DNA from: Rhodobiaceae bacterium UBA4490
Lineage (GTDB): Bacteria > Pseudomonadota > Alphaproteobacteria > Parvibaculales > Parvibaculaceae
Direction of reading: 5' to 3'
NCBI GenBank assembly: GCA_002389665.1
Contig: DGNO01000001.1
Span: forward strand, 273,564-337,563
Length of the DNA: 64,000 nt
Shown: positions 1-64,000 of the stretch, piece after piece
Position numbering within the stretch: position 1 is the first letter of the stretch
How the letters are laid out: the number at the start of each line of letters is the position of its first letter
The notes under the pieces: model-generated
Database searches by the model: none
Told to the model about the DNA's origin: nothing
What the model saw: the letters and a program-made list of their open reading frames with translations, nothing else
Program-made: the position numbers and the translations under genes

Positions 1-110
1 AACATGCGCTGACAAGCCAGCCCGAACCCATCGAATGGGATGAGGAAGCGTATCTCGCGCAGCACTCGTCCAAGGGCGATAACAATGTCGAATCGGTGAC
101 GGCTCACTGA
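1..110 (+). CDS. lon: ATP-dependent protease Lon, C-terminal end (partial)
   Basis: The frame that stops with TGA at 108-110 is open to the left edge of the window, giving 35 visible codons. The peptide contains PEPIEWDEE and ends SVTAH, which I recognise as the variable tail of alphaproteobacterial Lon, an AAA+ serine protease that degrades misfolded and regulatory proteins in the cytoplasm. The catalytic domain lies outside the window. hupB directly downstream on the same strand is the usual neighbour of lon, which supports the call. A terminator follows, so hupB is transcribed separately. Confidence 0.8.
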   Translation, partial: HALTSQPEPIEWDEEAYLAQHSSKGDNNVESVTAH

Positions 111-155
111 GCCGGTGCCGGCCGATAGGCCGGTTCATCCTATAAGTAGGACAGG

Positions 156-193
156 GCCCCTGACGCTTTTACCGGCGTCAGGGGCTCTTTTTT
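156..193 (+). terminator. Intrinsic terminator after lon
   Basis: An 11-bp perfect stem (GCCCCTGACGC at 156-166 with GCGTCAGGGGC at 175-185) is followed at once by a T-rich tract. It sits 46 bases after the lon stop codon. Confidence 0.85.
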
Positions 194-267
194 GCCTTTT
201 TGCACGCAAAAGCAGTCAAACTTCGCTGAAAAATGGCAGAAAACCGTGGAAAACCGCCTGATTTGCT

Positions 268-296
268 TTGCCGCTCTTCCCTCGGAGGGCTAGAGT
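268..296 (+). promoter_or_regulatory. Probable sigma-70 type promoter of hupB
   Basis: TTGCCG (268-273) and TAGAGT (291-296) are separated by exactly 17 bases and lie downstream of the lon terminator, about 50 bases before the hupB start. Assigned by eye only. Confidence 0.5.
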
Positions 297-345
297 CTCC
301 CTACCAATTGCGCAGAGATTTTTCTCGATCAGAGAGGGGCCCAAC

Positions 346-621
346 GTGAATAAGAATGACCTGATTGCTGTAGTTGCGGACAATACCGGCCTGTCGAAGG
401 CTGACGCGACGAAGGCCGTTGATTGCGTCTTTGACTCCATCACCGACGTTCTGACCAAGGGCGACGAAGTGCGGCTCGTCGGCTTCGGCACGTTCAGCGT
501 GTCCAAGCGGGCAGCTTCCGAAGGCCGCAACCCGCGGACCGGTGAAAAGATCCAGATTCCCGCTTCCAAGCAGCCGAAGTTCAAGGCCGGTAAAGGCCTG
601 AAGGACTCCGTCAACGCTTAA
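346..621 (+). CDS. hupB: DNA-binding protein HU (HupB-type)
   Basis: A 91-residue histone-like HU protein, which bends and compacts DNA as a dimer in the nucleoid. The GTG at 346 is chosen because it gives the standard HU N-terminus (MNKNDLIAVVA) and length, with a purine-rich AGAGAGGGG just upstream. The HU signature GFGTFSVSKRAASEGRNP lies at about residues 46-63, in the DNA-embracing arm. A longer in-frame reading from 268 would put the promoter inside the gene and is not supported. It is monocistronic, bounded by terminators at 156-193 and 641-670. Confidence 0.95.
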   Translation: MNKNDLIAVVADNTGLSKADATKAVDCVFDSITDVLTKGDEVRLVGFGTFSVSKRAASEGRNPRTGEKIQIPASKQPKFKAGKGLKDSVNA

Positions 622-640
622 CGGCGCGACTTATCCACGA

Positions 641-670
641 AAAAGGCCGGCAGCGATGCCGGCCTTTTTT
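641..670. terminator. Bidirectional intrinsic terminator, hupB / MFS gene
   Basis: GGCCGGCA (645-652) and TGCCGGCC (657-664) form a stem with a GCGA loop, flanked by an A run on the left and T6 on the right. It can terminate hupB on the plus strand and the convergent transporter gene on the minus strand. Confidence 0.85.
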
Positions 671-698
671 GTGTCTGGATTTGCCTGCAAGGCCGGGG

Positions 699-2003
699 TC
701 AAGCCCGCCCGCCGAGCTCCGCCGCCTCATCGAGGTCGCCCTGGCCGAGTTCACCCTCCCGCTCTTCTCCTTCTTCCCCGCGCGGATCGAGCTCATAAGG
801 GGTGGGGCCGGTGCGGGAGATGGGCACGGCCACGAAGTCTTCTCTCTGCTCTTCGGGCACCGGCGCTTTCACCATGATGCGCAGGACGACGAAGACCGTG
901 AAAAGCACATAGAAGATCGCCGCGAAGCCGAAGACGAACCAGGTGCCCGTATAAGGCAGCACAAAGGAGATGATGAGCGGGCCGACCACGGCGCCGAGCG
1001 CATAAAGCAGCAAGAGCCCGCTGGAGACCGTGACGAACTGGCTGGGCTTGGCATGGTCGTTCGCATGGGCCATGCAAATCGAATAAAGCGTCAGCGCGAA
1101 GAAGCCGAAAAAGGTCGAAAGCCCGAGCAGGGCAACAAGGTTCGAAGCCATCTGGAAAACGGCGAGGAGAACTGCCCCCACAGCGCCGCCTACGGCAATG
1201 CCCGCAATAACAAGGCGCCGGTCCATCCGGTCCGACAGGCGACCCAGGGGAAGCTGGGCCGCCGCGCCGCCGATAATGGCCGCCGTCATGAAATAAGAGA
1301 TGCCGGCAATATCGAGCCCGGCCTGGCGGGCATAGACGGGGGCCAGTGTCCAGAAGGGGCCGCTCGTCATACCGACAATGAAACAGCCCAGCGTGCTGAC
1401 AGGCGTGACGGCCCACAGTCCTTTGAAATCTATTTTCGTCGATTCAATGGGCGCTGGCTGGACCGAGCTTGTGAGGGAGACAGGCACGAGCGCCACGGAA
1501 GTGAGGATCGCGGCAACCGCAAAGAGGACGAAACCTTCCGGCGGGGAAAGGTTCAAGAGCAGCTGGCCTGCCGTCACCGACAAGAGGTTGACCACGAGAT
1601 AGACGCCGAGCAGCCGGCCGCGCGTCTCGTTCGTCGAAGTTTCGTTGATCCAGCTTTCGATGACCATGTAGAGCCCGGCAAAGCAATAGCCGGAAAGGGC
1701 GCGCAGGATGAACCAGACCGTCTCGTCCGGCACGATCGGATGAACAAGCGGGGTGGCCGAGGCCAGCGACGCAAAAACCGCGAAAGAGCGGATATGGCCG
1801 ACCGATTGCACCACCCGCGGGCAATGCCAGCAGCCGAAGACGAAGCCCGCAAAATAAGCCGCGCCGATGAGCCCCAGGGACATTTCCGAAAACTGGTCGA
1901 TGTCCCCGCGCACCGGAATGAGCGTGCCTTGCAGGCCGTTGCCGATCAGCAGAATGGAGGTCGCCAGAAGCAGGGAAAATAGGGGAGCAAGGCTGCGCGC
2001 CAT
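699..2003 (-). CDS. Major facilitator superfamily transporter (YcaD-like)
   Basis: A 434-residue inner-membrane protein with about twelve hydrophobic segments. The MFS loop 2-3 and loop 8-9 motifs are recognisable (NETRGRLLGVYLV in the first half, PLGRLSDRMDRR in the second). The start at 2003 is chosen over an in-frame ATG at 2102 because it begins just before the first membrane span and has AGAGG at a suitable distance. The extra 33 residues are not membrane-like. The acidic C-terminal tail (EEGEEREGELGQ) is cytoplasmic by inference. It lies 166 bases downstream of an HxlR-type regulator on the same strand. The substrate cannot be read from sequence; relatives are drug or sugar exporters. 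Confidence 0.85.
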   Translation of the reverse strand: MARSLAPLFSLLLATSILLIGNGLQGTLIPVRGDIDQFSEMSLGLIGAAYFAGFVFGCWHCPRVVQSVGHIRSFAVFASLASATPLVHPIVPDETVWFILRALSGYCFAGLYMVIESWINETSTNETRGRLLGVYLVVNLLSVTAGQLLLNLSPPEGFVLFAVAAILTSVALVPVSLTSSVQPAPIESTKIDFKGLWAVTPVSTLGCFIVGMTSGPFWTLAPVYARQAGLDIAGISYFMTAAIIGGAAAQLPLGRLSDRMDRRLVIAGIAVGGAVGAVLLAVFQMASNLVALLGLSTFFGFFALTLYSICMAHANDHAKPSQFVTVSSGLLLLYALGAVVGPLIISFVLPYTGTWFVFGFAAIFYVLFTVFVVLRIMVKAPVPEEQREDFVAVPISRTGPTPYELDPRGEEGEEREGELGQGDLDEAAELGGRA

Positions 2004-2169
2004 TAAGAAACCTCTGAACTGGACTGCGTCACGAAGCGAAAAGACCCGGGCGGGGAGGGCCGAACTGGCCGACAAAGTGGACCGGATGGCCCCGCCATTC
2101 AACCGATGAACGGTGATCAGGCTATGACGGTTTCATGGAAGCGGCAAATTCGCATCGCCCGTCCAGACT

Positions 2170-2601
2170 TCAAGTATTCACTTTTCCTGGCAGGGGATGG
2201 GCGAGGGAGTGCGTATGGGCCCAGTCGGCAATGCCCATCAGCCGTTCGATGAGAGGCGCCGCATCCGGCCGCAAGCTATAGGTGACTTGCGGAGGCGAGC
2301 TGTCCGTCACTTCGCGGCGCAGGATGCCGGCTTCCTCGAGTGCCCGCAGATTTTCCGTCATGACTTTCTGCGAGAGGGTGGGAATGCGCCGGCGCAGCTC
2401 CCCGAAACGCAGCGGCTCTCTGGAAAGGTTGAGCAGGATGAGCGGCGCCCAGCGGTTGAGCACCACGCGCAGGAGGCGGCGCACATCACATTCCGGATTG
2501 GCGCCTGCTTCTTCCAGCTTCTGCCAAAACGCGTCTTCCGAGGTCCAAGAGGTAGTCACTTTAAGGTACCTACTTTTATTTTCATACCGCACCGCCGACA
2601 T
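2170..2601 (-). CDS. HxlR-family transcriptional regulator
   Basis: A winged-helix MarR/HxlR-type repressor of up to 143 residues. The HxlR hallmark CDVRRLLRVVLNRWAPLIL is followed by RFGELRRRIPTLSQKVMTENLRALEE (recognition helix region) and a wing (VTYSLRPDA). HxlR proteins often sense electrophiles or aldehydes through a cysteine near the N-terminus; the Cys in ECDVRR is in that place. The start is uncertain: ATG 2601, or GTG 2559, which would give 129 residues and leave the palindrome at 2553-2577 free as an operator. It is divergent from the SMP-30-like gene at 2637 and upstream of the MFS gene, both plausible targets. Confidence 0.85.
   Translation of the reverse strand: MSAVRYENKSRYLKVTTSWTSEDAFWQKLEEAGANPECDVRRLLRVVLNRWAPLILLNLSREPLRFGELRRRIPTLSQKVMTENLRALEEAGILRREVTDSSPPQVTYSLRPDAAPLIERLMGIADWAHTHSLAHPLPGKVNT
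2553..2577. promoter_or_regulatory. Candidate HxlR operator in the divergent promoter region
   Basis: The centre is a perfect 8-bp palindrome AGGTACCT (2564-2571) flanked by similar CACTTT and TACTTT half-elements. HxlR-type repressors are generally autoregulated from such AT-rich palindromes. It overlaps the 5' end of the regulator if ATG 2601 is used, but falls at its leader if GTG 2559 is the start. Confidence 0.4.
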
Positions 2602-2636
2602 TAAGCGCCGCGATCATCAAGAGCAAGGAGCAGGTC

Positions 2637-3767
2637 ATGCGGGTATGGATCAAGAGCGGCGCGGCGGCGGCGGTATTTCTGGGCGCGGTATGCGCGGTGC
2701 TTTATCTGCGCTATGGGGGCGGGGAGCCTTATTCCGATTTGAGCACGCCGCCGGTCCTGCCCGAAACGGCGCTGGAAGTGGCGGCGGTCTTTCCCGAACC
2801 TTTCGGTAATGTCGCAGCCTCGGCGGAGGGGCGCCTCTTTTTTACCGTCCACCCGGAATCGCGCCCGGAAGGCCCGCGTCTTTATGAATGGAAAGACGGC
2901 GAGGCGGTTGCCTATCCCAATGAGGAAATCTCCGCGGAAGGCTTTGTCACCCCGCTCGGCCTCAGCGTCGATCAGCAAGGACGGCTCTGGGTGATTGATC
3001 ATGGCAATCACGGGCTTTCCGGCGCGCGGCTCGTCGCCTTCGATCTGGCAAGCGGCCAGATCGTCCATGACAAGCAATTGGACGAGACCGGGGAGGCTGG
3101 CTCTTTCCTCAACGATCTCACCGTCTCGCCGGACGGACGCTATGTCTATATCGCCGATGTCAGCTTCTTCCGGCAGAACCCGGCGCTGGTCGTCTATGAG
3201 GTGGCGAGCGGCAAGGCCTGGCGCGTGCTCGAGGATCACGCCTCCGTCACCGCGCAGGATTGGATCATCGAAAATCCGGTTAAACGTATGACCTTTTTCG
3301 GCGGGCTGATTGCGCTGAAACCGGGGGTGGACGGCATCGTGATCGATGAGGCGGGGGAGTACGTCTATTACGCCGCCATGGCCCATGACGGGCTTTACCG
3401 TGTGCCGGCCGCGCTTTTGAATGCGCCGGAGACGAGCGCGGAGGAACTCGCCCGCGCTGTGGAGCGGGTGGGCGGCAAACCGCTTAGCGACGGGCTTTCC
3501 ATCGACCGTCAGGGCAATGTCTATATCACCGATGTGGAACATGGCGGTATTGCGCGCCTGTCGCCGCAAGGCGCGCTCGAAACGGTGATCGCCAGCGACA
3601 AGGTGCGCTGGGCGGACGGCATCTCCTATTCGGGGGATGGCTATTTCTACTTCACCGATAGCGCGATCCCGGACCAGATGCTGCAAAGCAAGGCGCATAT
3701 CGAAAGCCGCGCGCCTTATTACCTCTACCGCTTCAAGGCGGACATTGCGGGCGTTCCCGGCAGGTAG
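2637..3767 (+). CDS. Exported royal-jelly (MRJP/yellow) / SMP-30-like beta-propeller protein
   Basis: A 376-residue protein with an N-terminal hydrophobic segment (about residues 7-25), so anchored to or exported across the inner membrane. The rest has repeated beta-propeller blades of the MRJP/gluconolactonase type: GLSVDQQGRLWVIDHGN, NDLTVSPDGRYVYIADV, DGLSIDRQGNVYITDVEHG and WADGISYSGDGYFYFTDS. Relatives are lactonases or ligand-binding proteins; the substrate is unknown. AAGGAG sits 7 bases before the ATG. It is divergent from the HxlR regulator, with only about 36-78 bases between starts, so it is probably controlled by it. Confidence 0.75.
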   Translation: MRVWIKSGAAAAVFLGAVCAVLYLRYGGGEPYSDLSTPPVLPETALEVAAVFPEPFGNVAASAEGRLFFTVHPESRPEGPRLYEWKDGEAVAYPNEEISAEGFVTPLGLSVDQQGRLWVIDHGNHGLSGARLVAFDLASGQIVHDKQLDETGEAGSFLNDLTVSPDGRYVYIADVSFFRQNPALVVYEVASGKAWRVLEDHASVTAQDWIIENPVKRMTFFGGLIALKPGVDGIVIDEAGEYVYYAAMAHDGLYRVPAALLNAPETSAEELARAVERVGGKPLSDGLSIDRQGNVYITDVEHGGIARLSPQGALETVIASDKVRWADGISYSGDGYFYFTDSAIPDQMLQSKAHIESRAPYYLYRFKADIAGVPGR

Positions 3768-3803
3768 AGGGCCCGGCAGGTGGAGGGCCCGGCAGGTAGC
3801 AGG
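3756..3803. repeat. Three tandem 16-bp units across the stop codon of the MRJP-like gene
   Basis: The units CCCGGCAGGTAGAGGG, CCCGGCAGGTGGAGGG and CCCGGCAGGTAGCAGG follow each other without gaps. The first unit contains the TAG stop (3765-3767). No function is evident; it looks like a local slippage expansion. Confidence 0.8.
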
Positions 3804-3878
3804 CGGGGCGGAGCGGGCATGCGGGGCGGGATGACCCGGCTTGCATGTCCGGGCCTGCAGTTTTCTATCGTTTTCCAG

Positions 3879-3906
3879 TTGACGCAGGCGCGGGGCAAGT
3901 TATGTT
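3879..3906 (+). promoter_or_regulatory. Promoter of tRNA-Val
   Basis: TTGACG (3879-3884), a 16-base spacer and TATGTT (3901-3906) end 14 bases before the mature tRNA 5' end. It is close to consensus and in the expected place for a stable-RNA gene. Confidence 0.6.
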
Positions 3907-3920
3907 CGCCCCGCTCATGG

Positions 3921-3996
3921 GGGCGGTTAGCTCAGCTGGTAGAGCATCTCGTTTACACCGAGAGGGTCGGCAGTTCGAACCTGTCACCGCCCACCA
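3921..3996 (+). tRNA. tRNA-Val (anticodon TAC)
   Basis: A complete cloverleaf. The acceptor stem GGGCGGT (3921-3927) pairs with ACCGCCC (3986-3992). The D arm is GCTCAGCTGGTAGAGC. The anticodon stem is TCTCG/CGAGA with loop TTTACAC, giving anticodon TAC at 3954-3956. The T arm has TTCGAAC and the 3' CCA is encoded (3994-3996). It reads GUN valine codons, chiefly GUA. Confidence 0.97.
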
Positions 3997-4221
3997 TTTT
4001 CTCCCCGACATCACCGGCCTGAAATTACCGGATCGTTAAAAACCGTTCTCAGAGCGGACGCACTGCGAATCGCAAATCGGGGCGGCGAGCGGGTGCGCTT
4101 GAAATCTCCCCAAACCCGCCCGCAAGCATTGGAAAATGCCCGCCGATCGGCGATACTGAACCTTCAATGTGCCGTTAAGGGGTTTTCCACGGTTAAGGCG
4201 CGCGAAACGCGCTTTAGCTGC

Positions 4222-4250
4222 TTGACAGCTGTCCGGCGCTCACGTACATG
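4222..4250 (+). promoter_or_regulatory. Promoter of tRNA-Asp
   Basis: A consensus TTGACA (4222-4227), a 17-base spacer and TACATG (4245-4250) lie 33 bases before the tRNA. The rest of the interval since tRNA-Val (3997-4221) shows no gene or obvious terminator. Confidence 0.55.
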
Positions 4251-4283
4251 ACGCGTCATCTTCAGGGCGGCGACCCCAATCAG

Positions 4284-4360
4284 GGGGGTGTAGCTCAGTT
4301 GGTTAGAGCGCTGGCCTGTCACGCCAGAGGTCGCGGGTTCGAGCCCCGTCACTCCCGCCA
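4284..4360 (+). tRNA. tRNA-Asp (anticodon GTC)
   Basis: A complete cloverleaf. The acceptor GGGGGTG pairs with CACTCCC (one G-T wobble). The D arm is GCTCAGTTGGTTAGAGC, the anticodon stem CTGGC/GCCAG with loop CTGTCAC (anticodon GTC), and the T arm carries TTCGAGC. The discriminator is G4357 and CCA is encoded at 4358-4360. Confidence 0.97.
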
Positions 4361-4549
4361 TTGCCCCCTGAAATTTACCTCTGAAAATGCTTCTCAAAAA
4401 TTGCATCCGGCAGGGTTTCTCCCTGCCCGGAACAGGGGATCGCGATCCGCGTTTCGATCCTTCATGCCGATGCTCCGTTCACGCTTCGCTAAGAATGCTG
4501 CGAAGTTAAAAAACTTGAACAGGAACAAAGGATTTAGGGTAATCGCCCT

Positions 4550-4578
4550 TTGCGTCGCGCGAGGGGCATGGATATACT
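4550..4578 (+). promoter_or_regulatory. Promoter of the nuo operon
   Basis: TTGCGT (4550-4555) and TATACT (4573-4578) are separated by exactly 17 bases. It is the only strong promoter-like pair between tRNA-Asp and nuoA, and no comparable element is seen between the closely packed nuo genes. Confidence 0.6.
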
Positions 4579-4617
4579 CCGGCCAAATTTCAAGGGGTGG
4601 CGCGCAGTAGAGTCGAC

Positions 4618-4638
4618 ATAAGCCTTCAATCGGCTTAT
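4618..4638 (+). other. Leader hairpin of the nuo mRNA
   Basis: ATAAGCC (4618-4624) and GGCTTAT (4632-4638) form a perfect 7-bp stem about 35 bases after the predicted start point. Only a weak T stretch follows, so it is more likely a stability or processing element than a terminator. Confidence 0.4.
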
Positions 4639-4695
4639 TTCGTTCTATGACATCCGAATCATTGGGGCCTCGCCGCTGCGGCAAGGATGCTGGGA

Positions 4696-5061
4696 ATGGA
4701 AGAGCTGTTAAGCGAATATCTGCCGATCCTCATCTTCATGGGGATTGCGGCTGTTATCGGCATTGCGCTTCTTGTGCTGCCTTATCTCGTGGCGCCGTCG
4801 AAGCCCGACACGGAAAAGCTTTCCGCCTATGAATGCGGTTTCGATGCCTTCGACGATGCGCGCATGAAGTTCGACGTGCGCTTTTATCTCGTCGCGATCC
4901 TTTTCATTATCTTCGACCTCGAAGTCGCCTTCCTCTTTCCCTGGGCAGTGGCGCTCGGCGATATCGGCATGTTCGGTTTCTGGTCGATGATCACCTTCCT
5001 CGCCATTCTCACCATCGGCTTTGCCTATGAGTGGAAGAAGGGCGCCCTTGAGTGGGAATAA
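4696..5061 (+). CDS. nuoA: NADH-quinone oxidoreductase subunit A
   Basis: A 121-residue membrane subunit of complex I with three membrane spans, part of the quinone-site end of the membrane arm. The family motif [20 protein letters not shown], with its conserved acidic loop, is followed by [14 protein letters not shown]. The ATG at 4696 is preferred over 4687 because AAGGA is placed 8 bases before it and alphaproteobacterial NuoA usually starts MEELL. It is the first gene of a complete 14-gene nuo operon, all on the plus strand. Confidence 0.95.
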
Positions 5062-5072
5062 TTAAGACGGCA

Positions 5073-5101
5073 GGCCCGGGCTCCCAAGGTCCGGGTCTTT
5101 T
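5073..5101 (+). other. Intercistronic hairpin between nuoA and nuoB
   Basis: GGCCCGG (5073-5079) pairs with CCGGGTC (5091-5097, one G-T wobble) and is followed by only four T residues. It may partly attenuate or mark an mRNA processing point in the 55-base nuoA-nuoB gap; full termination is unlikely inside this operon. Confidence 0.35.
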
Positions 5102-5116
5102 GATGAACTTGCGGCA

Positions 5117-5698
5117 ATGAGTGGTGCCATGAACAATCAGACGGTCATCGCAGACGCCCCCAAGGGCTTGGTGGACCCCCGCACCGGCCAGCCTATCGGC
5201 GCCGATGACCCATACTTCAAGCAAGTCTCCGATCAGCTGGCCGACAAGGGCTTTCTGGTGACGCAGGCCGACAATCTGATCAATTGGGCGCGGACCGGCT
5301 CCTTGATGTGGATGACCTTCGGGCTTGCCTGCTGCGCGGTGGAAATGATGCAGGCGTCCATGCCGCGTTATGACAGCGAGCGCTTCGGCTTTGCCCCGCG
5401 CGCCAGCCCGCGCCAGTCCGACGTGATGATCGTCGCCGGCACGTTGACCAACAAGATGGCCCCGGCGCTGCGCAAGGTCTATGACCAGATGCCTGAGCCG
5501 CGTTACGTCATCTCCATGGGCTCGTGTGCCAATGGCGGCGGCTATTATCACTATTCCTATTCGGTCGTGCGCGGCTGCGACCGGGTCGTGCCGGTGGATA
5601 TTTATGTGCCGGGGTGCCCGCCCACGGCAGAAGCGCTGCTTTACGGCATCCTGGCGCTGCAGCGGAAGATCCGCCGCACGGGTACGATTGAACGCTAA
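5117..5698 (+). CDS. nuoB: NADH-quinone oxidoreductase subunit B (N2 cluster)
   Basis: A 193-residue peripheral-arm subunit that carries cluster N2, the last iron-sulfur centre before ubiquinone. The ligands are visible: adjacent Cys72-Cys73 in [10 protein letters not shown], Cys137 in GSCANGGG and Cys167 in [10 protein letters not shown]. The start could be ATG 5117 or ATG 5129; neither has a strong ribosome binding site. A five-codon frame (ATG 5103 to TGA 5120) overlaps the first start, a possible translational coupling device after the 55-base gap from nuoA. Confidence 0.96.
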
Positions 5699-5742
5699 TC
5701 CTCACGGCGGGGCCATCCGGCGCCGCAAAACAGTTTGAGATC

Positions 5743-6360
5743 ATGTTGATGGACGAAAGTCTGCAAGACCTCGGCGAACATATTTCGGCCAGCCTGGACG
5801 ATTCCGTCGTCGGTTTCTCGGTCGAATATGGCGAGCTGACCATTCATGCGGTGCGCGAGCGTATTGCCCGGGTGGTGAAATTCCTGCGGGACGATCCGGC
5901 CTGCCGGTTCACGGTGCTGATCGACATTTGCGGTGTCGATTACCCGGACCGGCTGAAGCGTTTCGATGTCGTCTATCACCTGCTCTCCATGACGCAGAAC
6001 CAGCGCATCCGTGTGAAGGTGGAAACGGACGAAGAAGGCCAGGTGCCGAGCACCGTCAGCGTTTTCCCTGCCGCCGACTGGTTCGAGCGCGAGGCGTTCG
6101 ATCTTTACGGCATTCTTTTCTCCGAACATCCGGACCTGCGCCGCATTCTCACCGATTACGGTTTTTCCGGCCATCCGCTGCGCAAGGACTTCCCGCTCAC
6201 CGGCTTTATGGAAGTGCGCTATGACGAAGAGCTCAAGCGCGTGGTCTATGAGCCTGTGAAACTGAAGCAGGAATTCCGTACTTTCGATTTCATGTCGCCA
6301 TGGGAAGGGCCCGACTACGTGCTGCCCGGCGATGAAAAGGCCACGGGCGAGGAGCACTGA
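5743..6360 (+). CDS. nuoC: NADH-quinone oxidoreductase subunit C
   Basis: A 205-residue hydrophilic subunit of the complex I connecting arm (30-kDa subunit family). The family signature [22 protein letters not shown] and [12 protein letters not shown] is present at about residues 117-157. NuoC is separate from NuoD here, as in most alphaproteobacteria, whereas in E. coli the two are fused. ATG 5743 and ATG 5749 are both possible. It is followed after 2 bases by nuoD. Confidence 0.96.
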
Positions 6361-6362
6361 GC

Positions 6363-7541
6363 ATGGCCGAGCAGCAAATCCGGAACATGAACCTCAATTT
6401 CGGCCCGCAGCACCCGGCGGCCCACGGCGTGCTGCGCCTTGTGCTGGAGCTGGACGGGGAAGTGGTCGAACGCGTCGATCCGCATATCGGCCTCCTGCAC
6501 CGGGGCACCGAAAAGCTGATCGAGCACAAGACCTATCTGCAGGCTGTGCCCTATTTCGACCGCCTCGACTATGTGGCGCCGATGAACCAGGAACACGCTT
6601 TCGCGCTGGCGACCGAGCGTCTTCTGGGCCTCGAAGTGCCGAAACGCGGGCAGTATATACGTGTGCTTTATTCGGAAATCGGCCGGCTGCTCTCGCACCT
6701 TCTCAACATCACCACGCAGGCCATGGATGTGGGCGCGTTGACGCCGCCGCTCTGGGGCTTTGAAGAGCGCGAAAAGCTGATGGTGTTCTATGAGCGCGCG
6801 TCGGGCTCGCGCATGCACGCGGCCTATGTGCGCCCCGGCGGCGTCCATCAGGATCTGCCGGAAAAGCTGCTGCAGGACATCTATGATTTCTGTGACCCGT
6901 GCGAAAAGGTGCTGGACGATCTCGAAGCGCTTTTGACCGGCAACCGCATCTTCAAGCAGCGCAATGTGGATATCGGCGTGGTGACGGCGGAAGAAGCGCA
7001 GGCCTGGGGTTTTTCCGGTGTGATGGTGCGCGGTTCGGGCATGGCTTGGGACCTGCGCAAGTCGCAGCCTTACGAGTGCTATAGTGAGCTTGATTTCGAC
7101 ATTCCCGTCGGCAAGAACGGCGACTGCTATGACCGCTATCTGGTGCGCATGGAAGAATGCCGCCAGTCGCTGAAGATCATGAAGCAGTGCATCGAGAAGA
7201 TGCCGGGCGGCCCTGTCAGCGCGGTGAACAATAAGGTGGTGCCGCCGAAACGCGGTGAGATGAAACGCTCCATGGAAGCGCTCATCCATCACTTTAAACT
7301 TTATACCGAAGGCTACCACGTGCCCGAGGGCGAGGTTTATGCCGCCGTTGAGGCGCCGAAAGGCGAGTTCGGTGTGTTCCTCGTGTCCGACGGATCCAAC
7401 AAACCCTATCGCTGCAAAATCCGCGCACCCGGTTTCGCGCATTTGCAGGCCATGGATTATCTTTGCAAAGGCCACATGCTGGCGGACGTCGCCGCCGTGC
7501 TTGGCTCGCTCGACATTGTGTTCGGGGAGGTTGACCGATGA
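6363..7541 (+). CDS. nuoD: NADH-quinone oxidoreductase subunit D
   Basis: A 392-residue 49-kDa-type subunit that forms the ubiquinone-binding pocket with NuoB. It is descended from the large subunit of [NiFe] hydrogenases but lacks the metal-binding cysteines. Family motifs include [14 protein letters not shown] near the N-terminus, [11 protein letters not shown], and the C-terminal [18 protein letters not shown] precedes the ATG. It overlaps nuoE by 4 bases (ATGA), indicating translational coupling. Confidence 0.97.
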
Positions 7542-8152
7542 GTGTGCGCAGGCTTGACCCGAACCAGCCTGAGAGTTTCGAGTTCACGCCGGAAAATCTG
7601 GAGTGGGCGAAAGGGCAGATCGCGAAATATCCCGATGGCCGCCAGGCCTCCGCGATCATTCCGCTGCTGTGGCAGGCGCAGAAGCAGGCCGGCGGCTGGC
7701 TGCCGGAACCGGCGATCCGCTATGTCGCGGACATGCTGGGCATGGCTTATATCCGCGCGATGGAAGTGGCGACCTTCTATACGATGTTCAACCTGACGCC
7801 GGTGGGCGAGCATTTCGTGCAGGTCTGCGGCACGACGCCGTGCTGGCTGCGCGGGGCGGACGACATCAAAGACGCCTGCAAGAAACATATCGGCCCGGAA
7901 AAGACGCTCTCCGCCGACGGCAAAATGTCGTGGATGGAAGTGGAGTGTCTGGGCGCCTGCGTGAACGCGCCGATGGTGCAGATCAACGACGATTATTATG
8001 AGGACCTGGACGGCGCGAAGATGGAAGAAATCATCAAGGCGCTGCGTGACGGCAAGGACGTGACGCCGGGGCCGCAATCGAGCCGCAAAACATCCGAACC
8101 GATCGGCGGGCTGACCTCGCTGACGGAAGTGCCGGGTGCGGGGGGCAAATAA
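7538..8152 (+). CDS. nuoE: NADH-quinone oxidoreductase subunit E
   Basis: A 204-residue thioredoxin-fold subunit of the NADH dehydrogenase module, with one [2Fe-2S] cluster (N1a). The ligands are Cys97-x4-Cys102 (VCGTTPCW) and Cys137-x3-Cys141 (CLGAC). The last 35 or so residues, rich in Ser, Pro and Gly, extend past the usual domain, a feature common in alphaproteobacteria. It overlaps nuoD by 4 bases and nuoF by 1 base (TAATG). Confidence 0.96.
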
Positions 8153-9441
8153 TGCTTAAAGATCAGGACCGCATCTTCACCAATCTCTACGGTTATGACG
8201 ACTGGGGCCTCGATGGCGCCCGCCGCCGCGGCGATTGGGACGGCACGAAAGACATTATCGCCAAGGGCAAGGACTGGATCATCGAGGAGATGAAACAGTC
8301 GGGCCTGCGCGGGCGCGGCGGGGCGGGCTTTCCGACCGGTCTTAAATGGTCCTTCATGCCGAAGGAATCCGATGGCCGCCCGCATTACCTTGTGGTCAAT
8401 GCGGACGAGTCGGAGCCGGGCACTTGTAAAGACCGCGAGATCATGCGCCACGATCCGCATAAGCTGGTCGAAGGCTGTCTCATTGCCGGTTTCGCGATGA
8501 ACGCCAATGCGGGCTACATTTATGTGCGCGGCGAATTCATCCGTGAGCGCGAGCGCCTGCAGGCCGCCGTCGATCAGGCCTATGAAGCAGGGCTTCTGGG
8601 CAAGAACGCGGCGGGCTCCGGCTGGGATTTCGATCTTTATGTGCATCACGGCGCCGGCGCTTATATTTGCGGCGAGGAAACGGCGCTGATCGAAAGCCTG
8701 GAAGGCAAGAAGGGGATGCCGCGCCTCAAGCCGCCGTTCCCGGCCAATGCCGGTCTTTACGGCGCGCCCACCACCGTGAACAACGTGGAAAGCATCGCCG
8801 TTGCCCCGACCATTCTGCGGCGCGGGGCGACCTGGTTCGCCGGTCTCGGCCGGCCCAATAATACGGGTACGAAGCTTTTCTGCATTTCCGGCCACGTCAA
8901 CCAGCCGTGCAACGTGGAAGAGGAAATGGGCATTTCCATGCGCGAGCTGATCGACAAGCATGCCGGCGGCGTGCGCGGCGGCTGGGACAATCTGCTTGCC
9001 GTTATTCCGGGCGGTTCGTCCGTGCCCATGATCCCGAAAAGCATTTGCGATGATGTGCTGATGGATTTCGACTCGCTCAAAGAAGTGCAGTCGGGTCTCG
9101 GCACTGCCGCTGTGATCGTGATGGATAAATCCACCGACGTGATCAAGGCGATTGCCCGCATTTCCGCTTTCTACAAGCACGAAAGCTGCGGCCAGTGCAC
9201 GCCCTGCCGTGAAGGCACGGGCTGGATGTGGCGCGTCGTGGAGCGCATGGCGCGCGGCGAAGCGGATAAAAGCGAGATCGATCTTCTGCTCGACGTGACC
9301 AAGCGGGTGGAAGGGCACACCATTTGCGCACTCGGAGATGCGGCGGCCTGGCCCGTGCAGGGGCTGATCCGGCATTTCCGCCATGTAATCGAAGAACGGA
9401 TTGACTCGCGCCAGGGCGCGGCAACCGTGGCTGCGGAGTAA
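8152..9441 (+). CDS. nuoF: NADH-quinone oxidoreductase subunit F (NADH- and FMN-binding)
   Basis: A 429-residue subunit that accepts the hydride from NADH on FMN. The glycine-rich nucleotide loop [16 protein letters not shown] is at residues 51-66 and the NADH region has [14 protein letters not shown] (about 172-185). The [4Fe-4S] cluster N3 ligands are Cys346, Cys349, Cys352 (ESCGQCTPC) and Cys392 (HTICALG). The length is normal. It sits between nuoE and nuoG, the other parts of the N module. Confidence 0.97.
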
Positions 9442-9444
9442 AAC

Positions 9445-11508
9445 ATGCCGAAGCTGACCGTCGATGGCATTGAAGTCGAAGTAGAGCAGGGCGCCACCGT
9501 TCTGCAGGCCTGCGAGGATGCGGGCGCGGAAATTCCGCGCTTCTGCTACCACGAGCGCCTGTCGATCGCCGGCAATTGCCGCATGTGCCTGGTGGAAATG
9601 GAGCGCTCGCCCAAGCCCGTGGCAAGCTGCGCGATGCCTGCCGCCGATGGCATGGTGATCCGCACCAACACCGAATATGTCAAACGCGCCCGCGAAGGCG
9701 TGATGGAATTTCTGCTGATCAACCACCCGCTCGATTGCCCGATCTGCGACCAGGGCGGGGAATGCGATCTGCAGGACCAGGCGATGGCTTACGGCGTCGA
9801 TACCTCGCGCTTCGATGAGAACAAGCGCGCGGTCGAAGACAAGGAAATGGGCCCGCTCGTCAAAACCATCATGACGCGCTGTATTCACTGCACGCGCTGT
9901 GTGCGCTTCGTTACAGAAGTTGCCGGTGTGCCGGAAATCGGCGCCATTGGCCGCGGCGAAGATATGGAAATCACGACCTATCTGGAAAAGGCGCTGACCT
10001 CCGAGCTGCAGGGCAATGTGATCGATCTGTGCCCTGTCGGCGCGCTGACGTCCAAGCCTTATGCCTTTACCGCGCGCCCTTGGGAGCTGCGCAAGACCGA
10101 AACCATCGACGTGATGGATGCGGTCGGCTCGAACATCCGTGTCGATGCGCGCGGCAGCGAAGTCATGCGTGTGATGCCGCGCAACAATGACGACGTGAAC
10201 GAGGAATGGATTTCCGACAAGACGCGCTTCATCTGGGACGGTCTGCGCACGCAGCGCCTCGACAGGCCTTATGTGCGCGAGAACGACAAGCTGCGCCCCG
10301 CAAGCTGGCAGGAAGCCTTTGCCAAGATCGCCGAAAAGGTAAAAGCGAGCGCGCCGGAAAAAATGGCTGCCATCGCTGGCGATCTTGCCTGCGCGGAAAG
10401 CATGAAGGCGCTCAAAGATCTGATGGGCGCGCTCGGCTCGGCCAATATGGATTGCCGTCAGGACGGCGCGAAGATCGGCGGTAAAGGCCGCGCGGCTTAT
10501 CTCTTCAATTCCGGCATTGCCGGCATCGAAGAGGCCGATGCGCTGCTTATCGTCGGCTCCAACCCGCGTCTTGAAGCGCCGGTGCTGAATGCCCGTATCC
10601 GCAAGCGCTGGCTGGAAGGCGGTTTCCCGGTCGGCCTGATCGGTGAAGACGCAGACCTGACTTACGACAAAGAATACTTAGGCGCGGGCGCGCAGACGCT
10701 GAAAGAAATCGCCGACGGCACGCATCCTTTCGCCCGTATTTTGCAGGTAGCCGAAAAGCCCATGCTGATCCTCGGTCAGGGCGCGCTTGCCCGGCCTGAT
10801 GGCGATGCGGTGCTGGAAACCTGCATCGGCATCATCCGGGCGGCAGGCGGTGTCAGCGCCGACTGGAACGGCTTCAACGTGCTTCACACGGCAGCGGCCC
10901 GTGTCGGCGGTCTCGACCTCGGCTTCCTGCCGGGTGAAGGCGGCAAGGACACGCATGCCATTCTGGACGGGGCGAGCGCCGGTGAGATCGACTTCGTTTA
11001 TCTGCTGGGTGCCGATGAAATCGACACGGCCCGTCTCGGCAATGCCTTCGTCGTCTATCAAGGCACGCACGGCGACCGCGGCGCGCACCGCGCCGATGTC
11101 ATTCTGCCGGGCGCGGCCTATACGGAAAAGAGCGCGCATTGGGTGAATACCGAAGGGCGCGTGCAGCTCGGCGAGCGGGCCGCGTTCCCGCCCGGCGATG
11201 CGCGCGAAGACTGGGCGATCCTGCGCGCGCTCTCCGAAGTGCTCGATCAGAAACTGCCTTACGACAATCTTGCGCAGCTGCGCGCCGCGCTTTGCGGGGA
11301 TGCGCCGAGCTTCGAGATGCGCGATGTGCAGCCGCAGGCGGGCGACCTGCCGGAAGGCGGCGCGCGGGAGATGACGGATGCGCCGTTCCATGCGGCGGTG
11401 CGTGATTTCTACTTCACCAATCCGATTGCGCGGGCAAGCAAGGTAATGGCCGAATGTGCCGCGCTGCAAAGCGCGCAAGGCGAGGGGGCGACCGGAACCA
11501 ATGGCTGA
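9445..11508 (+). CDS. nuoG: NADH-quinone oxidoreductase subunit G
   Basis: A 687-residue iron-sulfur subunit of the N module. The N-terminal ferredoxin domain has the [2Fe-2S] ligands Cys34, Cys45, Cys48 and Cys62. Next comes the His94, Cys98, Cys101, Cys107 [4Fe-4S] site (N5), then Cys146, Cys149, Cys152 with DLCPVGAL further on (N4). The remainder is a molybdopterin-oxidoreductase-like domain that in complex I lacks the cofactor. It overlaps nuoH by 8 bases. Confidence 0.97.
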
Positions 11509-12526
11509 GATTTTCTGGGAATACGGCCTTCCGGGTCTGATCATGGCGGGGCAGAGCCTGCTGCTGATGGTGCCGCTGCTCGTGCTGATTGCCTTCATTC
11601 TTTACGCCGACCGTAAGGTTTGGGCGGCCGTGCAGCTGCGCCGCGGGCCGAACGTAGTGGGGCCCTTCGGCCTGCTGCAGTCTTTCGCGGACCTGGCGAA
11701 ATTCATCTTCAAGGAAGTGGTCGTGCCGGCGGGCGCCAACAAAGGCGTCTTTCTTCTGGCGCCTTTCGTCTCCGTGGTGCTGGCGCTTTCATCTTGGGCG
11801 GTGATCCCGATGTCGGACGGCGTGGTGATTGCCGATATCAATGTCGGCATTCTTTATCTCTTCGCGCTCTCCTCGCTCAGCGTTTACGGCATCATCATGG
11901 CTGGCTGGGCATCGAACTCGAAATATCCCTTCCTCGGCGCGCTGCGTTCGGCTGCGCAGATGGTGTCCTATGAAGTCTCCATCGGCTTCGTCATCGTCTG
12001 TGTGCTCATGACCGCCGGCACGCTCAATCTCTCCGAGATCGTGCGCGCGCAGGACGGCAATTGGGGACTTTTCAACTGGTACTGGCTCTGGCATCTGCCG
12101 ATGTTCGTGATCTTCTTCATTTCGGCGCTGGCAGAGACCAACCGCCCGCCCTTCGATCTGCCCGAAGCGGAATCGGAACTGGTGGCGGGCTATGCCGTGG
12201 AATATTCCTCCACGCCTTACATGATGATGTTCATGGCCGAGTATGTGGCGATTTTGACCATGTGCGCGCTCATGACGATCCTTTTCCTCGGCGGCTGGCT
12301 GCCGCCGGTCGATGTGGCGCCGTTTAACTGGATACCGCCCTTCTTCTGGTTCTGGATCAAAACGCTTTTCATCTTCTTCCTGATTGCGATGGTGAAGGCG
12401 TTCGTTCCCCGCTACCGCTATGACCAGTTGATGCGGCTGGGCTGGAAAGTCTTCCTGCCCATCTCGCTCTTCTGGGTCGTTTTGACGGCGGGTGTTCTTG
12501 TTGGTTTCGATCTGCTGCCGGCGTAA
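11501..12526 (+). CDS. nuoH: NADH-quinone oxidoreductase subunit H
   Basis: A 341-residue membrane subunit with about eight spans that links the quinone cavity to the proton channels. The conserved cytoplasmic loop [16 protein letters not shown], essential for coupling, is present, as is [16 protein letters not shown]. The ATG at 11501 (MAEIFW) is chosen because it follows a G-rich ribosome binding site and matches the family start. Upstream in-frame codons lie inside nuoG. Confidence 0.96.
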
Positions 12527-12552
12527 GGCAGGGATCGGGAAAGGAAACGATT

Positions 12553-13044
12553 ATGGCTTGGCTTGATCAATCGGTCCGGTCGCTCTTTTTGACAGAGTTC
12601 GTTTCGAGCTTCTGGCTGGCCTTGCGCTATTTCTTCAAGCCCAAGGCGACGCTGAACTATCCCTTCGAGAAGGGCGCGCTTTCGCCGCGCTTCCGCGGGG
12701 AACATGTGCTGCGCCGCTATCCGAACGGCGAAGAGCGCTGCATCGCTTGCAAATTGTGCGAGGCGATATGCCCGGCGCAAGCCATTACCATCGAAGCAGG
12801 GCCGCGTAACAATGACGGTACGCGCCGCACCATCCGCTACGATATCGATATGACGAAATGCATCTATTGCGGCTTCTGCCAGGAAGCCTGCCCGGTGGAT
12901 GCGATCGTGGAAGGGCCGAATTTCGAATTCGCTGCGGAAACGCGCGAAGAGCTTTTCTACACGAAAGAAAAACTGCTCGAAAACGGCGACCGCTGGGAAC
13001 GGCAGATTGCGAAAAACCTCGCGCTCGACGCGCCTTACCGTTAA
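12553..13044 (+). CDS. nuoI: NADH-quinone oxidoreductase subunit I
   Basis: A 163-residue ferredoxin-like subunit with two [4Fe-4S] clusters (N6a and N6b) that pass electrons to N2. The ligand sets are Cys63, Cys66, Cys69, Cys73 ([11 protein letters not shown]) and Cys103, Cys106, Cys109, Cys113 ([11 protein letters not shown]). An N-terminal amphipathic stretch ([18 protein letters not shown]) attaches it to the membrane arm. Spacing from nuoH is 26 bases. Confidence 0.97.
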
Positions 13045-13084
13045 GCAGCGCGTGAGAGAGAAAGAAGGGATCGGGGACTAGGAC

Positions 13085-13702
13085 ATGATCGTGGCGACCA
13101 TCGCGTTTTACCTGTTTGCGGCGGTGACCATTGCGGCGGCCTTTATGGTGATTTCCGCCCGCAATCCCGTGCATTCGGTGCTCTTCCTGATCCTGGCGTT
13201 TTTTAGCTCGGCATGGCTCTTCGTTCTGATGGGCGCCGAGTTCGTGGCGATGATCCTGGTCATCGTTTATGTGGGCGCCGTGGCCGTGCTTTTCCTGTTT
13301 GTGGTCATGATGCTCGATATCGACTTCAAGAACCTGCGCTCGGAAATGCTGAACTATCTGCCGCTCGGCGGGGTGATCGGCATCATTCTGTTGCTGGAAC
13401 TTGGGCTCGTGGCGAGCACCTGGGTCTTTGCGCCGGATGCCGCAAGCCTTGCCGCCGCGCCGGCCCCTGCCGCCGATAGCGGCGTGACCAATGCAGAGGC
13501 GCTGGGGCGCGTCATTTACACCCAGTATGTCTATTACTTCCAAGCGGCCGGCATGATCCTGCTGATCGCTATGGTTGGCGCCATCGTGCTGACCCTGCGC
13601 AAGCGGGAAGGTGTGAAGCGCCAGGTCATTGCCGACCAGGTGGCCCGGACACCGCAGACGGGCGTCGAAGTGAAGAAAGTTGAACCGGGGCAGGGCATTT
13701 AA
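13085..13702 (+). CDS. nuoJ: NADH-quinone oxidoreductase subunit J
   Basis: A 205-residue membrane subunit with five hydrophobic spans. The conserved third-helix region [25 protein letters not shown] includes the pi-bulge motif involved in quinone-linked conformational change. The C-terminal about 35 residues are hydrophilic and lie in the cytoplasm by inference. It starts 40 bases after nuoI. Confidence 0.95.
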
Positions 13703-13734
13703 GTCCGTCCGGGAACGTTTGAGGGGAAGCGCTG

Positions 13735-14043
13735 ATGGAAATCGGCCTCGCACATTATCTGATCGTGGCAGCCATTCTGTTCACGCTCGGCATTTTCGGG
13801 ATCTTCCTGAACAGGAAGAACGTCATCATCATTTTGATGTCGATCGAGCTGATGCTGCTGGCGGTGAACATCAACCTGGTCTCGTTCTCCACCCATCTGG
13901 GCGATCTGGTGGGGCAGGTTTTCGCGCTTCTGGTGCTGACCGTCGCGGCGGGCGAGGCGGCGATCGGTCTGGCGATCCTCGTTATCTACTTCCGCAATCG
14001 CGGCTCCATTGCCGTTGAAGACATCAACGTTCTGAAAGGCTGA
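13735..14043 (+). CDS. nuoK: NADH-quinone oxidoreductase subunit K
   Basis: A 102-residue, three-span MrpC-like subunit of the proton-pumping arm. The two membrane-buried glutamates important for proton transfer are visible: Glu38 ([11 protein letters not shown]) and Glu74 ([10 protein letters not shown]). Its length is exactly that of the family. It is followed after 4 bases by nuoL. Confidence 0.96.
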
Positions 14044-14047
14044 CCCG

Positions 14048-15979
14048 ATGTATTCCGCGATTGTGTTTCTGCCTCTTATCGGGTGTCTCATTGCCGGCCT
14101 TTTCGGCCGTCAGATCGGCGTCAAAGCCTCGCAGGTGATCACCTCGGGCCTGCTCGTCATCTCCGCGATCCTCTCCTGGGTAGCCTTCGTCTCCGTCGCG
14201 CTGCAGGGCAATGCCGAAACGGTACAGGTGCTCAGCTGGATCGATAGCGGCGCGCTGGAGGCCGATTGGCGCCTGCGCATCGACACGCTGACCGCCGTGA
14301 TGCTGGTCGTCGTGACCTCCGTTTCCTCGCTCGTGCACATTTACTCCGTCGGCTATATGAGCCACGACCCGCACCAGCCGCGCTTCTTTGCCTATCTGTC
14401 GCTCTTTACCTTTGCCATGCTGATGCTGGTGACGGCGGACAACCTCATCCAGCTTTTCTTCGGCTGGGAAGGGGTGGGCCTTGCCTCCTATCTTCTCATC
14501 GGTTTCTGGTACAAGCGCCCGAGCGCCAATGCCGCCGCGATCAAGGCCTTCGTGGTCAACCGCGTGGGCGATTTCGGTCTGCTGCTCGGGATTTCCACCG
14601 TCTTCCTGATGGTGGGCTCGGTGGAATTCGATGCGATCTTCGCCGCGATCCCGGATATGGCGGGCGATACGTTCCGCTTCTTCGGCTATGACGTGCCGGT
14701 CGTAACCACCATCGCACTGCTGCTCTTCATGGGCGCCATGGGCAAGTCGGCGCAGTTCCTGCTCCATACCTGGCTGCCGGATGCGATGGAAGGCCCGACT
14801 CCTGTTTCCGCGCTCATTCACGCAGCGACCATGGTGACGGCAGGCGTCTTCCTCGTTTGCCGCATGTCGCCGGTGTTCGAATATTCGCCGGACGCGCTGG
14901 CTTTCGTGACCGTGGTGGGCGCGACGACCGCCTTCTTCGCGGCGACGGTCGGTCTCGTGCAGAACGATATCAAGCGCGTCATCGCCTATTCGACCTGTTC
15001 ACAGCTCGGCTACATGTTCGCTGCTGCCGGGATCGGTGCTTATGAAGCGGCCATGTTCCACCTTTTCACGCACGCCTTCTTCAAGGCGCTGCTGTTCTTG
15101 GGGTCCGGCTCCGTCATCCACGCCATGTCGGACGAGCAGGACATGCGTAAGATGGGCGGGCTTTATAAGCTCATCCCGCTGACCTATTTCATGATGATCA
15201 TCGGCACCCTGGCGCTAACCGGCTTCCCGTTCACCGCCGGTTACTTCTCCAAGGATGCGATCATCGAGGCGGCTTACGCCTCTCACTCCAGCGCGCATAT
15301 GTATGCCTTCACGCTGCTGGTGGTCGCCGCGCTCTTCACCTCCTTCTATTCTTGGCGTCTGATCTTCATGACGTTCCATGGCAAGAGCCGGGCCTCGAAC
15401 GAGGTCCTCTCGCATGTGCATGAATCGCCGGCAGTCATGTGGGTGCCGCTCGCCATTTTGGCGGCAGGCGCGATTTTCGCCGGGATGATGTTCTCGAACT
15501 TCTTCGTGGGTGAGGCCTATACGAATTTCTGGGCCGGCACGATCAGCCATGCCAGCGGCAACGAGGTGATGGAACATTTCCACCACGTGCCGAGCTGGGT
15601 CGTCTGGTCGCCTTTCGCGGCGATGGTGCTCGGCTTTGCCGTCTCCTGGTACTTCTATATCCGCCGCCCGGACCTGCCGAAGGAACTCGCGCAGACGCAC
15701 GAGCCGCTCTACAAGTTCCTGCTCAACAAGTGGTACTTCGACGAGCTTTACGATTTCATCTTCGTGCGTCCCGCCTTCTTCCTCGGCCGCACGCTCTGGA
15801 AACAGGGTGACGGGCGGATCATCGACGGGATGGGGCCTGACGGGATCGCCGCGCGCGTCTCCGACATCACACGCGGGGTCGTGCGGGTGCAGTCCGGCTA
15901 TCTCTATCATTATGCATTTGCGATGCTGCTCGGTGTTGCCGCGCTCATCACCTACTTCATGTTCGGAGGGGCGCTTTGA
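14048..15979 (+). CDS. nuoL: NADH-quinone oxidoreductase subunit L
   Basis: A 643-residue antiporter-like proton-pumping subunit at the distal end of the membrane arm. The core has [19 protein letters not shown] (conserved Glu in helix 5), [24 protein letters not shown] and the later conserved Lys in [19 protein letters not shown]. The C-terminal about 150 residues contain the lateral amphipathic helix region and a last anchoring span. It overlaps nuoM by 1 base (TGATG). Confidence 0.96.
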
Positions 15980-17529
15980 TGTTGGACGGGCAGTTTCCGA
16001 TCCTTTCGCTCGTAACGTTTCTGCCGCTGCTGGGCGCGCTCTTGATCCTGCTCGTCCCGAGCCGGGCGGAAGTGTCCGACCAGAACGTGCGCTGGGCCGC
16101 GCTCTGGGTAACGTGCGGAACGTTCCTTGTCTCCCTGATCATCTGGGTGCGCTTCGATCCCAGCACCGCCGACTTCCAGATGGTGGAACAGGCCGAATGG
16201 CTGGGCGGCGCGGTTACCTATCATATGGGTGTCGACGGCATCTCCATGCTCTTCGTCATTCTGACGACGTTCCTGATGCCGCTCTGTATTCTGGCCAGCT
16301 GGGAATCCATCCAGCACCGGGTGAAGGAATATATGATCGCCTTCCTGGTGCTCGAAACGCTGATGATCGGCGTTTTCTGCGCGCTGGATCTGGTGCTCTT
16401 CTATCTCTTCTTCGAAGCCGGTCTCATCCCGATGTTCCTGATCATCGGTGTTTGGGGCGGGGTGCGCCGCGTCTATGCGAGCTTCAAATTCTTCCTTTAT
16501 ACGTTTGCCGGCTCCGTTCTGATGCTGCTCGCCATCATGGCGATGTACTGGCAGGCGGGCACGACGGATATTCCGACGCTGCTGGCCTATGACTTCCCTT
16601 ACGGGATGCAATATTGGCTCTGGCTTGCCTTCTTTGCCTCCTTCGCGGTGAAGATGCCGATGTGGCCTGTCCATACCTGGCTGCCGGACGCGCACGTGGA
16701 AGCGCCGACAGCGGGCTCGGTCATTCTGGCAGGCATTCTTTTGAAGATGGGCGGCTACGGCTTTCTACGCTTCTCGCTGCCGATGTTCCCCATCGCCTCG
16801 GACCTCTTTGCGCCGCTGGTCTTCACGCTCTCGATCATCGCCATCGTCTACACCTCGCTCGTCGCGCTGGTGCAGGAGGATATCAAGAAGCTTATCGCTT
16901 ATTCCTCCGTCGCTCATATGGGCTTCGTGACCATGGGCATTTTCGCGATGAACGAGCAGGGCGTGCAGGGCGGTATTTTCCAGATGCTGAGCCATGGCTG
17001 GGTGTCGGGCGCGCTCTTCCTTTGCGTCGGCGTGATTTACGACCGGATGCATACCCGTGAGATCGCCGCTTATGGCGGCCTCGTGCAGCGCATGCCGCTT
17101 TATGCCTTCGCCTTCATGCTCTTCACCATGGCGAATGTGGGCCTGCCGGGCACCAGTGGTTTCGTGGGTGAGTTCCTGACCATTGTCGGCACGTTCCAGG
17201 TGGACACGCGCGTTGCCTCCGTTGCCGCGCTCGGCGTCATTCTGGCGGCTTGCTATGCGCTCTTCCTCTACCGCCGGGTGATTTTCGGCGAGCTGGAAAA
17301 AGAGACGCTGAAAAACATCATGGACCTGAACCGCAGGGAAATTCTGACCCTCGCGCCGCTCGTCGCCACGACCATCTTCTTCGGCGTTTATCCGGCCCCG
17401 ATCATGGATGTCACCGCCGTGTCGGTGGAAAACCTGATCGCCGGTTATGAAGAAGCGCTCGAAACCTACACGGCCGCAGGCGGCAGTACTGGGTTCATCA
17501 ACCTTGCCGGCCTGCTGGGCGGTCAATAG
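15979..17529 (+). CDS. nuoM: NADH-quinone oxidoreductase subunit M
   Basis: A 516-residue antiporter-like proton-pumping subunit with about fourteen spans. Typical elements are [18 protein letters not shown] (helix 5 Glu), [19 protein letters not shown] and [22 protein letters not shown] 15979 is preferred to a TTG one codon earlier because GGAGGG lies at the right distance and it overlaps the nuoL stop by one base. nuoN follows after 20 bases. Confidence 0.96.
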
Positions 17530-17549
17530 CCCGAGTTTGAGAGAGAAAT

Positions 17550-19004
17550 ATGGAAACCGCACTCGTGCCCGTTCCCGATCTGAACCCCGCGCTGGCTGAA
17601 ATCATTCTGGCCGTCGGCGCTTTGGGCCTGCTCATGCTTGGCGCTTACACCAAGGCCAGCACCACGCGCCTTGCCAGTATCGGCGCGGTGCTGCTTTTCG
17701 CCGTCGCCGCCATTGTGGTGATCGGCCAGCCCGACAGCCGCGTTTTGACTTTCGGCGGCAGCTTCGTGACGGACGGCTTCGGCAAGTTCATGAAAGTGCT
17801 GGTGCTGATCGGTTCGGCGGGCGCGATCGTCATGTCCTATAATTTCATCCGCCGGGAAAATATGGACCGGTTCGAGTTTCCGGTGCTGATCGTGCTGGCG
17901 ACGCTCGGCATGTTGATGATGGTGTCGGCGAACGATCTCATCTCTCTTTATGTCGGCCTCGAGCTGCAATCGCTCTCGCTTTACATCATTGCCGCCTTCA
18001 ACCGCGATTCCGCGCGCTCGACGGAAGCGGGCCTGAAATATTTCGTTCTCGGTGCGCTCGCCTCCGGCATGATGCTTTATGGCGCCTCGCTCGTTTACGG
18101 CTTCACGGGCACGACGAATTTCGACCTGATTGCAGGCATTATCCGCACGGAAGGCATGTCGCTTGGCCTCGTCTTCGGGCTTGTCTTCATCCTCGCCGCG
18201 CTGGCCTTCAAGGTTTCCGCCGTGCCGTTCCACATGTGGACGCCGGATGTTTATGAAGGCGCGCCGACCCCGGTTACGGCTTTCTTTGCCTCCGCGCCCA
18301 AGATCGCGGCCATGGCGCTGTTCATCCGCGTGATGATGGGGGCTTTCCCCGATGCGAGCGCGGAATGGCGCCAGATCGTGGTTTTCATCTCCATCGCTTC
18401 CATGCTGCTCGGCGCGTTTGCCGCCATCGGCCAGACCAATATCAAGCGGCTTATGGCGTATTCCTCCATCGGCCATATGGGTTATGCGCTGGTGGGGCTT
18501 GCCGCGGGCACGGAAGAAGGTGTGCGCGGGATTATCATTTATCTGACGATCTATCTCGTCATGAATCTCGGCGTCTTCTGCTGCATTCTGGCCATGCGCC
18601 GCAAGGAAGAAGGCATGGTCGAGGATATCGCGGATCTCGCAGGCCTCTCGCGCCATCAGCCGGTGCTGGCCTTCCTCTTTTCCATGCTGATGTTCTCGCT
18701 CGCCGGTGTGCCGCCGCTGGCCGGTTTCTTCGCGAAATATTTCGTCTTCCTTTCCGCCATCGAAGCCGGGCTTTATACGCTGGCGGTGATCGGCGTGCTC
18801 TCCAGCGTCGTCGGCGCCTTCTACTATCTGCGTGTGGTGAAGGTGATCTATTTCGACGAGCCGGCGCAGCCCTTCGAAGCGCCGCTTGCAAGCGAGCTGC
18901 GCGTGGTGCTCGGGGCGTCCAGCATCGTCACGCTTTTCTTCTTCGTTTATCCGGCGCCGCTCATCGCGCTTGCGCAGGCCGCTGCTGGGGCATTGCTGCC
19001 ATAG
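17550..19004 (+). CDS. nuoN: NADH-quinone oxidoreductase subunit N
   Basis: A 484-residue antiporter-like proton-pumping subunit and the last nuo gene. Family motifs are [37 protein letters not shown] and [28 protein letters not shown] precedes the ATG. Its TAG stop is followed immediately by the birA start codon, so birA is read from the same mRNA. Confidence 0.96.
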
Positions 19005-19772
19005 ATGGACGGACCCGCTCTGCCGCAAGGATATAAGCTGGCCTGGTTCGAAGAACTGGACAGCACGAATTCGCAGGCGCGGCGGATGGGAGAGCAGGGC
19101 GAAGAGGGTCCCGTCTGGATCGTCGCCGAACGGCAAACCGCCGGGCGCGGGCGGCGCGGGCGGGCCTGGGCATCGCCTTCGGGCAATCTCATGTGCACGC
19201 TTTACCTGCGCCCGCGCTGCAGCCCGGCCAAGGCGGGCGAGCTATCTTTCGTCGCGGGACTGGCGCTCCATGATGCAGCCTCGGCCATGGCCGGGCCTGC
19301 CTTCAGCGACATTATCCGCCTCAAATGGCCGAACGATCTTTTACTGGGCGGAAAGAAAGCAAGCGGCATCCTTCTGGAAAGCGCGACGCAGGGGAGCGGC
19401 GAGGTCAGCTGGCTCGCCGTCGGCATCGGCCTCAACCTTGCCGAGTTTCCTGAGGGCACTGAATTTCCCGCCACCTCCCTTGCCGCCGAGACCGGGCAGC
19501 AGGTCAGCCCGCGCGAGGCGATTGCGGTTCTTGCCCACGCCTTCGATAAATGGCTGAAAATCTGGCAGGGTCCGGAAGGGTTCAGGCCTTTGCGCGATGC
19601 CTGGGCCGCGCGGGCCGCAGGGCTTGGCGGCACGATCACCGCGCGCCTGCCGGAGGAAACGGTGACAGGCACGTTCGTGGGCCTCGATGAGGACGGCGCG
19701 CTCCGCCTCAGGCTCGACACGGGCGCTGAAAGGGCTATTTCTGCGGGCGACGTCTTTTTCGGGACAAGGTAA
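19005..19772 (+). CDS. birA: Biotin--[acetyl-CoA-carboxylase] ligase
   Basis: A 255-residue monofunctional biotin protein ligase that attaches biotin to the BCCP subunit of acetyl-CoA carboxylase through biotinyl-AMP. Motifs: DSTNSQA at about 19-25, the adenylate-binding loop AERQTAGRGRRGRAWASP (about 41-58), KWPNDLLLGGKKASGIL and GIGLNL. The N-terminal DNA-binding domain of E. coli BirA is missing, so it is a group I enzyme without repressor function. Placement after nuoN and before rnj is common in alphaproteobacteria. Confidence 0.93.
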   Translation: MDGPALPQGYKLAWFEELDSTNSQARRMGEQGEEGPVWIVAERQTAGRGRRGRAWASPSGNLMCTLYLRPRCSPAKAGELSFVAGLALHDAASAMAGPAFSDIIRLKWPNDLLLGGKKASGILLESATQGSGEVSWLAVGIGLNLAEFPEGTEFPATSLAAETGQQVSPREAIAVLAHAFDKWLKIWQGPEGFRPLRDAWAARAAGLGGTITARLPEETVTGTFVGLDEDGALRLRLDTGAERAISAGDVFFGTR

Positions 19773-19781
19773 GATCGGTTC

Positions 19782-21467
19782 ATGGCAGATGGTACGGGTA
19801 TGAGTGAGGCGAACGAACTGGTCTTCCTGCCGCTGGGCGGCACCGGCGAGATCGGTATGAACCTCAATCTTTATGGGTTCGGTCCGCCGGACGCGCGCAA
19901 GTGGATGATGGTCGATCTCGGCGTCACCTTCTCGGACCTGCGCACGCCGGGTATCGACGTGATCATGGCGGACCCGTCTTTCATCGAAGAGCGCCGGGAG
20001 GACCTGCTTGGCATTGTCCTTACCCATGGCCATGAAGACCATATCGGTGCGGTCGCCCATCTCTGGCCGTCTTTGCGCTGCGATGTCTATGCGACGCCTT
20101 TTACCGCCGAACTCGTCAAAGCTAAGCTTATCGAGGCAGGCATCGAGCAGGAAGTGCCGCTCAAGATCGTGGAGCTCGGCAGCCGCTTCACGCTCGGTCC
20201 TTTTGACATTGAGCTGGTAACGCTCACCCATTCGATCCCCGAGCCCAATGCGCTTGCCATCCGCACCCCGCTCGGCCTTGTCATGCATACGGGCGACTGG
20301 AAGATCGATCCCGATCCCGTGGTCGGCGAGGACATCGATATCAAGCGGCTGACGGAGCTCGGCAACGAAGGCGTGCGGGCGCTCGTCTGCGATTCCACCA
20401 ATGTGTTCTCGCCTGGCGAATCCGGCTCGGAGGCCGATGTCGCCAAGGGACTGACGGAGCTCATCAAGGACATGAAGGGCCGCGTGGCGGTGACGACCTT
20501 CGCCTCGAACGTTGCCCGCCTTGAAAGCGTCATCCGCGCGGCGGAAGCCTGCGGGCGCCATGTGGTGCTGGCCGGGCGCGCCATGCACCGCGTCACGACG
20601 GCGGCGCGCAAGACGGGGTATCTGCAAAACTTGCCGCCCATCGTGCCGGAGGATGAAGCGGGCTATCTGCCCCCCGAAAACGTACTTTATCTTTGTACCG
20701 GCAGCCAGGGGGAGCCGCGCGCCGCCCTTGCGCGCATTGCGATGGATAACCACCCCCATGTCACCTTGTCGGAAGGCGATACGGTGATCTTTTCCTCGCG
20801 GATGATCCCCGGCAATGACGTGGAAATTTACGAACTGCAAAACCTGCTGGCCGAACGCGGCATTCGCGTGATCACGGAGAAGGATCATTTCGTCCATGTC
20901 TCCGGTCATCCGTGCCGGGATGAACTGGCGCGCATGTATCAATGGATCAAGCCGGAGGTTGCCGTACCGGTGCATGGTGAGGCGCGGCATCTGCTTGAAC
21001 ATGCCGAACTTGCCCGCGAGCTGCAGGTGCCGCAGGCCATGGTTCTGAAAAACGGGCTCATGCTGCGCCTTGCGCCCGGCCCGGCCGAGATCATCGATGA
21101 AGCGCCGAACGGGCGGCTTTATCTCGATGGCGACATTCTGATGCCTTCCTGGGACCCGGCGGTGCAGGAACGCCGGAAGCTTGCTTTTGCCGGTTCCGTC
21201 TTCGTCACGCTGGTGCTGGACGGGCAGGGCAAGGTGCTGGGCGAGCCGCAAGTGCGCCTCCTCGGCCTGCCGGAAGAAGATGGCAGCGGCATTTCCTTCG
21301 AAGAACGCGCGCTCGATGCCATCGACGATGTGCTGGACAGGCTTCCCTTGCGCAAACGCAAGGATGACGCAGCGGTCGCCGAGCTTTTGCGCCGGGCGGT
21401 GCGCGGCGCGATCCGCCGGGAGTGGGGAAAGAAAGCCGCCGTCGAGGTGATCGTGACGCGGGTCTGA
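19782..21467 (+). CDS. rnj: Ribonuclease J
   Basis: A 561-residue metallo-beta-lactamase/beta-CASP nuclease with 5'-3' exo- and endonuclease activity in mRNA decay and rRNA maturation. The metal site motif LTHGHEDHIGA (HxHxDH) is at about residues 77-87. Further conserved parts are GDWKIDPDP, CDSTNVFSPGESGSE, and the beta-CASP region with LCTGSQGEPRAALARI, followed by HVSGHPCRDELARM and PVHGEARHL. ATG 19782 is used; ATG 19800 (MSEANE) is an alternative. It lies 9 bases after birA. Confidence 0.94.
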   Translation: MADGTGMSEANELVFLPLGGTGEIGMNLNLYGFGPPDARKWMMVDLGVTFSDLRTPGIDVIMADPSFIEERREDLLGIVLTHGHEDHIGAVAHLWPSLRCDVYATPFTAELVKAKLIEAGIEQEVPLKIVELGSRFTLGPFDIELVTLTHSIPEPNALAIRTPLGLVMHTGDWKIDPDPVVGEDIDIKRLTELGNEGVRALVCDSTNVFSPGESGSEADVAKGLTELIKDMKGRVAVTTFASNVARLESVIRAAEACGRHVVLAGRAMHRVTTAARKTGYLQNLPPIVPEDEAGYLPPENVLYLCTGSQGEPRAALARIAMDNHPHVTLSEGDTVIFSSRMIPGNDVEIYELQNLLAERGIRVITEKDHFVHVSGHPCRDELARMYQWIKPEVAVPVHGEARHLLEHAELARELQVPQAMVLKNGLMLRLAPGPAEIIDEAPNGRLYLDGDILMPSWDPAVQERRKLAFAGSVFVTLVLDGQGKVLGEPQVRLLGLPEEDGSGISFEERALDAIDDVLDRLPLRKRKDDAAVAELLRRAVRGAIRREWGKKAAVEVIVTRV

Positions 21468-21477
21468 GAGCCTGTGC

Positions 21478-21506
21478 TTGCCCCCTCAGGCCAAGCGCTC
21501 TAGTTT
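21478..21506 (+). promoter_or_regulatory. Possible promoter of the mce-DUF1467 pair
   Basis: TTGCCC (21478-21483) and TAGTTT (21501-21506) with a 17-base spacer lie in the 78-base gap between rnj and mce. The -10 is only a partial match. Confidence 0.35.
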
Positions 21507-21545
21507 TGCGCCAACACATATTTGCTGCTTTGAAGGAGAGTTTCG

Positions 21546-21950
21546 ATGCTGGGCCGTTTGAACCACGTAGCGATCGCCGTTCCCAATATGGAAGAAGCCG
21601 CCGCCGTTTACCGCGACACGCTGGGCGCGAAAGTGTCCGAGGCGGTGCCGCAGCCGGATCACGGGGTGACGACTGTTTTCATCGAACTGGAAAACACCAA
21701 GATCGAATTGCTGGAGCCGCTGGGCGAGGATTCCCCGATCCTCAGCTATCTGAAGAAAAATCCGAAAGGCGGCATCCATCACGTCTGCTACGAAGTGGAA
21801 GACATCATGGCCGCCCGCGATCAGATGCGCGAAAAAGGCGCGACCATCACCGGCACGGGCGAGCCGAAAATCGGTGCTCACGGCAAGCCCGTTATCTTCC
21901 TTCACCCGAAGGATTTCAACGGCACCTTGATCGAGCTGGAACAGGTTTAA
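21546..21950 (+). CDS. mce: Methylmalonyl-CoA epimerase
   Basis: A 134-residue vicinal-oxygen-chelate enzyme that interconverts (S)- and (R)-methylmalonyl-CoA in propionate and odd-chain fatty acid breakdown. The two beta-alpha-beta-beta-beta modules and the metal ligands are recognisable: His in LNHVAIAV, His in GGIHHVCYEV and Glu in LIELEQ. A strong AAGGAGAG lies before the ATG. Placed in the usual alphaproteobacterial order, rnj-mce-DUF1467. Confidence 0.92.
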   Translation: MLGRLNHVAIAVPNMEEAAAVYRDTLGAKVSEAVPQPDHGVTTVFIELENTKIELLEPLGEDSPILSYLKKNPKGGIHHVCYEVEDIMAARDQMREKGATITGTGEPKIGAHGKPVIFLHPKDFNGTLIELEQV

Positions 21951-21960
21951 GGACAAGGGC

Positions 21961-22245
21961 ATGAGCCTGACCGATTTCATTCAAGCCGCCGCCATTTATG
22001 CGGTGATCTGGTGGCTGGTGTTGTTTGCCGTGCTTCCCTGGGGCGTGCGCTCGCAAGGGGAGATGGGGCAGACGGTGCCCGGCACCGAAGATGGTGCACC
22101 GGTCAGGCCGCTTCTGCTGCGCAAGGTGATCGCAACGACGATCACCGCCGCCGTGATCTATGCCGGCGTTCACTGGCTGCTGAACTATTCCGGCGTGACG
22201 TTGAACGACATTCCCTTCTTCCCGAAATTCGAACCGGTACGCTGA
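21961..22245 (+). CDS. DUF1467 family membrane protein
   Basis: A 94-residue protein with two hydrophobic spans (about residues 9-28 and 55-72) and the conserved start with WWLVLFAVLPWGVRSQGE. I recognise it as the DUF1467 family, which is found widely in alphaproteobacteria next to mce and proS. Its function is unknown. It starts 10 bases after mce and is very probably cotranscribed with it. Confidence 0.85.
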   Translation: MSLTDFIQAAAIYAVIWWLVLFAVLPWGVRSQGEMGQTVPGTEDGAPVRPLLLRKVIATTITAAVIYAGVHWLLNYSGVTLNDIPFFPKFEPVR

Positions 22246-22249
22246 AGAC

Positions 22250-22310
22250 TTATCCCCGCTTTGTGATACGCCTGTCATACTTGGTGCCTTATCAAGAGGG
22301 ATAAAAGCGG
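22250..22310 (+). other. Overlapping complementary segments in the chrA leader
   Basis: TTATCC (22250-22255) complements GGATAA (22299-22304), and the adjacent CCGCTT (22256-22261) complements AAGCGG (22305-22310). The order makes a pseudoknot or two mutually exclusive pairings. A small local hairpin TTATC/GATAA (22289-22304) competes with the first. The last segment ends just before the chrA ribosome binding site. Confidence 0.3.
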
Positions 22311-22319
22311 CGAGGGAAG

Positions 22320-23531
22320 ATGGCGGCAGAAGGGGCGGCAGGCTCCCAAGCGCAAGGCAGCGCCTGGGACGTTTTCAAAGCATTTCTGGTTCTGGGGCTC
22401 ACCAGCTTTGGGGGGCCTGTGGCGCATCTGGGCTACTTCCGTGAGGCGTTTGTTGCGCGGCGCGCCTGGTTGAGCGAGGCGGCTTACGCCGATCTCGTGG
22501 CGCTCTGCCAGGTATTGCCGGGCCCGGCCTCCAGCCAGGTGGGCATGGGCATCGGCCTGCACCGGGCAGGCCTTGCCGGCATGGCGGCGGCATGGACCGC
22601 TTTCACACTTCCTTCCGCGCTTCTGCTTGCCGGGTTTGCTGCCGGGCTCGCCGTGCTGCAGCCCTCCGCCGAGACGGGCTGGCTCCTCGGGCTGAAAGCG
22701 GCGGCTGCCGCCGTCGTCGCCCAGGCACTGATCGGCATGGCAAAGAGCCTGACGCCGGATCTGCCGCGCGCAGCGCTTGCCATCCTTGGCTTCTTTCCTC
22801 TGGTCCTCGCGCCCCATCCCATGACCCCCGTCCTGGTGCTGCTCGGCGGCGGAGCGCTGGGCTGGCTTTTCTTGAAGGAAGACCCGAATGGTGCGGGGGA
22901 GGCGCCGGGCACCCTCAACACGCTGCCGCGCAAAGGGGCGCTCGCAGCCCTTGCCGCCTTTGCCGCGCTGCTGGCGCTTCTGCCGATCGCCGCCATCGAG
23001 GGCGGGGCAGCGGCGGCACTGATCGACAAGTTCTACCGGGCAGGCTCCCTCGTCTTCGGCGGCGGCCATGTGGTGCTGCCGCTTTTACAAAGCGAGATGG
23101 TCTCGACGGGCTTCGTGAGCGAGGCGGATTTTCTGGCGGGCTATGGCGCAGCCCAGGCGGTGCCGGGCCCGCTTTTCACTTTCGCCGCTTTTCTCGGCTA
23201 TGCTTCGGAAGGGGCAATTACCGGCCCGCTCGGCGCGGCGCTGGCGCTTATCGCGATATTCCTGCCTTCCGCCTTGCTGCTGCTCGGCGTCCTGCCATTC
23301 TGGGCAGGGCTGCGGGCGAATGCGGCACTGCGCCGGGGGCTTGCCGGGGTGAATGCGGCGGTTGTCGGCCTGCTAGCGGCGGCCTTTTACGACCCCGTGG
23401 TCCTGGAAGGGGTAAAGAGCCTGCCCGCGGCACTGATCGCTATCGGCGGTCTCGGCGCGCTTTACTTCGCCAAAGTGCCGCAATGGCTGGTCGTGGCGGC
23501 AGCGGCGCTGGCCGGCGCGGTGTTGCTCTAG
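22320..23531 (+). CDS. chrA: Chromate transporter, two-domain ChrA
   Basis: A 403-residue inner-membrane protein of the CHR superfamily that exports chromate using the proton-motive force. Two homologous halves are visible. The first starts FLVLGLTSFGGPVAHLGYFREAFV and has CQVLPGPASSQVGMGIG. The second has AGSLVFGGGHVVLPLLQSEMV and GYGAAQAVPGPLFTFAAFLGY. The length and duplication are those of the long-chain type. GAGGGAAG precedes the ATG. No ChrB-type regulator is nearby, so the substrate call rests on family alone. Confidence 0.88.
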   Translation: MAAEGAAGSQAQGSAWDVFKAFLVLGLTSFGGPVAHLGYFREAFVARRAWLSEAAYADLVALCQVLPGPASSQVGMGIGLHRAGLAGMAAAWTAFTLPSALLLAGFAAGLAVLQPSAETGWLLGLKAAAAAVVAQALIGMAKSLTPDLPRAALAILGFFPLVLAPHPMTPVLVLLGGGALGWLFLKEDPNGAGEAPGTLNTLPRKGALAALAAFAALLALLPIAAIEGGAAAALIDKFYRAGSLVFGGGHVVLPLLQSEMVSTGFVSEADFLAGYGAAQAVPGPLFTFAAFLGYASEGAITGPLGAALALIAIFLPSALLLLGVLPFWAGLRANAALRRGLAGVNAAVVGLLAAAFYDPVVLEGVKSLPAALIAIGGLGALYFAKVPQWLVVAAAALAGAVLL

Positions 23532-23558
23532 ATTTTCGGAAATTGGCAGACGCGTTGC

Positions 23559-23597
23559 CCAAAAAAGAAAGCAAGGCTGCGGATACCGCGCCTTGCT
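23559..23597 (-). terminator. Strong minus-strand intrinsic terminator
   Basis: Read on the minus strand, AGCAAGGC plus GCGG pairs with CCGC plus GCCTTGCT (23570-23597, one bulged base, three-base loop), followed by TTCTTTTTT (23569-23561). On the plus strand no T tract follows. It would end the purine permease mRNA with a long 3' region, or a separate short RNA from the promoter at 23713-23741. Confidence 0.8.
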
Positions 23598-23628
23598 CCA
23601 GTCACTCGCCCACCCGGGCCTCAGAAGA

Positions 23629-23702
23629 GGGACGAAACTTTTGTTCCGTGCCGGGTGTTCTCCTCCCTAAACTTGGACTGCTCTTTGGCAGGCCCCTTTT
23701 TT
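23629..23702 (+). ncRNA. Candidate trans-acting small RNA, mmgR/suhB (alpha-r8) like
   Basis: About 74 bases in three parts. First is a hairpin, GGGACGAAAC / GTTCCGTGCC with a TTTT loop (23629-23652, two mismatches). Next is a single-stranded stretch with the anti-Shine-Dalgarno motif CTCCTCCC (23660-23667). Last is a terminator, GGACTGC / GCAGGCC (23675-23694), followed by T6 (23697-23702). The order, the length near 77 bases and the ACTTGGAC before the last stem match what I remember of the alphaproteobacterial mmgR/suhB RNA. The 5' end is not defined: an upstream CACCCGG (23611-23617) can also pair with CCGGGTG (23651-23657). I see no clear plus-strand promoter. The terminator also serves chrA. 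Confidence 0.5.
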
Positions 23703-23712
23703 GTATGCCCGG

Positions 23713-23741
23713 AGTATATGGAGGGGTGCAGAGTGTGTCTA
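23713..23741 (-). promoter_or_regulatory. Candidate minus-strand promoter opposite the small RNA
   Basis: On the minus strand TAGACA (23741-23736), a 17-base spacer and TATACT (23718-23713). Transcription would begin near 23706 and end at the terminator 23597-23559, giving an RNA of about 145 bases wholly antisense to the mmgR-like element. Confidence 0.4.
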
Positions 23742-23811
23742 CGCAATTTTTTAAGAACTATGACACTTTCCGGGTAATAAGCGGCATACTTACAGCCGTG
23801 TCAGCGTAAGT

Positions 23812-25131
23812 TTATGCCACGGCGAGCTTGATGGCGAAGGCCGCGGCCAGCCCCCACAGCACAGGATGCACCTGCCGGGCCTGGCCCGTCAGCGCCTTGA
23901 GCGCGGCATAGGTGATGATCCCGAGCCCGATCCCCGTCGCGATGGAAAAGGTAAGAGGAATGGCGATCAGCGTGACGGTGGCGGGAATGGCTTCACTCGT
24001 CTCGCCCCAATCGACTTTCCCGAGCCCCTGCATCATCAGGCAGGCGACGAGAATGAGGGCAGGGGCCGTCGCAAAGCCCGGCACCGCGCCAATCAGCGGC
24101 GCGAAGAAGAGGCAGGCAAGGAAGGCAAGGCCCGTGACGATGGCGGTAAGGCCGGTGCGCCCGCCCGCCTCGATGCCCGAGGTGCTTTCGATATAGGAGG
24201 TAGTGGTGGAGGTGCCAAGCAGCGCGCCCACAGACGTCGCCGCCGAATCCGCGATCATGGCCTTTTTCATGCCGATGAGGCGGCCTTGCCCGTCGATGAG
24301 CCCGGCCCGGGCGGCAACGGCGACAAGCGTGCCTGCCGTATCCAGAAGATCCACCAGCAAAAAGACGAAAATGACCGTCACGAGCCCCACACCAAGCGCG
24401 CCGGCCAGATCGAGCTCCAGAAAGGTGGGCAGGAGCGAGGGCGGCAGAGAGACAAGCCCTCCGCCGGTTCCCGCATCCGGTTCGCTCAGCCCGGCAAGCC
24501 CCGCAATCAGCGTGAGCAGCAGAATGACGCCGAGCACGGCGCCCGGCAGCTTGCGGGCATAAAGCGCGCCTATCGCAAGAAAACCGCCTGCCGCGAGCCA
24601 AACCTCGGGCCGGGACATATCGCCGAGCTTCACGAGCGTTACCGGAGAAGCGGCGACGATGCCGGCATTCTGCAGCCCGATAAAGGCAAGGAAGAGCCCG
24701 ATCCCCGCCGCGATGGCCTGTTTCTGGGAAGCGGGAATGGCGTTGATCATCTTCTCGCGGAATGTCGAGACGGAGAGTGCCAGAAAGATGAGGCCGGAGA
24801 AAAAGACGCAGCCGAGCGCAATGCGCCAATCGCCGCCTAGTGCCGGCACCACGGTGAAAGCGAAATAGGCGTTGAGCCCCATGCCGGGCGCCTGAGCGAT
24901 GGGCAAGTTTGCATATAGTCCCATCAGAAGAGAGCCGAAGGCAGCTGCGAGGCAGGTGGCGACGAAGACCGCGTTCTTGTCCATGCCGGCCTCGGCCAGG
25001 ATCAGCGGATTGACAACGACGATATAGGCCATGGTCAGAAAGGTAGTGAGACCGCCCGTTATCTCTTGGCGCAGGCTCGATCCGCGTGCGGAAAGCTGAA
25101 AGTAGGAAAGAAAATCGTCAGCATGCGCCAT
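23812..25131 (-). CDS. NCS2-family purine permease (AzgA/PbuG type)
   Basis: A 439-residue inner-membrane transporter with about fourteen spans, of the hypoxanthine/guanine/adenine-proton symport branch (COG2252). Characteristic parts are the N-terminal EITGGLTTFLTMAYIVVVNP, QAPGMGLNAYFAF (nucleobase site region), LVDLLDTAGTLVAVA and SYIESTSGIEAGGRTGLTAI. It takes up a purine base, but which one cannot be read reliably. It is monocistronic, convergent with chrA and divergent from the gene at 25309. I see no purine riboswitch in its leader. Confidence 0.9.
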   Translation of the reverse strand: MAHADDFLSYFQLSARGSSLRQEITGGLTTFLTMAYIVVVNPLILAEAGMDKNAVFVATCLAAAFGSLLMGLYANLPIAQAPGMGLNAYFAFTVVPALGGDWRIALGCVFFSGLIFLALSVSTFREKMINAIPASQKQAIAAGIGLFLAFIGLQNAGIVAASPVTLVKLGDMSRPEVWLAAGGFLAIGALYARKLPGAVLGVILLLTLIAGLAGLSEPDAGTGGGLVSLPPSLLPTFLELDLAGALGVGLVTVIFVFLLVDLLDTAGTLVAVAARAGLIDGQGRLIGMKKAMIADSAATSVGALLGTSTTTSYIESTSGIEAGGRTGLTAIVTGLAFLACLFFAPLIGAVPGFATAPALILVACLMMQGLGKVDWGETSEAIPATVTLIAIPLTFSIATGIGLGIITYAALKALTGQARQVHPVLWGLAAAFAIKLAVA

Positions 25132-25243
25132 TTTGCCTACTGTCCCCCGGTACTGGCTTGCATTAAGCTTTTTCTATTGTGCCGCTGAGGCTTTTCATCT
25201 GCCATTCAGGCAGAATCGATTAGCTTTATCGGAAAGTGTTTCA

Positions 25244-25285
25244 TATACTTTTTGAAAAGGCGCCGTCTGGGGCAAAGCCTTTTTT
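25244..25285 (+). promoter_or_regulatory. -10 element followed by a terminator-like leader hairpin
   Basis: TATACT (25244-25249) is followed by a stem AAAAGGC (25255-25261) / GCCTTTT (25277-25283) and a run of six T residues (25280-25285), just 24 bases before the next start codon. No good -35 is visible. It looks like an attenuator for the gene at 25309 or the end of a short RNA. Confidence 0.45.
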
Positions 25286-25308
25286 AAAGAACCGGCATTA
25301 ATCTGGGG

Positions 25309-25770
25309 ATGATGAACGGACAAGCACAGCTCGCCGCGATCCTATTCGCTGGCATGGTCTCCCAAGGAGATGGCACTTCCACAGAACCTGGCGTTACCGC
25401 CGGAAAACTGGAAGCATCACGTACACGCCCTGAAATCGTTGAAATCAGCGATCCGGCCTGCGCTCTGGTCACGGAGCATGTGCCGGCGGCCAATGTGGCC
25501 TATCAGCCGGGTGTCAGCACCACGGGCAAGCAGGTGGCAAGCGCCGATCTGAACCCGTCGTCCTACAGCCTGCGCCCGATTTATCAGTTCGACGTGGAAA
25601 TCACGCCGGAAAGCCTCTCCGATAAGTATAAAGGCCAGACCGGTCTGCCTGTTGCCACCATTACCTATGAGCCGGAGACGGGCAAAGTCCTGCTCGACGG
25701 CGAGGAAATGGTCTGGCTGCACGAAAAGGCCCTTTATGCGGCGTGTGCGGCCCGCAACGCCAAGAAATAA
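25309..25770 (+). CDS. Hypothetical protein, probably exported
   Basis: A 153-residue protein I do not recognise as a named family. The first about 17 residues (MMNGQAQLAAILFAGMV) are weakly hydrophobic and could be a poor signal sequence. A low-complexity Ser/Thr/Gly stretch follows, then a compact region with DPACALVTEHVPAANVAYQPG and YQFDVEITPESL, ending TYEPETGKVLLDGEEMVW. Two cysteines near the ends could form a disulfide. The start is uncertain: ATG 25309 and 25312 are both preceded only by GGGG at short distance. A terminator-like hairpin in the leader suggests regulated expression. Confidence 0.6.
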   Translation: MMNGQAQLAAILFAGMVSQGDGTSTEPGVTAGKLEASRTRPEIVEISDPACALVTEHVPAANVAYQPGVSTTGKQVASADLNPSSYSLRPIYQFDVEITPESLSDKYKGQTGLPVATITYEPETGKVLLDGEEMVWLHEKALYAACAARNAKK

Positions 25771-25799
25771 TCGCTTTCACTCTCCGCCCTGACCGGCAG

Positions 25800-25824
25800 C
25801 CACTGTCTTGACTTGGGACAGTGG
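25800..25824 (+). other. Perfect 8-bp hairpin between two exported-protein genes
   Basis: CCACTGTC (25800-25807) and GACAGTGG (25817-25824) enclose a nine-base loop that itself contains TTGACT. No T tract follows. It lies 30 bases after the stop at 25770 and 38 bases before the start at 25863; it could be an RNA element or a protein-binding palindrome. Confidence 0.4.
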
Positions 25825-25862
25825 GCCTCGCACCCTGCCTGCACATCACATGTGGGGGCACC

Positions 25863-27662
25863 ATGCGCGCGATAGGCATCGCCGCGGCCAGAAGGGCCGG
25901 GCAGTCGGTATCGGGAAATTCAGGCCGGCAAGGGGCCAGAAGTCTTAGCCAAAGATTGGCGCGCGCGGCCGGTTTTGCCGCGCTGAGCGGCGCGCTTCTT
26001 CTGAGCGGCGCTTTTGGCGGCCAGGGTGAGGCGGCGGCCCGTTCCTATAATTGGAAAATCACGAAGACCGAATGGTCCCCGGCGGATGAGAAAGGCTTCA
26101 GCGAGTTCGTCGAGGCGCTGGGCGCCGCCGATTGCTGGACGGTGGATGAGTGCCTGCGGAGCCCGGCGAACCCTTACCGCAGCACAGACCCGCGTGGCCT
26201 GCGCTTCCGCTCCGACTGTGCGGACTTTCCTTATGTGCTGCGCGCTTATTACGCCTGGAAGAACGGGCTGCCTTTCTCCTACGCGATCGGCGTGAATTCC
26301 ACCACGGGCTATTTCTCCGATATCCGCTACACCTCGAACGGCAACCGTGTTACCGCGCGCAAGACGGTGCCAGCGACGGCGCAGGGTGTGCCCGCGCTGC
26401 CCCTTATCGTGGAGATGCGCAATGCGGTCTCCACCGCCATGTACCGCCATCATGCGGACGCGGATGATGCGCAGAATTTCACCGACTTCTATGCGCCCGA
26501 AATCACCCGGGAGAGCATCCGCCCCGGCACGGTGCTCTACGATGTGAACGGCCATGTCGCCATGGTCTGGCGGGTGGAGGATGACGGGCGCATTCTCAAT
26601 ATCTCCGCGCATCCGGACAATTCTGTCTCCCGCTCTTTTTATGGGCGCAACTTCCTGCGCACGAAGCCGGAGCTCGGCACGAATTTCAAGAACTGGCGTC
26701 CCCAGCGCCTTGTAGGCGCAACGCGCCGGGCGGACGGGACTTATGTGGGCGGGCATATCGAAGCGCCGCTGAATAGCGAGCTCAAGGACTTTTCCCTTGA
26801 GCAATATCTCGGCACCCAGACCAATCCGAGCGGCAATTGGCGCAATGCGACGTTCGTCCATAAAGGCGAGGAGCTGGATTACTATCACTATATCCGCTCG
26901 GTCATGGCCAAGGGCGATTTGACGCTGAACCCGGTCAGCGAAATGCAGGCCATGATGCGCTCGCTCTGCTACGACATCCGCGCGCGCAAAGACGCGGTCG
27001 AGCAGGCGCTGATGAACAATATCCACCGGATGGAGGCGCCCGCGCGCCTGCCAAAGAATATTTACGGCACCTACGGCTATTGGGAGCTTTATTCGACGCC
27101 CTCCCGCGACGCCCGCCTCAAGACCTCCTTCAAGGAAATGCGCGACCAGATCGAGGCCATGGTGAAAATGTACCGCCAGGGCGTGAGCACGGTTTCTTAT
27201 GAGGGGAATGACCTGGCAGGCGATCTCATCGCCGCTTTCGAGGCGCAGAGCGAAAGCTGCAAGACCAGCTACACCCGCACCAATGGCAAGACCGTGACCT
27301 TGAGCGTCGAGGACGTGATGAACCGCCTCTTCGATCTTTCCTTCGATCCTTATCAATGTGTCGAGCGGCGCTGGGGCGCGCAAAGTGCCGAAGAGCTTTC
27401 TTCTTGCCCGGATGGGCCGGCGAAGCAGCGCTGGTATCAGGCCCAGCGCTTTTTGCGCAACCAGATCGACCGGACCTATGACGTGTCGATGGATTATACG
27501 CCCGCCGAACTGGAGGCGGGCCCGCATGAGGTTTATACGGGCCGGGGCGTCAAATCCCCGCCGGATGTCGATATGCGGGCTTATCTCACGCGGCTGAAAG
27601 CCGAGCAGCTCGCCTCCGGCGGCACGCTGGCGCAGGAGGCGCCGCAGGTCGCGGTGGATTGA
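25863..27662 (+). CDS. Large secreted protein with NlpC/P60-like Cys-His motifs
   Basis: A 599-residue protein. The start at 25863 is chosen because GGGGG precedes it and a signal-peptide-like N-terminus follows: basic (ARRAGQSVSG...RLARAAG), hydrophobic (FAALSGALLLSGAFG), with a likely cut after GEAAA. Around residues 105-120, SDCADFPYVLRAYYAWK resembles the catalytic-cysteine segment of NlpC/P60 or CHAP hydrolases. About 110 residues on, GTVLYDVNGHVAMVWRV resembles their catalytic-histidine segment. The remaining two thirds match nothing I know; several cysteines are spaced through it. A periplasmic peptidase or amidase role is inference. Confidence 0.65.
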   Translation: MRAIGIAAARRAGQSVSGNSGRQGARSLSQRLARAAGFAALSGALLLSGAFGGQGEAAARSYNWKITKTEWSPADEKGFSEFVEALGAADCWTVDECLRSPANPYRSTDPRGLRFRSDCADFPYVLRAYYAWKNGLPFSYAIGVNSTTGYFSDIRYTSNGNRVTARKTVPATAQGVPALPLIVEMRNAVSTAMYRHHADADDAQNFTDFYAPEITRESIRPGTVLYDVNGHVAMVWRVEDDGRILNISAHPDNSVSRSFYGRNFLRTKPELGTNFKNWRPQRLVGATRRADGTYVGGHIEAPLNSELKDFSLEQYLGTQTNPSGNWRNATFVHKGEELDYYHYIRSVMAKGDLTLNPVSEMQAMMRSLCYDIRARKDAVEQALMNNIHRMEAPARLPKNIYGTYGYWELYSTPSRDARLKTSFKEMRDQIEAMVKMYRQGVSTVSYEGNDLAGDLIAAFEAQSESCKTSYTRTNGKTVTLSVEDVMNRLFDLSFDPYQCVERRWGAQSAEELSSCPDGPAKQRWYQAQRFLRNQIDRTYDVSMDYTPAELEAGPHEVYTGRGVKSPPDVDMRAYLTRLKAEQLASGGTLAQEAPQVAVD

Positions 27663-27790
27663 GGCAGGGCCTGCCTTTCGGGGCCGCCCTTTGCCCCATT
27701 GCCTCAAGCCGGTCTAGCCCCTAATACTTGCCCACTTGCCGCGCGGCTGCCGCGCGGGCCCGCCTCCCTCCAACCGGTCAGTCAGAACTC

Positions 27791-29110
27791 ATGCGCCTTT
27801 CCAATTATTTCCTGCCCACCTTGAAAGAAAATCCCGCCGAAGCGCAGATCGTCTCGCACCGGCTGATGCTGCGCGCCGGCATGATCCGCCAGACAAGCGC
27901 CGGTATCTATGCCTGGCTGCCGCTCGGCCACCGGGTGCTGAAGAAGATCGAGCAGATCGTGCGCGAAGAGATGGACCGGGCAGGGGCGATCGAGCTTTTG
28001 ATGCCGACGCTGCAATCCGCCGATCTCTGGCGCCAGTCGGGCCGCTATGACAGCTACGGCAAGGAGATGCTGCGCATTCAGGACCGCCATGAGCGCGAGA
28101 TGCTCTACGGGCCGACGAACGAGGAAATGATCACGGATATCTTCCGCCGGGAGGTGAAGAGCTACCGCGATCTGCCGCGCAATCTCTATCACATCCAGTG
28201 GAAGTTCCGGGACGAGATCCGCCCGCGCTTCGGCGTCATGCGGGGGCGTGAGTTCCTGATGAAGGACGCCTATTCCTTCGATCTGGATGAAGCGGCGGCG
28301 CGCCGATCTTATCAGAAGATGTTTATCTCTTATCTGCGCGCCTTCTCGCGCATGGGCCTGAAAGCCATTCCCATGGCGGCCGATACGGGGCCCATTGGCG
28401 GGGATATGAGCCACGAATTCATCATTCTGGCGGAAACGGGCGAATCTGAGGTTTTCTGCGACCGCACGCTGGTGGATATGCCCGCGCCCGGCGATGAGGT
28501 GGACTACGACGCCGATCTCACGCCGGTCATCGAGCAGCGCACCTCGCTTTATGCCGCGACCGACGAAAAGCATGATGCGGCGAAATTCGAGGCGGATGTG
28601 CCCGCAGATAACCGCCTGTCCGCCCGCGGCATCGAGGTGGGGCACATTTTCTTTTTCGGCACGAAGTATTCCGAGCCGCTCGGCGCGCTCGTTGCCGGGC
28701 CTGACGGCAAGGACGTGCCGGTGCAGATGGGCTCTTACGGCATCGGCGTCTCCCGCCTTCTTGGCGCCATCATTGAAGCTTCCCATGACGAGGATGGAAT
28801 CATCTGGCCGGAAAGCGTGGCGCCTTTCAAAGTGGGGCTCATCAACCTGAAATCGGGCGATGCGGACACGGATGCCGCTTGCGCCAAGCTCTATGCGACG
28901 CTGACGAAAGCCGGTGTCGAGGTGCTCTACGATGACCGGGACGAGCGGGCGGGCGCCAAGTTCTCCGGCATGGACCTGATCGGTCTGCCCTGGCAGCTTG
29001 TGGTGGGGCCGCGCGGCCTGAAAAACGGCGTGGTCGAGCTCAAGGAACGCGCCACGGGCAACCGCGAGGAACTGAGCACCGAAGCGGCGGTCAAGAAGCT
29101 GGTCGGCTGA
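27791..29110 (+). CDS. proS: Prolyl-tRNA synthetase (short alphaproteobacterial type)
   Basis: A 439-residue class II aminoacyl-tRNA synthetase. ATG 27791 gives the standard start [15 protein letters not shown]. Motif 2 ([20 protein letters not shown]) and motif 3 ([14 protein letters not shown]) are present, followed by the anticodon-binding domain (about residues 340-439, with [14 protein letters not shown]). The long YbaK-type editing insertion of E. coli ProS is absent, as is usual in alphaproteobacteria. It precedes lolC/E and lolD, a common gene order in this class. Confidence 0.96.
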
Positions 29111-29150
29111 GTAAGCAGCCGGTTCTTAAAGTGTTACGTGAGGAGCAGGA

Positions 29151-30452
29151 ATGCGGGAGGCGGAAAACGGTATGGGTGAGGCGCTGAAAAAGCAGGCGAC
29201 CGCGCCGTTTTCTCCTTTTGAGTGGTTGCTCTCGCTACGCTATCTGCGCGCCCGGCGCCGGGAAGGCTTCATCTCCGTCATTGCCGGGTTTTCCTTTGTC
29301 GGCATCATGCTGGGCGTGGCGACGCTGATCATCGTCATGTCGGTGATGAATGGTTTCCGCATCGAGCTTCTGGGCAAGATCCTGGGCCTGAACGGCCATA
29401 TGATGGTGCGCGGTTATACGAGTGATATCAGTGACTTCGATGCGCGTGTTGCATCGATCAGTCAAGTGGACGGGGTCACTTATGTCAGCCCGCTCGTCGA
29501 AGGCCAGGTGATGGCTTCGAGCGCGAATGGCGGCAGCGGCGCGCTGGTGCGCGGTATCCGCGAGGAAGATCTGAAGGCGCTCAGCCCCGTTTCAGGCGGC
29601 GTTCTGGCGGGCTCTCTCGACGGCTTCGATGAGGGCGGCGGCGTGGCCATCGGCTCGCGCCTTGCCCGCTCGCTGGGGTTGAGGCTCGGGGACAATGTCA
29701 CGCTGCTTTCCCCGCGCGGCGCGTCAACGCCTTTCGGCACCGCCCCGCGCGTGCGCTCTTATCCGATCAAGGCCGTTTTCGAAGTCGGCATGTCGGAATA
29801 TGATGCGAGCTTCATCTTCATGCCGCTGGCCGATGCCCAGAGCTATTTCAAGACCGGCGAGGGCGCGGTGACGGCCATTGAGGTGAAGATCGAGAACCCG
29901 GACGAGGTGCGCGACTTCATCCTGCCCGTCTCCCAGGCCGCCGGGCCTTCCTTGCAGGTCTATACCTGGCAGCAGCTCAACCAGAGCTTTTTCAGCGCCC
30001 TGCAGGTGGAGCGGAACGTCATGTTCCTCATCCTCACGCTCATTCTGCTCGTTGCCTCGCTCAATATCGTCTCGGGCCTCATCATGCTGGTGAAGGACAA
30101 GGGGCGGGATATTGCGGTGCTGCGCACCATGGGCGCCTCGCGCGGCTCGGTCATGCGGGTCTTCTTCATCACCGGGGCGAGCATCGGGGTAAGCGGCACG
30201 CTGGCCGGTTTCGTGCTCGGCCTCGTCTTCTGCCTCAATATCGAAAATTTGCGCCAGGGCCTCTCCAACCTCCTGGGCACGGAGCTTTTCTCGCCGGAAA
30301 TCTATTTCCTTTCGCGTCTGCCTGCGGTGGTGGAGCCGGGGGAGGTGATGGCCGTGGTGGGCATGTCGCTCTTCCTTTCGGTGGTGGCGACGCTTTATCC
30401 CTCCTGGCGGGCAGCTTCCCTCGATCCGGTGGAGGCGCTGCGCTATGAGTGA
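29151..30452 (+). CDS. lolC: Lipoprotein-releasing system permease LolC/LolE
   Basis: A 433-residue inner-membrane subunit of the LolCDE ABC transporter, which extracts outer-membrane lipoproteins from the inner membrane and hands them to LolA. One N-terminal span (FISVIAGFSFVGIMLGVATLIIVMSVMNGF) is followed by a large periplasmic domain and three C-terminal spans, ending in [19 protein letters not shown]. Only one such permease is present, so it probably works as a homodimer (LolF type). AGGAG precedes ATG 29151; ATG 29172 is possible. It overlaps lolD by 8 bases. Confidence 0.94.
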   Translation: MREAENGMGEALKKQATAPFSPFEWLLSLRYLRARRREGFISVIAGFSFVGIMLGVATLIIVMSVMNGFRIELLGKILGLNGHMMVRGYTSDISDFDARVASISQVDGVTYVSPLVEGQVMASSANGGSGALVRGIREEDLKALSPVSGGVLAGSLDGFDEGGGVAIGSRLARSLGLRLGDNVTLLSPRGASTPFGTAPRVRSYPIKAVFEVGMSEYDASFIFMPLADAQSYFKTGEGAVTAIEVKIENPDEVRDFILPVSQAAGPSLQVYTWQQLNQSFFSALQVERNVMFLILTLILLVASLNIVSGLIMLVKDKGRDIAVLRTMGASRGSVMRVFFITGASIGVSGTLAGFVLGLVFCLNIENLRQGLSNLLGTELFSPEIYFLSRLPAVVEPGEVMAVVGMSLFLSVVATLYPSWRAASLDPVEALRYE

Positions 30453-31167
30453 AGCGATTGCGCGCGTGGCGCTGAGACTGGAAAAAGTGGCCCGGATTTA
30501 CGAGCAGGGCGGGGCGACGCTGCGCGTCTTCGAGGATCTCGATCTCGAAGTGCGCGAGGGCGAGATGGTGGCTCTAGTCGGCCATTCGGGGGCAGGCAAA
30601 TCCTCGCTTCTGCATATTGCCGGGCTCCTTGAACGGCCGACCGGGGGGAGCGTTGAAATCGGCGGGCGGGACTGCACCGCGCTTGGTGATGCCGGGCGTA
30701 CGGCGGTGCGCCGCGCCGATATCGGTTTCGTCTATCAGTTTCACAATCTGCTGCCTGAATTCACCGCGCAGGAAAACGTGGCGCTGCCGCATATGATCGC
30801 CGGCTATTCCAAAGCAAGCTCGATGCAGGAAGCAGAGCGGCTGCTCTCGAAATTCGGCCTCGGTGCGCGGCTCACCCACCGCCCGCCGGAGCTTTCGGGC
30901 GGCGAGCAGCAGCGCGTTGCCATTGCCCGGGCGCTGGCTAATCATCCCAAGGTGCTGCTTGCTGACGAGCCGACGGGCAATCTCGATCCCGGCACCTCCC
31001 GCACCGTCTTTGCCGAGCTTCTGGACGTGACGCGGACGGAGGGCGCGGCGGCGCTTATCGCCACCCATAACCTCGATCTTGCAGGGCAGATGGACCGGCT
31101 CGTGCTGATCCATGACGGGGCGATCCGCGAGGGCGCGGAAATCGCCAAGCACTATCACAGCCTTTAA
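30445..31167 (+). CDS. lolD: Lipoprotein-releasing system ATP-binding protein LolD
   Basis: A 240-residue ABC ATPase that powers the LolC/E permease. The Walker A motif GHSGAGKSS is at about 46-54. The Q-loop [16 protein letters not shown], the signature [15 protein letters not shown], Walker [13 protein letters not shown] and the H-loop ATHNLD are in order. The start codon lies inside the end of the permease gene, so the two are translationally coupled. Confidence 0.95.
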
Positions 31168-31233
31168 CGCCGCCTTTTAGAACCGCAGCTTTTCTGCCGT
31201 TTTCTTGGCCCTACGCCGGGCTGAAACTTTTTG

Positions 31234-31262
31234 TTGACAGAAAAGAACAAATCATGAACATT
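31234..31262 (+). promoter_or_regulatory. LexA-overlapped promoter of the small membrane protein gene
   Basis: A perfect -35 TTGACA (31234-31239), then a 17-base spacer to AACATT (31257-31262), a weak -10. The LexA box at 31245-31259 covers the spacer and the -10, which is where a repressor would block RNA polymerase. Confidence 0.55.
31245..31259. promoter_or_regulatory. LexA (SOS) box, GAAC-N7-GAAC
   Basis: GAAC AAATCAT GAAC is an exact match, on the minus strand, to the alphaproteobacterial SOS operator GTTC-N7-GTTC. The same element sits before lexA in this window (56506-56520). It is 67 bases upstream of a 46-codon gene and about 380 bases upstream of dnaE. Confidence 0.8.
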
Positions 31263-31325
31263 TGTTTTCCAACACAGGCCATGAGCCCGGCACATCTGCC
31301 GAACCGCTTAAAAAGGGGAGCTGCC

Positions 31326-31466
31326 ATGTACACGGATCTGCACCGCGAAGAACGCCGCCAGAACTGGAAAGCCTGGGCACAGGACACCGCCGCCCTGATC
31401 TCGATTGCCGGGCTCGGCTGGATGCTGCTCACCTGGTCCTCGGTCGCGACCACGCTTTTGAGCTAA
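31326..31466 (+). CDS. Small single-span membrane protein under SOS control (SidA-like candidate)
   Basis: A 46-residue protein with a charged N-terminus (MYTDLHREERRQNWKAW) and one hydrophobic segment (about residues 20-45, DTAALISIAGLGWMLLTW and onward), so a single-pass inner-membrane protein. The ATG at 31326 has AAGGGGAG 5 bases before it; the in-frame ATG at 31254 lies inside the operator and is rejected. The promoter carries an exact LexA box. In Caulobacter the LexA-controlled SidA (29 residues, one span) blocks division at the septum; this gene has the same plan, but I see no sequence identity I can claim. A division-inhibitor role is inference. Confidence 0.75.
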   Translation: MYTDLHREERRQNWKAWAQDTAALISIAGLGWMLLTWSSVATTLLS

Positions 31467-31520
31467 CTATCCACAGAAAACCCGGCGCTTAAGGGCAGAC
31501 CGGGCATGACAAGAGGCAAT

Positions 31521-31559
31521 GCGGGGCCGACAATGGGTACAGCCGAGAAATGGCCCCGC
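31521..31559 (+). other. Stem-loop in the dnaE leader
   Basis: GCGGGGCC (31521-31528) and GGCCCCGC (31552-31559) form a perfect 8-bp stem with a 23-base loop in the 174-base gap before dnaE. The gap also has a near-match to a DnaA box, CTATCCACA (31467-31475). No T tract follows the stem. Confidence 0.35.
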
Positions 31560-31640
31560 GCGACCGGCCGGAGAGGGGATAGCCGGACGGATTTGCGAGG
31601 GGACTAAGGCCGAAATTTTTAAGGCACGCAGGAAGCCCTC

Positions 31641-34600
31641 ATGTCCGATGCGCAAACCGACACCCTTTCCGCTGAAGATGCCGTAAAGCGCATCGACGCC
31701 AATCCCTGCCGGTTTATCCATCTGCGTCTGCATTCGGCCTATTCGCTCCTGGAAGGGGCGATCCGCATCAAGGAACTGGTCGGGCTTTGCGAGACCCAGG
31801 CCATGCCCGCCGTCGCGGTGACGGATACGGGCAACCTCTTCGGCGCGCTGGAATTTTCCGAGACCATGGCGGGCGCGGGCCTGCAGCCGATTATCGGCAC
31901 CACCTTCGCAGTGGATATGGATGAAGGCCCCGCCGACCCGCTGGCCGGGCGCGCGGCGAAATGGGAACCCTCCGGGCGCCTCGCCCTGCTGGTGAAGGAC
32001 GAGCAGGGCTATATGAACCTGATGAAACTCTCCTCCCGGGCGTTTCTGGAGACGGATCAGACCCTCGAGCCCCATGTCACCCTGGCCGATCTTGAAGAAC
32101 TATCCGAAGGTCTGATCTGCCTGACGGGCGGCCCCGCCGGGCCTGTCAACAAGCTGATGGCCGGCGGTCAGGTCGCGGCCGGTGAGGCGATGCTGCAGCG
32201 GCTCTCCGGCATCTATGGCGACCGGCTTTATGTGGAATTGCAGCGCCACGGGCTTGAGGAAGAAGTCACCGCCGAAGGCCCGCTGGTAGAGGCGGCCTAT
32301 AAGTTCGATCTGCCGCTGGTTGCCACCAATGAGCCCTATTTCAAGAAGCGTGAGGAATTCGAGGCTCATGACGCGCTGATCTGTATCGCCGAGGGCTCTT
32401 ATGTGTCCGAGGACGACCGGCGCCGCCTGACGCCCGAACATTATTTCAAGAGCCAGGCGGAAATGGCCGAGCTTTTTACCGATCTGCCCGAGGCGCTGGA
32501 AAATACGCTGGAGATCGCGCGCCGCTGCGCCTACCGCCCGCTTACCCGCAGCCCCATTCTGCCGCGCTTCGATACCGGGGAGGGCCTCTCGGAAGCCGAT
32601 GAGTTGCGCCGCCAGGCCGAAGAGGGGCTGAAAAAACGCCTGGCCGAAATCGAAACCGCCGCGCCGGAAGAAGAATATTGGGAGCGGCTCAATTTCGAGC
32701 TCGATGTGATCATCCGGATGGATTTTCCGGGCTACTTCCTGATCGTGTCGGACTTCATCAAATGGGCGAAAGACCAGGATATTCCGGTGGGGCCGGGCCG
32801 TGGCTCGGGCGCCGGTTCGCTCGTTGCCTATGCGCTGCTCATCACCGACCTCGACCCCTTGCGCTTCGGCCTCCTCTTCGAACGTTTCCTCAACCCGGAA
32901 CGTGTGTCGATGCCGGACTTCGACGTCGACTTCTGTCAGGACCGGCGCGATGAAGTGATCCGCTATGTGCAGGATAAATACGGCTATGACCGCGTGGCGC
33001 AGATCATCACTTTCGGGAAGCTGCAGGCCCGCGCGGTGCTGCGCGATGTGGGCCGCGTCCTGCAGATGCCCTATGGCCAGGTGGACCGGCTCTGCAAGCT
33101 CGTGCCGAACAACCCAGCCAATCCCGTCACGCTGAACGAGGCGATCGAGGGCGAGCCGAAACTGCGCGAGGAACGGGACCGCGAGGAGGTTGTCGCCAAA
33201 CTCCTGGAGACGGGGCAGAAGCTCGAAGGGCTTTACCGCCACGCCTCCACCCACGCGGCGGGCGTGGTGATCGGCGACCGCAAACTCGATGAGCTGGTGC
33301 CGCTTTACCGCGATCCGCGCTCGGATATGCCGGTGACCCAGTTCAACATGAAATGGGTGGAACCGGCCGGTCTCGTCAAATTCGACTTTCTGGGCCTGAA
33401 AACCCTGACCGTGCTGACGACCGCCGTCAATTTCATCAAGCAGCGCGGCATCGATATCGATCTCTCCAACCTGCCGCTCGATGACGAGCCGACCTACAAG
33501 CTGCTGGAGAAAGGCGACACGGTCGGCGTCTTCCAGTTGGAAAGCACCGGCATGCGCGACACGCTGCGCAAAATGAAGGCCGACTGTCTGGAAGACATCA
33601 TCGCGCTTGTGGCGCTCTACCGCCCCGGCCCGATGGACAACATCCCCAAATATATCGCCTGTAAGCTCGGCCATGAAAAGCCGGACTACCTGCACGATTG
33701 GCTGAAACCCATCCTGACCGAGACGAACGGTGTCATCATCTATCAGGAACAGGTGATGCAGATCGCGCAGGTCCTGTCCGGATATTCGCTGGGTGAAGCC
33801 GACCTGCTGCGCCGCGCCATGGGTAAGAAGATCCAGGCGGAAATGGACAAGCAGAAAGTCCGTTTCGTGGAAGGGGCCGTCGAAAAGGGCGTGGAGCGCA
33901 AACAGGCCGATTACATTTTCGAGCTCGTGAACAAGTTCGCCGGCTACGGCTTCAACAAGTCCCACGCCGCGGCCTATGCCTTCATCGCCTATCAAACGGC
34001 TTATCTGAAAGCGAACTATCCCGTCGAGTTTCTGGCCGCCTCCATGAACCTCGATATCAACAACACCGACAAGCTCAACATCTTCAAGCAGGACGCGGCC
34101 CGTATGGGCATCACTGTCCGCTCGCCCAGCGTCAATGAAAGCGAGGCCAGCTTCTCGGTGAAGAACGGCGAGATCGTCTATGCATTGGGCGCGATCAAGA
34201 ATGTCGGCGCCCAGGCGATGGAAGAGCTGGTGGCCCTGCGCAAGGAAGGCGACTCCTTCAAGGACATTTACGACTTTGCCCGGCGCATCAACCCGCGCGG
34301 GGTCAATAAACGTACGCTGGAAAACCTGATCCGGGCCGGCGCGCTCGATTGCCTCAACCCGCACCGCGCTCAGCTTCTAGCCTCCGTGGACAAGCTGATG
34401 GGGCTGGCCGCGCAAGCCGCCGAGGAGCGCAGCAGCCAGCAGAACTCGCTTTTCGGCGATGGCGGGGAGGCGCTCGACAATCCGTCTCTCAATCACGCCG
34501 AGCCCTGGACGCCCATCGAAAAACTGAACGAGGAATTTGGCGCGCTCGGCTTTTTCTTGTCCGGCCATCCGCTCGACGATTATCAGGTGGCGATGAAGCG

Positions 34601-35117
34601 GGCAGGGGTCGTGACCTATCAGCAGCTCGCTGCGCGCGGCAACAAGGCCGAGCGGGTGGCGGGCATCGTCTCGGCGCGGCGCGACCGGCGCTCCCAGCGC
34701 GGCAATGCCTATTCCTTCGTGACACTTTCCGATGCGACGGGGCAGTTCGACATTCTGGTCTTCTCCGAAGCGCTCTCTCAGGCTGGCGATCTTCTGGAGC
34801 CGGGCCAGGCCGTGGTAATGAGCGTCGAGATCGACCGGCAGGACGATGATCTGCGCCTGCGCGCCCAGTCCGTGCGGCCCATCGAGGAAGTGGCGGCGAA
34901 CACGGCAGCGGGCCTGAAAATATTCCTGGATCAGCCGGAGCCGCTCTCCGCCGTCCGCTCCCGCCTGTCGGAGAAGGGGCGGGGCGCCGTCTCGCTGGTG
35001 CTGATGACGGAAGGCCGGGAAGTGGAAATGGAGCTGAAAGAACGCTTCCATATTACCCCGGCCATTCGCGGCGCCATCCGCTCCATTCCCGGCGTGGTCG
35101 AGGTGCAGGACGTTTAG
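31641..35117 (+). CDS. dnaE: DNA polymerase III subunit alpha
   Basis: The 1158-residue replicative polymerase of the C family. An N-terminal PHP domain starts at LRLHSAYSLLEG (about residue 28). The polymerase core has GPGRGSGAGSLVAYAL, the catalytic Asp pair in MPDFDVDFCQDRR (about 423-435) and KFDFLGLKTL with the third Asp (about 580). Fingers and helix-hairpin-helix regions follow, including ALYRPGPMDNIPKYI and NKFAGYGFNKSHAAAYA. The C-terminal OB fold has VAGIVSARRDRRSQRGNAY. The length and order are those of the main DnaE1, not of the error-prone DnaE2. Confidence 0.97.
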   Translation: MSDAQTDTLSAEDAVKRIDANPCRFIHLRLHSAYSLLEGAIRIKELVGLCETQAMPAVAVTDTGNLFGALEFSETMAGAGLQPIIGTTFAVDMDEGPADPLAGRAAKWEPSGRLALLVKDEQGYMNLMKLSSRAFLETDQTLEPHVTLADLEELSEGLICLTGGPAGPVNKLMAGGQVAAGEAMLQRLSGIYGDRLYVELQRHGLEEEVTAEGPLVEAAYKFDLPLVATNEPYFKKREEFEAHDALICIAEGSYVSEDDRRRLTPEHYFKSQAEMAELFTDLPEALENTLEIARRCAYRPLTRSPILPRFDTGEGLSEADELRRQAEEGLKKRLAEIETAAPEEEYWERLNFELDVIIRMDFPGYFLIVSDFIKWAKDQDIPVGPGRGSGAGSLVAYALLITDLDPLRFGLLFERFLNPERVSMPDFDVDFCQDRRDEVIRYVQDKYGYDRVAQIITFGKLQARAVLRDVGRVLQMPYGQVDRLCKLVPNNPANPVTLNEAIEGEPKLREERDREEVVAKLLETGQKLEGLYRHASTHAAGVVIGDRKLDELVPLYRDPRSDMPVTQFNMKWVEPAGLVKFDFLGLKTLTVLTTAVNFIKQRGIDIDLSNLPLDDEPTYKLLEKGDTVGVFQLESTGMRDTLRKMKADCLEDIIALVALYRPGPMDNIPKYIACKLGHEKPDYLHDWLKPILTETNGVIIYQEQVMQIAQVLSGYSLGEADLLRRAMGKKIQAEMDKQKVRFVEGAVEKGVERKQADYIFELVNKFAGYGFNKSHAAAYAFIAYQTAYLKANYPVEFLAASMNLDINNTDKLNIFKQDAARMGITVRSPSVNESEASFSVKNGEIVYALGAIKNVGAQAMEELVALRKEGDSFKDIYDFARRINPRGVNKRTLENLIRAGALDCLNPHRAQLLASVDKLMGLAAQAAEERSSQQNSLFGDGGEALDNPSLNHAEPWTPIEKLNEEFGALGFFLSGHPLDDYQVAMKRAGVVTYQQLAARGNKAERVAGIVSARRDRRSQRGNAYSFVTLSDATGQFDILVFSEALSQAGDLLEPGQAVVMSVEIDRQDDDLRLRAQSVRPIEEVAANTAAGLKIFLDQPEPLSAVRSRLSEKGRGAVSLVLMTEGREVEMELKERFHITPAIRGAIRSIPGVVEVQDV

Positions 35118-35233
35118 GCCGCTTTTCCGGGACTTTTGAAGGGGCTTTGGGAGCAAAAACCGGCAAAACCGGCCCCGATGCCCGAGCCTTGCCGGGAAAC
35201 TGCGGTTTTGAGCGGATAAACCGCTGGCCGGGC

Positions 35234-35262
35234 TTGCTTTTTGCCGGAAACGCGCCTATACC
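35234..35262 (+). promoter_or_regulatory. Promoter of rpsB-tsf
   Basis: TTGCTT (35234-35239) and TATACC (35257-35262) are separated by exactly 17 bases, in a region otherwise without genes. Confidence 0.6.
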
Positions 35263-35376
35263 CCGCCTCATTCCACACGCAGGCTCCGGCCCTTTCACCG
35301 GATATGTGGGACGGACAGGCGTTTCGTCGTCATCCGGTCACATCTCCAACATAGAAAGCGGTCGATCCGGTGCTGC

Positions 35377-35395
35377 CTCCCGATGGGTTCGGGAG
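35377..35395 (+). other. Hairpin in the rpsB leader
   Basis: CTCCCGA (35377-35383) and TCGGGAG (35389-35395) form a perfect 7-bp stem with a TGGGT loop, 48 bases before the rpsB start. Candidate part of an S2-responsive leader. Confidence 0.4.
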
Positions 35396-35442
35396 ATGGC
35401 CACGGCCTGCGGAGGCTTAACCGGAAAAGGAGATAGGGCGTC

Positions 35443-36225
35443 ATGGCACTCCCCGATTACAGCATGCGTCAACTGCTTGAAGCAGGCGTGCACTTTGGTC
35501 ACCAAACCCACCGTTGGAATCCGAAGATGGATCCGTTCCTCTTCGGCGCGCGCAACGGCATTCATATCATTGATCTGGCGCAGACCGTTCCGCTGCTGCA
35601 TCAGGCGCTCGTCGCGGTGCGTGATGTGGTTGCCTCCGGCGGCCGTGTGCTTTTCGTCGGCACCAAGCGTCAGGCTTCCCAGCCGATCGCCGATGCCGCC
35701 AAGCGCTGCGCGCAGTACTACATGAACCACCGTTGGCTCGGCGGCACGCTGACCAACTGGAAAACGGTTTCTCATTCGATCCGCCGCCTGCGCGAGCTGG
35801 AAGAGCTCTTCGCCGGCGAGACGCGCGGTTTCACGAAAAAGGAACTGCTGCAGCTCACCCGTGAGCGCGAAAAGCTCGAGCGCGCCATTGGCGGGATCAA
35901 GGACATGGGCGGCATTCCCGACATCATGTTCGTGATCGACACGAACAAGGAAGAGAACGCGCTGAAGGAAGCCAAGAACCTCGGCATCCCGGTCATCGCG
36001 ATCGTCGACTCCAACTGCAACCCGGACAACGTCACCTACCCGATCCCGGGCAATGACGATGCCGCGCGCGCGATCTCGCTTTATTGCGACCTGATCGCCA
36101 AGGCCGTGATCGAAGGCATTTCCCAGAGCCAGGGCGCCTCGGGCGTCGATATCGGCGCTGCCGTCGAACCGGCTGCCGAAGAGCTTGCCGCAAGCGAAGA
36201 AGCCCAGGCTCAGGCCGGTCAGTAA
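35443..36225 (+). CDS. rpsB: 30S ribosomal protein S2
   Basis: 260 residues. S2 signatures are clear: [20 protein letters not shown] near the start, [25 protein letters not shown] and the C-terminal [14 protein letters not shown] with YPIPGNDDA. The acidic Ala/Glu-rich tail ([15 protein letters not shown]) is typical of alphaproteobacteria. It starts the conserved rpsB-tsf-pyrH-frr-uppS-cdsA cluster, with AAAAGGAGA before the ATG. Confidence 0.97.
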
Positions 36226-36253
36226 GTTTTACTGGCCACGGACGATAGAGATG

Positions 36254-36273
36254 GGCGCCCGGAGACGGGCGCC
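36254..36273 (+). terminator. Hairpin between rpsB and tsf, possible attenuator
   Basis: GGCGCCCG (36254-36261), a GAGA tetraloop and CGGGCGCC (36266-36273) form a perfect 8-bp stem, but only TCTTC follows. Probably partial termination or mRNA stabilisation, allowing more S2 than EF-Ts. Confidence 0.4.
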
Positions 36274-36322
36274 TCTTCAATCGTAAGGACGCATGGCGTC
36301 CCCTAAATGAATGAGGAAGATT

Positions 36323-37249
36323 ATGGCTGACATCACCGCCGGCATGGTGAAAGAGCTCCGCGAAAAGTCTGGCGCGGGCATGATGGATTGCAAAACGGCG
36401 CTGACCGAAACGGGCGGCGACATGGATGCCGCCGTTGACTGGCTGCGCACCAAGGGTCTGGCGAAAGCCGCCAAGAAGGCGGGCCGTGTGGCTGCCGAAG
36501 GCCTGGTCGGCGTTGTCGCCGAGGGCAATTCCGGCGCGCTTGTGGAAGTGAACTCGGAAACGGACTTCGTGGCCCGTAACGAAAACTTCCAGAAAATGGT
36601 CACGGCGATCGCCGAAACCGCCAAGGAAGCGGGCGGCGACATCGACAAGCTTTTGTCCGCGACCTATCCCGGTTCCTCCAAATCGGTGCAGGATTATGTG
36701 ACCGAAGCCATCGGCACGATCGGCGAGAACATGACCGTGCGCCGCACGGCTGCCATCTCCGTTGATAACGGTGTCGTGGTGCCTTACGTCCACAACCAGG
36801 TCGTTCCCGGCCTCGGCAAGATCGGCGTGCTCGTCGCGCTGGAATCGACGGGCGACAAAGACAAGCTCGCCGAGCTTGGCAAGCAGATTGCCATGCATGT
36901 GGCTGCGACCTCGCCGCTGGCCCTTAGCCCGGATGATCTCGACGCCGACATCGTCGAGCGTGAGCGCGCCGTGCTGATCGCGGAAGCCAAGGAATCCGGC
37001 AAGCCGGACAACATCATCGAAAAGATGATCGAAGGGCGTATCCGCAAATTCTATCAGGAAGTCGTGCTTCTGGCACAGACCTTCGTGATCGATGGCGAGA
37101 ACACGGTTGAGCAGGCGGTCAAGAAGGCCGAAGGCGATATCGGCGCGCCGGTCACGGTCGTTGGCTTCGTCCGCTACACGCTGGGTGAAGGCATCGAGAA
37201 AGAAGAGGCGGATTTCGCCGCTGAAGTCGCCGCTGCAGCCAAAGGCTGA
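36323..37249 (+). CDS. tsf: Elongation factor Ts
   Basis: A 308-residue guanine-nucleotide exchange factor for EF-Tu. ATG 36323 ([20 protein letters not shown]) fits the family start and has GAGGA before it; an in-frame ATG at 36311 is less likely. The EF-Tu contact motif SETDFVARN at about residues 80-88 and the two dimerisation-type core repeats are present. It follows rpsB after 97 bases. 262 bases without a gene follow before pyrH, holding a possible -10 (TAAAAT near 37430) but no clear terminator. Confidence 0.97.
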
Positions 37250-37511
37250 CCCGGGGCTGAGCAGGCAATTGTCGCCAGCCGCCGCCCGCGCCGTTATGGT
37301 AAGGGCCGGCGTCGGCGCGGGGGCGCGTTGGATCTGACCCGTAAAGGGAAAGGCTCCAGGGCGCCCTTGCCTTATCCGCTCTTTGCGGCTTTGCTCGCAA
37401 GGGGACGGCGAATCGAAAAGACCGGCTAAAATGCCGCTGAGACAATGTCGTAGAGGCAGGGCCGCAGCGGCGGGCCGGGATGAGGCCAGATCTGGCAGAG
37501 AGGTGGGCGAG

Positions 37512-38255
37512 GTGAGTACGGACGGAAAGAAAGGCGACTTACGCTTCAAGCGCGTTCTTTTGAAAGTGTCCGGCGAGGCGCTGATGGGGCAGGCGCAATA
37601 CGGTATCGACGTGGAAACCGTGAACCGCATTGCCCGGGAAATCAAACAGGCTGTCGAGATCGGCGCCGAGGTTTGCCTTGTCATCGGCGGCGGCAACATC
37701 TTCCGCGGGCTCTCCGGCGCAGCGCAGGGCATGGAGCGGGCGAGCGCCGATTATATGGGCATGCTCGCCACCATCATGAATGCGCTGGCCATGCAGAACG
37801 CGCTTGAAGGGCTTGGTGTTTCCACCCGCGTGCAATCGGCTATTCCCATGATGTCGGTCTGCGAGCCTTACATCCGCCGCAAGGCCGTGCGGCATATGGA
37901 AAAGGGCCGGGTCGTGATTTTTGCCGCGGGCACCGGCAATCCCTTCTTCACCACCGATACGGCAGCCGCCTTGCGCGCCAGCGAAATGGGCTGCGACGCG
38001 CTGATGAAAGGCACGCAGGTCGATGGCATCTACACCGCCGATCCGAAAACCACGCCCGATGCCGAGCGCTACGAAGAGCTGACCTTCATGGACGTGCTGA
38101 CGCAGGATTTGAAGGTGATGGATGCCTCTGCCGTGGCGCTGGCGCGGGACAACAATATTCCCATCGTCGTTTTTTCCATTCACGAACCGGGCGGTTTCGT
38201 CAGTGTGCTGAACGGCACGGGGCGGTCCACCATTGTCAAAAGCAGCGCTGCTTAA
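37512..38255 (+). CDS. pyrH: Uridylate (UMP) kinase
   Basis: A 247-residue hexameric bacterial UMP kinase of the amino-acid-kinase fold that makes UDP. The GTG at 37512 ([26 protein letters not shown]) is chosen since AGAGG lies before it and the length matches the family; upstream in-frame codons give a low-complexity arginine-rich extension. Motifs: [18 protein letters not shown], the UMP site around [12 protein letters not shown], and the ATP region [13 protein letters not shown]. Confidence 0.95.
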
Positions 38256-38272
38256 GGCGCGCGTTTTAAGGC

Positions 38273-38295
38273 GGGGAAGCGGCAGCCGCTTCCCC
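38273..38295 (+). other. 10-bp hairpin in the pyrH-frr gap
   Basis: GGGGAAGCGG (38273-38282), loop CAG and CCGCTTCCCC (38286-38295): a perfect, very stable stem without a T tract, 25 bases before the frr start. Probably an mRNA stability or processing element. Confidence 0.55.
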
Positions 38296-38320
38296 CAATG
38301 AAAATACCGGAGAAAGAAAC

Positions 38321-38884
38321 ATGGCCGACCAGGAACTGGACTTTGCGGATATCGAACGCCGCATGAAAGGGGCCGTTGCATCGCTCAAAACGGAATTCGG
38401 GGGCCTGCGCACGGGCCGCGCCTCTGCCGGCCTGCTCGATCCGATCACGGTCGAAGCATACGGGCAGGTGACGCCGGTCAATCAGGTCGGCACCGTCACG
38501 GTGCCCGAGCCGCGCATGATCACCATTCAGATCTGGGACAAGAGCATGGTGGGCCCGGTGGAAAAGGCGATCCGCTCTTCCGGCCTCGGCCTCAACCCGG
38601 CAACGGACGGCCAGCTCATCCGCATTCCCATTCCCGAGCTCAACGAGGAGCGCCGCGCGGAACTGACCAAGGTCGCCGCGAAATATGCCGAACAGGCCCG
38701 CGTTGCCGTGCGCAATGTGCGCCGCGACGGCATGGATGAGTTGAAGCGGTTGGAGAAGGACGGTTCAATCAGCAAGGACGAACACAAATCCTCTTCCGAC
38801 CGGGTGCAGAAAATGACCGATAAATATATCGGCGAAGTCGATGCCGCCCTGGCCGCCAAGGAAGCGGAAATCATGCAGGTTTGA
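38321..38884 (+). CDS. frr: Ribosome recycling factor
   Basis: A 187-residue two-domain factor that splits post-termination ribosomes together with EF-G. The sequence is typical throughout: [17 protein letters not shown] near residue 26, then [16 protein letters not shown] and [16 protein letters not shown], with the C-terminal helix bundle ([13 protein letters not shown]). GGAGAAAG precedes the ATG. It is flanked on both sides by strong 10-bp hairpins. Confidence 0.97.
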
Positions 38885-38887
38885 TGG

Positions 38888-38912
38888 GCATGCGGGGCAC
38901 GCCCCCGCATGC
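38888..38912 (+). other. 10-bp hairpin in the frr-uppS gap
   Basis: GCATGCGGGG (38888-38897), loop CACGC and CCCCGCATGC (38903-38912): a perfect stem starting three bases after the frr stop codon. Only TT follows, so it is not a classical terminator. Confidence 0.5.
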
Positions 38913-38943
38913 TTGCCAAGCCGAAGCGGGATGAACGAGCTTG

Positions 38944-39678
38944 ATGCTGGACGCCAACCATAGCCAAGACAGCGCGCATGCCCCCGCGCCGCGTCATGTC
39001 GCCATCATCATGGATGGCAATGGCAGGTGGGCGGCGAAGCGGCATCTGCCGCGCAAGCTCGGTCATAAGGCAGGCGTGGAAGCGGTGCGCAAGATCGTGC
39101 GCGATGCCGGCGAGCTTGGGGTGGAATATCTGACGCTTTACGGGTTTTCCTCGGAAAACTGGAAACGCCCGCCCGAAGAAGTCGGCGATCTGATGGAACT
39201 CCTGCGCTATTTCATCCGCAAGGACCTCGCCGAACTGCATCAGAACGGCGTCAATATCCGCATCATCGGCGACCGCGAAGGGCTTGAGCCCGACATCCTG
39301 AAAATGATCGATGAGGCGCAGGAACTGACTGCCGGTAATTCCCGCCTGAAACTGATCATTGCCTTTAATTATGGCGGCCAGAGCGAGATCACGAATGCCG
39401 TGCGCCGCCTCGCCGAAAAAGCCAAACGCGGCGACCTCGACCCGGCGGACATCACGCCGGAGACGGTGGAAGCCCATCTCGATACGGCAGGCGTGCCGAG
39501 CCCCGATCTCGTCATCCGGACGAGCGGTGAGAAACGCCTTTCCAACTTCCTGATCTGGCAAAGCGCCTATGCCGAACTGGTCTTTACCGACGTGTTCTGG
39601 CCGGATTTCAGCCGGAAGGATCTGGAGGCCGCATTCCGGGAATATCAAAGCCGGGAGCGCCGATTTGGCGGACGATAA
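38944..39678 (+). CDS. uppS: Undecaprenyl diphosphate synthase (isoprenyl transferase)
   Basis: A 244-residue cis-prenyltransferase that makes the C55 carrier lipid for peptidoglycan and O-antigen. The substrate motif [12 protein letters not shown] is at about 21-32, with [11 protein letters not shown], and the C-terminal [16 protein letters not shown] and [13 protein letters not shown] 38944 is used; a TTG one codon earlier is also in frame. It overlaps cdsA by 14 bases. Confidence 0.96.
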
Positions 39679-40504
39679 ACCAGGCCAATCCAGCGAGTTG
39701 ACCCGCCGTGTGCTGTCCGCCGCGGTGCTCATCCCCGCCGTGCTGCTGCTGCTTTGGCTGGGCGGCTGGCCGTTTTTGGCGCTGCTGGCGCTTGCCGCCG
39801 TCATTCTTGCGCGGGAATGGGCCGGGCTGATGCGGGCCGGTGATGACATGGGTTTGATCGCCGGGCTTTCTCTTGCCGGGATCGGCGGGCTTGCCGTGCT
39901 CGGGGCGGCGGGCGGGCTGGCAGCGCTCTTTACGTTGAGCGCGCTCGCTTTTCTTGCGGCCGCTGTTCAGGCGGCACGGGCAAGACCGCTCACCCCCGTG
40001 CTTGCCGCCTATCCCTATCTTCTCTTGCCACTTCTGGCGCTGGCCTGGCTGAGAGCCGCGCCCGATTACGGGCTGCTTCTCGTGCTTTGGCTGGTGCTGG
40101 CTGTCTGGGCGACGGATACCGGCGCTTATGCCGCCGGGCGCGGGATCGGCGGGCCGAAGCTTGCGCCCCGCTTTTCGCCCAATAAAACTTGGGCCGGGCT
40201 CCTGGGCGGCATGGCGGGCGCCGCCTTGGTGGGGCTTGGCATGGGGGCCCATCTCGGCCAGGGGCATTTGCCGCTCATGTTTTTGAGCGCCGCTCTTGCT
40301 GCCATTGCCCAGGCGGGCGACATCACCGAATCCGCACTGAAACGGCGGGCGGGAGTAAAAGATTCCGGCACGCTGATCCCCGGTCATGGCGGGTTGCTCG
40401 ACCGGGTGGACGGGCTGATTTTTGCCTGTGCCGCACTTGCTCTCCTTGCCATCCTGTTCCAGCTTCAGGGCATGCCCGTATCGAGGACGATTTTATGGCC
40501 CTAG
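39665..40504 (+). CDS. cdsA: Phosphatidate cytidylyltransferase
   Basis: A 279-residue inner-membrane enzyme with about eight spans that makes CDP-diacylglycerol from phosphatidate and CTP. The C-terminal CdsA signature [18 protein letters not shown] is intact, as is the earlier [25 protein letters not shown] region. The start is probably TTG 39665, with GGGAG 9 bases upstream. No ATG or GTG fits unless the protein is extended 32 residues into uppS. It overlaps uppS by 14 bases and dxr by 10 bases. Confidence 0.92.
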
Positions 40505-41697
40505 AGGTTCCCGTGCCTGCAGCAGAAGCCGCGCCGCGCCGCATTTCGGTGCTGGGCGCCACGGGCTCGGTCGGCTGCAGCACGCTCGATCTCATTGAGC
40601 GGGACCGCGCGGCTTATGAGATTGTCGCGCTGACGGCCCATGCCAAGGTCGATGCGCTGATCGAGCAGGCGCTGCGCCTGCGCCCGGAAGTGGCCGTCAT
40701 TGCCCGTGAAGACCTTTATGAGCCCTTGCGCGAAGGGCTTGCCGGTACTGGCATCGAGGCGGCGGCAGGTGAAGCGGCTTTGATCGAAGCGGCAAGCCGC
40801 CCGGCGGACTGGGTGATGGCAGCCATTGTCGGGGCAGCGGGGCTCCATCCGACGCTTGCCGCGGTCGAACAAGGCGCGCATGTGGCTCTCGCCAACAAAG
40901 AATGCCTAGTCTGCGCTGGAGATTTCTTTCTTCAGGCTGTCGCGCGCAGCGGCGCGACGCTTCTACCGGTCGATAGCGAACACAATGCGATCTTCCAAGT
41001 GCTGGAGGCAGACGCGCTCGACCGGGTGGACAAGATCGTGCTCACCGCCTCGGGCGGGCCTTTCCGCACCGCGAGCCTTGAGGAAATGCGCCGGGCAACG
41101 CCCGCCCAGGCCGTCGCTCATCCGCAATGGGACATGGGCGCGAAAATCTCCGTGGATTCGGCCACGATGATGAACAAGGGGTTGGAGCTGATCGAGGCGC
41201 ATCACCTGTTTCCGGTGGGCGAAGCGCGGATCGATATTCTCGTCCATCCCCAATCCATCATCCATTCGATGGTGGCCTATGCGGACGGCTCGGTGCTGGC
41301 GCAGCTCGGCACGCCCGATATGCGCATCCCCATTGCCAACACGCTTGCCTGGCCCGCCCGGATGCAGACGCCGGCTGCCCGTCTCGACCTCGCACAAATT
41401 GGTAAACTCACCTTCGAAGCCCCTGATTTAAAAAGATTTCCGGCGCTGACACTGGCCCGGAACGCCTTGCAAAGCGGCGGCGCCGCGCCTACTATCCTCA
41501 ACGCTGCAAACGAGGTCGCTGTGGCGGCGTTTTTGGCGGGAAAGCTGGGCTTTTTGGATATCGTTCAGCTCGTCGAGCGTCTCATGGACGAGCTTGCCGG
41601 GGGGGTAGCGGCGCCGGATACACTGGAAGGTGTGATGGAAATCGACCGTTTCGTTAGGCAAAAAGCCGCGGAACGGGTGCAAAAATGCGCGGTCTGA
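40495..41697 (+). CDS. dxr: 1-deoxy-D-xylulose 5-phosphate reductoisomerase
   Basis: A 400-residue NADPH-dependent enzyme and the committed step of the DOXP isoprenoid pathway, which feeds UppS. Motifs: ISVLGATGSVGCSTLDL (NADPH loop, about 16-32), NKECLVCAGDFF, PVDSEHNAIFQ (metal Asp and Glu), DMGAKISVDSATMMNKGLELIEA and HPQSIIHSMVAYADGS (catalytic loop region). ATG 40495 gives the family start and overlaps cdsA by 10 bases. Confidence 0.96.
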   Translation: MALEVPVPAAEAAPRRISVLGATGSVGCSTLDLIERDRAAYEIVALTAHAKVDALIEQALRLRPEVAVIAREDLYEPLREGLAGTGIEAAAGEAALIEAASRPADWVMAAIVGAAGLHPTLAAVEQGAHVALANKECLVCAGDFFLQAVARSGATLLPVDSEHNAIFQVLEADALDRVDKIVLTASGGPFRTASLEEMRRATPAQAVAHPQWDMGAKISVDSATMMNKGLELIEAHHLFPVGEARIDILVHPQSIIHSMVAYADGSVLAQLGTPDMRIPIANTLAWPARMQTPAARLDLAQIGKLTFEAPDLKRFPALTLARNALQSGGAAPTILNAANEVAVAAFLAGKLGFLDIVQLVERLMDELAGGVAAPDTLEGVMEIDRFVRQKAAERVQKCAV

Positions 41698-41722
41698 CTT
41701 AGGCTAAGGCGCTTTTGCGGGA

Positions 41723-41781
41723 TTCGGCCGCCTGGCCGAAACAAGAAAGTAATGTCCGGCCGCTATGGGTTAAGGCCGGAC
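41723..41781 (+). other. Two consecutive hairpins between dxr and rseP
   Basis: TTCGGCC/GGCCGAA with loop GCCT (41723-41740) and GTCCGGCC/GGCCGGAC with a 12-base loop (41754-41781). Neither has a T tract. They lie in the 104-base gap just before the rseP ribosome binding site (GGGAGG). Confidence 0.45.
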
Positions 41782-41801
41782 AAGGGAGGACCGGAGAGTA
41801 A

Positions 41802-42971
41802 ATGGAATTGCTGGCAAGCATCGGGGGGGCAAGCGGGTCCTTCCTGTCATATGTGGTCCCCTTTCTTTTCGTGCTCACGCTCGTGGTTTTCTTCCACGAG
41901 CTTGGACACTTCCTTGTCGGGCGCTGGTGCGGCGTCACCGTTGAAACCTTCTCCATCGGTTTCGGGCGCGAGCTTGTCGGTTGGACCGACAAGAAGGGCA
42001 CGCGCTGGAAGATCGGCTGGCTGCCGCTCGGCGGCTATGTAAAGTTTCTGGGCGATTCAAGCGCGGCGAGCACGCCGGACCGCGAGAGCATGAATAAGCT
42101 CGACGAGGCGGCCCGCGCCAACACGCTGCATGCCAAAACCGTGGGCCAGCGCGCCGCTGTGGTCGCTGCCGGTCCCTTTGCCAATTTCCTTCTTTCCATC
42201 GTGCTCTTCGCCGGCATCTTCATGATTGTCGGCCAGACGATCACGGCGGCCCGTGTCGATGAGGTCAAACCCGACAGCGCGGCGCTGGAAGCCGGGTTTC
42301 AGACCGGCGATATCATCCGCTCGATCGACGGCCAGAAGATCGAAGGCTTCAACGACATGCAGCGCATCGTGGCAATGAGCGCCGGTGTGCCGCTTTCCGT
42401 TACCGTTGAGCGGGGCGGGGAGATGCTGACCCTGACCGCGACGCCGCGCGCCACCGAGATCACCGACCGCTTTGGCAACGAACAGAAGATCGGTATTCTC
42501 GGCATTGGCCGGAACATCGAAAAAGACGAGGTCGAGCATGTGCGCTACGGCCCCGTGACCGCGCTTTGGAAAGGCGTGGAGGAAACCTGGTTCGTGGTTG
42601 CCCGCACGGGTGAATATCTCGGCGGCATGGTGATGGGCCAGCAGGACACGAGCCAGCTCGGCGGGCCGCTGCGCATTGCGCAGGTTTCGGGCCAGGTCGC
42701 AACGATCGGTTTCGATGCGCTGATCAATCTTGCGGCCATTCTGTCGGTAAGCATCGGCCTGTTGAACTTGCTTCCCATTCCCATGCTGGATGGCGGGCAT
42801 CTTCTTTTCTACGCTGTTGAGGCCGTCCGCGGGCGGCCTTTGGGGGAACAGGCGCAGGAAATCGGCTTTCGCATCGGCCTTGCCTTTGTGATGATGCTGA
42901 TGGTTTTTGCGACCTGGAACGATCTCGTAAATCTGCGGGTCGTCGAATTTTTCAGCAATTTGCTAAGTTGA
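41802..42971 (+). CDS. rseP: Site-2 intramembrane zinc protease RseP/MmpA
   Basis: A 389-residue S2P-family metalloprotease that cuts membrane-bound anti-sigma factors and signal-peptide remnants. The active site HELGH (His32, Glu33, His36) is in the first span. A single PDZ domain follows at about residues 125-205 (VDEVKPDSAALEAGFQTGDIIRSIDG), then the third-zinc-ligand motif PMLDGGHLLFY at about 326-336 in the last membrane core. In Caulobacter the orthologue MmpA releases PodJ. It is located directly before bamA, as usual. Confidence 0.95.
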   Translation: MELLASIGGASGSFLSYVVPFLFVLTLVVFFHELGHFLVGRWCGVTVETFSIGFGRELVGWTDKKGTRWKIGWLPLGGYVKFLGDSSAASTPDRESMNKLDEAARANTLHAKTVGQRAAVVAAGPFANFLLSIVLFAGIFMIVGQTITAARVDEVKPDSAALEAGFQTGDIIRSIDGQKIEGFNDMQRIVAMSAGVPLSVTVERGGEMLTLTATPRATEITDRFGNEQKIGILGIGRNIEKDEVEHVRYGPVTALWKGVEETWFVVARTGEYLGGMVMGQQDTSQLGGPLRIAQVSGQVATIGFDALINLAAILSVSIGLLNLLPIPMLDGGHLLFYAVEAVRGRPLGEQAQEIGFRIGLAFVMMLMVFATWNDLVNLRVVEFFSNLLS

Positions 42972-42993
42972 TCGAGGGGACGGGGAACTGCAT

Positions 42994-45315
42994 ATGAGAG
43001 TGTTGCGCCAGAAGGCTGCCCGTTGGGGCCGGGCCCTTTCTCTTGCGATTTGCGCATTCGTAGCCGTCGCCTATGCCGCTGCGCCGGCTTTTGCAGAACA
43101 GGTGATCGAGCGGATCCGTGTGGAAGGCAATCAGCGTATCGAGGCGAGCACGGTGCGCTCTTACATGCCTTTCAAGGAAGGCAGCGAATATGACGTTGCC
43201 GCGGTCGACAGCTCGGTTAAGACGCTCTTTGCCACCGGCCTTTTCGCCGACGTGGTGATCCGCCGCGACGGCAATTCGCTCGTCGTGACGGTGACGGAAA
43301 ACCCGATCATCAACCGCGTCGCCTTTGAAGGGAACAACGCGGTCAAGGACGAAGACCTCAACAACGAAGTCCAGCTCAAGCCGCGCACGATCTATACGCG
43401 CGCGAAAGTGCAGGGCGATGTGCAGCGCATTGTGGACCTGCTGCGCCGCTCGGGCCGTTTCTCCGCCCGGGTCGAGCCTAAAGTCATTCAGCTGCCGCAA
43501 AACCGTATTGATCTCGTCTTTGAAATCGACGAAGGCCCGGTGACGGGGATCGGCGCCATCAATTTCATCGGCAACGAGGCGTTCTCGGACGGCAAGCTGC
43601 GCGAAGTGATTTCGACATCCGAATCCGCCTGGTGGAAATTCCTTTCGAGTTCGGATTCCTACGACCCCGACCGCCTGACCTTCGACCGGGAATTGCTGCG
43701 CCGGCATTATCTCTCCGAAGGCTATGCCGACTTCCGCGTGATTTCGGCGGTTGCTGATCTTGCCCGCGACGGCTCTGAATTCTTCATCACCTTCACGGTG
43801 GAAGAGGGCGAGCAATATCAGTTCGGCCCGTCCACGGTGACGACCGAGCTTGAAAAGCTCGACCAGGAGCGTCTTGAATCGCTGGTGCTCACGGAAGAGG
43901 GAGACACCTATGACGCCGGCCTCATCGATGAAAGCGTCGATGCGCTGACTTTCGCTGCAGGCTCGGAAGGCTATGCCTTTGCCGAAGTGCGCCCGCGCGT
44001 GCGCCGTGACAAGGAAAATCTCATCGCCAATGTGGAATATGAGATTACCGAAGGTCCGCGCGTTTATGTGGAACGCATCAACATCAACGGCAACGTGCGC
44101 ACGCTCGACAAGGTGGTGCGCCGCGAAATGCGCATGGCCGAAGGCGACGCCTTCAACCGCGTTCTGCTCGACAAGTCGGAAAAATCGATCCGCGCGCTTG
44201 GTTTCTTCTCCAGCGTAGATGTGGTGGAAGAGCCCGGCTCTGCGGAAGACAAGACCGTCATCAACGTCAATGTCGAAGAGCAATCGACCGGCGAGCTCTC
44301 GCTCGGCTTCGGCTTCTCCTCCGTTGATAATGCGGTTGCCGACATTGCGCTTTCCGAGCGCAACTTTATGGGCCGCGGCCAGTTCCTGCGTCTGCGTCTC
44401 TCGCTTTCGGGCACGCGCTCGTCCGTCGATCTGCGCTTCACGGAGCCTTATTTCCTCGACCGTAACCTTGTCGCCGGTATCGATATTTTCGGCACGGAGA
44501 CGGACCTTCGCGATGAAGCCTCCTTCGACAGCCGTGTAACCGGTTTCGGCTTCCGCTTCGGTTTCCCGACTTCGGAGAACGGTTCCATCACCACGCGCTA
44601 CGCGCTGCGCCGCGAGGAAATTCGCAACGTGCGCACGGTGAACATCAATGGCATTGCCGTACCACTCGTGGATCCGCGCTCCGACATCAAGTCATTGGTC
44701 GGTTACAATTATTACCTCGACCGTCGGGACGATCCAGTGGAGCCGACGGCCGGTTGGGATTTCAATATCGACCAGGAATATGCCGGTGTCGGCGGCTCGG
44801 TGACTTATCTGCGCAATGAAATTCTGGCCCGTGCCTATATTCCTTTCTCCAAGGAATTCCTCGGCAGCTTGCGCTTTAATGGCGGCTATATCGACGGGCT
44901 CGGCGATGACGTGATCATCAACGACCGCTTCTTCATCGGTGGCTCGGAGTTCCGCGGCTTTGAACGCGCCGGCGTCGGCCCGCGCGATACCGTGACGGGG
45001 GACTCGCTCGGCGCCCAGGCCTATGCCATCGGTACCGCGCAGCTGACCTTCCCGAACTTCCTGCCCGAGGCGCTCGATATCGACACCAGCCTCTTTACGG
45101 ATGTGGGCACGGTCGGCCTCGTCGACCAGGAAGCGCTTTATCTTGCGCAAGGCCGGCGCCCGGAAGACGAGCTTGCTCTGCGTGCAACGGCAGGCCTCAG
45201 TGTTTACTGGCAATCGCCGTTCGGGCCGGTCCGTATCGACCTTTCGCAGGTGCTGCAATCGGAATCCTATGACCGCGAAGAAGTCTTCCGGTTCAGCGCC
45301 GGTACGCGTTTTTAA
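42994..45315 (+). CDS. bamA: Outer-membrane protein assembly factor BamA
   Basis: A 773-residue Omp85 protein that inserts beta-barrels into the outer membrane. A signal peptide (SLAICAFVAVAYAAAPAFA, cut near residue 30) is followed by five POTRA domains (about 33-430; for example VIERIRVEGNQRIEASTVRSY is cut short as VIERIRVEGNQR). A 16-strand barrel completes it, with the lid-lock motif region FFIGGSEFRGFERAGVGPRD and the C-terminal strand ending in RFSAGTRF with terminal Phe. It is followed by the Skp-like chaperone gene ompH. Confidence 0.96.
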   Translation: MRVLRQKAARWGRALSLAICAFVAVAYAAAPAFAEQVIERIRVEGNQRIEASTVRSYMPFKEGSEYDVAAVDSSVKTLFATGLFADVVIRRDGNSLVVTVTENPIINRVAFEGNNAVKDEDLNNEVQLKPRTIYTRAKVQGDVQRIVDLLRRSGRFSARVEPKVIQLPQNRIDLVFEIDEGPVTGIGAINFIGNEAFSDGKLREVISTSESAWWKFLSSSDSYDPDRLTFDRELLRRHYLSEGYADFRVISAVADLARDGSEFFITFTVEEGEQYQFGPSTVTTELEKLDQERLESLVLTEEGDTYDAGLIDESVDALTFAAGSEGYAFAEVRPRVRRDKENLIANVEYEITEGPRVYVERININGNVRTLDKVVRREMRMAEGDAFNRVLLDKSEKSIRALGFFSSVDVVEEPGSAEDKTVINVNVEEQSTGELSLGFGFSSVDNAVADIALSERNFMGRGQFLRLRLSLSGTRSSVDLRFTEPYFLDRNLVAGIDIFGTETDLRDEASFDSRVTGFGFRFGFPTSENGSITTRYALRREEIRNVRTVNINGIAVPLVDPRSDIKSLVGYNYYLDRRDDPVEPTAGWDFNIDQEYAGVGGSVTYLRNEILARAYIPFSKEFLGSLRFNGGYIDGLGDDVIINDRFFIGGSEFRGFERAGVGPRDTVTGDSLGAQAYAIGTAQLTFPNFLPEALDIDTSLFTDVGTVGLVDQEALYLAQGRRPEDELALRATAGLSVYWQSPFGPVRIDLSQVLQSESYDREEVFRFSAGTRF

Positions 45316-45340
45316 AAGTTAGGGTGGGGAGTTAAAGATA

Positions 45341-45922
45341 ATGAAAAAGATCAATCGTCTGTTGGCATCGCTTGTTTTGGGTGTGGCTATGCTCGGTGCG
45401 TCCGTTCCGCAGGCGCTCGCCGCCAAAGAGCCTGCCGTTATTTTGATCGTCAATTTCCAGTCGCTGTTTACCGAATCCAAAGTCGGTCAGGACGTGAATG
45501 CTCAGGTGCAGGCGCAAGCGAAGACGATCGAAGAAAACAGCTCCAAGCAGCTTGAAGGCTTTATCGCCGAGGCGCGCAAATTGGCGGAACAGAAAGACGT
45601 GCTCGGCGTTGAAACTTATAAGGAACGCATCGCCGCGCTCCAGAAGCGCCAGCAGGAAGCACAGGCAGACGCCAACAAAAAACTGCAGGCTTTGCAGGTC
45701 GGTCAGGCCCGCGCGCAGGCTGAAATCGAAGCCGTGCTGAAGCCGATCTTCGCGGAAGTCATGAACCGTCATGGCGGCACGGTCATGCTCGACCAGTCCT
45801 CGGTGCTTGCCGGCGGCGTCGATCTCAACGTGACGGCCGAGATCATGCAGGTGTTGAACGAGCGTCTGCCGAAACTGAAAGTGACGCCGGTCGATCCCGC
45901 AGAACTTCAAAAACAGCGCTAA
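45341..45922 (+). CDS. ompH: OmpH/Skp-family periplasmic chaperone
   Basis: A 193-residue protein with a clear signal peptide (MKKINRLLASLVLGVAMLG...ALA, cut near residue 27). A short beta segment (PAVILIVNFQSLFTESKVGQ) is followed by long Gln/Ala/Lys-rich helices (about 60-135) that form the tentacles of Skp trimers, which hold unfolded outer-membrane proteins for BamA. The C-terminal beta part contains VLAGGVDLNVTAEIMQVLNE. It is located between bamA and lpxD, the normal position. Confidence 0.92.
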   Translation: MKKINRLLASLVLGVAMLGASVPQALAAKEPAVILIVNFQSLFTESKVGQDVNAQVQAQAKTIEENSSKQLEGFIAEARKLAEQKDVLGVETYKERIAALQKRQQEAQADANKKLQALQVGQARAQAEIEAVLKPIFAEVMNRHGGTVMLDQSSVLAGGVDLNVTAEIMQVLNERLPKLKVTPVDPAELQKQR

Positions 45923-45953
45923 CGGCTAGGCCGCCGCGCAAACCGGAATAATC

Positions 45954-46988
45954 ATGGCGGATACACGTTTCTTCGACAGGTCTGGGCCGTTCACGCTGGC
46001 TGAGCTGGCGGCCCGGATTAAAGCCGATCTTGCCGATCCGGCGCATGGCGACAGACCTGTTTATGATGTGGCGCCACTCGACCGGGCGGGGCCCGCGGAT
46101 CTGACCTTCCTGGACAACCCGAAATATGTCGACGCCTTCCGCGCGACGAAAGCGGGCGCGGCGGTTCTCTCGCCTAAGCATCGGGACAAAGCGCCGGACG
46201 GGATGGCGCTTTTGCTCAGCAACGATCCTTACCGGGCTTATGCGCTGGCCGCGCAGGCCTTCTATCCGGGCAGCGGCGGCAGCGCGCATTTCGGTGAAAG
46301 CGAAATTCAAGGCACGGTACATGCCAGTGCTAAGCTCGGTGAGGGCGTGATTGTCGAACCGGGCGCCGTCATAGGTGAGCACGCGGAAATCGGTGCGGGC
46401 ACTATTATCGGCGCCAACGCTGTCGTCAGCCGGGGCTGCACCATCGGGCGCTACAGTTATATCGGCCCCAATGCCACGGTCTCCCATGCGATGATCGGCG
46501 ATAAGGTGATCATTCATCCAGGCGTGCAGATCGGTCAGGACGGGTTCGGCTTTGCCATGGGCTTGCCGCATCATGAAAAAGTGCCGCAGCTCGGGCGCGT
46601 CATCATTCAGGACAATGTGGAAATCGGCGCGAACTCCACCATCGACCGGGGCGCAGGCCCCGACACGGTAATTGGCGAAGGCACGAAGATTGATAATCTC
46701 GTGCAAATCGGGCACAACGTGTCGGTTGGCCGGGGATGCATCATCGTCTCCCAGACGGGGATTTCCGGCAGCACGGTTCTCGAGGATTTCGTGGTTTTGG
46801 CGGCGCGTGTCGGCGTGACGGGGCATTTGACCATCGGTATGGGCGCCCAGATTGCCGCCCGCAGCTCGGTGATCCACAATGTACCGGCAGGCGAACAATG
46901 GGGCGGGACGCCTGCCAAACCGGTCAGCCAGTGGCGCCGTGAAATCGTCGCCGTTCAGAAACTGGGCCGGCCGAAAAAAAAAACCTGA
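45954..46988 (+). CDS. lpxD: UDP-3-O-(3-hydroxyacyl)glucosamine N-acyltransferase
   Basis: A 344-residue left-handed beta-helix enzyme that adds the second hydroxyacyl chain in lipid A synthesis. The N-terminal uridine-binding domain (to about 100, with [13 protein letters not shown]) is followed by hexapeptide repeats. The catalytic His region is [20 protein letters not shown] with [16 protein letters not shown] after it. The last codons read PKKKT from a run of ten A residues; the -1 frame from there is open into fabZ. Confidence 0.95.
46974..46983 (+). other. A10 homopolymer, possible slippage or frameshift site at the end of lpxD
   Basis: Ten A residues end three bases before the lpxD stop TGA (46986-46988). 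Reading on in the -1 frame gives 23 sense codons and then runs in phase through the fabZ ATG at 47051. Either a -1 ribosomal shift or insertion of one A by RNA polymerase would therefore make an LpxD-FabZ fusion. Confidence 0.5.
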
Positions 46989-47050
46989 GAACGCAGCCGG
47001 GATGCGCTAGCGCGCAGAAGAAACCCGGCCCTAGAAGTCGAGACGAGAGC

Positions 47051-47542
47051 ATGACTGACACATCCGATGCGGCAAATCCGGAAGCAACGCAAGAGCTGGA
47101 GACGGCCGATATAAAGCGGATCATGGAGCTGCTGCCGCACCGTTACCCCATGTTGCTGATCGACCGGATCGTCGATATGAAGGGGTCGGAATCGGCCATC
47201 GGCATCAAGAACGTCACGATCAACGACAATTTTTTTCAGGGGCACTTCCCTGATTTTCCCGTCATGCCGGGTGTCTTGATCGTCGAAGCCATGGCGCAAA
47301 CCGCCGGCGCGCTGGTCGTCAATGCCGCCAAATCGGGCTCCAAGCACAAGGTCGTCTATTTCATGACGATCGACAAGGCACGCTTCCGCAGGCCTGTGGT
47401 GCCTGGTGACCGGCTGGAAGTACATGTGCGCAAGATGCAAAATCGCGGCTCGGTCTGGAAATTCCACGGCGATGCCAAGGTAGACGGCAAAGTGGTTGCC
47501 GAGGCCGATTACAGTGCCATGATCGTGGAACCGGAAGAGTAA
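47051..47542 (+). CDS. fabZ: 3-hydroxyacyl-[acyl-carrier-protein] dehydratase FabZ
   Basis: A 163-residue hot-dog-fold dehydratase of fatty acid elongation that competes with LpxA and LpxD for hydroxyacyl-ACP. The active-site stretch [20 protein letters not shown] contains the catalytic His and Glu (about 74 and 88). [14 protein letters not shown] near residue 30 is also typical. A Thr/Glu-rich N-terminal leader of about 20 residues precedes the domain. It is followed after two bases by lpxA. Confidence 0.96.
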
Positions 47543-47544
47543 TT

Positions 47545-48342
47545 ATGAGTGACATCCATCCCACAGCGATCGTCGACGAGAACGCGTCTGTCGGCGCCGA
47601 TGTGAAAATCGGCCCTTACTGCGTCGTCGGTCGCAATGTCTCGCTCGGCGACGGGGTGGAGCTGCTTTCCCATGTCGTGGTGGAAGGGCATACGAGCATC
47701 GGTCCGCGCACGAAAATTTTTCCCTTCGCTGTGATCGGCCATCAGCCGCAGGACCTGAAATACAAAGGCGAGCCGAGCCGGCTTGAAATCGGATCCGATA
47801 ATCTCATCCGCGAACACGTCACGATGAACCCCGGCACCGAAGGCGGCGGCATGGTGACCCGTGTCGGCAATCACAACGCCTTCCTCACAGGCGCGCATGT
47901 CGGCCATGATTGCATTATCGGCGATCATGTCGTCTTTTCGAATGCCGTGCTTCTGGCCGGTCACTGCCTGATCAGCGATTACGTCATCCTGGGCGGCGGC
48001 GTCGCCGTGCATCAGTTCACCCGCATCGGCGCCCATGCCTTTGTGGGCGGGGCAAGCGCTATCGAGAACGATGTTATTCCTTATGGCATGGCACTCGGCA
48101 ACCGGGCGCATCTCGCCGGTCTCAATGTCATCGGGCTTCGCCGCCGCGGTTTCTCGCGTGATGAAATTCATGCGCTGCGCGGGGCTTATAAAATGCTCTT
48201 TGCCGAGGAAAAGACCTTGCGCGAGCGTCTGGAACAGGTCGCTGAAACTTATAAGGATGTGAACGCGGTTCAGGAGATTGTCGCCTTCATCAAGGGCGAT
48301 ACGAACCGCTCCCTTTGCACACCGCGCCACGAGGCAGCCTGA
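47545..48342 (+). CDS. lpxA: UDP-N-acetylglucosamine acyltransferase
   Basis: A 265-residue left-handed beta-helix enzyme for the first step of lipid A synthesis. Hexapeptide repeats run from residue 1 to about 190. The catalytic His is in LTGAHVGHDCIIGDHVVF (about 120) and the acyl-chain ruler region is GLRRRGFSRDEI. A C-terminal helical domain follows. GAGTAATT sits before the ATG. Confidence 0.96.
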   Translation: MSDIHPTAIVDENASVGADVKIGPYCVVGRNVSLGDGVELLSHVVVEGHTSIGPRTKIFPFAVIGHQPQDLKYKGEPSRLEIGSDNLIREHVTMNPGTEGGGMVTRVGNHNAFLTGAHVGHDCIIGDHVVFSNAVLLAGHCLISDYVILGGGVAVHQFTRIGAHAFVGGASAIENDVIPYGMALGNRAHLAGLNVIGLRRRGFSRDEIHALRGAYKMLFAEEKTLRERLEQVAETYKDVNAVQEIVAFIKGDTNRSLCTPRHEAA

Positions 48343-48365
48343 GCGTTGCGCGCCGGAGGCGGCTG

Positions 48366-49232
48366 ATGAGCGGCAATCCGAAAGAAAATCTCAAAACCTC
48401 CCTCGGCATTGTGGCCGGCAAGGGGCCGCTGCCTGTCGCCGTGGCCGAAGCCGCGCGCAAGGAAGGCCGCGAGGTTTTCATTGTCGGCGTGCCGAATGAA
48501 AGCGAGCGCGGCATCGAAGCCTATCCTCATGCCTGGATACCTCTTGGCAAATTAGGCGCAACGGTAAGCGCTCTCAAGAAAGCCGGGTGCCTCGATCTCG
48601 TGATGATCGGCCCGCTCGCACGCCCTGAACTTTCCGCACTGCGGCTCGATTGGGGTGGGCTGAAATTCCTGCCGCGCTTTTTAAAACTCCTGCGCAATGG
48701 CGATGACGCTTTGCTGCGCGGATTTGTCGACTATTTCGAAAAAGAACACGGCTTTTGCGTCGTCCCCGCCGAAGGTGTGCTGACGGATCTGCGCGCGCCG
48801 GCAGGTGTCTGGACGAAAGCCCGGCCCGGTGCTGCCGATGAAGCCGATATTGCGCGCGGCAAAGAGCTGCTCGCCGCCATCGGTCCTTTTGACATGGGCC
48901 AGGGCACAGTCATCTGCCGCAATGTGGTGCTGGCCATCGAAGGGCCGGAAGGCACGGATGCGATGCTGGCGCGTGTTGCCGCGCTGCCGGCAAGCTTGCG
49001 CGGCAAAAAAAGCGCGCGGGCCGGTGTCCTCGTCAAAATGCCGAAACCGGAGCAGGAACGCCGCGTCGATCTGCCCACCATCGGCGTCATGACCGTGGAA
49101 AATGCCGCCGCTGCAGGGCTTGCCGGCATCGCGGTTGAAGCGGGCGGCGCGCTTGTCGTCGACATGCGCGCGCTGGTCGCGAGGGCCGATGAATTGGGCC
49201 TCTACATCCTGGCACTGGAGGCGGCGGCGTGA
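48366..49232 (+). CDS. lpxI: UDP-2,3-diacylglucosamine pyrophosphatase LpxI
   Basis: A 288-residue LpxI (DUF1009) protein that cleaves UDP-diacylglucosamine to lipid X and UMP; alphaproteobacteria use it in place of LpxH. ATG 48366 has GGAGG 7 bases upstream. The N-terminal domain starts LGIVAGKGPLPVAVAEAAR. The C-terminal domain has FDMGQGTVICRNVVLAIEGPEGTDAML and VKMPKPEQERRVDLPTIG, typical of the family. It overlaps lpxB by 4 bases. Confidence 0.94.
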   Translation: MSGNPKENLKTSLGIVAGKGPLPVAVAEAARKEGREVFIVGVPNESERGIEAYPHAWIPLGKLGATVSALKKAGCLDLVMIGPLARPELSALRLDWGGLKFLPRFLKLLRNGDDALLRGFVDYFEKEHGFCVVPAEGVLTDLRAPAGVWTKARPGAADEADIARGKELLAAIGPFDMGQGTVICRNVVLAIEGPEGTDAMLARVAALPASLRGKKSARAGVLVKMPKPEQERRVDLPTIGVMTVENAAAAGLAGIAVEAGGALVVDMRALVARADELGLYILALEAAA

Positions 49233-50410
49233 GCGAAGAAAAGCCGCTCCATATCATGCTGGTGGCGGGCGAGCCCTCGGGCGACGCGCTGGGCGGCCCG
49301 CTTATGGCGGCGTTGAAAAAGCTTTCCGCGCGCCCGCTCACCTTTAGCGGTGTCGGCGGCGAGCGGATGAGCGAGCAGGGCATTAGCTCGATCTTTCCGA
49401 TGACGGATATTGCCGTGATGGGCCCGCGCGAGGTGATCCCGCGCCTGCCGCTTATTCTCAGACGTATGCGCGAGACGGCGGCTCATGCCGTGGAAACGAA
49501 GCCCGACCTCATCGTCATGATCGATGCGCCGGACTTCACGCATAATGTCGCCCGCCGCATCGCCAAAAAGGTGCCGGATATTCCCATCATCGATTATGTC
49601 TCGCCCACGGTGTGGGCCTGGCGGCAGGGTCGGGCGACCTCCATGGCGAAGCACTTCACCCGCGTGCTGGCGCTTCTTCCTTTCGAACCACAATTCTTCA
49701 AGGCTCATGCAGGGCTCGACTGCGTTTACGTCGGCCACCCCGCCATCGAGCGCCTGCCGGACGAAGAGGCGGGGCCTGCCTTCCGTGCGCGCCATGCCAT
49801 TGCGCCCGAAACACCCTTGCTTGTCATGCTGCCCGGCAGCCGGGTCAATGAAGTCAAACGCCTTATCGCGCTTTTCGGCGCGACGGTTGAGCGTTTGAGC
49901 AGTGAGCTGCCGGAGCTTGAAATCGTGATCCCCGCGCTCTCCCATGTCCGCCCACTCATCGAAAAGGAAGTTGGAGACTGGCCCGTCCGCACGGTTCTGG
50001 TCACCGGTGAAGAGGAGAAACTGGGCGCCTTTGCCGCTGCAAATGCAGGGCTTGCCGCCTCGGGTACCGTCGCACTTGAGCTTGGCCTTGCCCGACTTCC
50101 TATGGTGATCGGTTATAAGATCGATCCCATTGCCGCCTGGGCCGTGTCACGCGCCCTTAAAGTGCCCTCCGTTGTACTGCCCAATCTCATTCTCGACCGC
50201 CCGGCGGTACGTGAATTCCTGCAGCAATTCTGCACACCGGAGGCGCTTTCCGGCGCGCTCCTGCCATTGATGCGCGAGACGCCGGAGCGGGCAAAGGCGC
50301 TCGCCGATCTCGATGAGATGCGCGAGATCATGGGCGTGGGCGGCGAGCCCGCCAGTATCCGCGCCGCCCGCGCCGTGCTGGAGCTTTTGCCGGGCGCGGA
50401 GAAGGCGTGA
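49229..50410 (+). CDS. lpxB: Lipid-A-disaccharide synthase
   Basis: A 393-residue GT-B glycosyltransferase (family 19) that joins lipid X and UDP-diacylglucosamine. The N-terminal motif MLVAGEPSGDALGGPLM, the central YVSPTVWAWRQGR and the nucleotide region ASGTVALELGLARLPMVIGY are all intact. The start is GTG 49229 within the lpxI stop region, so the two are coupled. It is the last gene of the rpsB-lpxB block; a terminator follows at once. Confidence 0.95.
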   Translation: MSEEKPLHIMLVAGEPSGDALGGPLMAALKKLSARPLTFSGVGGERMSEQGISSIFPMTDIAVMGPREVIPRLPLILRRMRETAAHAVETKPDLIVMIDAPDFTHNVARRIAKKVPDIPIIDYVSPTVWAWRQGRATSMAKHFTRVLALLPFEPQFFKAHAGLDCVYVGHPAIERLPDEEAGPAFRARHAIAPETPLLVMLPGSRVNEVKRLIALFGATVERLSSELPELEIVIPALSHVRPLIEKEVGDWPVRTVLVTGEEEKLGAFAAANAGLAASGTVALELGLARLPMVIGYKIDPIAAWAVSRALKVPSVVLPNLILDRPAVREFLQQFCTPEALSGALLPLMRETPERAKALADLDEMREIMGVGGEPASIRAARAVLELLPGAEKA

Positions 50411-50426
50411 AACCCTCAGGACAAAC

Positions 50427-50456
50427 AAAAAGGGCGCCCCGCAAGGCGCCCTTTGT
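50427..50456. terminator. Bidirectional terminator between lpxB and gltA
   Basis: AAAGGGCGCC (50429-50438) and GGCGCCCTTT (50445-50454) form a perfect 10-bp stem with a 6-base loop, flanked by A and T stretches. The two genes converge on it. Confidence 0.85.
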
Positions 50457-50474
50457 ATCTTTCGGCATATGTGC

Positions 50475-51788
50475 TTAGCGCTTGGCGCTGTCGACATATT
50501 CGCGCTGATTTGCCCCGGTGAAGAGCTGGCGCGGACGGCCGATGCGCTGCTTCGGGTCCTCGATCATTTCGTTCCACTGGGCAATCCAGCCGACCGTGCG
50601 GGCCAGCGCGAAGAGCACCGTGAACATCGTGGTCGGGAAGCCCATCGCCTTCAGCGTGATGCCCGAATAGAAGTCGATATTCGGGTAAAGCTTCTTCTCG
50701 ATGAAATATTCGTCCGAAAGCGCGATGCGCTCCAGTTCCATCGCCACGTCGAGCAGCGGATCGTCATTGATTCCGAGCTCTTTCAGCACCGCATGGCAGG
50801 TTTGCTGCATGACTTTGGCGCGCGGGTCGTAGTTCTTGTAAACACGGTGACCGAAGCCCATCAGACGGAAGGGATCGTTCTTGTCTTTTGCCTTCGCCAC
50901 ATATTCGGGGATGCGGTCGACGGAACCGATTTCCTGCAGCATGTTGAGCGCTGCCTCATTGGCGCCGCCATGAGCCGGCCCCCAGAGGCAGGCGATGCCC
51001 GCCGCGATACAGGCGAAAGGATTGGCGCCAGAGGAGCCGGCCAGACGCACCGTCGAGGTGGAGGCGTTTTGCTCATGATCCGCATGCAGAATGAAGATCT
51101 TGTCCATCGCATCGGCAAGCACGGGGCTCACATTGTATTTTTCCGCCGGAACGGAGAAGCACATATGCAGGAAGTTTTCCGCGTAGGAAAGATCGTTGCG
51201 CGGATAAACCACCGGCTGGCCGATCGAGTATTTGTAAGCCATGGATGCGATAGTCGGGATCTTCGCGATCATGCGGCGGCTGGCGATCATGCGCTGCTGC
51301 GGATCGTTGATATCCGTGCTGTCGTGATAGAAGGCGGACAGAGCGCCGACCATGCCGACCATGATGGCCATCGGGTGCGCATCCCGGCGGAAACCGCGCA
51401 GGAAATACTGCATCTGCTCATGCACCATCGTGTGGCGCGAGATGGCGTAGGAAAACTCGTCATATTCCTGCTTCGTCGGCAACTCGCCGTTCAGCAGCAG
51501 GTAGCAGGTTTCAAGGAAGTTGCCTTTTTCCGCGATCTGCTCGATCGGGTAGCCGCGGTAAAGCAGCTCGCCCTTGTCGCCATCGATATAGGTGATGTCG
51601 GACTCGCAGCTCGCCGTCGAGGTGAAGCCGGGATCGTAGGTGAAATATCCCGTCTGGCCGTAAAGGGCGCTCACATCGATGACGCTTGGTCCAATCGAGC
51701 CTTCATAGACCGGCAGGTCGTAGGTCTTGCCGCCGACTTCCAGTTTGGCCGTTTGCTTCGCTCCAGCGTCGGTTCCCGTTTTCGTCAT
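50475..51788 (-). CDS. gltA: Citrate synthase (type II)
   Basis: A 437-residue hexameric-type citrate synthase that condenses acetyl-CoA and oxaloacetate. The active-site regions are present: [15 protein letters not shown] (substrate His), [17 protein letters not shown] (second His) and VDFYSG, which carries the catalytic Asp. The N-terminal beta domain ([22 protein letters not shown]) is typical of Gram-negative type II enzymes. A purine-rich ribosome site (AGGAGAAGGATAGGG) precedes the start. The 129-base gap to gltX carries an inverted repeat GGCATA/TATGCC (51839-51864). Confidence 0.97.
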
Positions 51789-51917
51789 CGTTGTCCCTAT
51801 CCTTCTCCTGGACCCGGCTGCGGCGCGGTACCGCGGCGGGCATAGTGCAACATCTTGTTATGCCGCTGCTACTCGGATTTACAGGCCCGAGCGTAAAACG
51901 GCGGATCGAAGCGGGCC

Positions 51918-53330
51918 TTAGCCTGCCTGATCCTCGATCCGGCCGAGGGATTCCTCCCGGCCGAGTGAAACCAGAACATCAAAAATCCCCGGCGACGTGC
52001 TGCCGCCGGTCAGCGCCGCGCGCAAAGGCTGCGCGACCTTGCCGAGTTTGAGACCCATATCTTCTGTGAACTGGCGCACCGCCGCTTCCAGCGCCTCGAT
52101 TTCCCAGTCGGGCAGGGCGGAAAGCACTTCATGCAGCTTTTTCAGCATGGCGCGGGCGTCGTCATTCAGCAGCTTCTGGGCTTTTTCGTCCAGCGGGATC
52201 GGCCGCGTCACCCGAAGGTATTCGGCGCCCTTGCCAAGTTCAATCAGGGTTTTCGCCCGCTCTTTCAGGCCCGGCATGGCCTCGATGAGCTTGGCGCGCA
52301 AGCCCGCATCCTCTGGCCAGCCTTCCAGCCGCTTCATCAGCGACAGTGTTTGATCGGCCAGCATTACGTCGTCCCCCTGGCGGATGTGGATGCCGTTGAG
52401 GTTTTCGAGTTTTGCGAAATCGAACCGCGCCGGCGACTTGCCGATATTCTCAAGGCCGAACCATTCGATCGCCTGCTCGGTCGAGAATACTTCATCATCG
52501 CCATGGCTCCAGCCGAGCCGGACGAGATAATTGCGCATCGCCTCGGGCAGATAGCCCATGTCGCGGTAGGCTTCCACGCCAAGCGCGCCGTGGCGCTTGG
52601 AAAGTTTCGCGCCGTCCGGGCCGTGAATGAGCGGCACATGGGCAAATTCCGGCGGCGTCCAGCCAAGGGCCGCGTAAAGCTGGCTCTGGCGCGCGGCATT
52701 CGTCAGGTGATCGTCGCCCCGGATGATGTGGGTGATGCCCATATCCACATCGTCCACCACCACGGAGAGCATATAGGTGGGCGTACCGTCCGAGCGCAGC
52801 AGAATGAGATCGTCGAGCTGGTTGTTGGCGATGCGGATATCGCCCAGCACATGGTCGCGCACCACGGTTTCGCCTTCCTGCGGCGCCTTGAAGCGCACCA
52901 CGGGCTTGACGCCTGCCGGCGCCTCGCCGGGGTCGCGGTCCCGCCAGGTGCCGTCATAGCGCGGCGGGCGGCCTTCGGCGCGGGCCTTCTCGCGCATTTC
53001 TTCCAGCTCTTGCGGTGAGCAATAGCAATAATAGGCTTTACCCTCGGCGATCAGCTTTTCGGCGGCGGCGCGGTGCTTTTCCTGACGCGAGAATTGATAG
53101 ACCGGCTCTTCGTCCCAGCCGAGCCCCAGCCAGTTCAGCCCCTCGAAAATCGCATCGATGGCGCCCTGAGTGGAGCGTTCGCGGTCCGTGTCCTCGATAC
53201 GCAGAAGGAACCGGCCCCCGTGATGGCGCGCAAACAGCCAATTGAACAGCGCCGTGCGGGCACCGCCAATATGCAGATAGCCGGTCGGCGAAGGCGCGAA
53301 ACGGGTGACGACTTTTTGAGTTCCGGTCAT
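51918..53330 (-). CDS. gltX: Glutamyl-tRNA synthetase
   Basis: A 470-residue class I synthetase. The HIGH motif appears as [17 protein letters not shown] at about residues 13-29 and the KMSKS motif as [11 protein letters not shown] (about 245-255). The zinc-region remnants [11 protein letters not shown] are visible near residue 112. The length and C-terminal anticodon domain are normal. It is transcribed away from comEC and toward gltA. Confidence 0.97.
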
Positions 53331-53678
53331 TCTAACGTTCAGCTTTATTTTCAGCGGGGTGACCCGCTGGAATTTCAGTCCTGGTGTGGCGTGAAGGCCC
53401 AGCCGCGGACACTGGCCTAAGGCCGAGGAAACCGTTGCGGCAGGGGCGTAAACAGGCTGCCGTTCTTACCACAGGCAAAGGGGGCGTGGTAGCGTTCCGC
53501 GCATACTTTTTTCCGGCTTTCCGGGCTCTGCGGGGCGAAATATTCGCGATTTGTTCTTGAGGAGGGGGATATCGCGCTAGGTACCGGAGATATTTGGCCC
53601 GCCGGGTCCGGGAGGTGGGGGCTGGGGCGGACCTGGAGGGGGCTCTCCGGCCCGGTTTTTTCCCTATGGCACGGGCTC
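53331..53678. other. Divergent intergenic region gltX / comEC
   Basis: 348 bases with no convincing gene. It holds a hairpin CAGCGGG/CCCGCTG (53352-53369), a second CGGCAG/CTGCCG (53438-53462), and a very strong Shine-Dalgarno-like GAGGAGGGGG (53559-53568) with no ATG, GTG or TTG in the comEC frame at the right distance. The comEC frame is open through this part, so the true comEC start may lie here. Confidence 0.5.
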
Positions 53679-55733
53679 TTGCGGGAATCGGAGAGGTTCG
53701 GCCTCTGGGCGCCGGTTTTCCTGGGGCTCGGGATTCTCCTTTATTTCAGCCTTCGGTTCGAGCCTGCCTGGGGCTGGGCGGCGCTCCTTGCCTTTGCCGC
53801 GTTCCTGGCTCAGTGGCGCCTTGCGGCGCGCCCGCTCTTGCGCCTTGAGCTCATCGCGGCGGGGCTTGCCGTGCTCGGCTTTGCGCTCGCGGGGCTGCGC
53901 GTCAGCATTATCGATCATTCCCCGCTCACGCGTGAGCTCTCCTACGGCATTTTGCAGGGCACGGTGAGCGCGGTGAGCCGGGAGGGCGACGGGCGGCTGC
54001 GCGCCGATGTAGAGATCGAGGCGCTGGAACATGTGCCGGACCCGCCCCGCAAGGTTCGCCTCACTTATAGGGGCTCGGACCCGCGCGCGCTGGCGCTGCG
54101 GCCCGGTGACCGGATCGAAGGGCCGGTGAAGCTTTGGCCCAATAGCCTGCCTGCCGCGCCCGGCGGGTTCGATTACGGCAGGGTGCTCTGGTTCGAGGGG
54201 ATCGGCGCGGGCGGTGTCATGCTGGGCGCGCCGGAAATCCAGGGAGAAGCGGAAGGCATGCTTGTTGCCGCCCATAGAGCGCTTCATGCGCTGCGCCAGG
54301 CTATCGGCGCGCGGGTGCTCGCCGCCATGTCGCCCGACACCGGCGCGGTCGCCGTTGCGCTGATGACCGGCGAGCGGGCCTATTTGCCGGAAGAGGTGGA
54401 AGAGAATTTGCGCGCCTCGGGCCTTGCCCATGTGCTGGCGATTTCCGGTCTTCACATGGCGCTGCTGACGGGCGCGCTCTTCGGGGGCTTGCGCCTTCTC
54501 ATGGCGCTGGTGCCGCGCCTTGCGCTGCATTACCCGGTGAAGAAATGGGCCGCCGCACTCGCGCTTGGAGGTGCCGCCGCCTATCTCGTCATTTCCGGCA
54601 TGAGCACCGCGACCCAGCGTGCTTTCATCATGATCGCGCTTGTGCTGCTCTCGCTCATGCTCGACCGGCCGGCCATGACCATGCGCAATGTGGCGCTTGC
54701 CGCATTCGCGCTTCTGGTGCTCCGGCCCGAAAGCGTGCTCTCTGCCGGTTTTCAAATGTCCTTTGCCGCCGTGACGGCACTGGTTGCGGTGTATGAAACC
54801 CGCGCCGCGCAGCTCAATGCTTTGCTGGCGGATTGGCGCGCCCGCGGGCCGCTGCAGCTTGCGCTGCTTTATGGGGCCGGGCTCTTGCTGACGAGTTTCA
54901 TTGCCGGGCTCGCCACGGCACCCTTTGCCGCGTTCCACTTCAACCGTGTCGCCGCCTATGGTCTCGCAGGCAATCTCCTTGCCATGCCGCTTGTCGCGCT
55001 GCTCGTCATGCCTTTTGCCGTTGCCGCTTTCGCGCTCATGCCTTTCGGGCTCGAGGCCTGGCCGCTCGCCATTATGGAGCTCGGGCTTGAAGGATTGCTT
55101 GCTGCTGCTGCCACCGTTGCCGCGTGGCCGGGCGCGGTGCGCGGCGTGCCGGGCGGACCGGAGGCCGCCTTGGGGTTCATCACTTTGGGCGGGCTTTGGC
55201 TTGCCTTATGGAAGGGGCAGGTGCGCTTTGCAGGCAGCCTCTTTCTTGCGGGCGGCGTTCTTCTTTGGGTGCTTGCGCCGCGCCCCGATATTCTCATAGC
55301 CGAAAATGCCCGCCTCATTGCGGTGCGGGGCGAAGACGGCAAGCTCATCCTCAATGCATCGCGCCCGGCCTTTCAGGCTTCCATCTGGCTGCGGGAGGAA
55401 GGCGACACCCGCAGCCCCCGCGCGGCGGCGGAAGACACCCTCTGGCGCTGCGACGGGCTTTCCTGTCTCTATGAAGCGCCGGGCGCCCCGCGCATCGCTC
55501 ACATCAAGGACGAGCGGGCGCTGCTTGAAGATTGTCCGTGGGCAGACATTATTGTGATGGAAAAGGATGTAGGCTGGGGGCTTGAAGATAAAGCCTGCCA
55601 TGCCCGGCTGGTGCTCGATTACGGCGATTTATCGCGCACGGGCACGCAGGCGCTTTACTGGAGTGAAGGAAAGCTGACAGTGGAAACGGTAAGGGGCGTG
55701 CAGGGTGTGAGACCCTGGACACGCCCCTATTAA
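53679..55733 (+). CDS. comEC: ComEC/Rec2 family DNA-uptake channel protein
   Basis: At least 684 residues. The ComEC membrane core is clear: an N-terminal hydrophobic pair of spans, an OB-like periplasmic DUF4131 domain (about 90-190, with LRPGDRIEGPVKLWP), then the competence domain with MTGERAYLPEEVEENLRASGLAHVLAISGLHMALLTG (shown here as two parts) and GMSTATQRAFIMI. The metallo-beta-lactamase-like C-terminal domain is reduced or lacks HxHxDH. The start is uncertain: TTG 53679 is the first usual start codon, without a ribosome site, while the frame is open upstream. It converges on lexA. Confidence 0.82.
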   Translation: MRESERFGLWAPVFLGLGILLYFSLRFEPAWGWAALLAFAAFLAQWRLAARPLLRLELIAAGLAVLGFALAGLRVSIIDHSPLTRELSYGILQGTVSAVSREGDGRLRADVEIEALEHVPDPPRKVRLTYRGSDPRALALRPGDRIEGPVKLWPNSLPAAPGGFDYGRVLWFEGIGAGGVMLGAPEIQGEAEGMLVAAHRALHALRQAIGARVLAAMSPDTGAVAVALMTGERAYLPEEVEENLRASGLAHVLAISGLHMALLTGALFGGLRLLMALVPRLALHYPVKKWAAALALGGAAAYLVISGMSTATQRAFIMIALVLLSLMLDRPAMTMRNVALAAFALLVLRPESVLSAGFQMSFAAVTALVAVYETRAAQLNALLADWRARGPLQLALLYGAGLLLTSFIAGLATAPFAAFHFNRVAAYGLAGNLLAMPLVALLVMPFAVAAFALMPFGLEAWPLAIMELGLEGLLAAAATVAAWPGAVRGVPGGPEAALGFITLGGLWLALWKGQVRFAGSLFLAGGVLLWVLAPRPDILIAENARLIAVRGEDGKLILNASRPAFQASIWLREEGDTRSPRAAAEDTLWRCDGLSCLYEAPGAPRIAHIKDERALLEDCPWADIIVMEKDVGWGLEDKACHARLVLDYGDLSRTGTQALYWSEGKLTVETVRGVQGVRPWTRPY

Positions 55734-55762
55734 TTGTCACGCCCCTGGTAGTTTGCAGGCGC

Positions 55763-56461
55763 TTAGTAGCGGCGCATCAGGCCGACAAGGCGGCCCTGAA
55801 CCTTCACCCGGTCCGGGCCGAAGATCCGCGTTTCATAGGCAGGGTTCGCCGCTTCCAGCGCAATGGAATCGCCTTTCCGGCGCAGGCGCTTCAGCGTTGC
55901 TTCATACCCATCGACCAGGGCCACCACGATCTCCCCGTTATTGGCCGTATCGCAGCGCTGAATAATCACCGTGTCGCCGTCCAGAATGCCGGCCTCGATC
56001 ATGGAATCGCCTTTGACTTCCAGCGCGTAATGCTCGCCGTTGGAGAGCATGGCAAGCGGTACGGAAACCTGATGGCTTTCCTCCTGCAGCGCTTCGATCG
56101 GCGTACCGGCGGCAATCCGGCCCATGACGGAGACGGGCAGGGCGTCGTTCTCATTGGCAGGGGCGGGGGCCAGGCTCGCAGGGGCGCCGCCGCCCTCAAT
56201 CACCTCCGGCTCGAAGCCGCGTCCGCGCGCCAAGCTCGGGGCCGCCGCGTCGGGCAGTTTGAGCACTTCCAGAGCCCGGGCCCGGTGGGCGAGGCGGCGG
56301 ATAAAGCCGCGCTCTTCCAGCGCCGTGATGAGCCGGTGAATGCCCGATTTCGAGCGCAAATTCAGCGCTTCCTTCATTTCGTCGAAGGAAGGCGCAACGC
56401 CCGTTTCTTTCAGGCGTTCGTTGATGAACATAAGAAGTTCATGCTGCTTGCGTGTGAGCAT
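55763..56461 (-). CDS. lexA: LexA repressor
   Basis: A 232-residue SOS repressor. ATG 56461 gives the standard [17 protein letters not shown] start. The winged-helix DNA-binding domain (1-67) contains the recognition helix in [19 protein letters not shown] long linker leads to the self-cleavage site Ala118-Gly119 ([10 protein letters not shown]) and the catalytic dyad Ser153 (GDSMIEAGI) and Lys191 (ATLKRL). All residues needed for RecA-stimulated autocleavage are present. Its own promoter carries LexA boxes. It is downstream of moeA and convergent with comEC, a usual alphaproteobacterial arrangement. Confidence 0.97.
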
Positions 56462-56481
56462 GGGTGCGGCCCCAATATCTA

Positions 56482-56496
56482 GAACAAACGATAAAC
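56482..56496. promoter_or_regulatory. Second, imperfect LexA box upstream of lexA
   Basis: GAAC AAACGAT AAAC matches the direct-repeat operator except for one base in the second half-site. It lies between the promoter and the lexA start, 24 bases after (downstream of) the perfect box. Confidence 0.5.
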
Positions 56497-56505
56497 ATTT
56501 CACTT

Positions 56506-56520
56506 GTTCTAGTTTGGTTC
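56506..56520. promoter_or_regulatory. LexA (SOS) box of lexA, GTTC-N7-GTTC
   Basis: GTTC TAGTTTG GTTC is an exact match to the alphaproteobacterial SOS operator. It overlaps the -10 and spacer of the lexA promoter (56506-56534), consistent with autorepression. Confidence 0.88.
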
Positions 56521-56534
56521 TTTTTCCGCGTCAA
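56506..56534 (-). promoter_or_regulatory. Promoter of lexA
   Basis: On the minus strand TTGACG (56534-56529), a 17-base spacer and TAGAAC (56511-56506). The second GAAC of the LexA box is part of the -10 element. Confidence 0.65.
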
Positions 56535-56540
56535 CCCTTC

Positions 56541-56549
56541 TGTGGATAA
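56541..56549 (-). promoter_or_regulatory. Perfect DnaA-box sequence
   Basis: TTATCCACA on the minus strand lies between the moeA stop and the lexA promoter, 7 bases upstream of the -35. One such 9-mer can occur by chance; a role in linking lexA to DnaA is inference. Confidence 0.35.
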
Positions 56550-56551
56550 AA

Positions 56552-57754
56552 TTACCCTTCAAGGGGGAGGACATTAACCAGCGCCCCGGTTTCCGCGGCT
56601 GCCGCATGGGGCGGACGCACGATAAGGCAGCCCGCGCGGGCAAGGCCGGAGAGCATGGAACTGTCCTGAACGGAAAGCGGCTTGGCACGCCATTCCCCGT
56701 CCTCTTCCTCAAGCGCCGCGCGGATATAGTCCTGGCGCGTGTCATTGGCTTTGAGCGGTACGGCAAGGCGGGCGGGCAGAAGCCGGGGATGCGCCGCTTG
56801 CCGCCCCTGAAGGCGCATCAGCGCGGCGGCGAGGAAAAGCTCGGCGCAGACAAGCGCGGAGACGGGGTTGCCCGGCAGGCCAAGAAAGGGTTTTCCCGAA
56901 AGCGCGCCGAACATCAAGGGCTTGCCGGGGCGCATGGCAATGCGCCAGAACGCGACATCAAGCCCGGCGCCGCCCAGCACATCCTGCACGAGATCATGCT
57001 CACCGACCGAGGCTCCGCCCAGCGTCACCACCATGTCGGCCTCTTTCGCCGCTTGCGCTTTTTCCAGAAGGCTTTCCCGGTTGTCCCGTGCAATTCCGAG
57101 ATCGAGCGGCACGCTGCCGCAGCGGCGGATGAGGGCGGCAAGGCCCGCGCCCGTCGAGGCAACGATTTGCGAAGGTCCCGGCTCCTCGCCCGGCGGCACC
57201 AGCTCATCGCCCGTCGCAAAAAACGCCACGCGCGGGCGCCGGTAAACATCGAGCGCGGTATGGTTCGCGGCGGCGGCAAGGGAGAGCGCGGCGGGGCCGA
57301 GCAGCGCGCCTTGTTTAAGCACGCTTTCTCCTTCGCGAAAATCGAGCCCGGCGCGGCGGATATGTTTGCCGGGGACGGCCGCTTCCAGAATGCGCACGGT
57401 GTCGCCGCTGCGCTCCGTATCTTCCTGAATGACGACCGTATCAGCGCCCTCAGGCAGCGGCCCGCCGGTGAAAATACGCACCGCCTCGCCGGAGCCTACT
57501 TTGCCCTCAAAGGCGCGCCCGGCCGGTGCGTCACCGATCACTTTCAGCTCCGCCGGAACCTTGGCGGCGTCTTCTGCCTTTAGCGCATAGCCGTCCATGG
57601 CCGAAGCATCGAAAGGGGGCTGCGTGCGCAAAGCGGCAAGATCGCAGGCGAGCACCCGGTGGCCCGCTTCGGCGAGCGGAATGCGCTCCGCTTCAAGCGG
57701 GGCAATGGCAGCGCCGATTTTCTCGATCGCGTCGGCAACGGGAAGAAGAGCCAT
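56552..57754 (-). CDS. moeA: Molybdopterin molybdenumtransferase MoeA
   Basis: A 400-residue enzyme that inserts molybdate into adenylated molybdopterin. ATG 57754 (MALLPVADAIEKI) has AAAGG before it; an upstream in-frame ATG would overlap moaC. Motifs: PPFDASAMDGYAL (about 47-59), FTGGPLPEGADTVVIQED, the MPT-binding VVTLGGASVGEHDLVQ and LPGNPVSALVCAELFL. It lies 10 bases after moaC in the trpGDC-GNAT-moaC-moeA gene string. Confidence 0.95.
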   Translation of the reverse strand: MALLPVADAIEKIGAAIAPLEAERIPLAEAGHRVLACDLAALRTQPPFDASAMDGYALKAEDAAKVPAELKVIGDAPAGRAFEGKVGSGEAVRIFTGGPLPEGADTVVIQEDTERSGDTVRILEAAVPGKHIRRAGLDFREGESVLKQGALLGPAALSLAAAANHTALDVYRRPRVAFFATGDELVPPGEEPGPSQIVASTGAGLAALIRRCGSVPLDLGIARDNRESLLEKAQAAKEADMVVTLGGASVGEHDLVQDVLGGAGLDVAFWRIAMRPGKPLMFGALSGKPFLGLPGNPVSALVCAELFLAAALMRLQGRQAAHPRLLPARLAVPLKANDTRQDYIRAALEEEDGEWRAKPLSVQDSSMLSGLARAGCLIVRPPHAAAAETGALVNVLPLEG

Positions 57755-57764
57755 GAGGAACCTT

Positions 57765-58244
57765 TTAGCCGGCCTCAAAGGTGCCGGATTTACCGCCCGA
57801 TTTATGCGTCAGGCGAATGTCGGTGATGCGCATGCCCCGGTCCACCGCTTTCGCCATGTCGTAGATCGTCAGGCACGCGACATTGACGGCGGTCAGCGCT
57901 TCCATCTCGACGCCCGTCTGCCCGCTTACTTTCACCGTGGCGCTCACCTCGATGGAAGAGGCCTCTTTGTCGGCTTCAAGTTCGACGGAGACTTTGGAAA
58001 GCATCAAAGGATGGCAGAGCGGAATGAGGTCCGCGGTTTTTTTCGCCGCCATGATCCCGGCAAGGCGCGCGATCTCGATGACGTTTCCCTTGGTGATCTT
58101 ATTGTCGAGAATGAGGGCAAGCGTTTCCGGTGCCATTTCGATGCGCCCTTTGGCGGTTGCGGTGCGCTGCGTCACATCCTTGGCCGAAACATCGACCATA
58201 TGCGCCGCGCCCTTGTCATCGAGATGGGAAAGCTTGCCCGCCAT
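57765..58244 (-). CDS. moaC: Cyclic pyranopterin monophosphate synthase MoaC
   Basis: A 159-residue hexameric enzyme that makes cPMP from the MoaA product in molybdenum cofactor synthesis. Family motifs include [18 protein letters not shown] near the N-terminus, [13 protein letters not shown] (about 75-87) and [21 protein letters not shown] (about 110-130). The conserved active-site Lys and Asp are in the C-terminal part (MAKAVDRGM). It starts two bases after the GNAT gene. Confidence 0.95.
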
Positions 58245-58246
58245 GC

Positions 58247-58756
58247 TTAAAGCTCCTTGCGCATGAAACAGCGCCGGTCGATGGGAAGGCCGCTTTCTTC
58301 TTCATGCGCGTGAATGATGAAGAAGGCCGGCGACCAGTCCTCCCGCTCTACCACCGAAAATCCCTGACGGCCATAATAAGGCGCATTCCAGGGCACGTCC
58401 GTGAAGGTGGAAAGCGTCACCGCCGGTTTGCCGAGGGCTTTGGCCCAGTCGGAAACGGCGCCGATAAGCCTCCCTCCGAGCCCTTGCCGGCCATGGGCGG
58501 TATCGACGGAAATTTCATGGATGAAAACCGAATGGTCGAGCGGCGCGGACATGGCAAAACCGGCCAGCGCGCCGTCTTCGGCCTCGGCCACGAAACAGCC
58601 TTTGGCCCGCACGAAGGCGGCCGCCATTTCCGGTTCCATGAATTTATGTGAAAGATGCCCCATGCCGACGGTCTTGAAGAGCTGTCCCGCCGCCACCTCG
58701 ACGGGGCCGAGAGCGGGAACATCGTCAAGTGTGGCAAGGCGGATTTGGTAACTCAT
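58247..58756 (-). CDS. GNAT family N-acetyltransferase
   Basis: A 169-residue GCN5-related acetyltransferase. The fold order is visible: an N-terminal strand ([16 protein letters not shown]), the central strands with [12 protein letters not shown] and [20 protein letters not shown] (acetyl-CoA pyrophosphate loop), then [22 protein letters not shown]. The substrate is unknown; relatives act on amino acids or ribosomal proteins. It sits in the gap between trpC and moaC with spacings of 4 and 2 bases, so it is in the same operon. Confidence 0.85.
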
Positions 58757-58760
58757 CGGG

Positions 58761-59567
58761 TCAGGCTCTCATTTCTTCCTTGTGCAGCAATATGCGCGTC
58801 GCCTGTTCCACATCCGCCTGACGCATCAGGCTTTCCCCGATCAAAAAGCTGTTCACGCCGCAAGCGGAAAGCATGGCAAGATCGGCGGGCGTGTTGAGGC
58901 CGCTTTCCCCGACAATCAGTTTGCCTTTGGGGACAAAGGGTACGAGACGCTTTGTCGTCTCCAATGTCGTCTCAAAGGTCTTCAAATTCCGGTTATTGAT
59001 GCCGAGCAGCGGCGAGGAAAGCATGCCTGCGCGCTCCAGCTCTTCCTCGTTATGCACTTCCACCAGAACGTCCATGTCATAGCCATGCGCGGCGCTTTCA
59101 AGTTCGAGCGCCTGTGCGTCGCTGACCGCCGCCATGATGATGAGAATGCAATCCGCGCCCAGCGCCCGCGCCTCGGCCACCTGATAGGTGTCGTACATGA
59201 AATCCTTGCGGATGACGGGCAGGGCGGTTGCTGCGCGGGCAGCGACGAGATATTCCGGCGCACCCTGAAAGGATGGCGTGTCGGTGAGAATGGAAAGACA
59301 GGCCGCCCCGCCTTTTTCATAAGCCTTGGCAAGCTCCGGCGGGTTGAAGTCCTCGCGGATAAGGCCTTTGGACGGGCTTGCCTTCTTGATCTCGGCAATC
59401 AGCCCGTAGCGCCCTTGCGCTTCCGTCTTCTGCAGCGCCTTGTAAAAACCGCGCACCGGCGATTGGCTTTCGATCTCCGCTTCAAGCGCGCTCAAGGGTT
59501 TGGCCGCTTTCGCTGCCTTGATCTCTTCCAGCTTATAGGCGCCGATCCGCTCCAGAATATCGCTCAT
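58761..59567 (-). CDS. trpC: Indole-3-glycerol phosphate synthase
   Basis: A 268-residue TIM-barrel enzyme that closes the indole ring in tryptophan synthesis. Motifs: [19 protein letters not shown] (about 55-73), [47 protein letters not shown] and [14 protein letters not shown], each carrying a known catalytic Lys, Glu or Asn. It is monofunctional, without a fused TrpF. It overlaps trpD by 4 bases. Confidence 0.97.
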
Positions 59568-60586
59568 GCTTCAGGCTCGTTCGATACGGCGACGAGACGC
59601 TTCAGTGCCTCTTTCGCCCGGCCTTCATCGATGGATGCGGCGGCCATGGCAACGCCTTCTTTCAGGTTTTGCGCTTTCCCGGCAACGATCAATCCCGCCG
59701 CGCTGTTGATGAGCACGATATCGCGGTAAGCGCCGGGTGCCCCGTCGAGGAGCCGCGTCAGCGCGCCGGCATTCTCCGCCGGATCGCCACCTTTCAGCGC
59801 TTCGGGGTCGGCAGGCGGCAGGCCCGCTTCTTCCGGCGTCACGGTGAAGCGGCGCACCTTGCCGTCTTTCAGTTCCGCCACATGGGTCGGGCCCGAGGTG
59901 GTGATCTCATCGAGCCCGTCCGAACCATGCACGACCCAGACATGTTCCGAGCCGAGTTTCTTGAGCACATGGGCAAGCGGTTCCACCCATTTTTCCGCAA
60001 AGACGCCCATCAGCTGGCGCTTTGCCCCTGCCGGGTTGGACAGCGGGCCCATCAGATTGAAGATCGTCCGTGTGCCAAGTTCTACGCGCACCGGGCCCAC
60101 ATGTTTCATCGCGGCGTGATGATAGGCGGCAAACATGAAGCCGATGCCGCTCTCCTCGATGCAGCGGCTGATATGGGCGGGCGGAATGTCGAGTTTGACG
60201 CCGAGCTTTTCCAGAACTTCCGACGAGCCGGAGCGCGAGGAAAGCGCCTTGTTGCCATGCTTGGCAATGGGCACACCGCAGCCGGCAAGCACGAAGGAAA
60301 CGGCGGTTGAAATGTTGTAGGTGCCGGACGCGTCGCCCCCTGTTCCGCAGGTGTCGATGGCACCTTCCGGGGCGTTCACATGTGTCGCCTTGGCGCGCAT
60401 GATCGCGGCGCCCGCCGCAATTTCTTCCACCGTTTCCCCGCGCACCCGCAGCGCCATCAGAAAAGCGCCGATCTGCGCCGGGGTCAGCGCGCCCGTCATC
60501 ATCGCCTCGAAGGCGGCCGTCGCTTCGTCTGTAGTCAGGGGATGGGCGTCGGCGACTTTCGCGATCAGCGCTTTGAAATCCGTCAT
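59564..60586 (-). CDS. trpD: Anthranilate phosphoribosyltransferase
   Basis: A 340-residue enzyme that transfers phosphoribosyl to anthranilate. The PRPP/magnesium motif [14 protein letters not shown] is at about 81-94, followed by [20 protein letters not shown] and a second metal site in [10 protein letters not shown]. It is not fused to TrpG. It is 40 bases downstream of trpG. Confidence 0.97.
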
Positions 60587-60626
60587 GGGTCTTCTTTACT
60601 TAAGGTCGGTCCGGCTCGGCGTAAGC

Positions 60627-61217
60627 TTAGACGGTTTCGGTAATGGCAATCCCGGCAAGCTCGAGGAAGTTGCGCAAAATGTCGTGCCCGTGCTGGGAAG
60701 CGATGCTTTCCGGGTGGAACTGCACACCGTGAATGGGCAGCTCCTTGTGCTGCACGCCCATGATGACGCCGTCATTGGTCTTCGCGGTAACTTCCAGGCA
60801 GTCCGGCAGGCTACCCGGCTCGATGGTCAGCGAATGATAGCGCGTCACTTCCAGCGGGCTCGGCAGCCCGGCAAAAACGCCTTTGCCCGTGTGATGGACC
60901 GGCGAGATCTTGCCATGCATGGGCGAGGGCGCGCGCACGATCTTCGCGCCGAAGGCCTGGCCGATCGCCTGATGGCCGAGACAGACACCGAAGATCGGCA
61001 ACGTCCCGGCGGCCGATTTGATGAGATCGAGACAGATACCCGCCTGATCCGGATCGCACGGGCCCGGCGAAATCATGATGCCCTGCGGCTTCAGCGCCAG
61101 CGCATCTCGTACCGACAGCGTGTCGTTGCGGCGCACTTCTGTTTCGACCCCCAGATCGCCGAGAAAATGCACCAGATTGTAAGTGAAGCTGTCGTAATTA
61201 TCGATCAGCAGGAGCAT
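60627..61217 (-). CDS. trpG: Anthranilate synthase component II (glutamine amidotransferase)
   Basis: A 196-residue class I amidotransferase that delivers ammonia to TrpE. The catalytic triad is visible: Cys in [16 protein letters not shown] (about 80), His and Glu in [10 protein letters not shown] (about 170). [22 protein letters not shown] marks the N-terminus, shortened here to [14 protein letters not shown]. It is separated from trpE by a 1.3-kb gene on the other strand, so trpG has its own promoter. Confidence 0.96.
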
Positions 61218-61294
61218 GGACGTACTCGCTCAGAATCAGATGGGCCGGACCTCCGCAAAAGCGGCTAAATGCATATAGGCGCGGAAGGTTCCCG

Positions 61295-61324
61295 TTTATA
61301 GGTGCGCTCCATGGCCGGGCACAA
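61295..61324 (-). promoter_or_regulatory. Candidate promoter of trpGDC-moaC-moeA
   Basis: On the minus strand TTGTGC (61324-61319), an 18-base spacer and TATAAA (61300-61295). Transcription would start about 70 bases before trpG. The leader has no run of Trp codons. Confidence 0.45.
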
Positions 61325-61427
61325 GGCGCTAAGGCGATTTTAAGGGTCAATGGGGTAAGAAATCCACAGATACCGGGCGGTGCGGCGCTTGCCGGATCGC
61401 CTCTAAATATGGTCTTATCCGCGTGAC

Positions 61428-62708
61428 ATGACACAGTATATGGGGGCCACCCAGCCGGGGCAAAGGCGGCAGCCCGGGCCAAATCTGAGGAGAACCAGCC
61501 GGCGCGCCGGGCTGGCCCAAGAGGCATTGCTCCTTGCTGCGCTGCTTTTCGCCGTGGGGCTCATCTCCGGGGCGGGGATCGGTCTTGCCCTTCCCGATGT
61601 GGCCATGGCCCTGGGGCTGAAGAAAGAAGGCCCCTCGCTTTCCGTGCCGCTGGCGCCCGGCCCGCAAGTCGCGTCCGCCGATATTCTGCCGCTTCCCCGC
61701 GTCATCGAGCCTGCCAATGCGGTGGAACCGGCCTTTCTGATTGCCGAGCCTCTGCGCCACCGCAAAGGCGATCTGGGCGGCCTTCGCTTCGCCGGTATTG
61801 CTGGCGGCCCCGCGCAGTCGCTTGCTGAACCTTCTCCGGTGGAAGAACCGGCAGAGCAGCAGATCGCTGCCGTCTTTGAAGACCGCCTGCCGGAGGGTGA
61901 GCTTGTGACCGGTTCCGTCACCAAGACGGCAAGCGAGCCGGCCGCACCGCCGGTGGAAGAGCACCAGGTCGCCGCCCTTGCGCCGCCCGCCAAAGAGGCC
62001 ATCGCAGAGCCTGCGCCGCTTCTCGGGCCGGACGCACCGCAAATTTCCCTCATCCTCGATGATCTGGGGCTGAATGCCGCCGCTGCGCGCCGCGCCATGA
62101 ACCTGCCCAAACCCGTCACGCTTTCCTTCCTGCCTTATGGGGAAGCAACCTCGCGCCTGGCCGCCGAAGCGCGCGAGGCGGGCCATGAGGTCATGCTGCA
62201 TCTGCCCATGGAGCCGCTCGGCGATGAAGACCCCGGTCCCAAGGCGCTCACCTCCGGCATGAGCCCGGCGGAGATCGAAGAGACGGTGCGCTACAACCTT
62301 GCCGCCTTCAGCGGCTATAGCGGCGTCAACAACCACATGGGAAGCCGCTTCACAGAGGACGTGCGCGCGCTTATCCCCGTCATGCGGGTACTGCGCGAAA
62401 AGGGGCTCTTTTTCGTGGACTCGCTGACAAGCGAGCGTTCGCGCGCCGGGGAAGTCGGGCGCATGGCAGGCGTGCCGGGCACGGCGCGCGATGTCTTCCT
62501 CGATCATGCCGAAGGGCCGGACCATCTGTTACACCAGTTGCAGCTTCTGGAAGAAAAGGCGCGCAAAGAAGGCCGGGCCGTCGCCATCGCCCATCCCCAC
62601 GATCTGACGCTGGAAATGCTCGATGTCTGGGTGCGCAGCCTGGCGGCCAAAGGCATCCGGCTCGTACCGGCGTCCGAAATCATCGCGCAGAACGCCGCGC
62701 GCGGCTAA
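61428..62708 (+). CDS. Divergent polysaccharide deacetylase family protein (YibQ-like)
   Basis: 426 residues. An N-terminal hydrophobic span (about 30-52, ALLLAALLFAVGLISGAGIGLAL) anchors or exports it. A Pro/Glu-rich linker of about 140 residues leads to a C-terminal carbohydrate-esterase-4-like barrel. That barrel starts ISLILDDLGLNAAAARRAM with the metal Asp pair, then MLHLPMEP, NNHMGSRFTED, FVDSLTSERS and IAHPHDLTLEML. This is the YibQ/DUF610 family, exported proteins of unclear substrate. It lies between trpE and trpG but on the opposite strand. Confidence 0.88.
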   Translation: MTQYMGATQPGQRRQPGPNLRRTSRRAGLAQEALLLAALLFAVGLISGAGIGLALPDVAMALGLKKEGPSLSVPLAPGPQVASADILPLPRVIEPANAVEPAFLIAEPLRHRKGDLGGLRFAGIAGGPAQSLAEPSPVEEPAEQQIAAVFEDRLPEGELVTGSVTKTASEPAAPPVEEHQVAALAPPAKEAIAEPAPLLGPDAPQISLILDDLGLNAAAARRAMNLPKPVTLSFLPYGEATSRLAAEAREAGHEVMLHLPMEPLGDEDPGPKALTSGMSPAEIEETVRYNLAAFSGYSGVNNHMGSRFTEDVRALIPVMRVLREKGLFFVDSLTSERSRAGEVGRMAGVPGTARDVFLDHAEGPDHLLHQLQLLEEKARKEGRAVAIAHPHDLTLEMLDVWVRSLAAKGIRLVPASEIIAQNAARG

Positions 62709-62727
62709 GCGCTCTTTGCTCTGATTG

Positions 62728-64000
62728 TTATTGCCCGCGGCCCGTTTGCGAGGCAAAGCGCACCGCTTCTTCGGCGGCCCGGAACAGCGCCTTCGCCTTG
62801 TTCACGCTTTCCGTATATTCGCCTTCGGGGCTGGAATCGGCAACGACGCCGCCGCCCGCCTGCACATACATCTTGCCGTCTTTGACGATGGCCGTGCGTA
62901 GCACGATGCAGGTATCCATGTTCCCGCCCGCCGAGAAATAACCGACGCAGCCGGCATAAGGCCCGCGCTTTTCAAGCTCGAGTTCGTCGATGATCTCCAT
63001 CGCCCGCACCTTCGGCGCGCCTGAGACGGTGCCTGCAGGAAAACCGGCAATCAACGCGGAAATCGCATCATAGCGCGCATCATCGAGCTCGCCGCGTACA
63101 TTCGAAACGATGTGAATAAGGTGCGATGTGTATTGCAGGGCGAATTGGTCGGTCACTTCCACCGTGCCGATCTTGGCAACGCGGCCCACATCGTTGCGCC
63201 CGAGATCGAGCAGCATCAAATGCTCGGCCCGCTCCTTGGGATCGGAAAGAAGATCGGCTTCGATGGCCGCATCTTCCGCGCGGTTTTCTCCGCGCCGGCG
63301 CGTACCTGCAATGGGACGGATCGTGACTTCGCCGTCATGCACCTTCACCAGAATTTCCGGGCTCGAGCCGACAATGGAAAAGCCATCGAAATTCAGGAAG
63401 TAGAGATAAGGCGAGGGGTTGATGCGGCGCAGCGCCCGGTAAAGCGCGAAAGGCGGCAGATCGAACGGCGCCTCGAAGCGCTGGCTGAGCACGACCTGAA
63501 AGATGTCGCCGGCAAGGATATATTCCTTCGCCTGTTCGACCATCGAAAAATACGTTTCTTTCGGCGTGTTGGAGGCAGGCTCCGGAATGGCCGCCGCATC
63601 GGCGGCTTCCTCGACATGTGTCAGCGGGCGGTCGAAATTTTCGATCACCGCATTCAGCCGCTCGCTGGCGCGCGCAAAGGCGGCTTTCGCATTCACCGAC
63701 GCGTCGGGGCGCACGGGCGTTACTAGAATGACTTCGTCTTTGACGGAATCGAAAACCGCAATCACCGTCGGGCGCACGAAAAGCCCGTCCGGCAAGCCGA
63801 GCGCATCCGGGTTCTCATCCGGCAGATGCTCCATCAGCCGCACGGCGTCATAGCCGAGATAGCCGAAAACCCCCGCCGCCATGGAAGGCAGGACCTCGGG
63901 AATGTCGAGCCGGCTTTCTTCCAGAAGCGCGCGCAGCGAGGTCAGCGTGTCCTCCGCGCAAGGCTCGAAGGCCTCCGCATCGAGCGCCGCTTTGCGGTTG
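62728..64000 (-). CDS. trpE: Anthranilate synthase component I (partial, N-terminus outside window)
   Basis: The frame is open from the stop at 62728 to the right edge, giving about 423 of roughly 500 residues; the first in-window ATG (63882) is internal. TrpE uses chorismate and ammonia from TrpG to make anthranilate. Seen are AAGVFGYLGYDAVRLMEHLP, the chorismate-binding IAGTRRRGENRAEDAAIE, LMLLDLGRNDVGRVAKIGTV and GTVSGAPKVRAMEIIDELE. It is separate from TrpG, unlike the TrpEG fusion of many Rhizobiales. It converges with the deacetylase gene, leaving only 19 bases between them. Confidence 0.95.
   Translation of the reverse strand, partial: NRKAALDAEAFEPCAEDTLTSLRALLEESRLDIPEVLPSMAAGVFGYLGYDAVRLMEHLPDENPDALGLPDGLFVRPTVIAVFDSVKDEVILVTPVRPDASVNAKAAFARASERLNAVIENFDRPLTHVEEAADAAAIPEPASNTPKETYFSMVEQAKEYILAGDIFQVVLSQRFEAPFDLPPFALYRALRRINPSPYLYFLNFDGFSIVGSSPEILVKVHDGEVTIRPIAGTRRRGENRAEDAAIEADLLSDPKERAEHLMLLDLGRNDVGRVAKIGTVEVTDQFALQYTSHLIHIVSNVRGELDDARYDAISALIAGFPAGTVSGAPKVRAMEIIDELELEKRGPYAGCVGYFSAGGNMDTCIVLRTAIVKDGKMYVQAGGGVVADSSPEGEYTESVNKAKALFRAAEEAVRFASQTGRGQ

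What the first reader, a model, noticed from the sequence alone, without database searches (positions are those of the whole stretch)
31234..31466. SOS-controlled 46-residue membrane protein, a SidA-type division-inhibitor candidate
An exact LexA box (GAAC-N7-GAAC) overlaps the promoter of a tiny single-span protein with a good ribosome binding site. Caulobacter LexA controls SidA, a one-span peptide that stops division. The plan is the same but I see no clear homology, and the gene is small enough to be missed by annotation. It lies between lolD and dnaE, where no division gene is expected.
Basis: partly seen in the sequence, partly recalled or inferred. Interest (0 to 1): 0.75.

Follow-up and report, generated by a model that had tools for sequence, protein, structure and literature searches.

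The report
Divergent SidA, an SOS division brake
A tiny, easily overlooked gene beside the replication-polymerase gene is a distant relative of SidA, the membrane peptide that stops Caulobacter cells dividing while damaged DNA is repaired, and the same switch appears to sit at the same place in many other alphaproteobacteria.

Summary
In detail: an exact LexA box (31245-31259) precedes a 46-codon single-span ORF (31326-31466) with a good ribosome site. The motif alone proves nothing (not enriched genome-wide). Conservation does: 35 of 40 genomes of the window's family carry box plus ORF, five are unresolved; pooled pN/pS is 0.15. In 43 of 44 loci from a SidA-pattern scan, including Caulobacter segnis, dnaE follows SidA. 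A profile of such SidAs alone ranks the window ORF first of 1516 frames (E 0.012); 0 of 500 shuffles reach the peptide's score. Its best NCBIfam family is SidA, far below cut-off (13 vs 35 bits). Box plus peptide precedes dnaE in 14 further families, six of them sequence-supported besides Caulobacteraceae. lexA, with its own box, is in this window. Best explanation: a divergent SidA, induced by LexA cleavage, whose helix holds FtsW/FtsI/FtsN inactive. Family membership is well supported; division inhibition is inferred. A new member of a known kind; the broader point is that SidA is not peculiar to Caulobacteraceae.

The parts
31234..31239 (+). TTGACA, candidate -35; no convincing -10 was found
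   Evidence: sequence; the sigma-70 scan reports no promoter here; TTGA lies within 14 nt upstream of a box in 42 of the 66 boxed sidA-like genes examined
31245..31259 (+). LexA box GAACAAATCATGAAC
   Evidence: exact match; identical in G001; an exact box lies within 150 bp upstream of the start in 66 of 72 distinct sidA-like genes
31315..31320 (+). ribosome binding site GGGGAG
   Evidence: sequence; the same letters in G001
31326..31466 (+). sidA-like gene, 46 aa, one predicted membrane helix
30445..31167 (+). lolD, upstream neighbour
   Evidence: best match LolD, below its cut-off
31641..35117 (+). dnaE, downstream neighbour
55769..56461 (-). lexA (stretch scanned; the stop was not located)
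   Evidence: TIGR00498, 176.5 bits, above cut-off; start read
56506..56520 (-). LexA box of lexA, GAACCAAACTAGAAC, 44 bp between box and ATG

Best explanation
The ORF is a divergent SidA. Undamaged cell: LexA sits on the box and keeps the gene off. DNA damage: RecA on single-stranded DNA triggers LexA self-cleavage, the promoter opens, and a 46-residue peptide inserts in the inner membrane, by the positive-inside rule with its charged N-terminus in the cytoplasm. Its helix carries a conserved stripe (D20, L24, W32, with S26 beside it) that would bind FtsW in the membrane and hold the FtsW/FtsI/FtsN septal wall-synthesis complex inactive, so the cell elongates until repair is done and LexA returns. 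Shown here by sequence: box, ORF, purifying selection in the family, homology and shared locus with SidA, and the presence of lexA with its own box, recA and ftsW. Inferred from Caulobacter: induction, orientation, FtsW binding, division block.
For: Shared locus: the one class genome whose SidA exceeds the NCBIfam cut-off (L039) has it between lolD and dnaE with a LexA box; of 44 loci from a SidA-pattern scan of named genomes, 43 have dnaE next and 38 an exact box, Caulobacter segnis and C. ginsengisoli among them. Shared sequence: a profile of 21 of those SidAs ranks the window ORF first of 1516 frames, and 0 of 500 shuffles of the peptide's last 31 residues reach its score; hhalign probability 93.6, 38% identity over 21 columns; [DE]-x3-L-x-S-x5-W core. 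Best NCBIfam match is SidA NF033228. Selection: pN/pS 0.15. Regulon: exact boxes before lexA, between divergent ssb and uvrA, and before a ComM-type gene, an SRAP gene and an ImuA-like gene. Topology: one helix, residues 3-45, mean pLDDT 81. Mechanism in Caulobacter: PMC4211646 (passages).
Against: The NCBIfam match is 13.1 bits against a cut-off of 35. Searched through the window's whole genome, the SidA profile does not return this ORF at E 5 or better; it finds the right ORF in 4 of the 25 family genomes searched (G019, where it is the best hit of the whole search, G015, G005, G011). Scores of 14 family members against 500 shuffles each vary: one has 111 and another 14 shuffles at or above it. 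No experiment shows induction or a division block in this organism.
Confidence: 0.8

Rival explanations
1. A SidA homologue that has drifted to another membrane target: a LexA-controlled single-span peptide that acts on another envelope or divisome protein (FtsN, as DidA does, or a transporter) or depolarises the membrane.
For: Only a short core is shared with SidA; the N-terminal extension of about 13 residues is absent from the 29-31-residue SidAs. DidA in Caulobacter shows that such peptides can bind FtsN instead (PMC4211646, passages).
Against: The positions shared with SidA are the conserved ones on both sides, and locus and control are unchanged.
Confidence: 0.12
2. The box serves dnaE: the ORF is a leader peptide of an SOS-induced dnaE transcript and has no function of its own as a protein.
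For: dnaE follows on the same strand in 43 of 44 loci; in Caulobacter segnis (L187) it begins about 30 bp after the sidA stop (sequence printed).
Against: The amino-acid sequence, not only an open frame, is conserved (pN/pS 0.15). In G011 box and ORF stand about 1.6 kb away from dnaE, and 174 bp separate ORF and dnaE in the window. In Caulobacter the extra deletion of sidA removes the filamentation of a lexA mutant (PMC12700426, passages).
Confidence: 0.05
3. Chance ORF next to a chance motif.
For: The exact motif is not enriched genome-wide (60 against 91 for the control).
Against: Box, ORF and D-x-A-[AG]-L-x-[SA] motif together in 35 of 36 family loci examined, one cut by a contig end; box and short ORF in 14 other families; purifying selection.
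Confidence: 0.01

Closest known systems
SidA of Caulobacter crescentus (CCNA_02004; NCBIfam NF033228)
   Same: LexA control, one-span peptide, place upstream of dnaE (seen here in C. segnis and relatives), [DE]-x3-L-x-S-x5-W core
   Different: 46 residues instead of 29, with a charged N-terminal extension and a second conserved tryptophan (W37); scores below the NCBIfam cut-off
DidA of Caulobacter crescentus
   Same: small membrane division inhibitor acting on FtsW/I/N after damage (PMC4211646, passages)
   Different: SOS-independent, controlled by DriD; sequence not compared here
YneA (Bacillus), SosA (Staphylococcus), ChiZ (Mycobacterium)
   Same: DNA-damage-induced small membrane inhibitors of a late division step; modelled on FtsW TM7 in PMC13396833 (passages)
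   Different: YneA and ChiZ carry a LysM domain, and the same models put SidA on the opposite side of TM7; sequences and loci not compared here
SulA of Escherichia coli
   Same: SOS-induced division inhibitor
   Different: acts on FtsZ (PMC13396833, passages); not a one-span membrane peptide (recalled)

Membership tests
SidA | LexA box at the promoter | tested here: met
SidA | sidA locus: upstream of dnaE, with lolD further upstream in some | tested here: met
   of 44 loci dnaE was recognised next in 43 and lolD within 2.2 kb upstream in 14
SidA | Sequence similarity to known-type SidA beyond composition | tested here: met
   (rank 1 of 1516; 0 of 500 shuffles); the whole-genome search misses the window ORF
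SidA | NCBIfam NF033228 score above the curated cut-off | tested here: not met
   13.1 bits against 35. This is the cut-off of an equivalog model made for 29-residue SidA; it bars the name by NCBI's rule and is why I call this a divergent relative, not an NF033228 member
SidA | Single membrane-spanning helix, very small protein | tested here: met
   hydropathy, one predicted helix 3-45; 46 aa against 29
SidA | Induction by DNA damage through LexA | not testable with these tools
   box only; needs RNA or reporter data
SidA | Binds FtsW and blocks division | not testable with these tools
   ftsW is present

The most novel reading that the evidence does not exclude
SidA is an old, widely inherited part of the alphaproteobacterial SOS response, fixed upstream of dnaE, that has gone unannotated outside Caulobacteraceae because the peptides are 26-51 residues long and diverge fast; one large branch of the class lost it and must brake division in another way.
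Probability: 0.65. Interest if true: 0.6.

Novelty: new member of a known kind. Interest (0 to 1): 0.52.

Why it matters
If the reading is right, the SOS division checkpoint studied in Caulobacter is general to much of a bacterial class, and the natural variation in these peptides (which positions never change) maps how a membrane helix silences FtsW. It also explains a set of unannotated SOS genes in a predictable place.

Tried and rejected
Motif count as evidence: rejected, the exact box is no more common than its reversed control in the genome. A longer 70-residue frame from the ATG at 31254 inside the box: rejected as the likely start because the extension does not appear among the frames of G001. 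Pfam: no family for three peptides tried. The protein database gave 2 proteins for the single peptide and 34 for the 41-row alignment; among the latter are SidA-type peptides of 29-31 residues, none named SidA by its source. A SidA profile over whole genomes: mixed result, told above. The short ORFs upstream of dnaE in families f116, f123 and f52 are not separable from shuffles and those of f41 only marginally: there the case rests on position and box. Papers: the listings of searches and the passages I read in six papers (PMC4211646, PMC12700426, PMC13384398, PMC9578287, PMC13396833, PMC10769358) show no report of SidA outside Caulobacter; the library holds open papers only, most listed papers were not opened, and the original SidA paper (Modell 2011) was not seen, so this absence is weak. 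The name of the window's organism was not found.

Full report
What is there. The window holds lolD, a 473-bp gap and dnaE, all on the plus strand; the frame before lolD looks like lolC by eye. In the gap lie TTGACA (31234-31239), the LexA box GAACAAATCATGAAC (31245-31259), GGGGAG (31315-31320) and a 46-codon ORF (31326-31466). The best family of the upstream gene is LolD, though below that model's cut-off; DnaE is above its cut-off. A second exact box at 31350-31364 lies inside the coding sequence and is probably a by-product of the codons. No good -10 element was found.

Is it more than chance. By count alone, no: 4 exact boxes in the window against 1.50 expected (5 of 100 shuffles reach 4) and 60 in the genome against 91 for the reversed motif. 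By conservation, yes. In the window's family 40 genomes were reached (G000-G039). In 24 the locus with the start of dnaE was read, and all 24 have an exact box 60-480 bp before dnaE. I then asked for dnaE in 14 others or doubtful ones; 10 had a match, and 8 of these show box plus ORF. G011 has box and ORF about 1.6 kb further upstream of dnaE, and G032 and G033 have lolD, ORF and box on a stretch without the start of dnaE. A last reading found, behind an exact box, an ORF with D-x-A-[AG]-L-x-[SA] in 35 of 36 such loci; the 36th (G029) is cut by a contig end. That makes 35 of 40 genomes; in the other five (G006, G026, G029, G037, G039) the place could not be read. Most of the first 24 loci were found through the peptide itself, so 24 of 24 is not an unbiased rate.

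Coding. Pooled over 8 independent pairs pN/pS is 0.15, with 24, 11 and 72 changes at codon positions 1, 2 and 3; the two shifted and three antisense frames give 1.64, 2.78, 1.36, 0.31 and 3.46, with 36, 11, 2, 9 and 31 stops. Fifteen pairs were computed; seven overlapping or divergent ones were left out of the pool, among them L023/L029 with dN/dS 0.86. The window's own pair, in the pool, has 0.94 on 4 substitutions. The 14 family sequences aligned share W17, D20, A22, L24, S26, W37 and A41 without exception and W32 nearly so (window numbering).

Homology to SidA. The best NCBIfam family of the window peptide is SidA, at 13.1 bits against a cut-off of 35. In 385 genomes of the class the SidA model exceeds its cut-off in one (G391); the control genome of Caulobacter vibrioides also exceeds it. 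The G391 locus, L039, reads lolD, LexA box, SidA, dnaE. A scan of named genomes with two SidA peptide patterns matched 111 stretches and confirmed 44 loci: by title 31 Caulobacteraceae (Caulobacter and Brevundimonas included), 6 Caulobacterales, 5 Alphaproteobacteria and 2 Proteobacteria. dnaE begins within about 60-500 bp of the SidA start in 43, an exact box lies between 250 bp before and 100 bp after that start in 38, and lolD was recognised within 2.2 kb upstream in 14. Caulobacter segnis has MALRIARESLALASVAGFVWMMCSMAFLVA there. Aligned with the window family, the shared core is [DE]-x3-L-x-S-x5-W. Profile against profile: probability 93.6, E 2.2e-7, 38% identity over 21 columns. A profile of 21 SidAs from those loci ranks the window ORF first of 1516 stop-to-stop frames (E 0.012), and the peptide itself scores above all 500 shuffles of its last 31 residues; across 14 family members the number of 500 shuffles at or above is 0, 0, 1, 4, 111, 1, 0, 2, 0, 0, 14, 0, 7, 1, and the summed score is 161 against a maximum of 36.9. 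The whole-genome search is the weaker result: of 25 family genomes it returns the right ORF in four, one being its best hit of all (E 4.1e-5), and does not return the window's.

How far the family reaches. dnaE was found in 354 of 385 class genomes, not all of them listed with a position. I read the upstream stretch in 151 genomes of 71 families: the 24 of the window family, two loci found through SidA, and others taken from the listed, best-scoring dnaE matches, several listed rows of families already covered being skipped. An exact box lies 60-480 bp upstream in 50 of 151; outside the window family in 26 of 127 genomes, from 14 families including f63, which is Caulobacteraceae (L040 there has the same peptide as Brevundimonas sp. 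Root608). Controls: reversed motif 0 of 151, shuffled regions mean 1.26 (maximum 4 of 151), inside dnaE 0 of 51. In all 26 a short ORF with a hydrophobic stretch follows the box (no control was run for that part). The other 57 families read show no exact box there. With a profile from A4 plus the window family (35 sequences), 25 peptides of 13 other families were scored against 1000 shuffles each: no shuffle reaches the score for the tested members of f4 (3), f121 (2), f171 (1), f57 (1) and f18 (1) and for one of two of f91 (the other 12 of 1000); f126, f82 and f5 are intermediate (1 to 98 of 1000); f41 is marginal (20 to 84); f116, f123 and f52 are not separable (74 to 403). A 41-row profile over 385 class genomes has matches at E 0.05 or better in 60; most of the strongest lie at dnaE, among them G120, G234 and G330, whose peptides were not in the profile though relatives were, while many of the weak ones lie in long frames elsewhere and look like chance. 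On a DnaE tree of 37 rows the presence of the gene needs 4 changes against 11.5 for shuffled labels; one 'absent' row (L060) has a contig end there and is really unknown. I read this as early presence with loss in one large branch, though the root is not fixed.

Control elements. Of 72 distinct sidA-like genes compared, 66 have an exact box within 150 bp upstream of the start; one of the six without (L011) has it farther off, one (L104) has it the other way round.

The regulon. lexA itself lies in this window (56461 downwards, minus strand) with box GAACCAAACTAGAAC 44 bp before its start. Of the 60 exact sites in the genome I looked at 26 more, mostly chosen for A+T-rich middles: boxes lie between divergent ssb and uvrA and before a gene of the ComM type (name recalled from its Mg-chelatase domains), an SRAP gene, a gene with an ImuA match below cut-off, vsr beside a cytosine methylase, and a ribonucleotide reductase; many others fall inside frames and are probably chance. 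A box lies about 185 bp upstream of the recA match (positions). ftsW is present above cut-off. The SOS circuit that the explanation needs is therefore there.

Mechanism. [quoted passage not shown] a lexA mutant filaments because of sidA (PMC12700426, passages). Modelling in PMC13396833 places SidA on FtsW TM7, at low confidence (passages). The window peptide is predicted as one helix from residue 3 to 45, mean pLDDT 81; a lone helix says little more. D20, L24 and W32 lie four and eight residues apart and so on one side of it, with S26 near: my inference is that this is the FtsW-facing side.

Verdict. It is a new member of a known kind; what adds interest is the breadth of the family at one fixed locus.

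Noticed in passing
window 55769-56520, minus strand: lexA with its own exact LexA box lies in the same window, about 25 kb from the sidA-like gene.
   Followed up: yes
upstream of sidA-like genes, e.g. L018, L032, L196, L273: Two exact boxes in tandem: among the 72 genes, spacings of 26 bp in 8 cases, 18 bp in 4 and 25 bp in 1; perhaps a double operator for tighter repression.
   Followed up: partly
L022 (G011): Box and sidA-like ORF are separated from dnaE by about 1.6 kb; an open frame next to it reads like a dihydrofolate-reductase-type gene (by eye).
   Followed up: partly
L220, box at 1501: An exact box about 50 bp before an AFG1-type ATPase (PF03969), the family of the division ATPase ZapE (recalled); a possible second link of SOS to division.
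   Followed up: no
L233, box at 1501: Exact box before a 180-residue protein with a DUF7742 match just above its cut-off; unknown SOS candidate.
   Followed up: no
G267:C77:7006-7089, G350:C63:45651-45728: In two f126 genomes without a box at dnaE, the sidA-like profile has weak hits elsewhere (E 0.0065 and 0.019): the gene may have moved.
   Followed up: no
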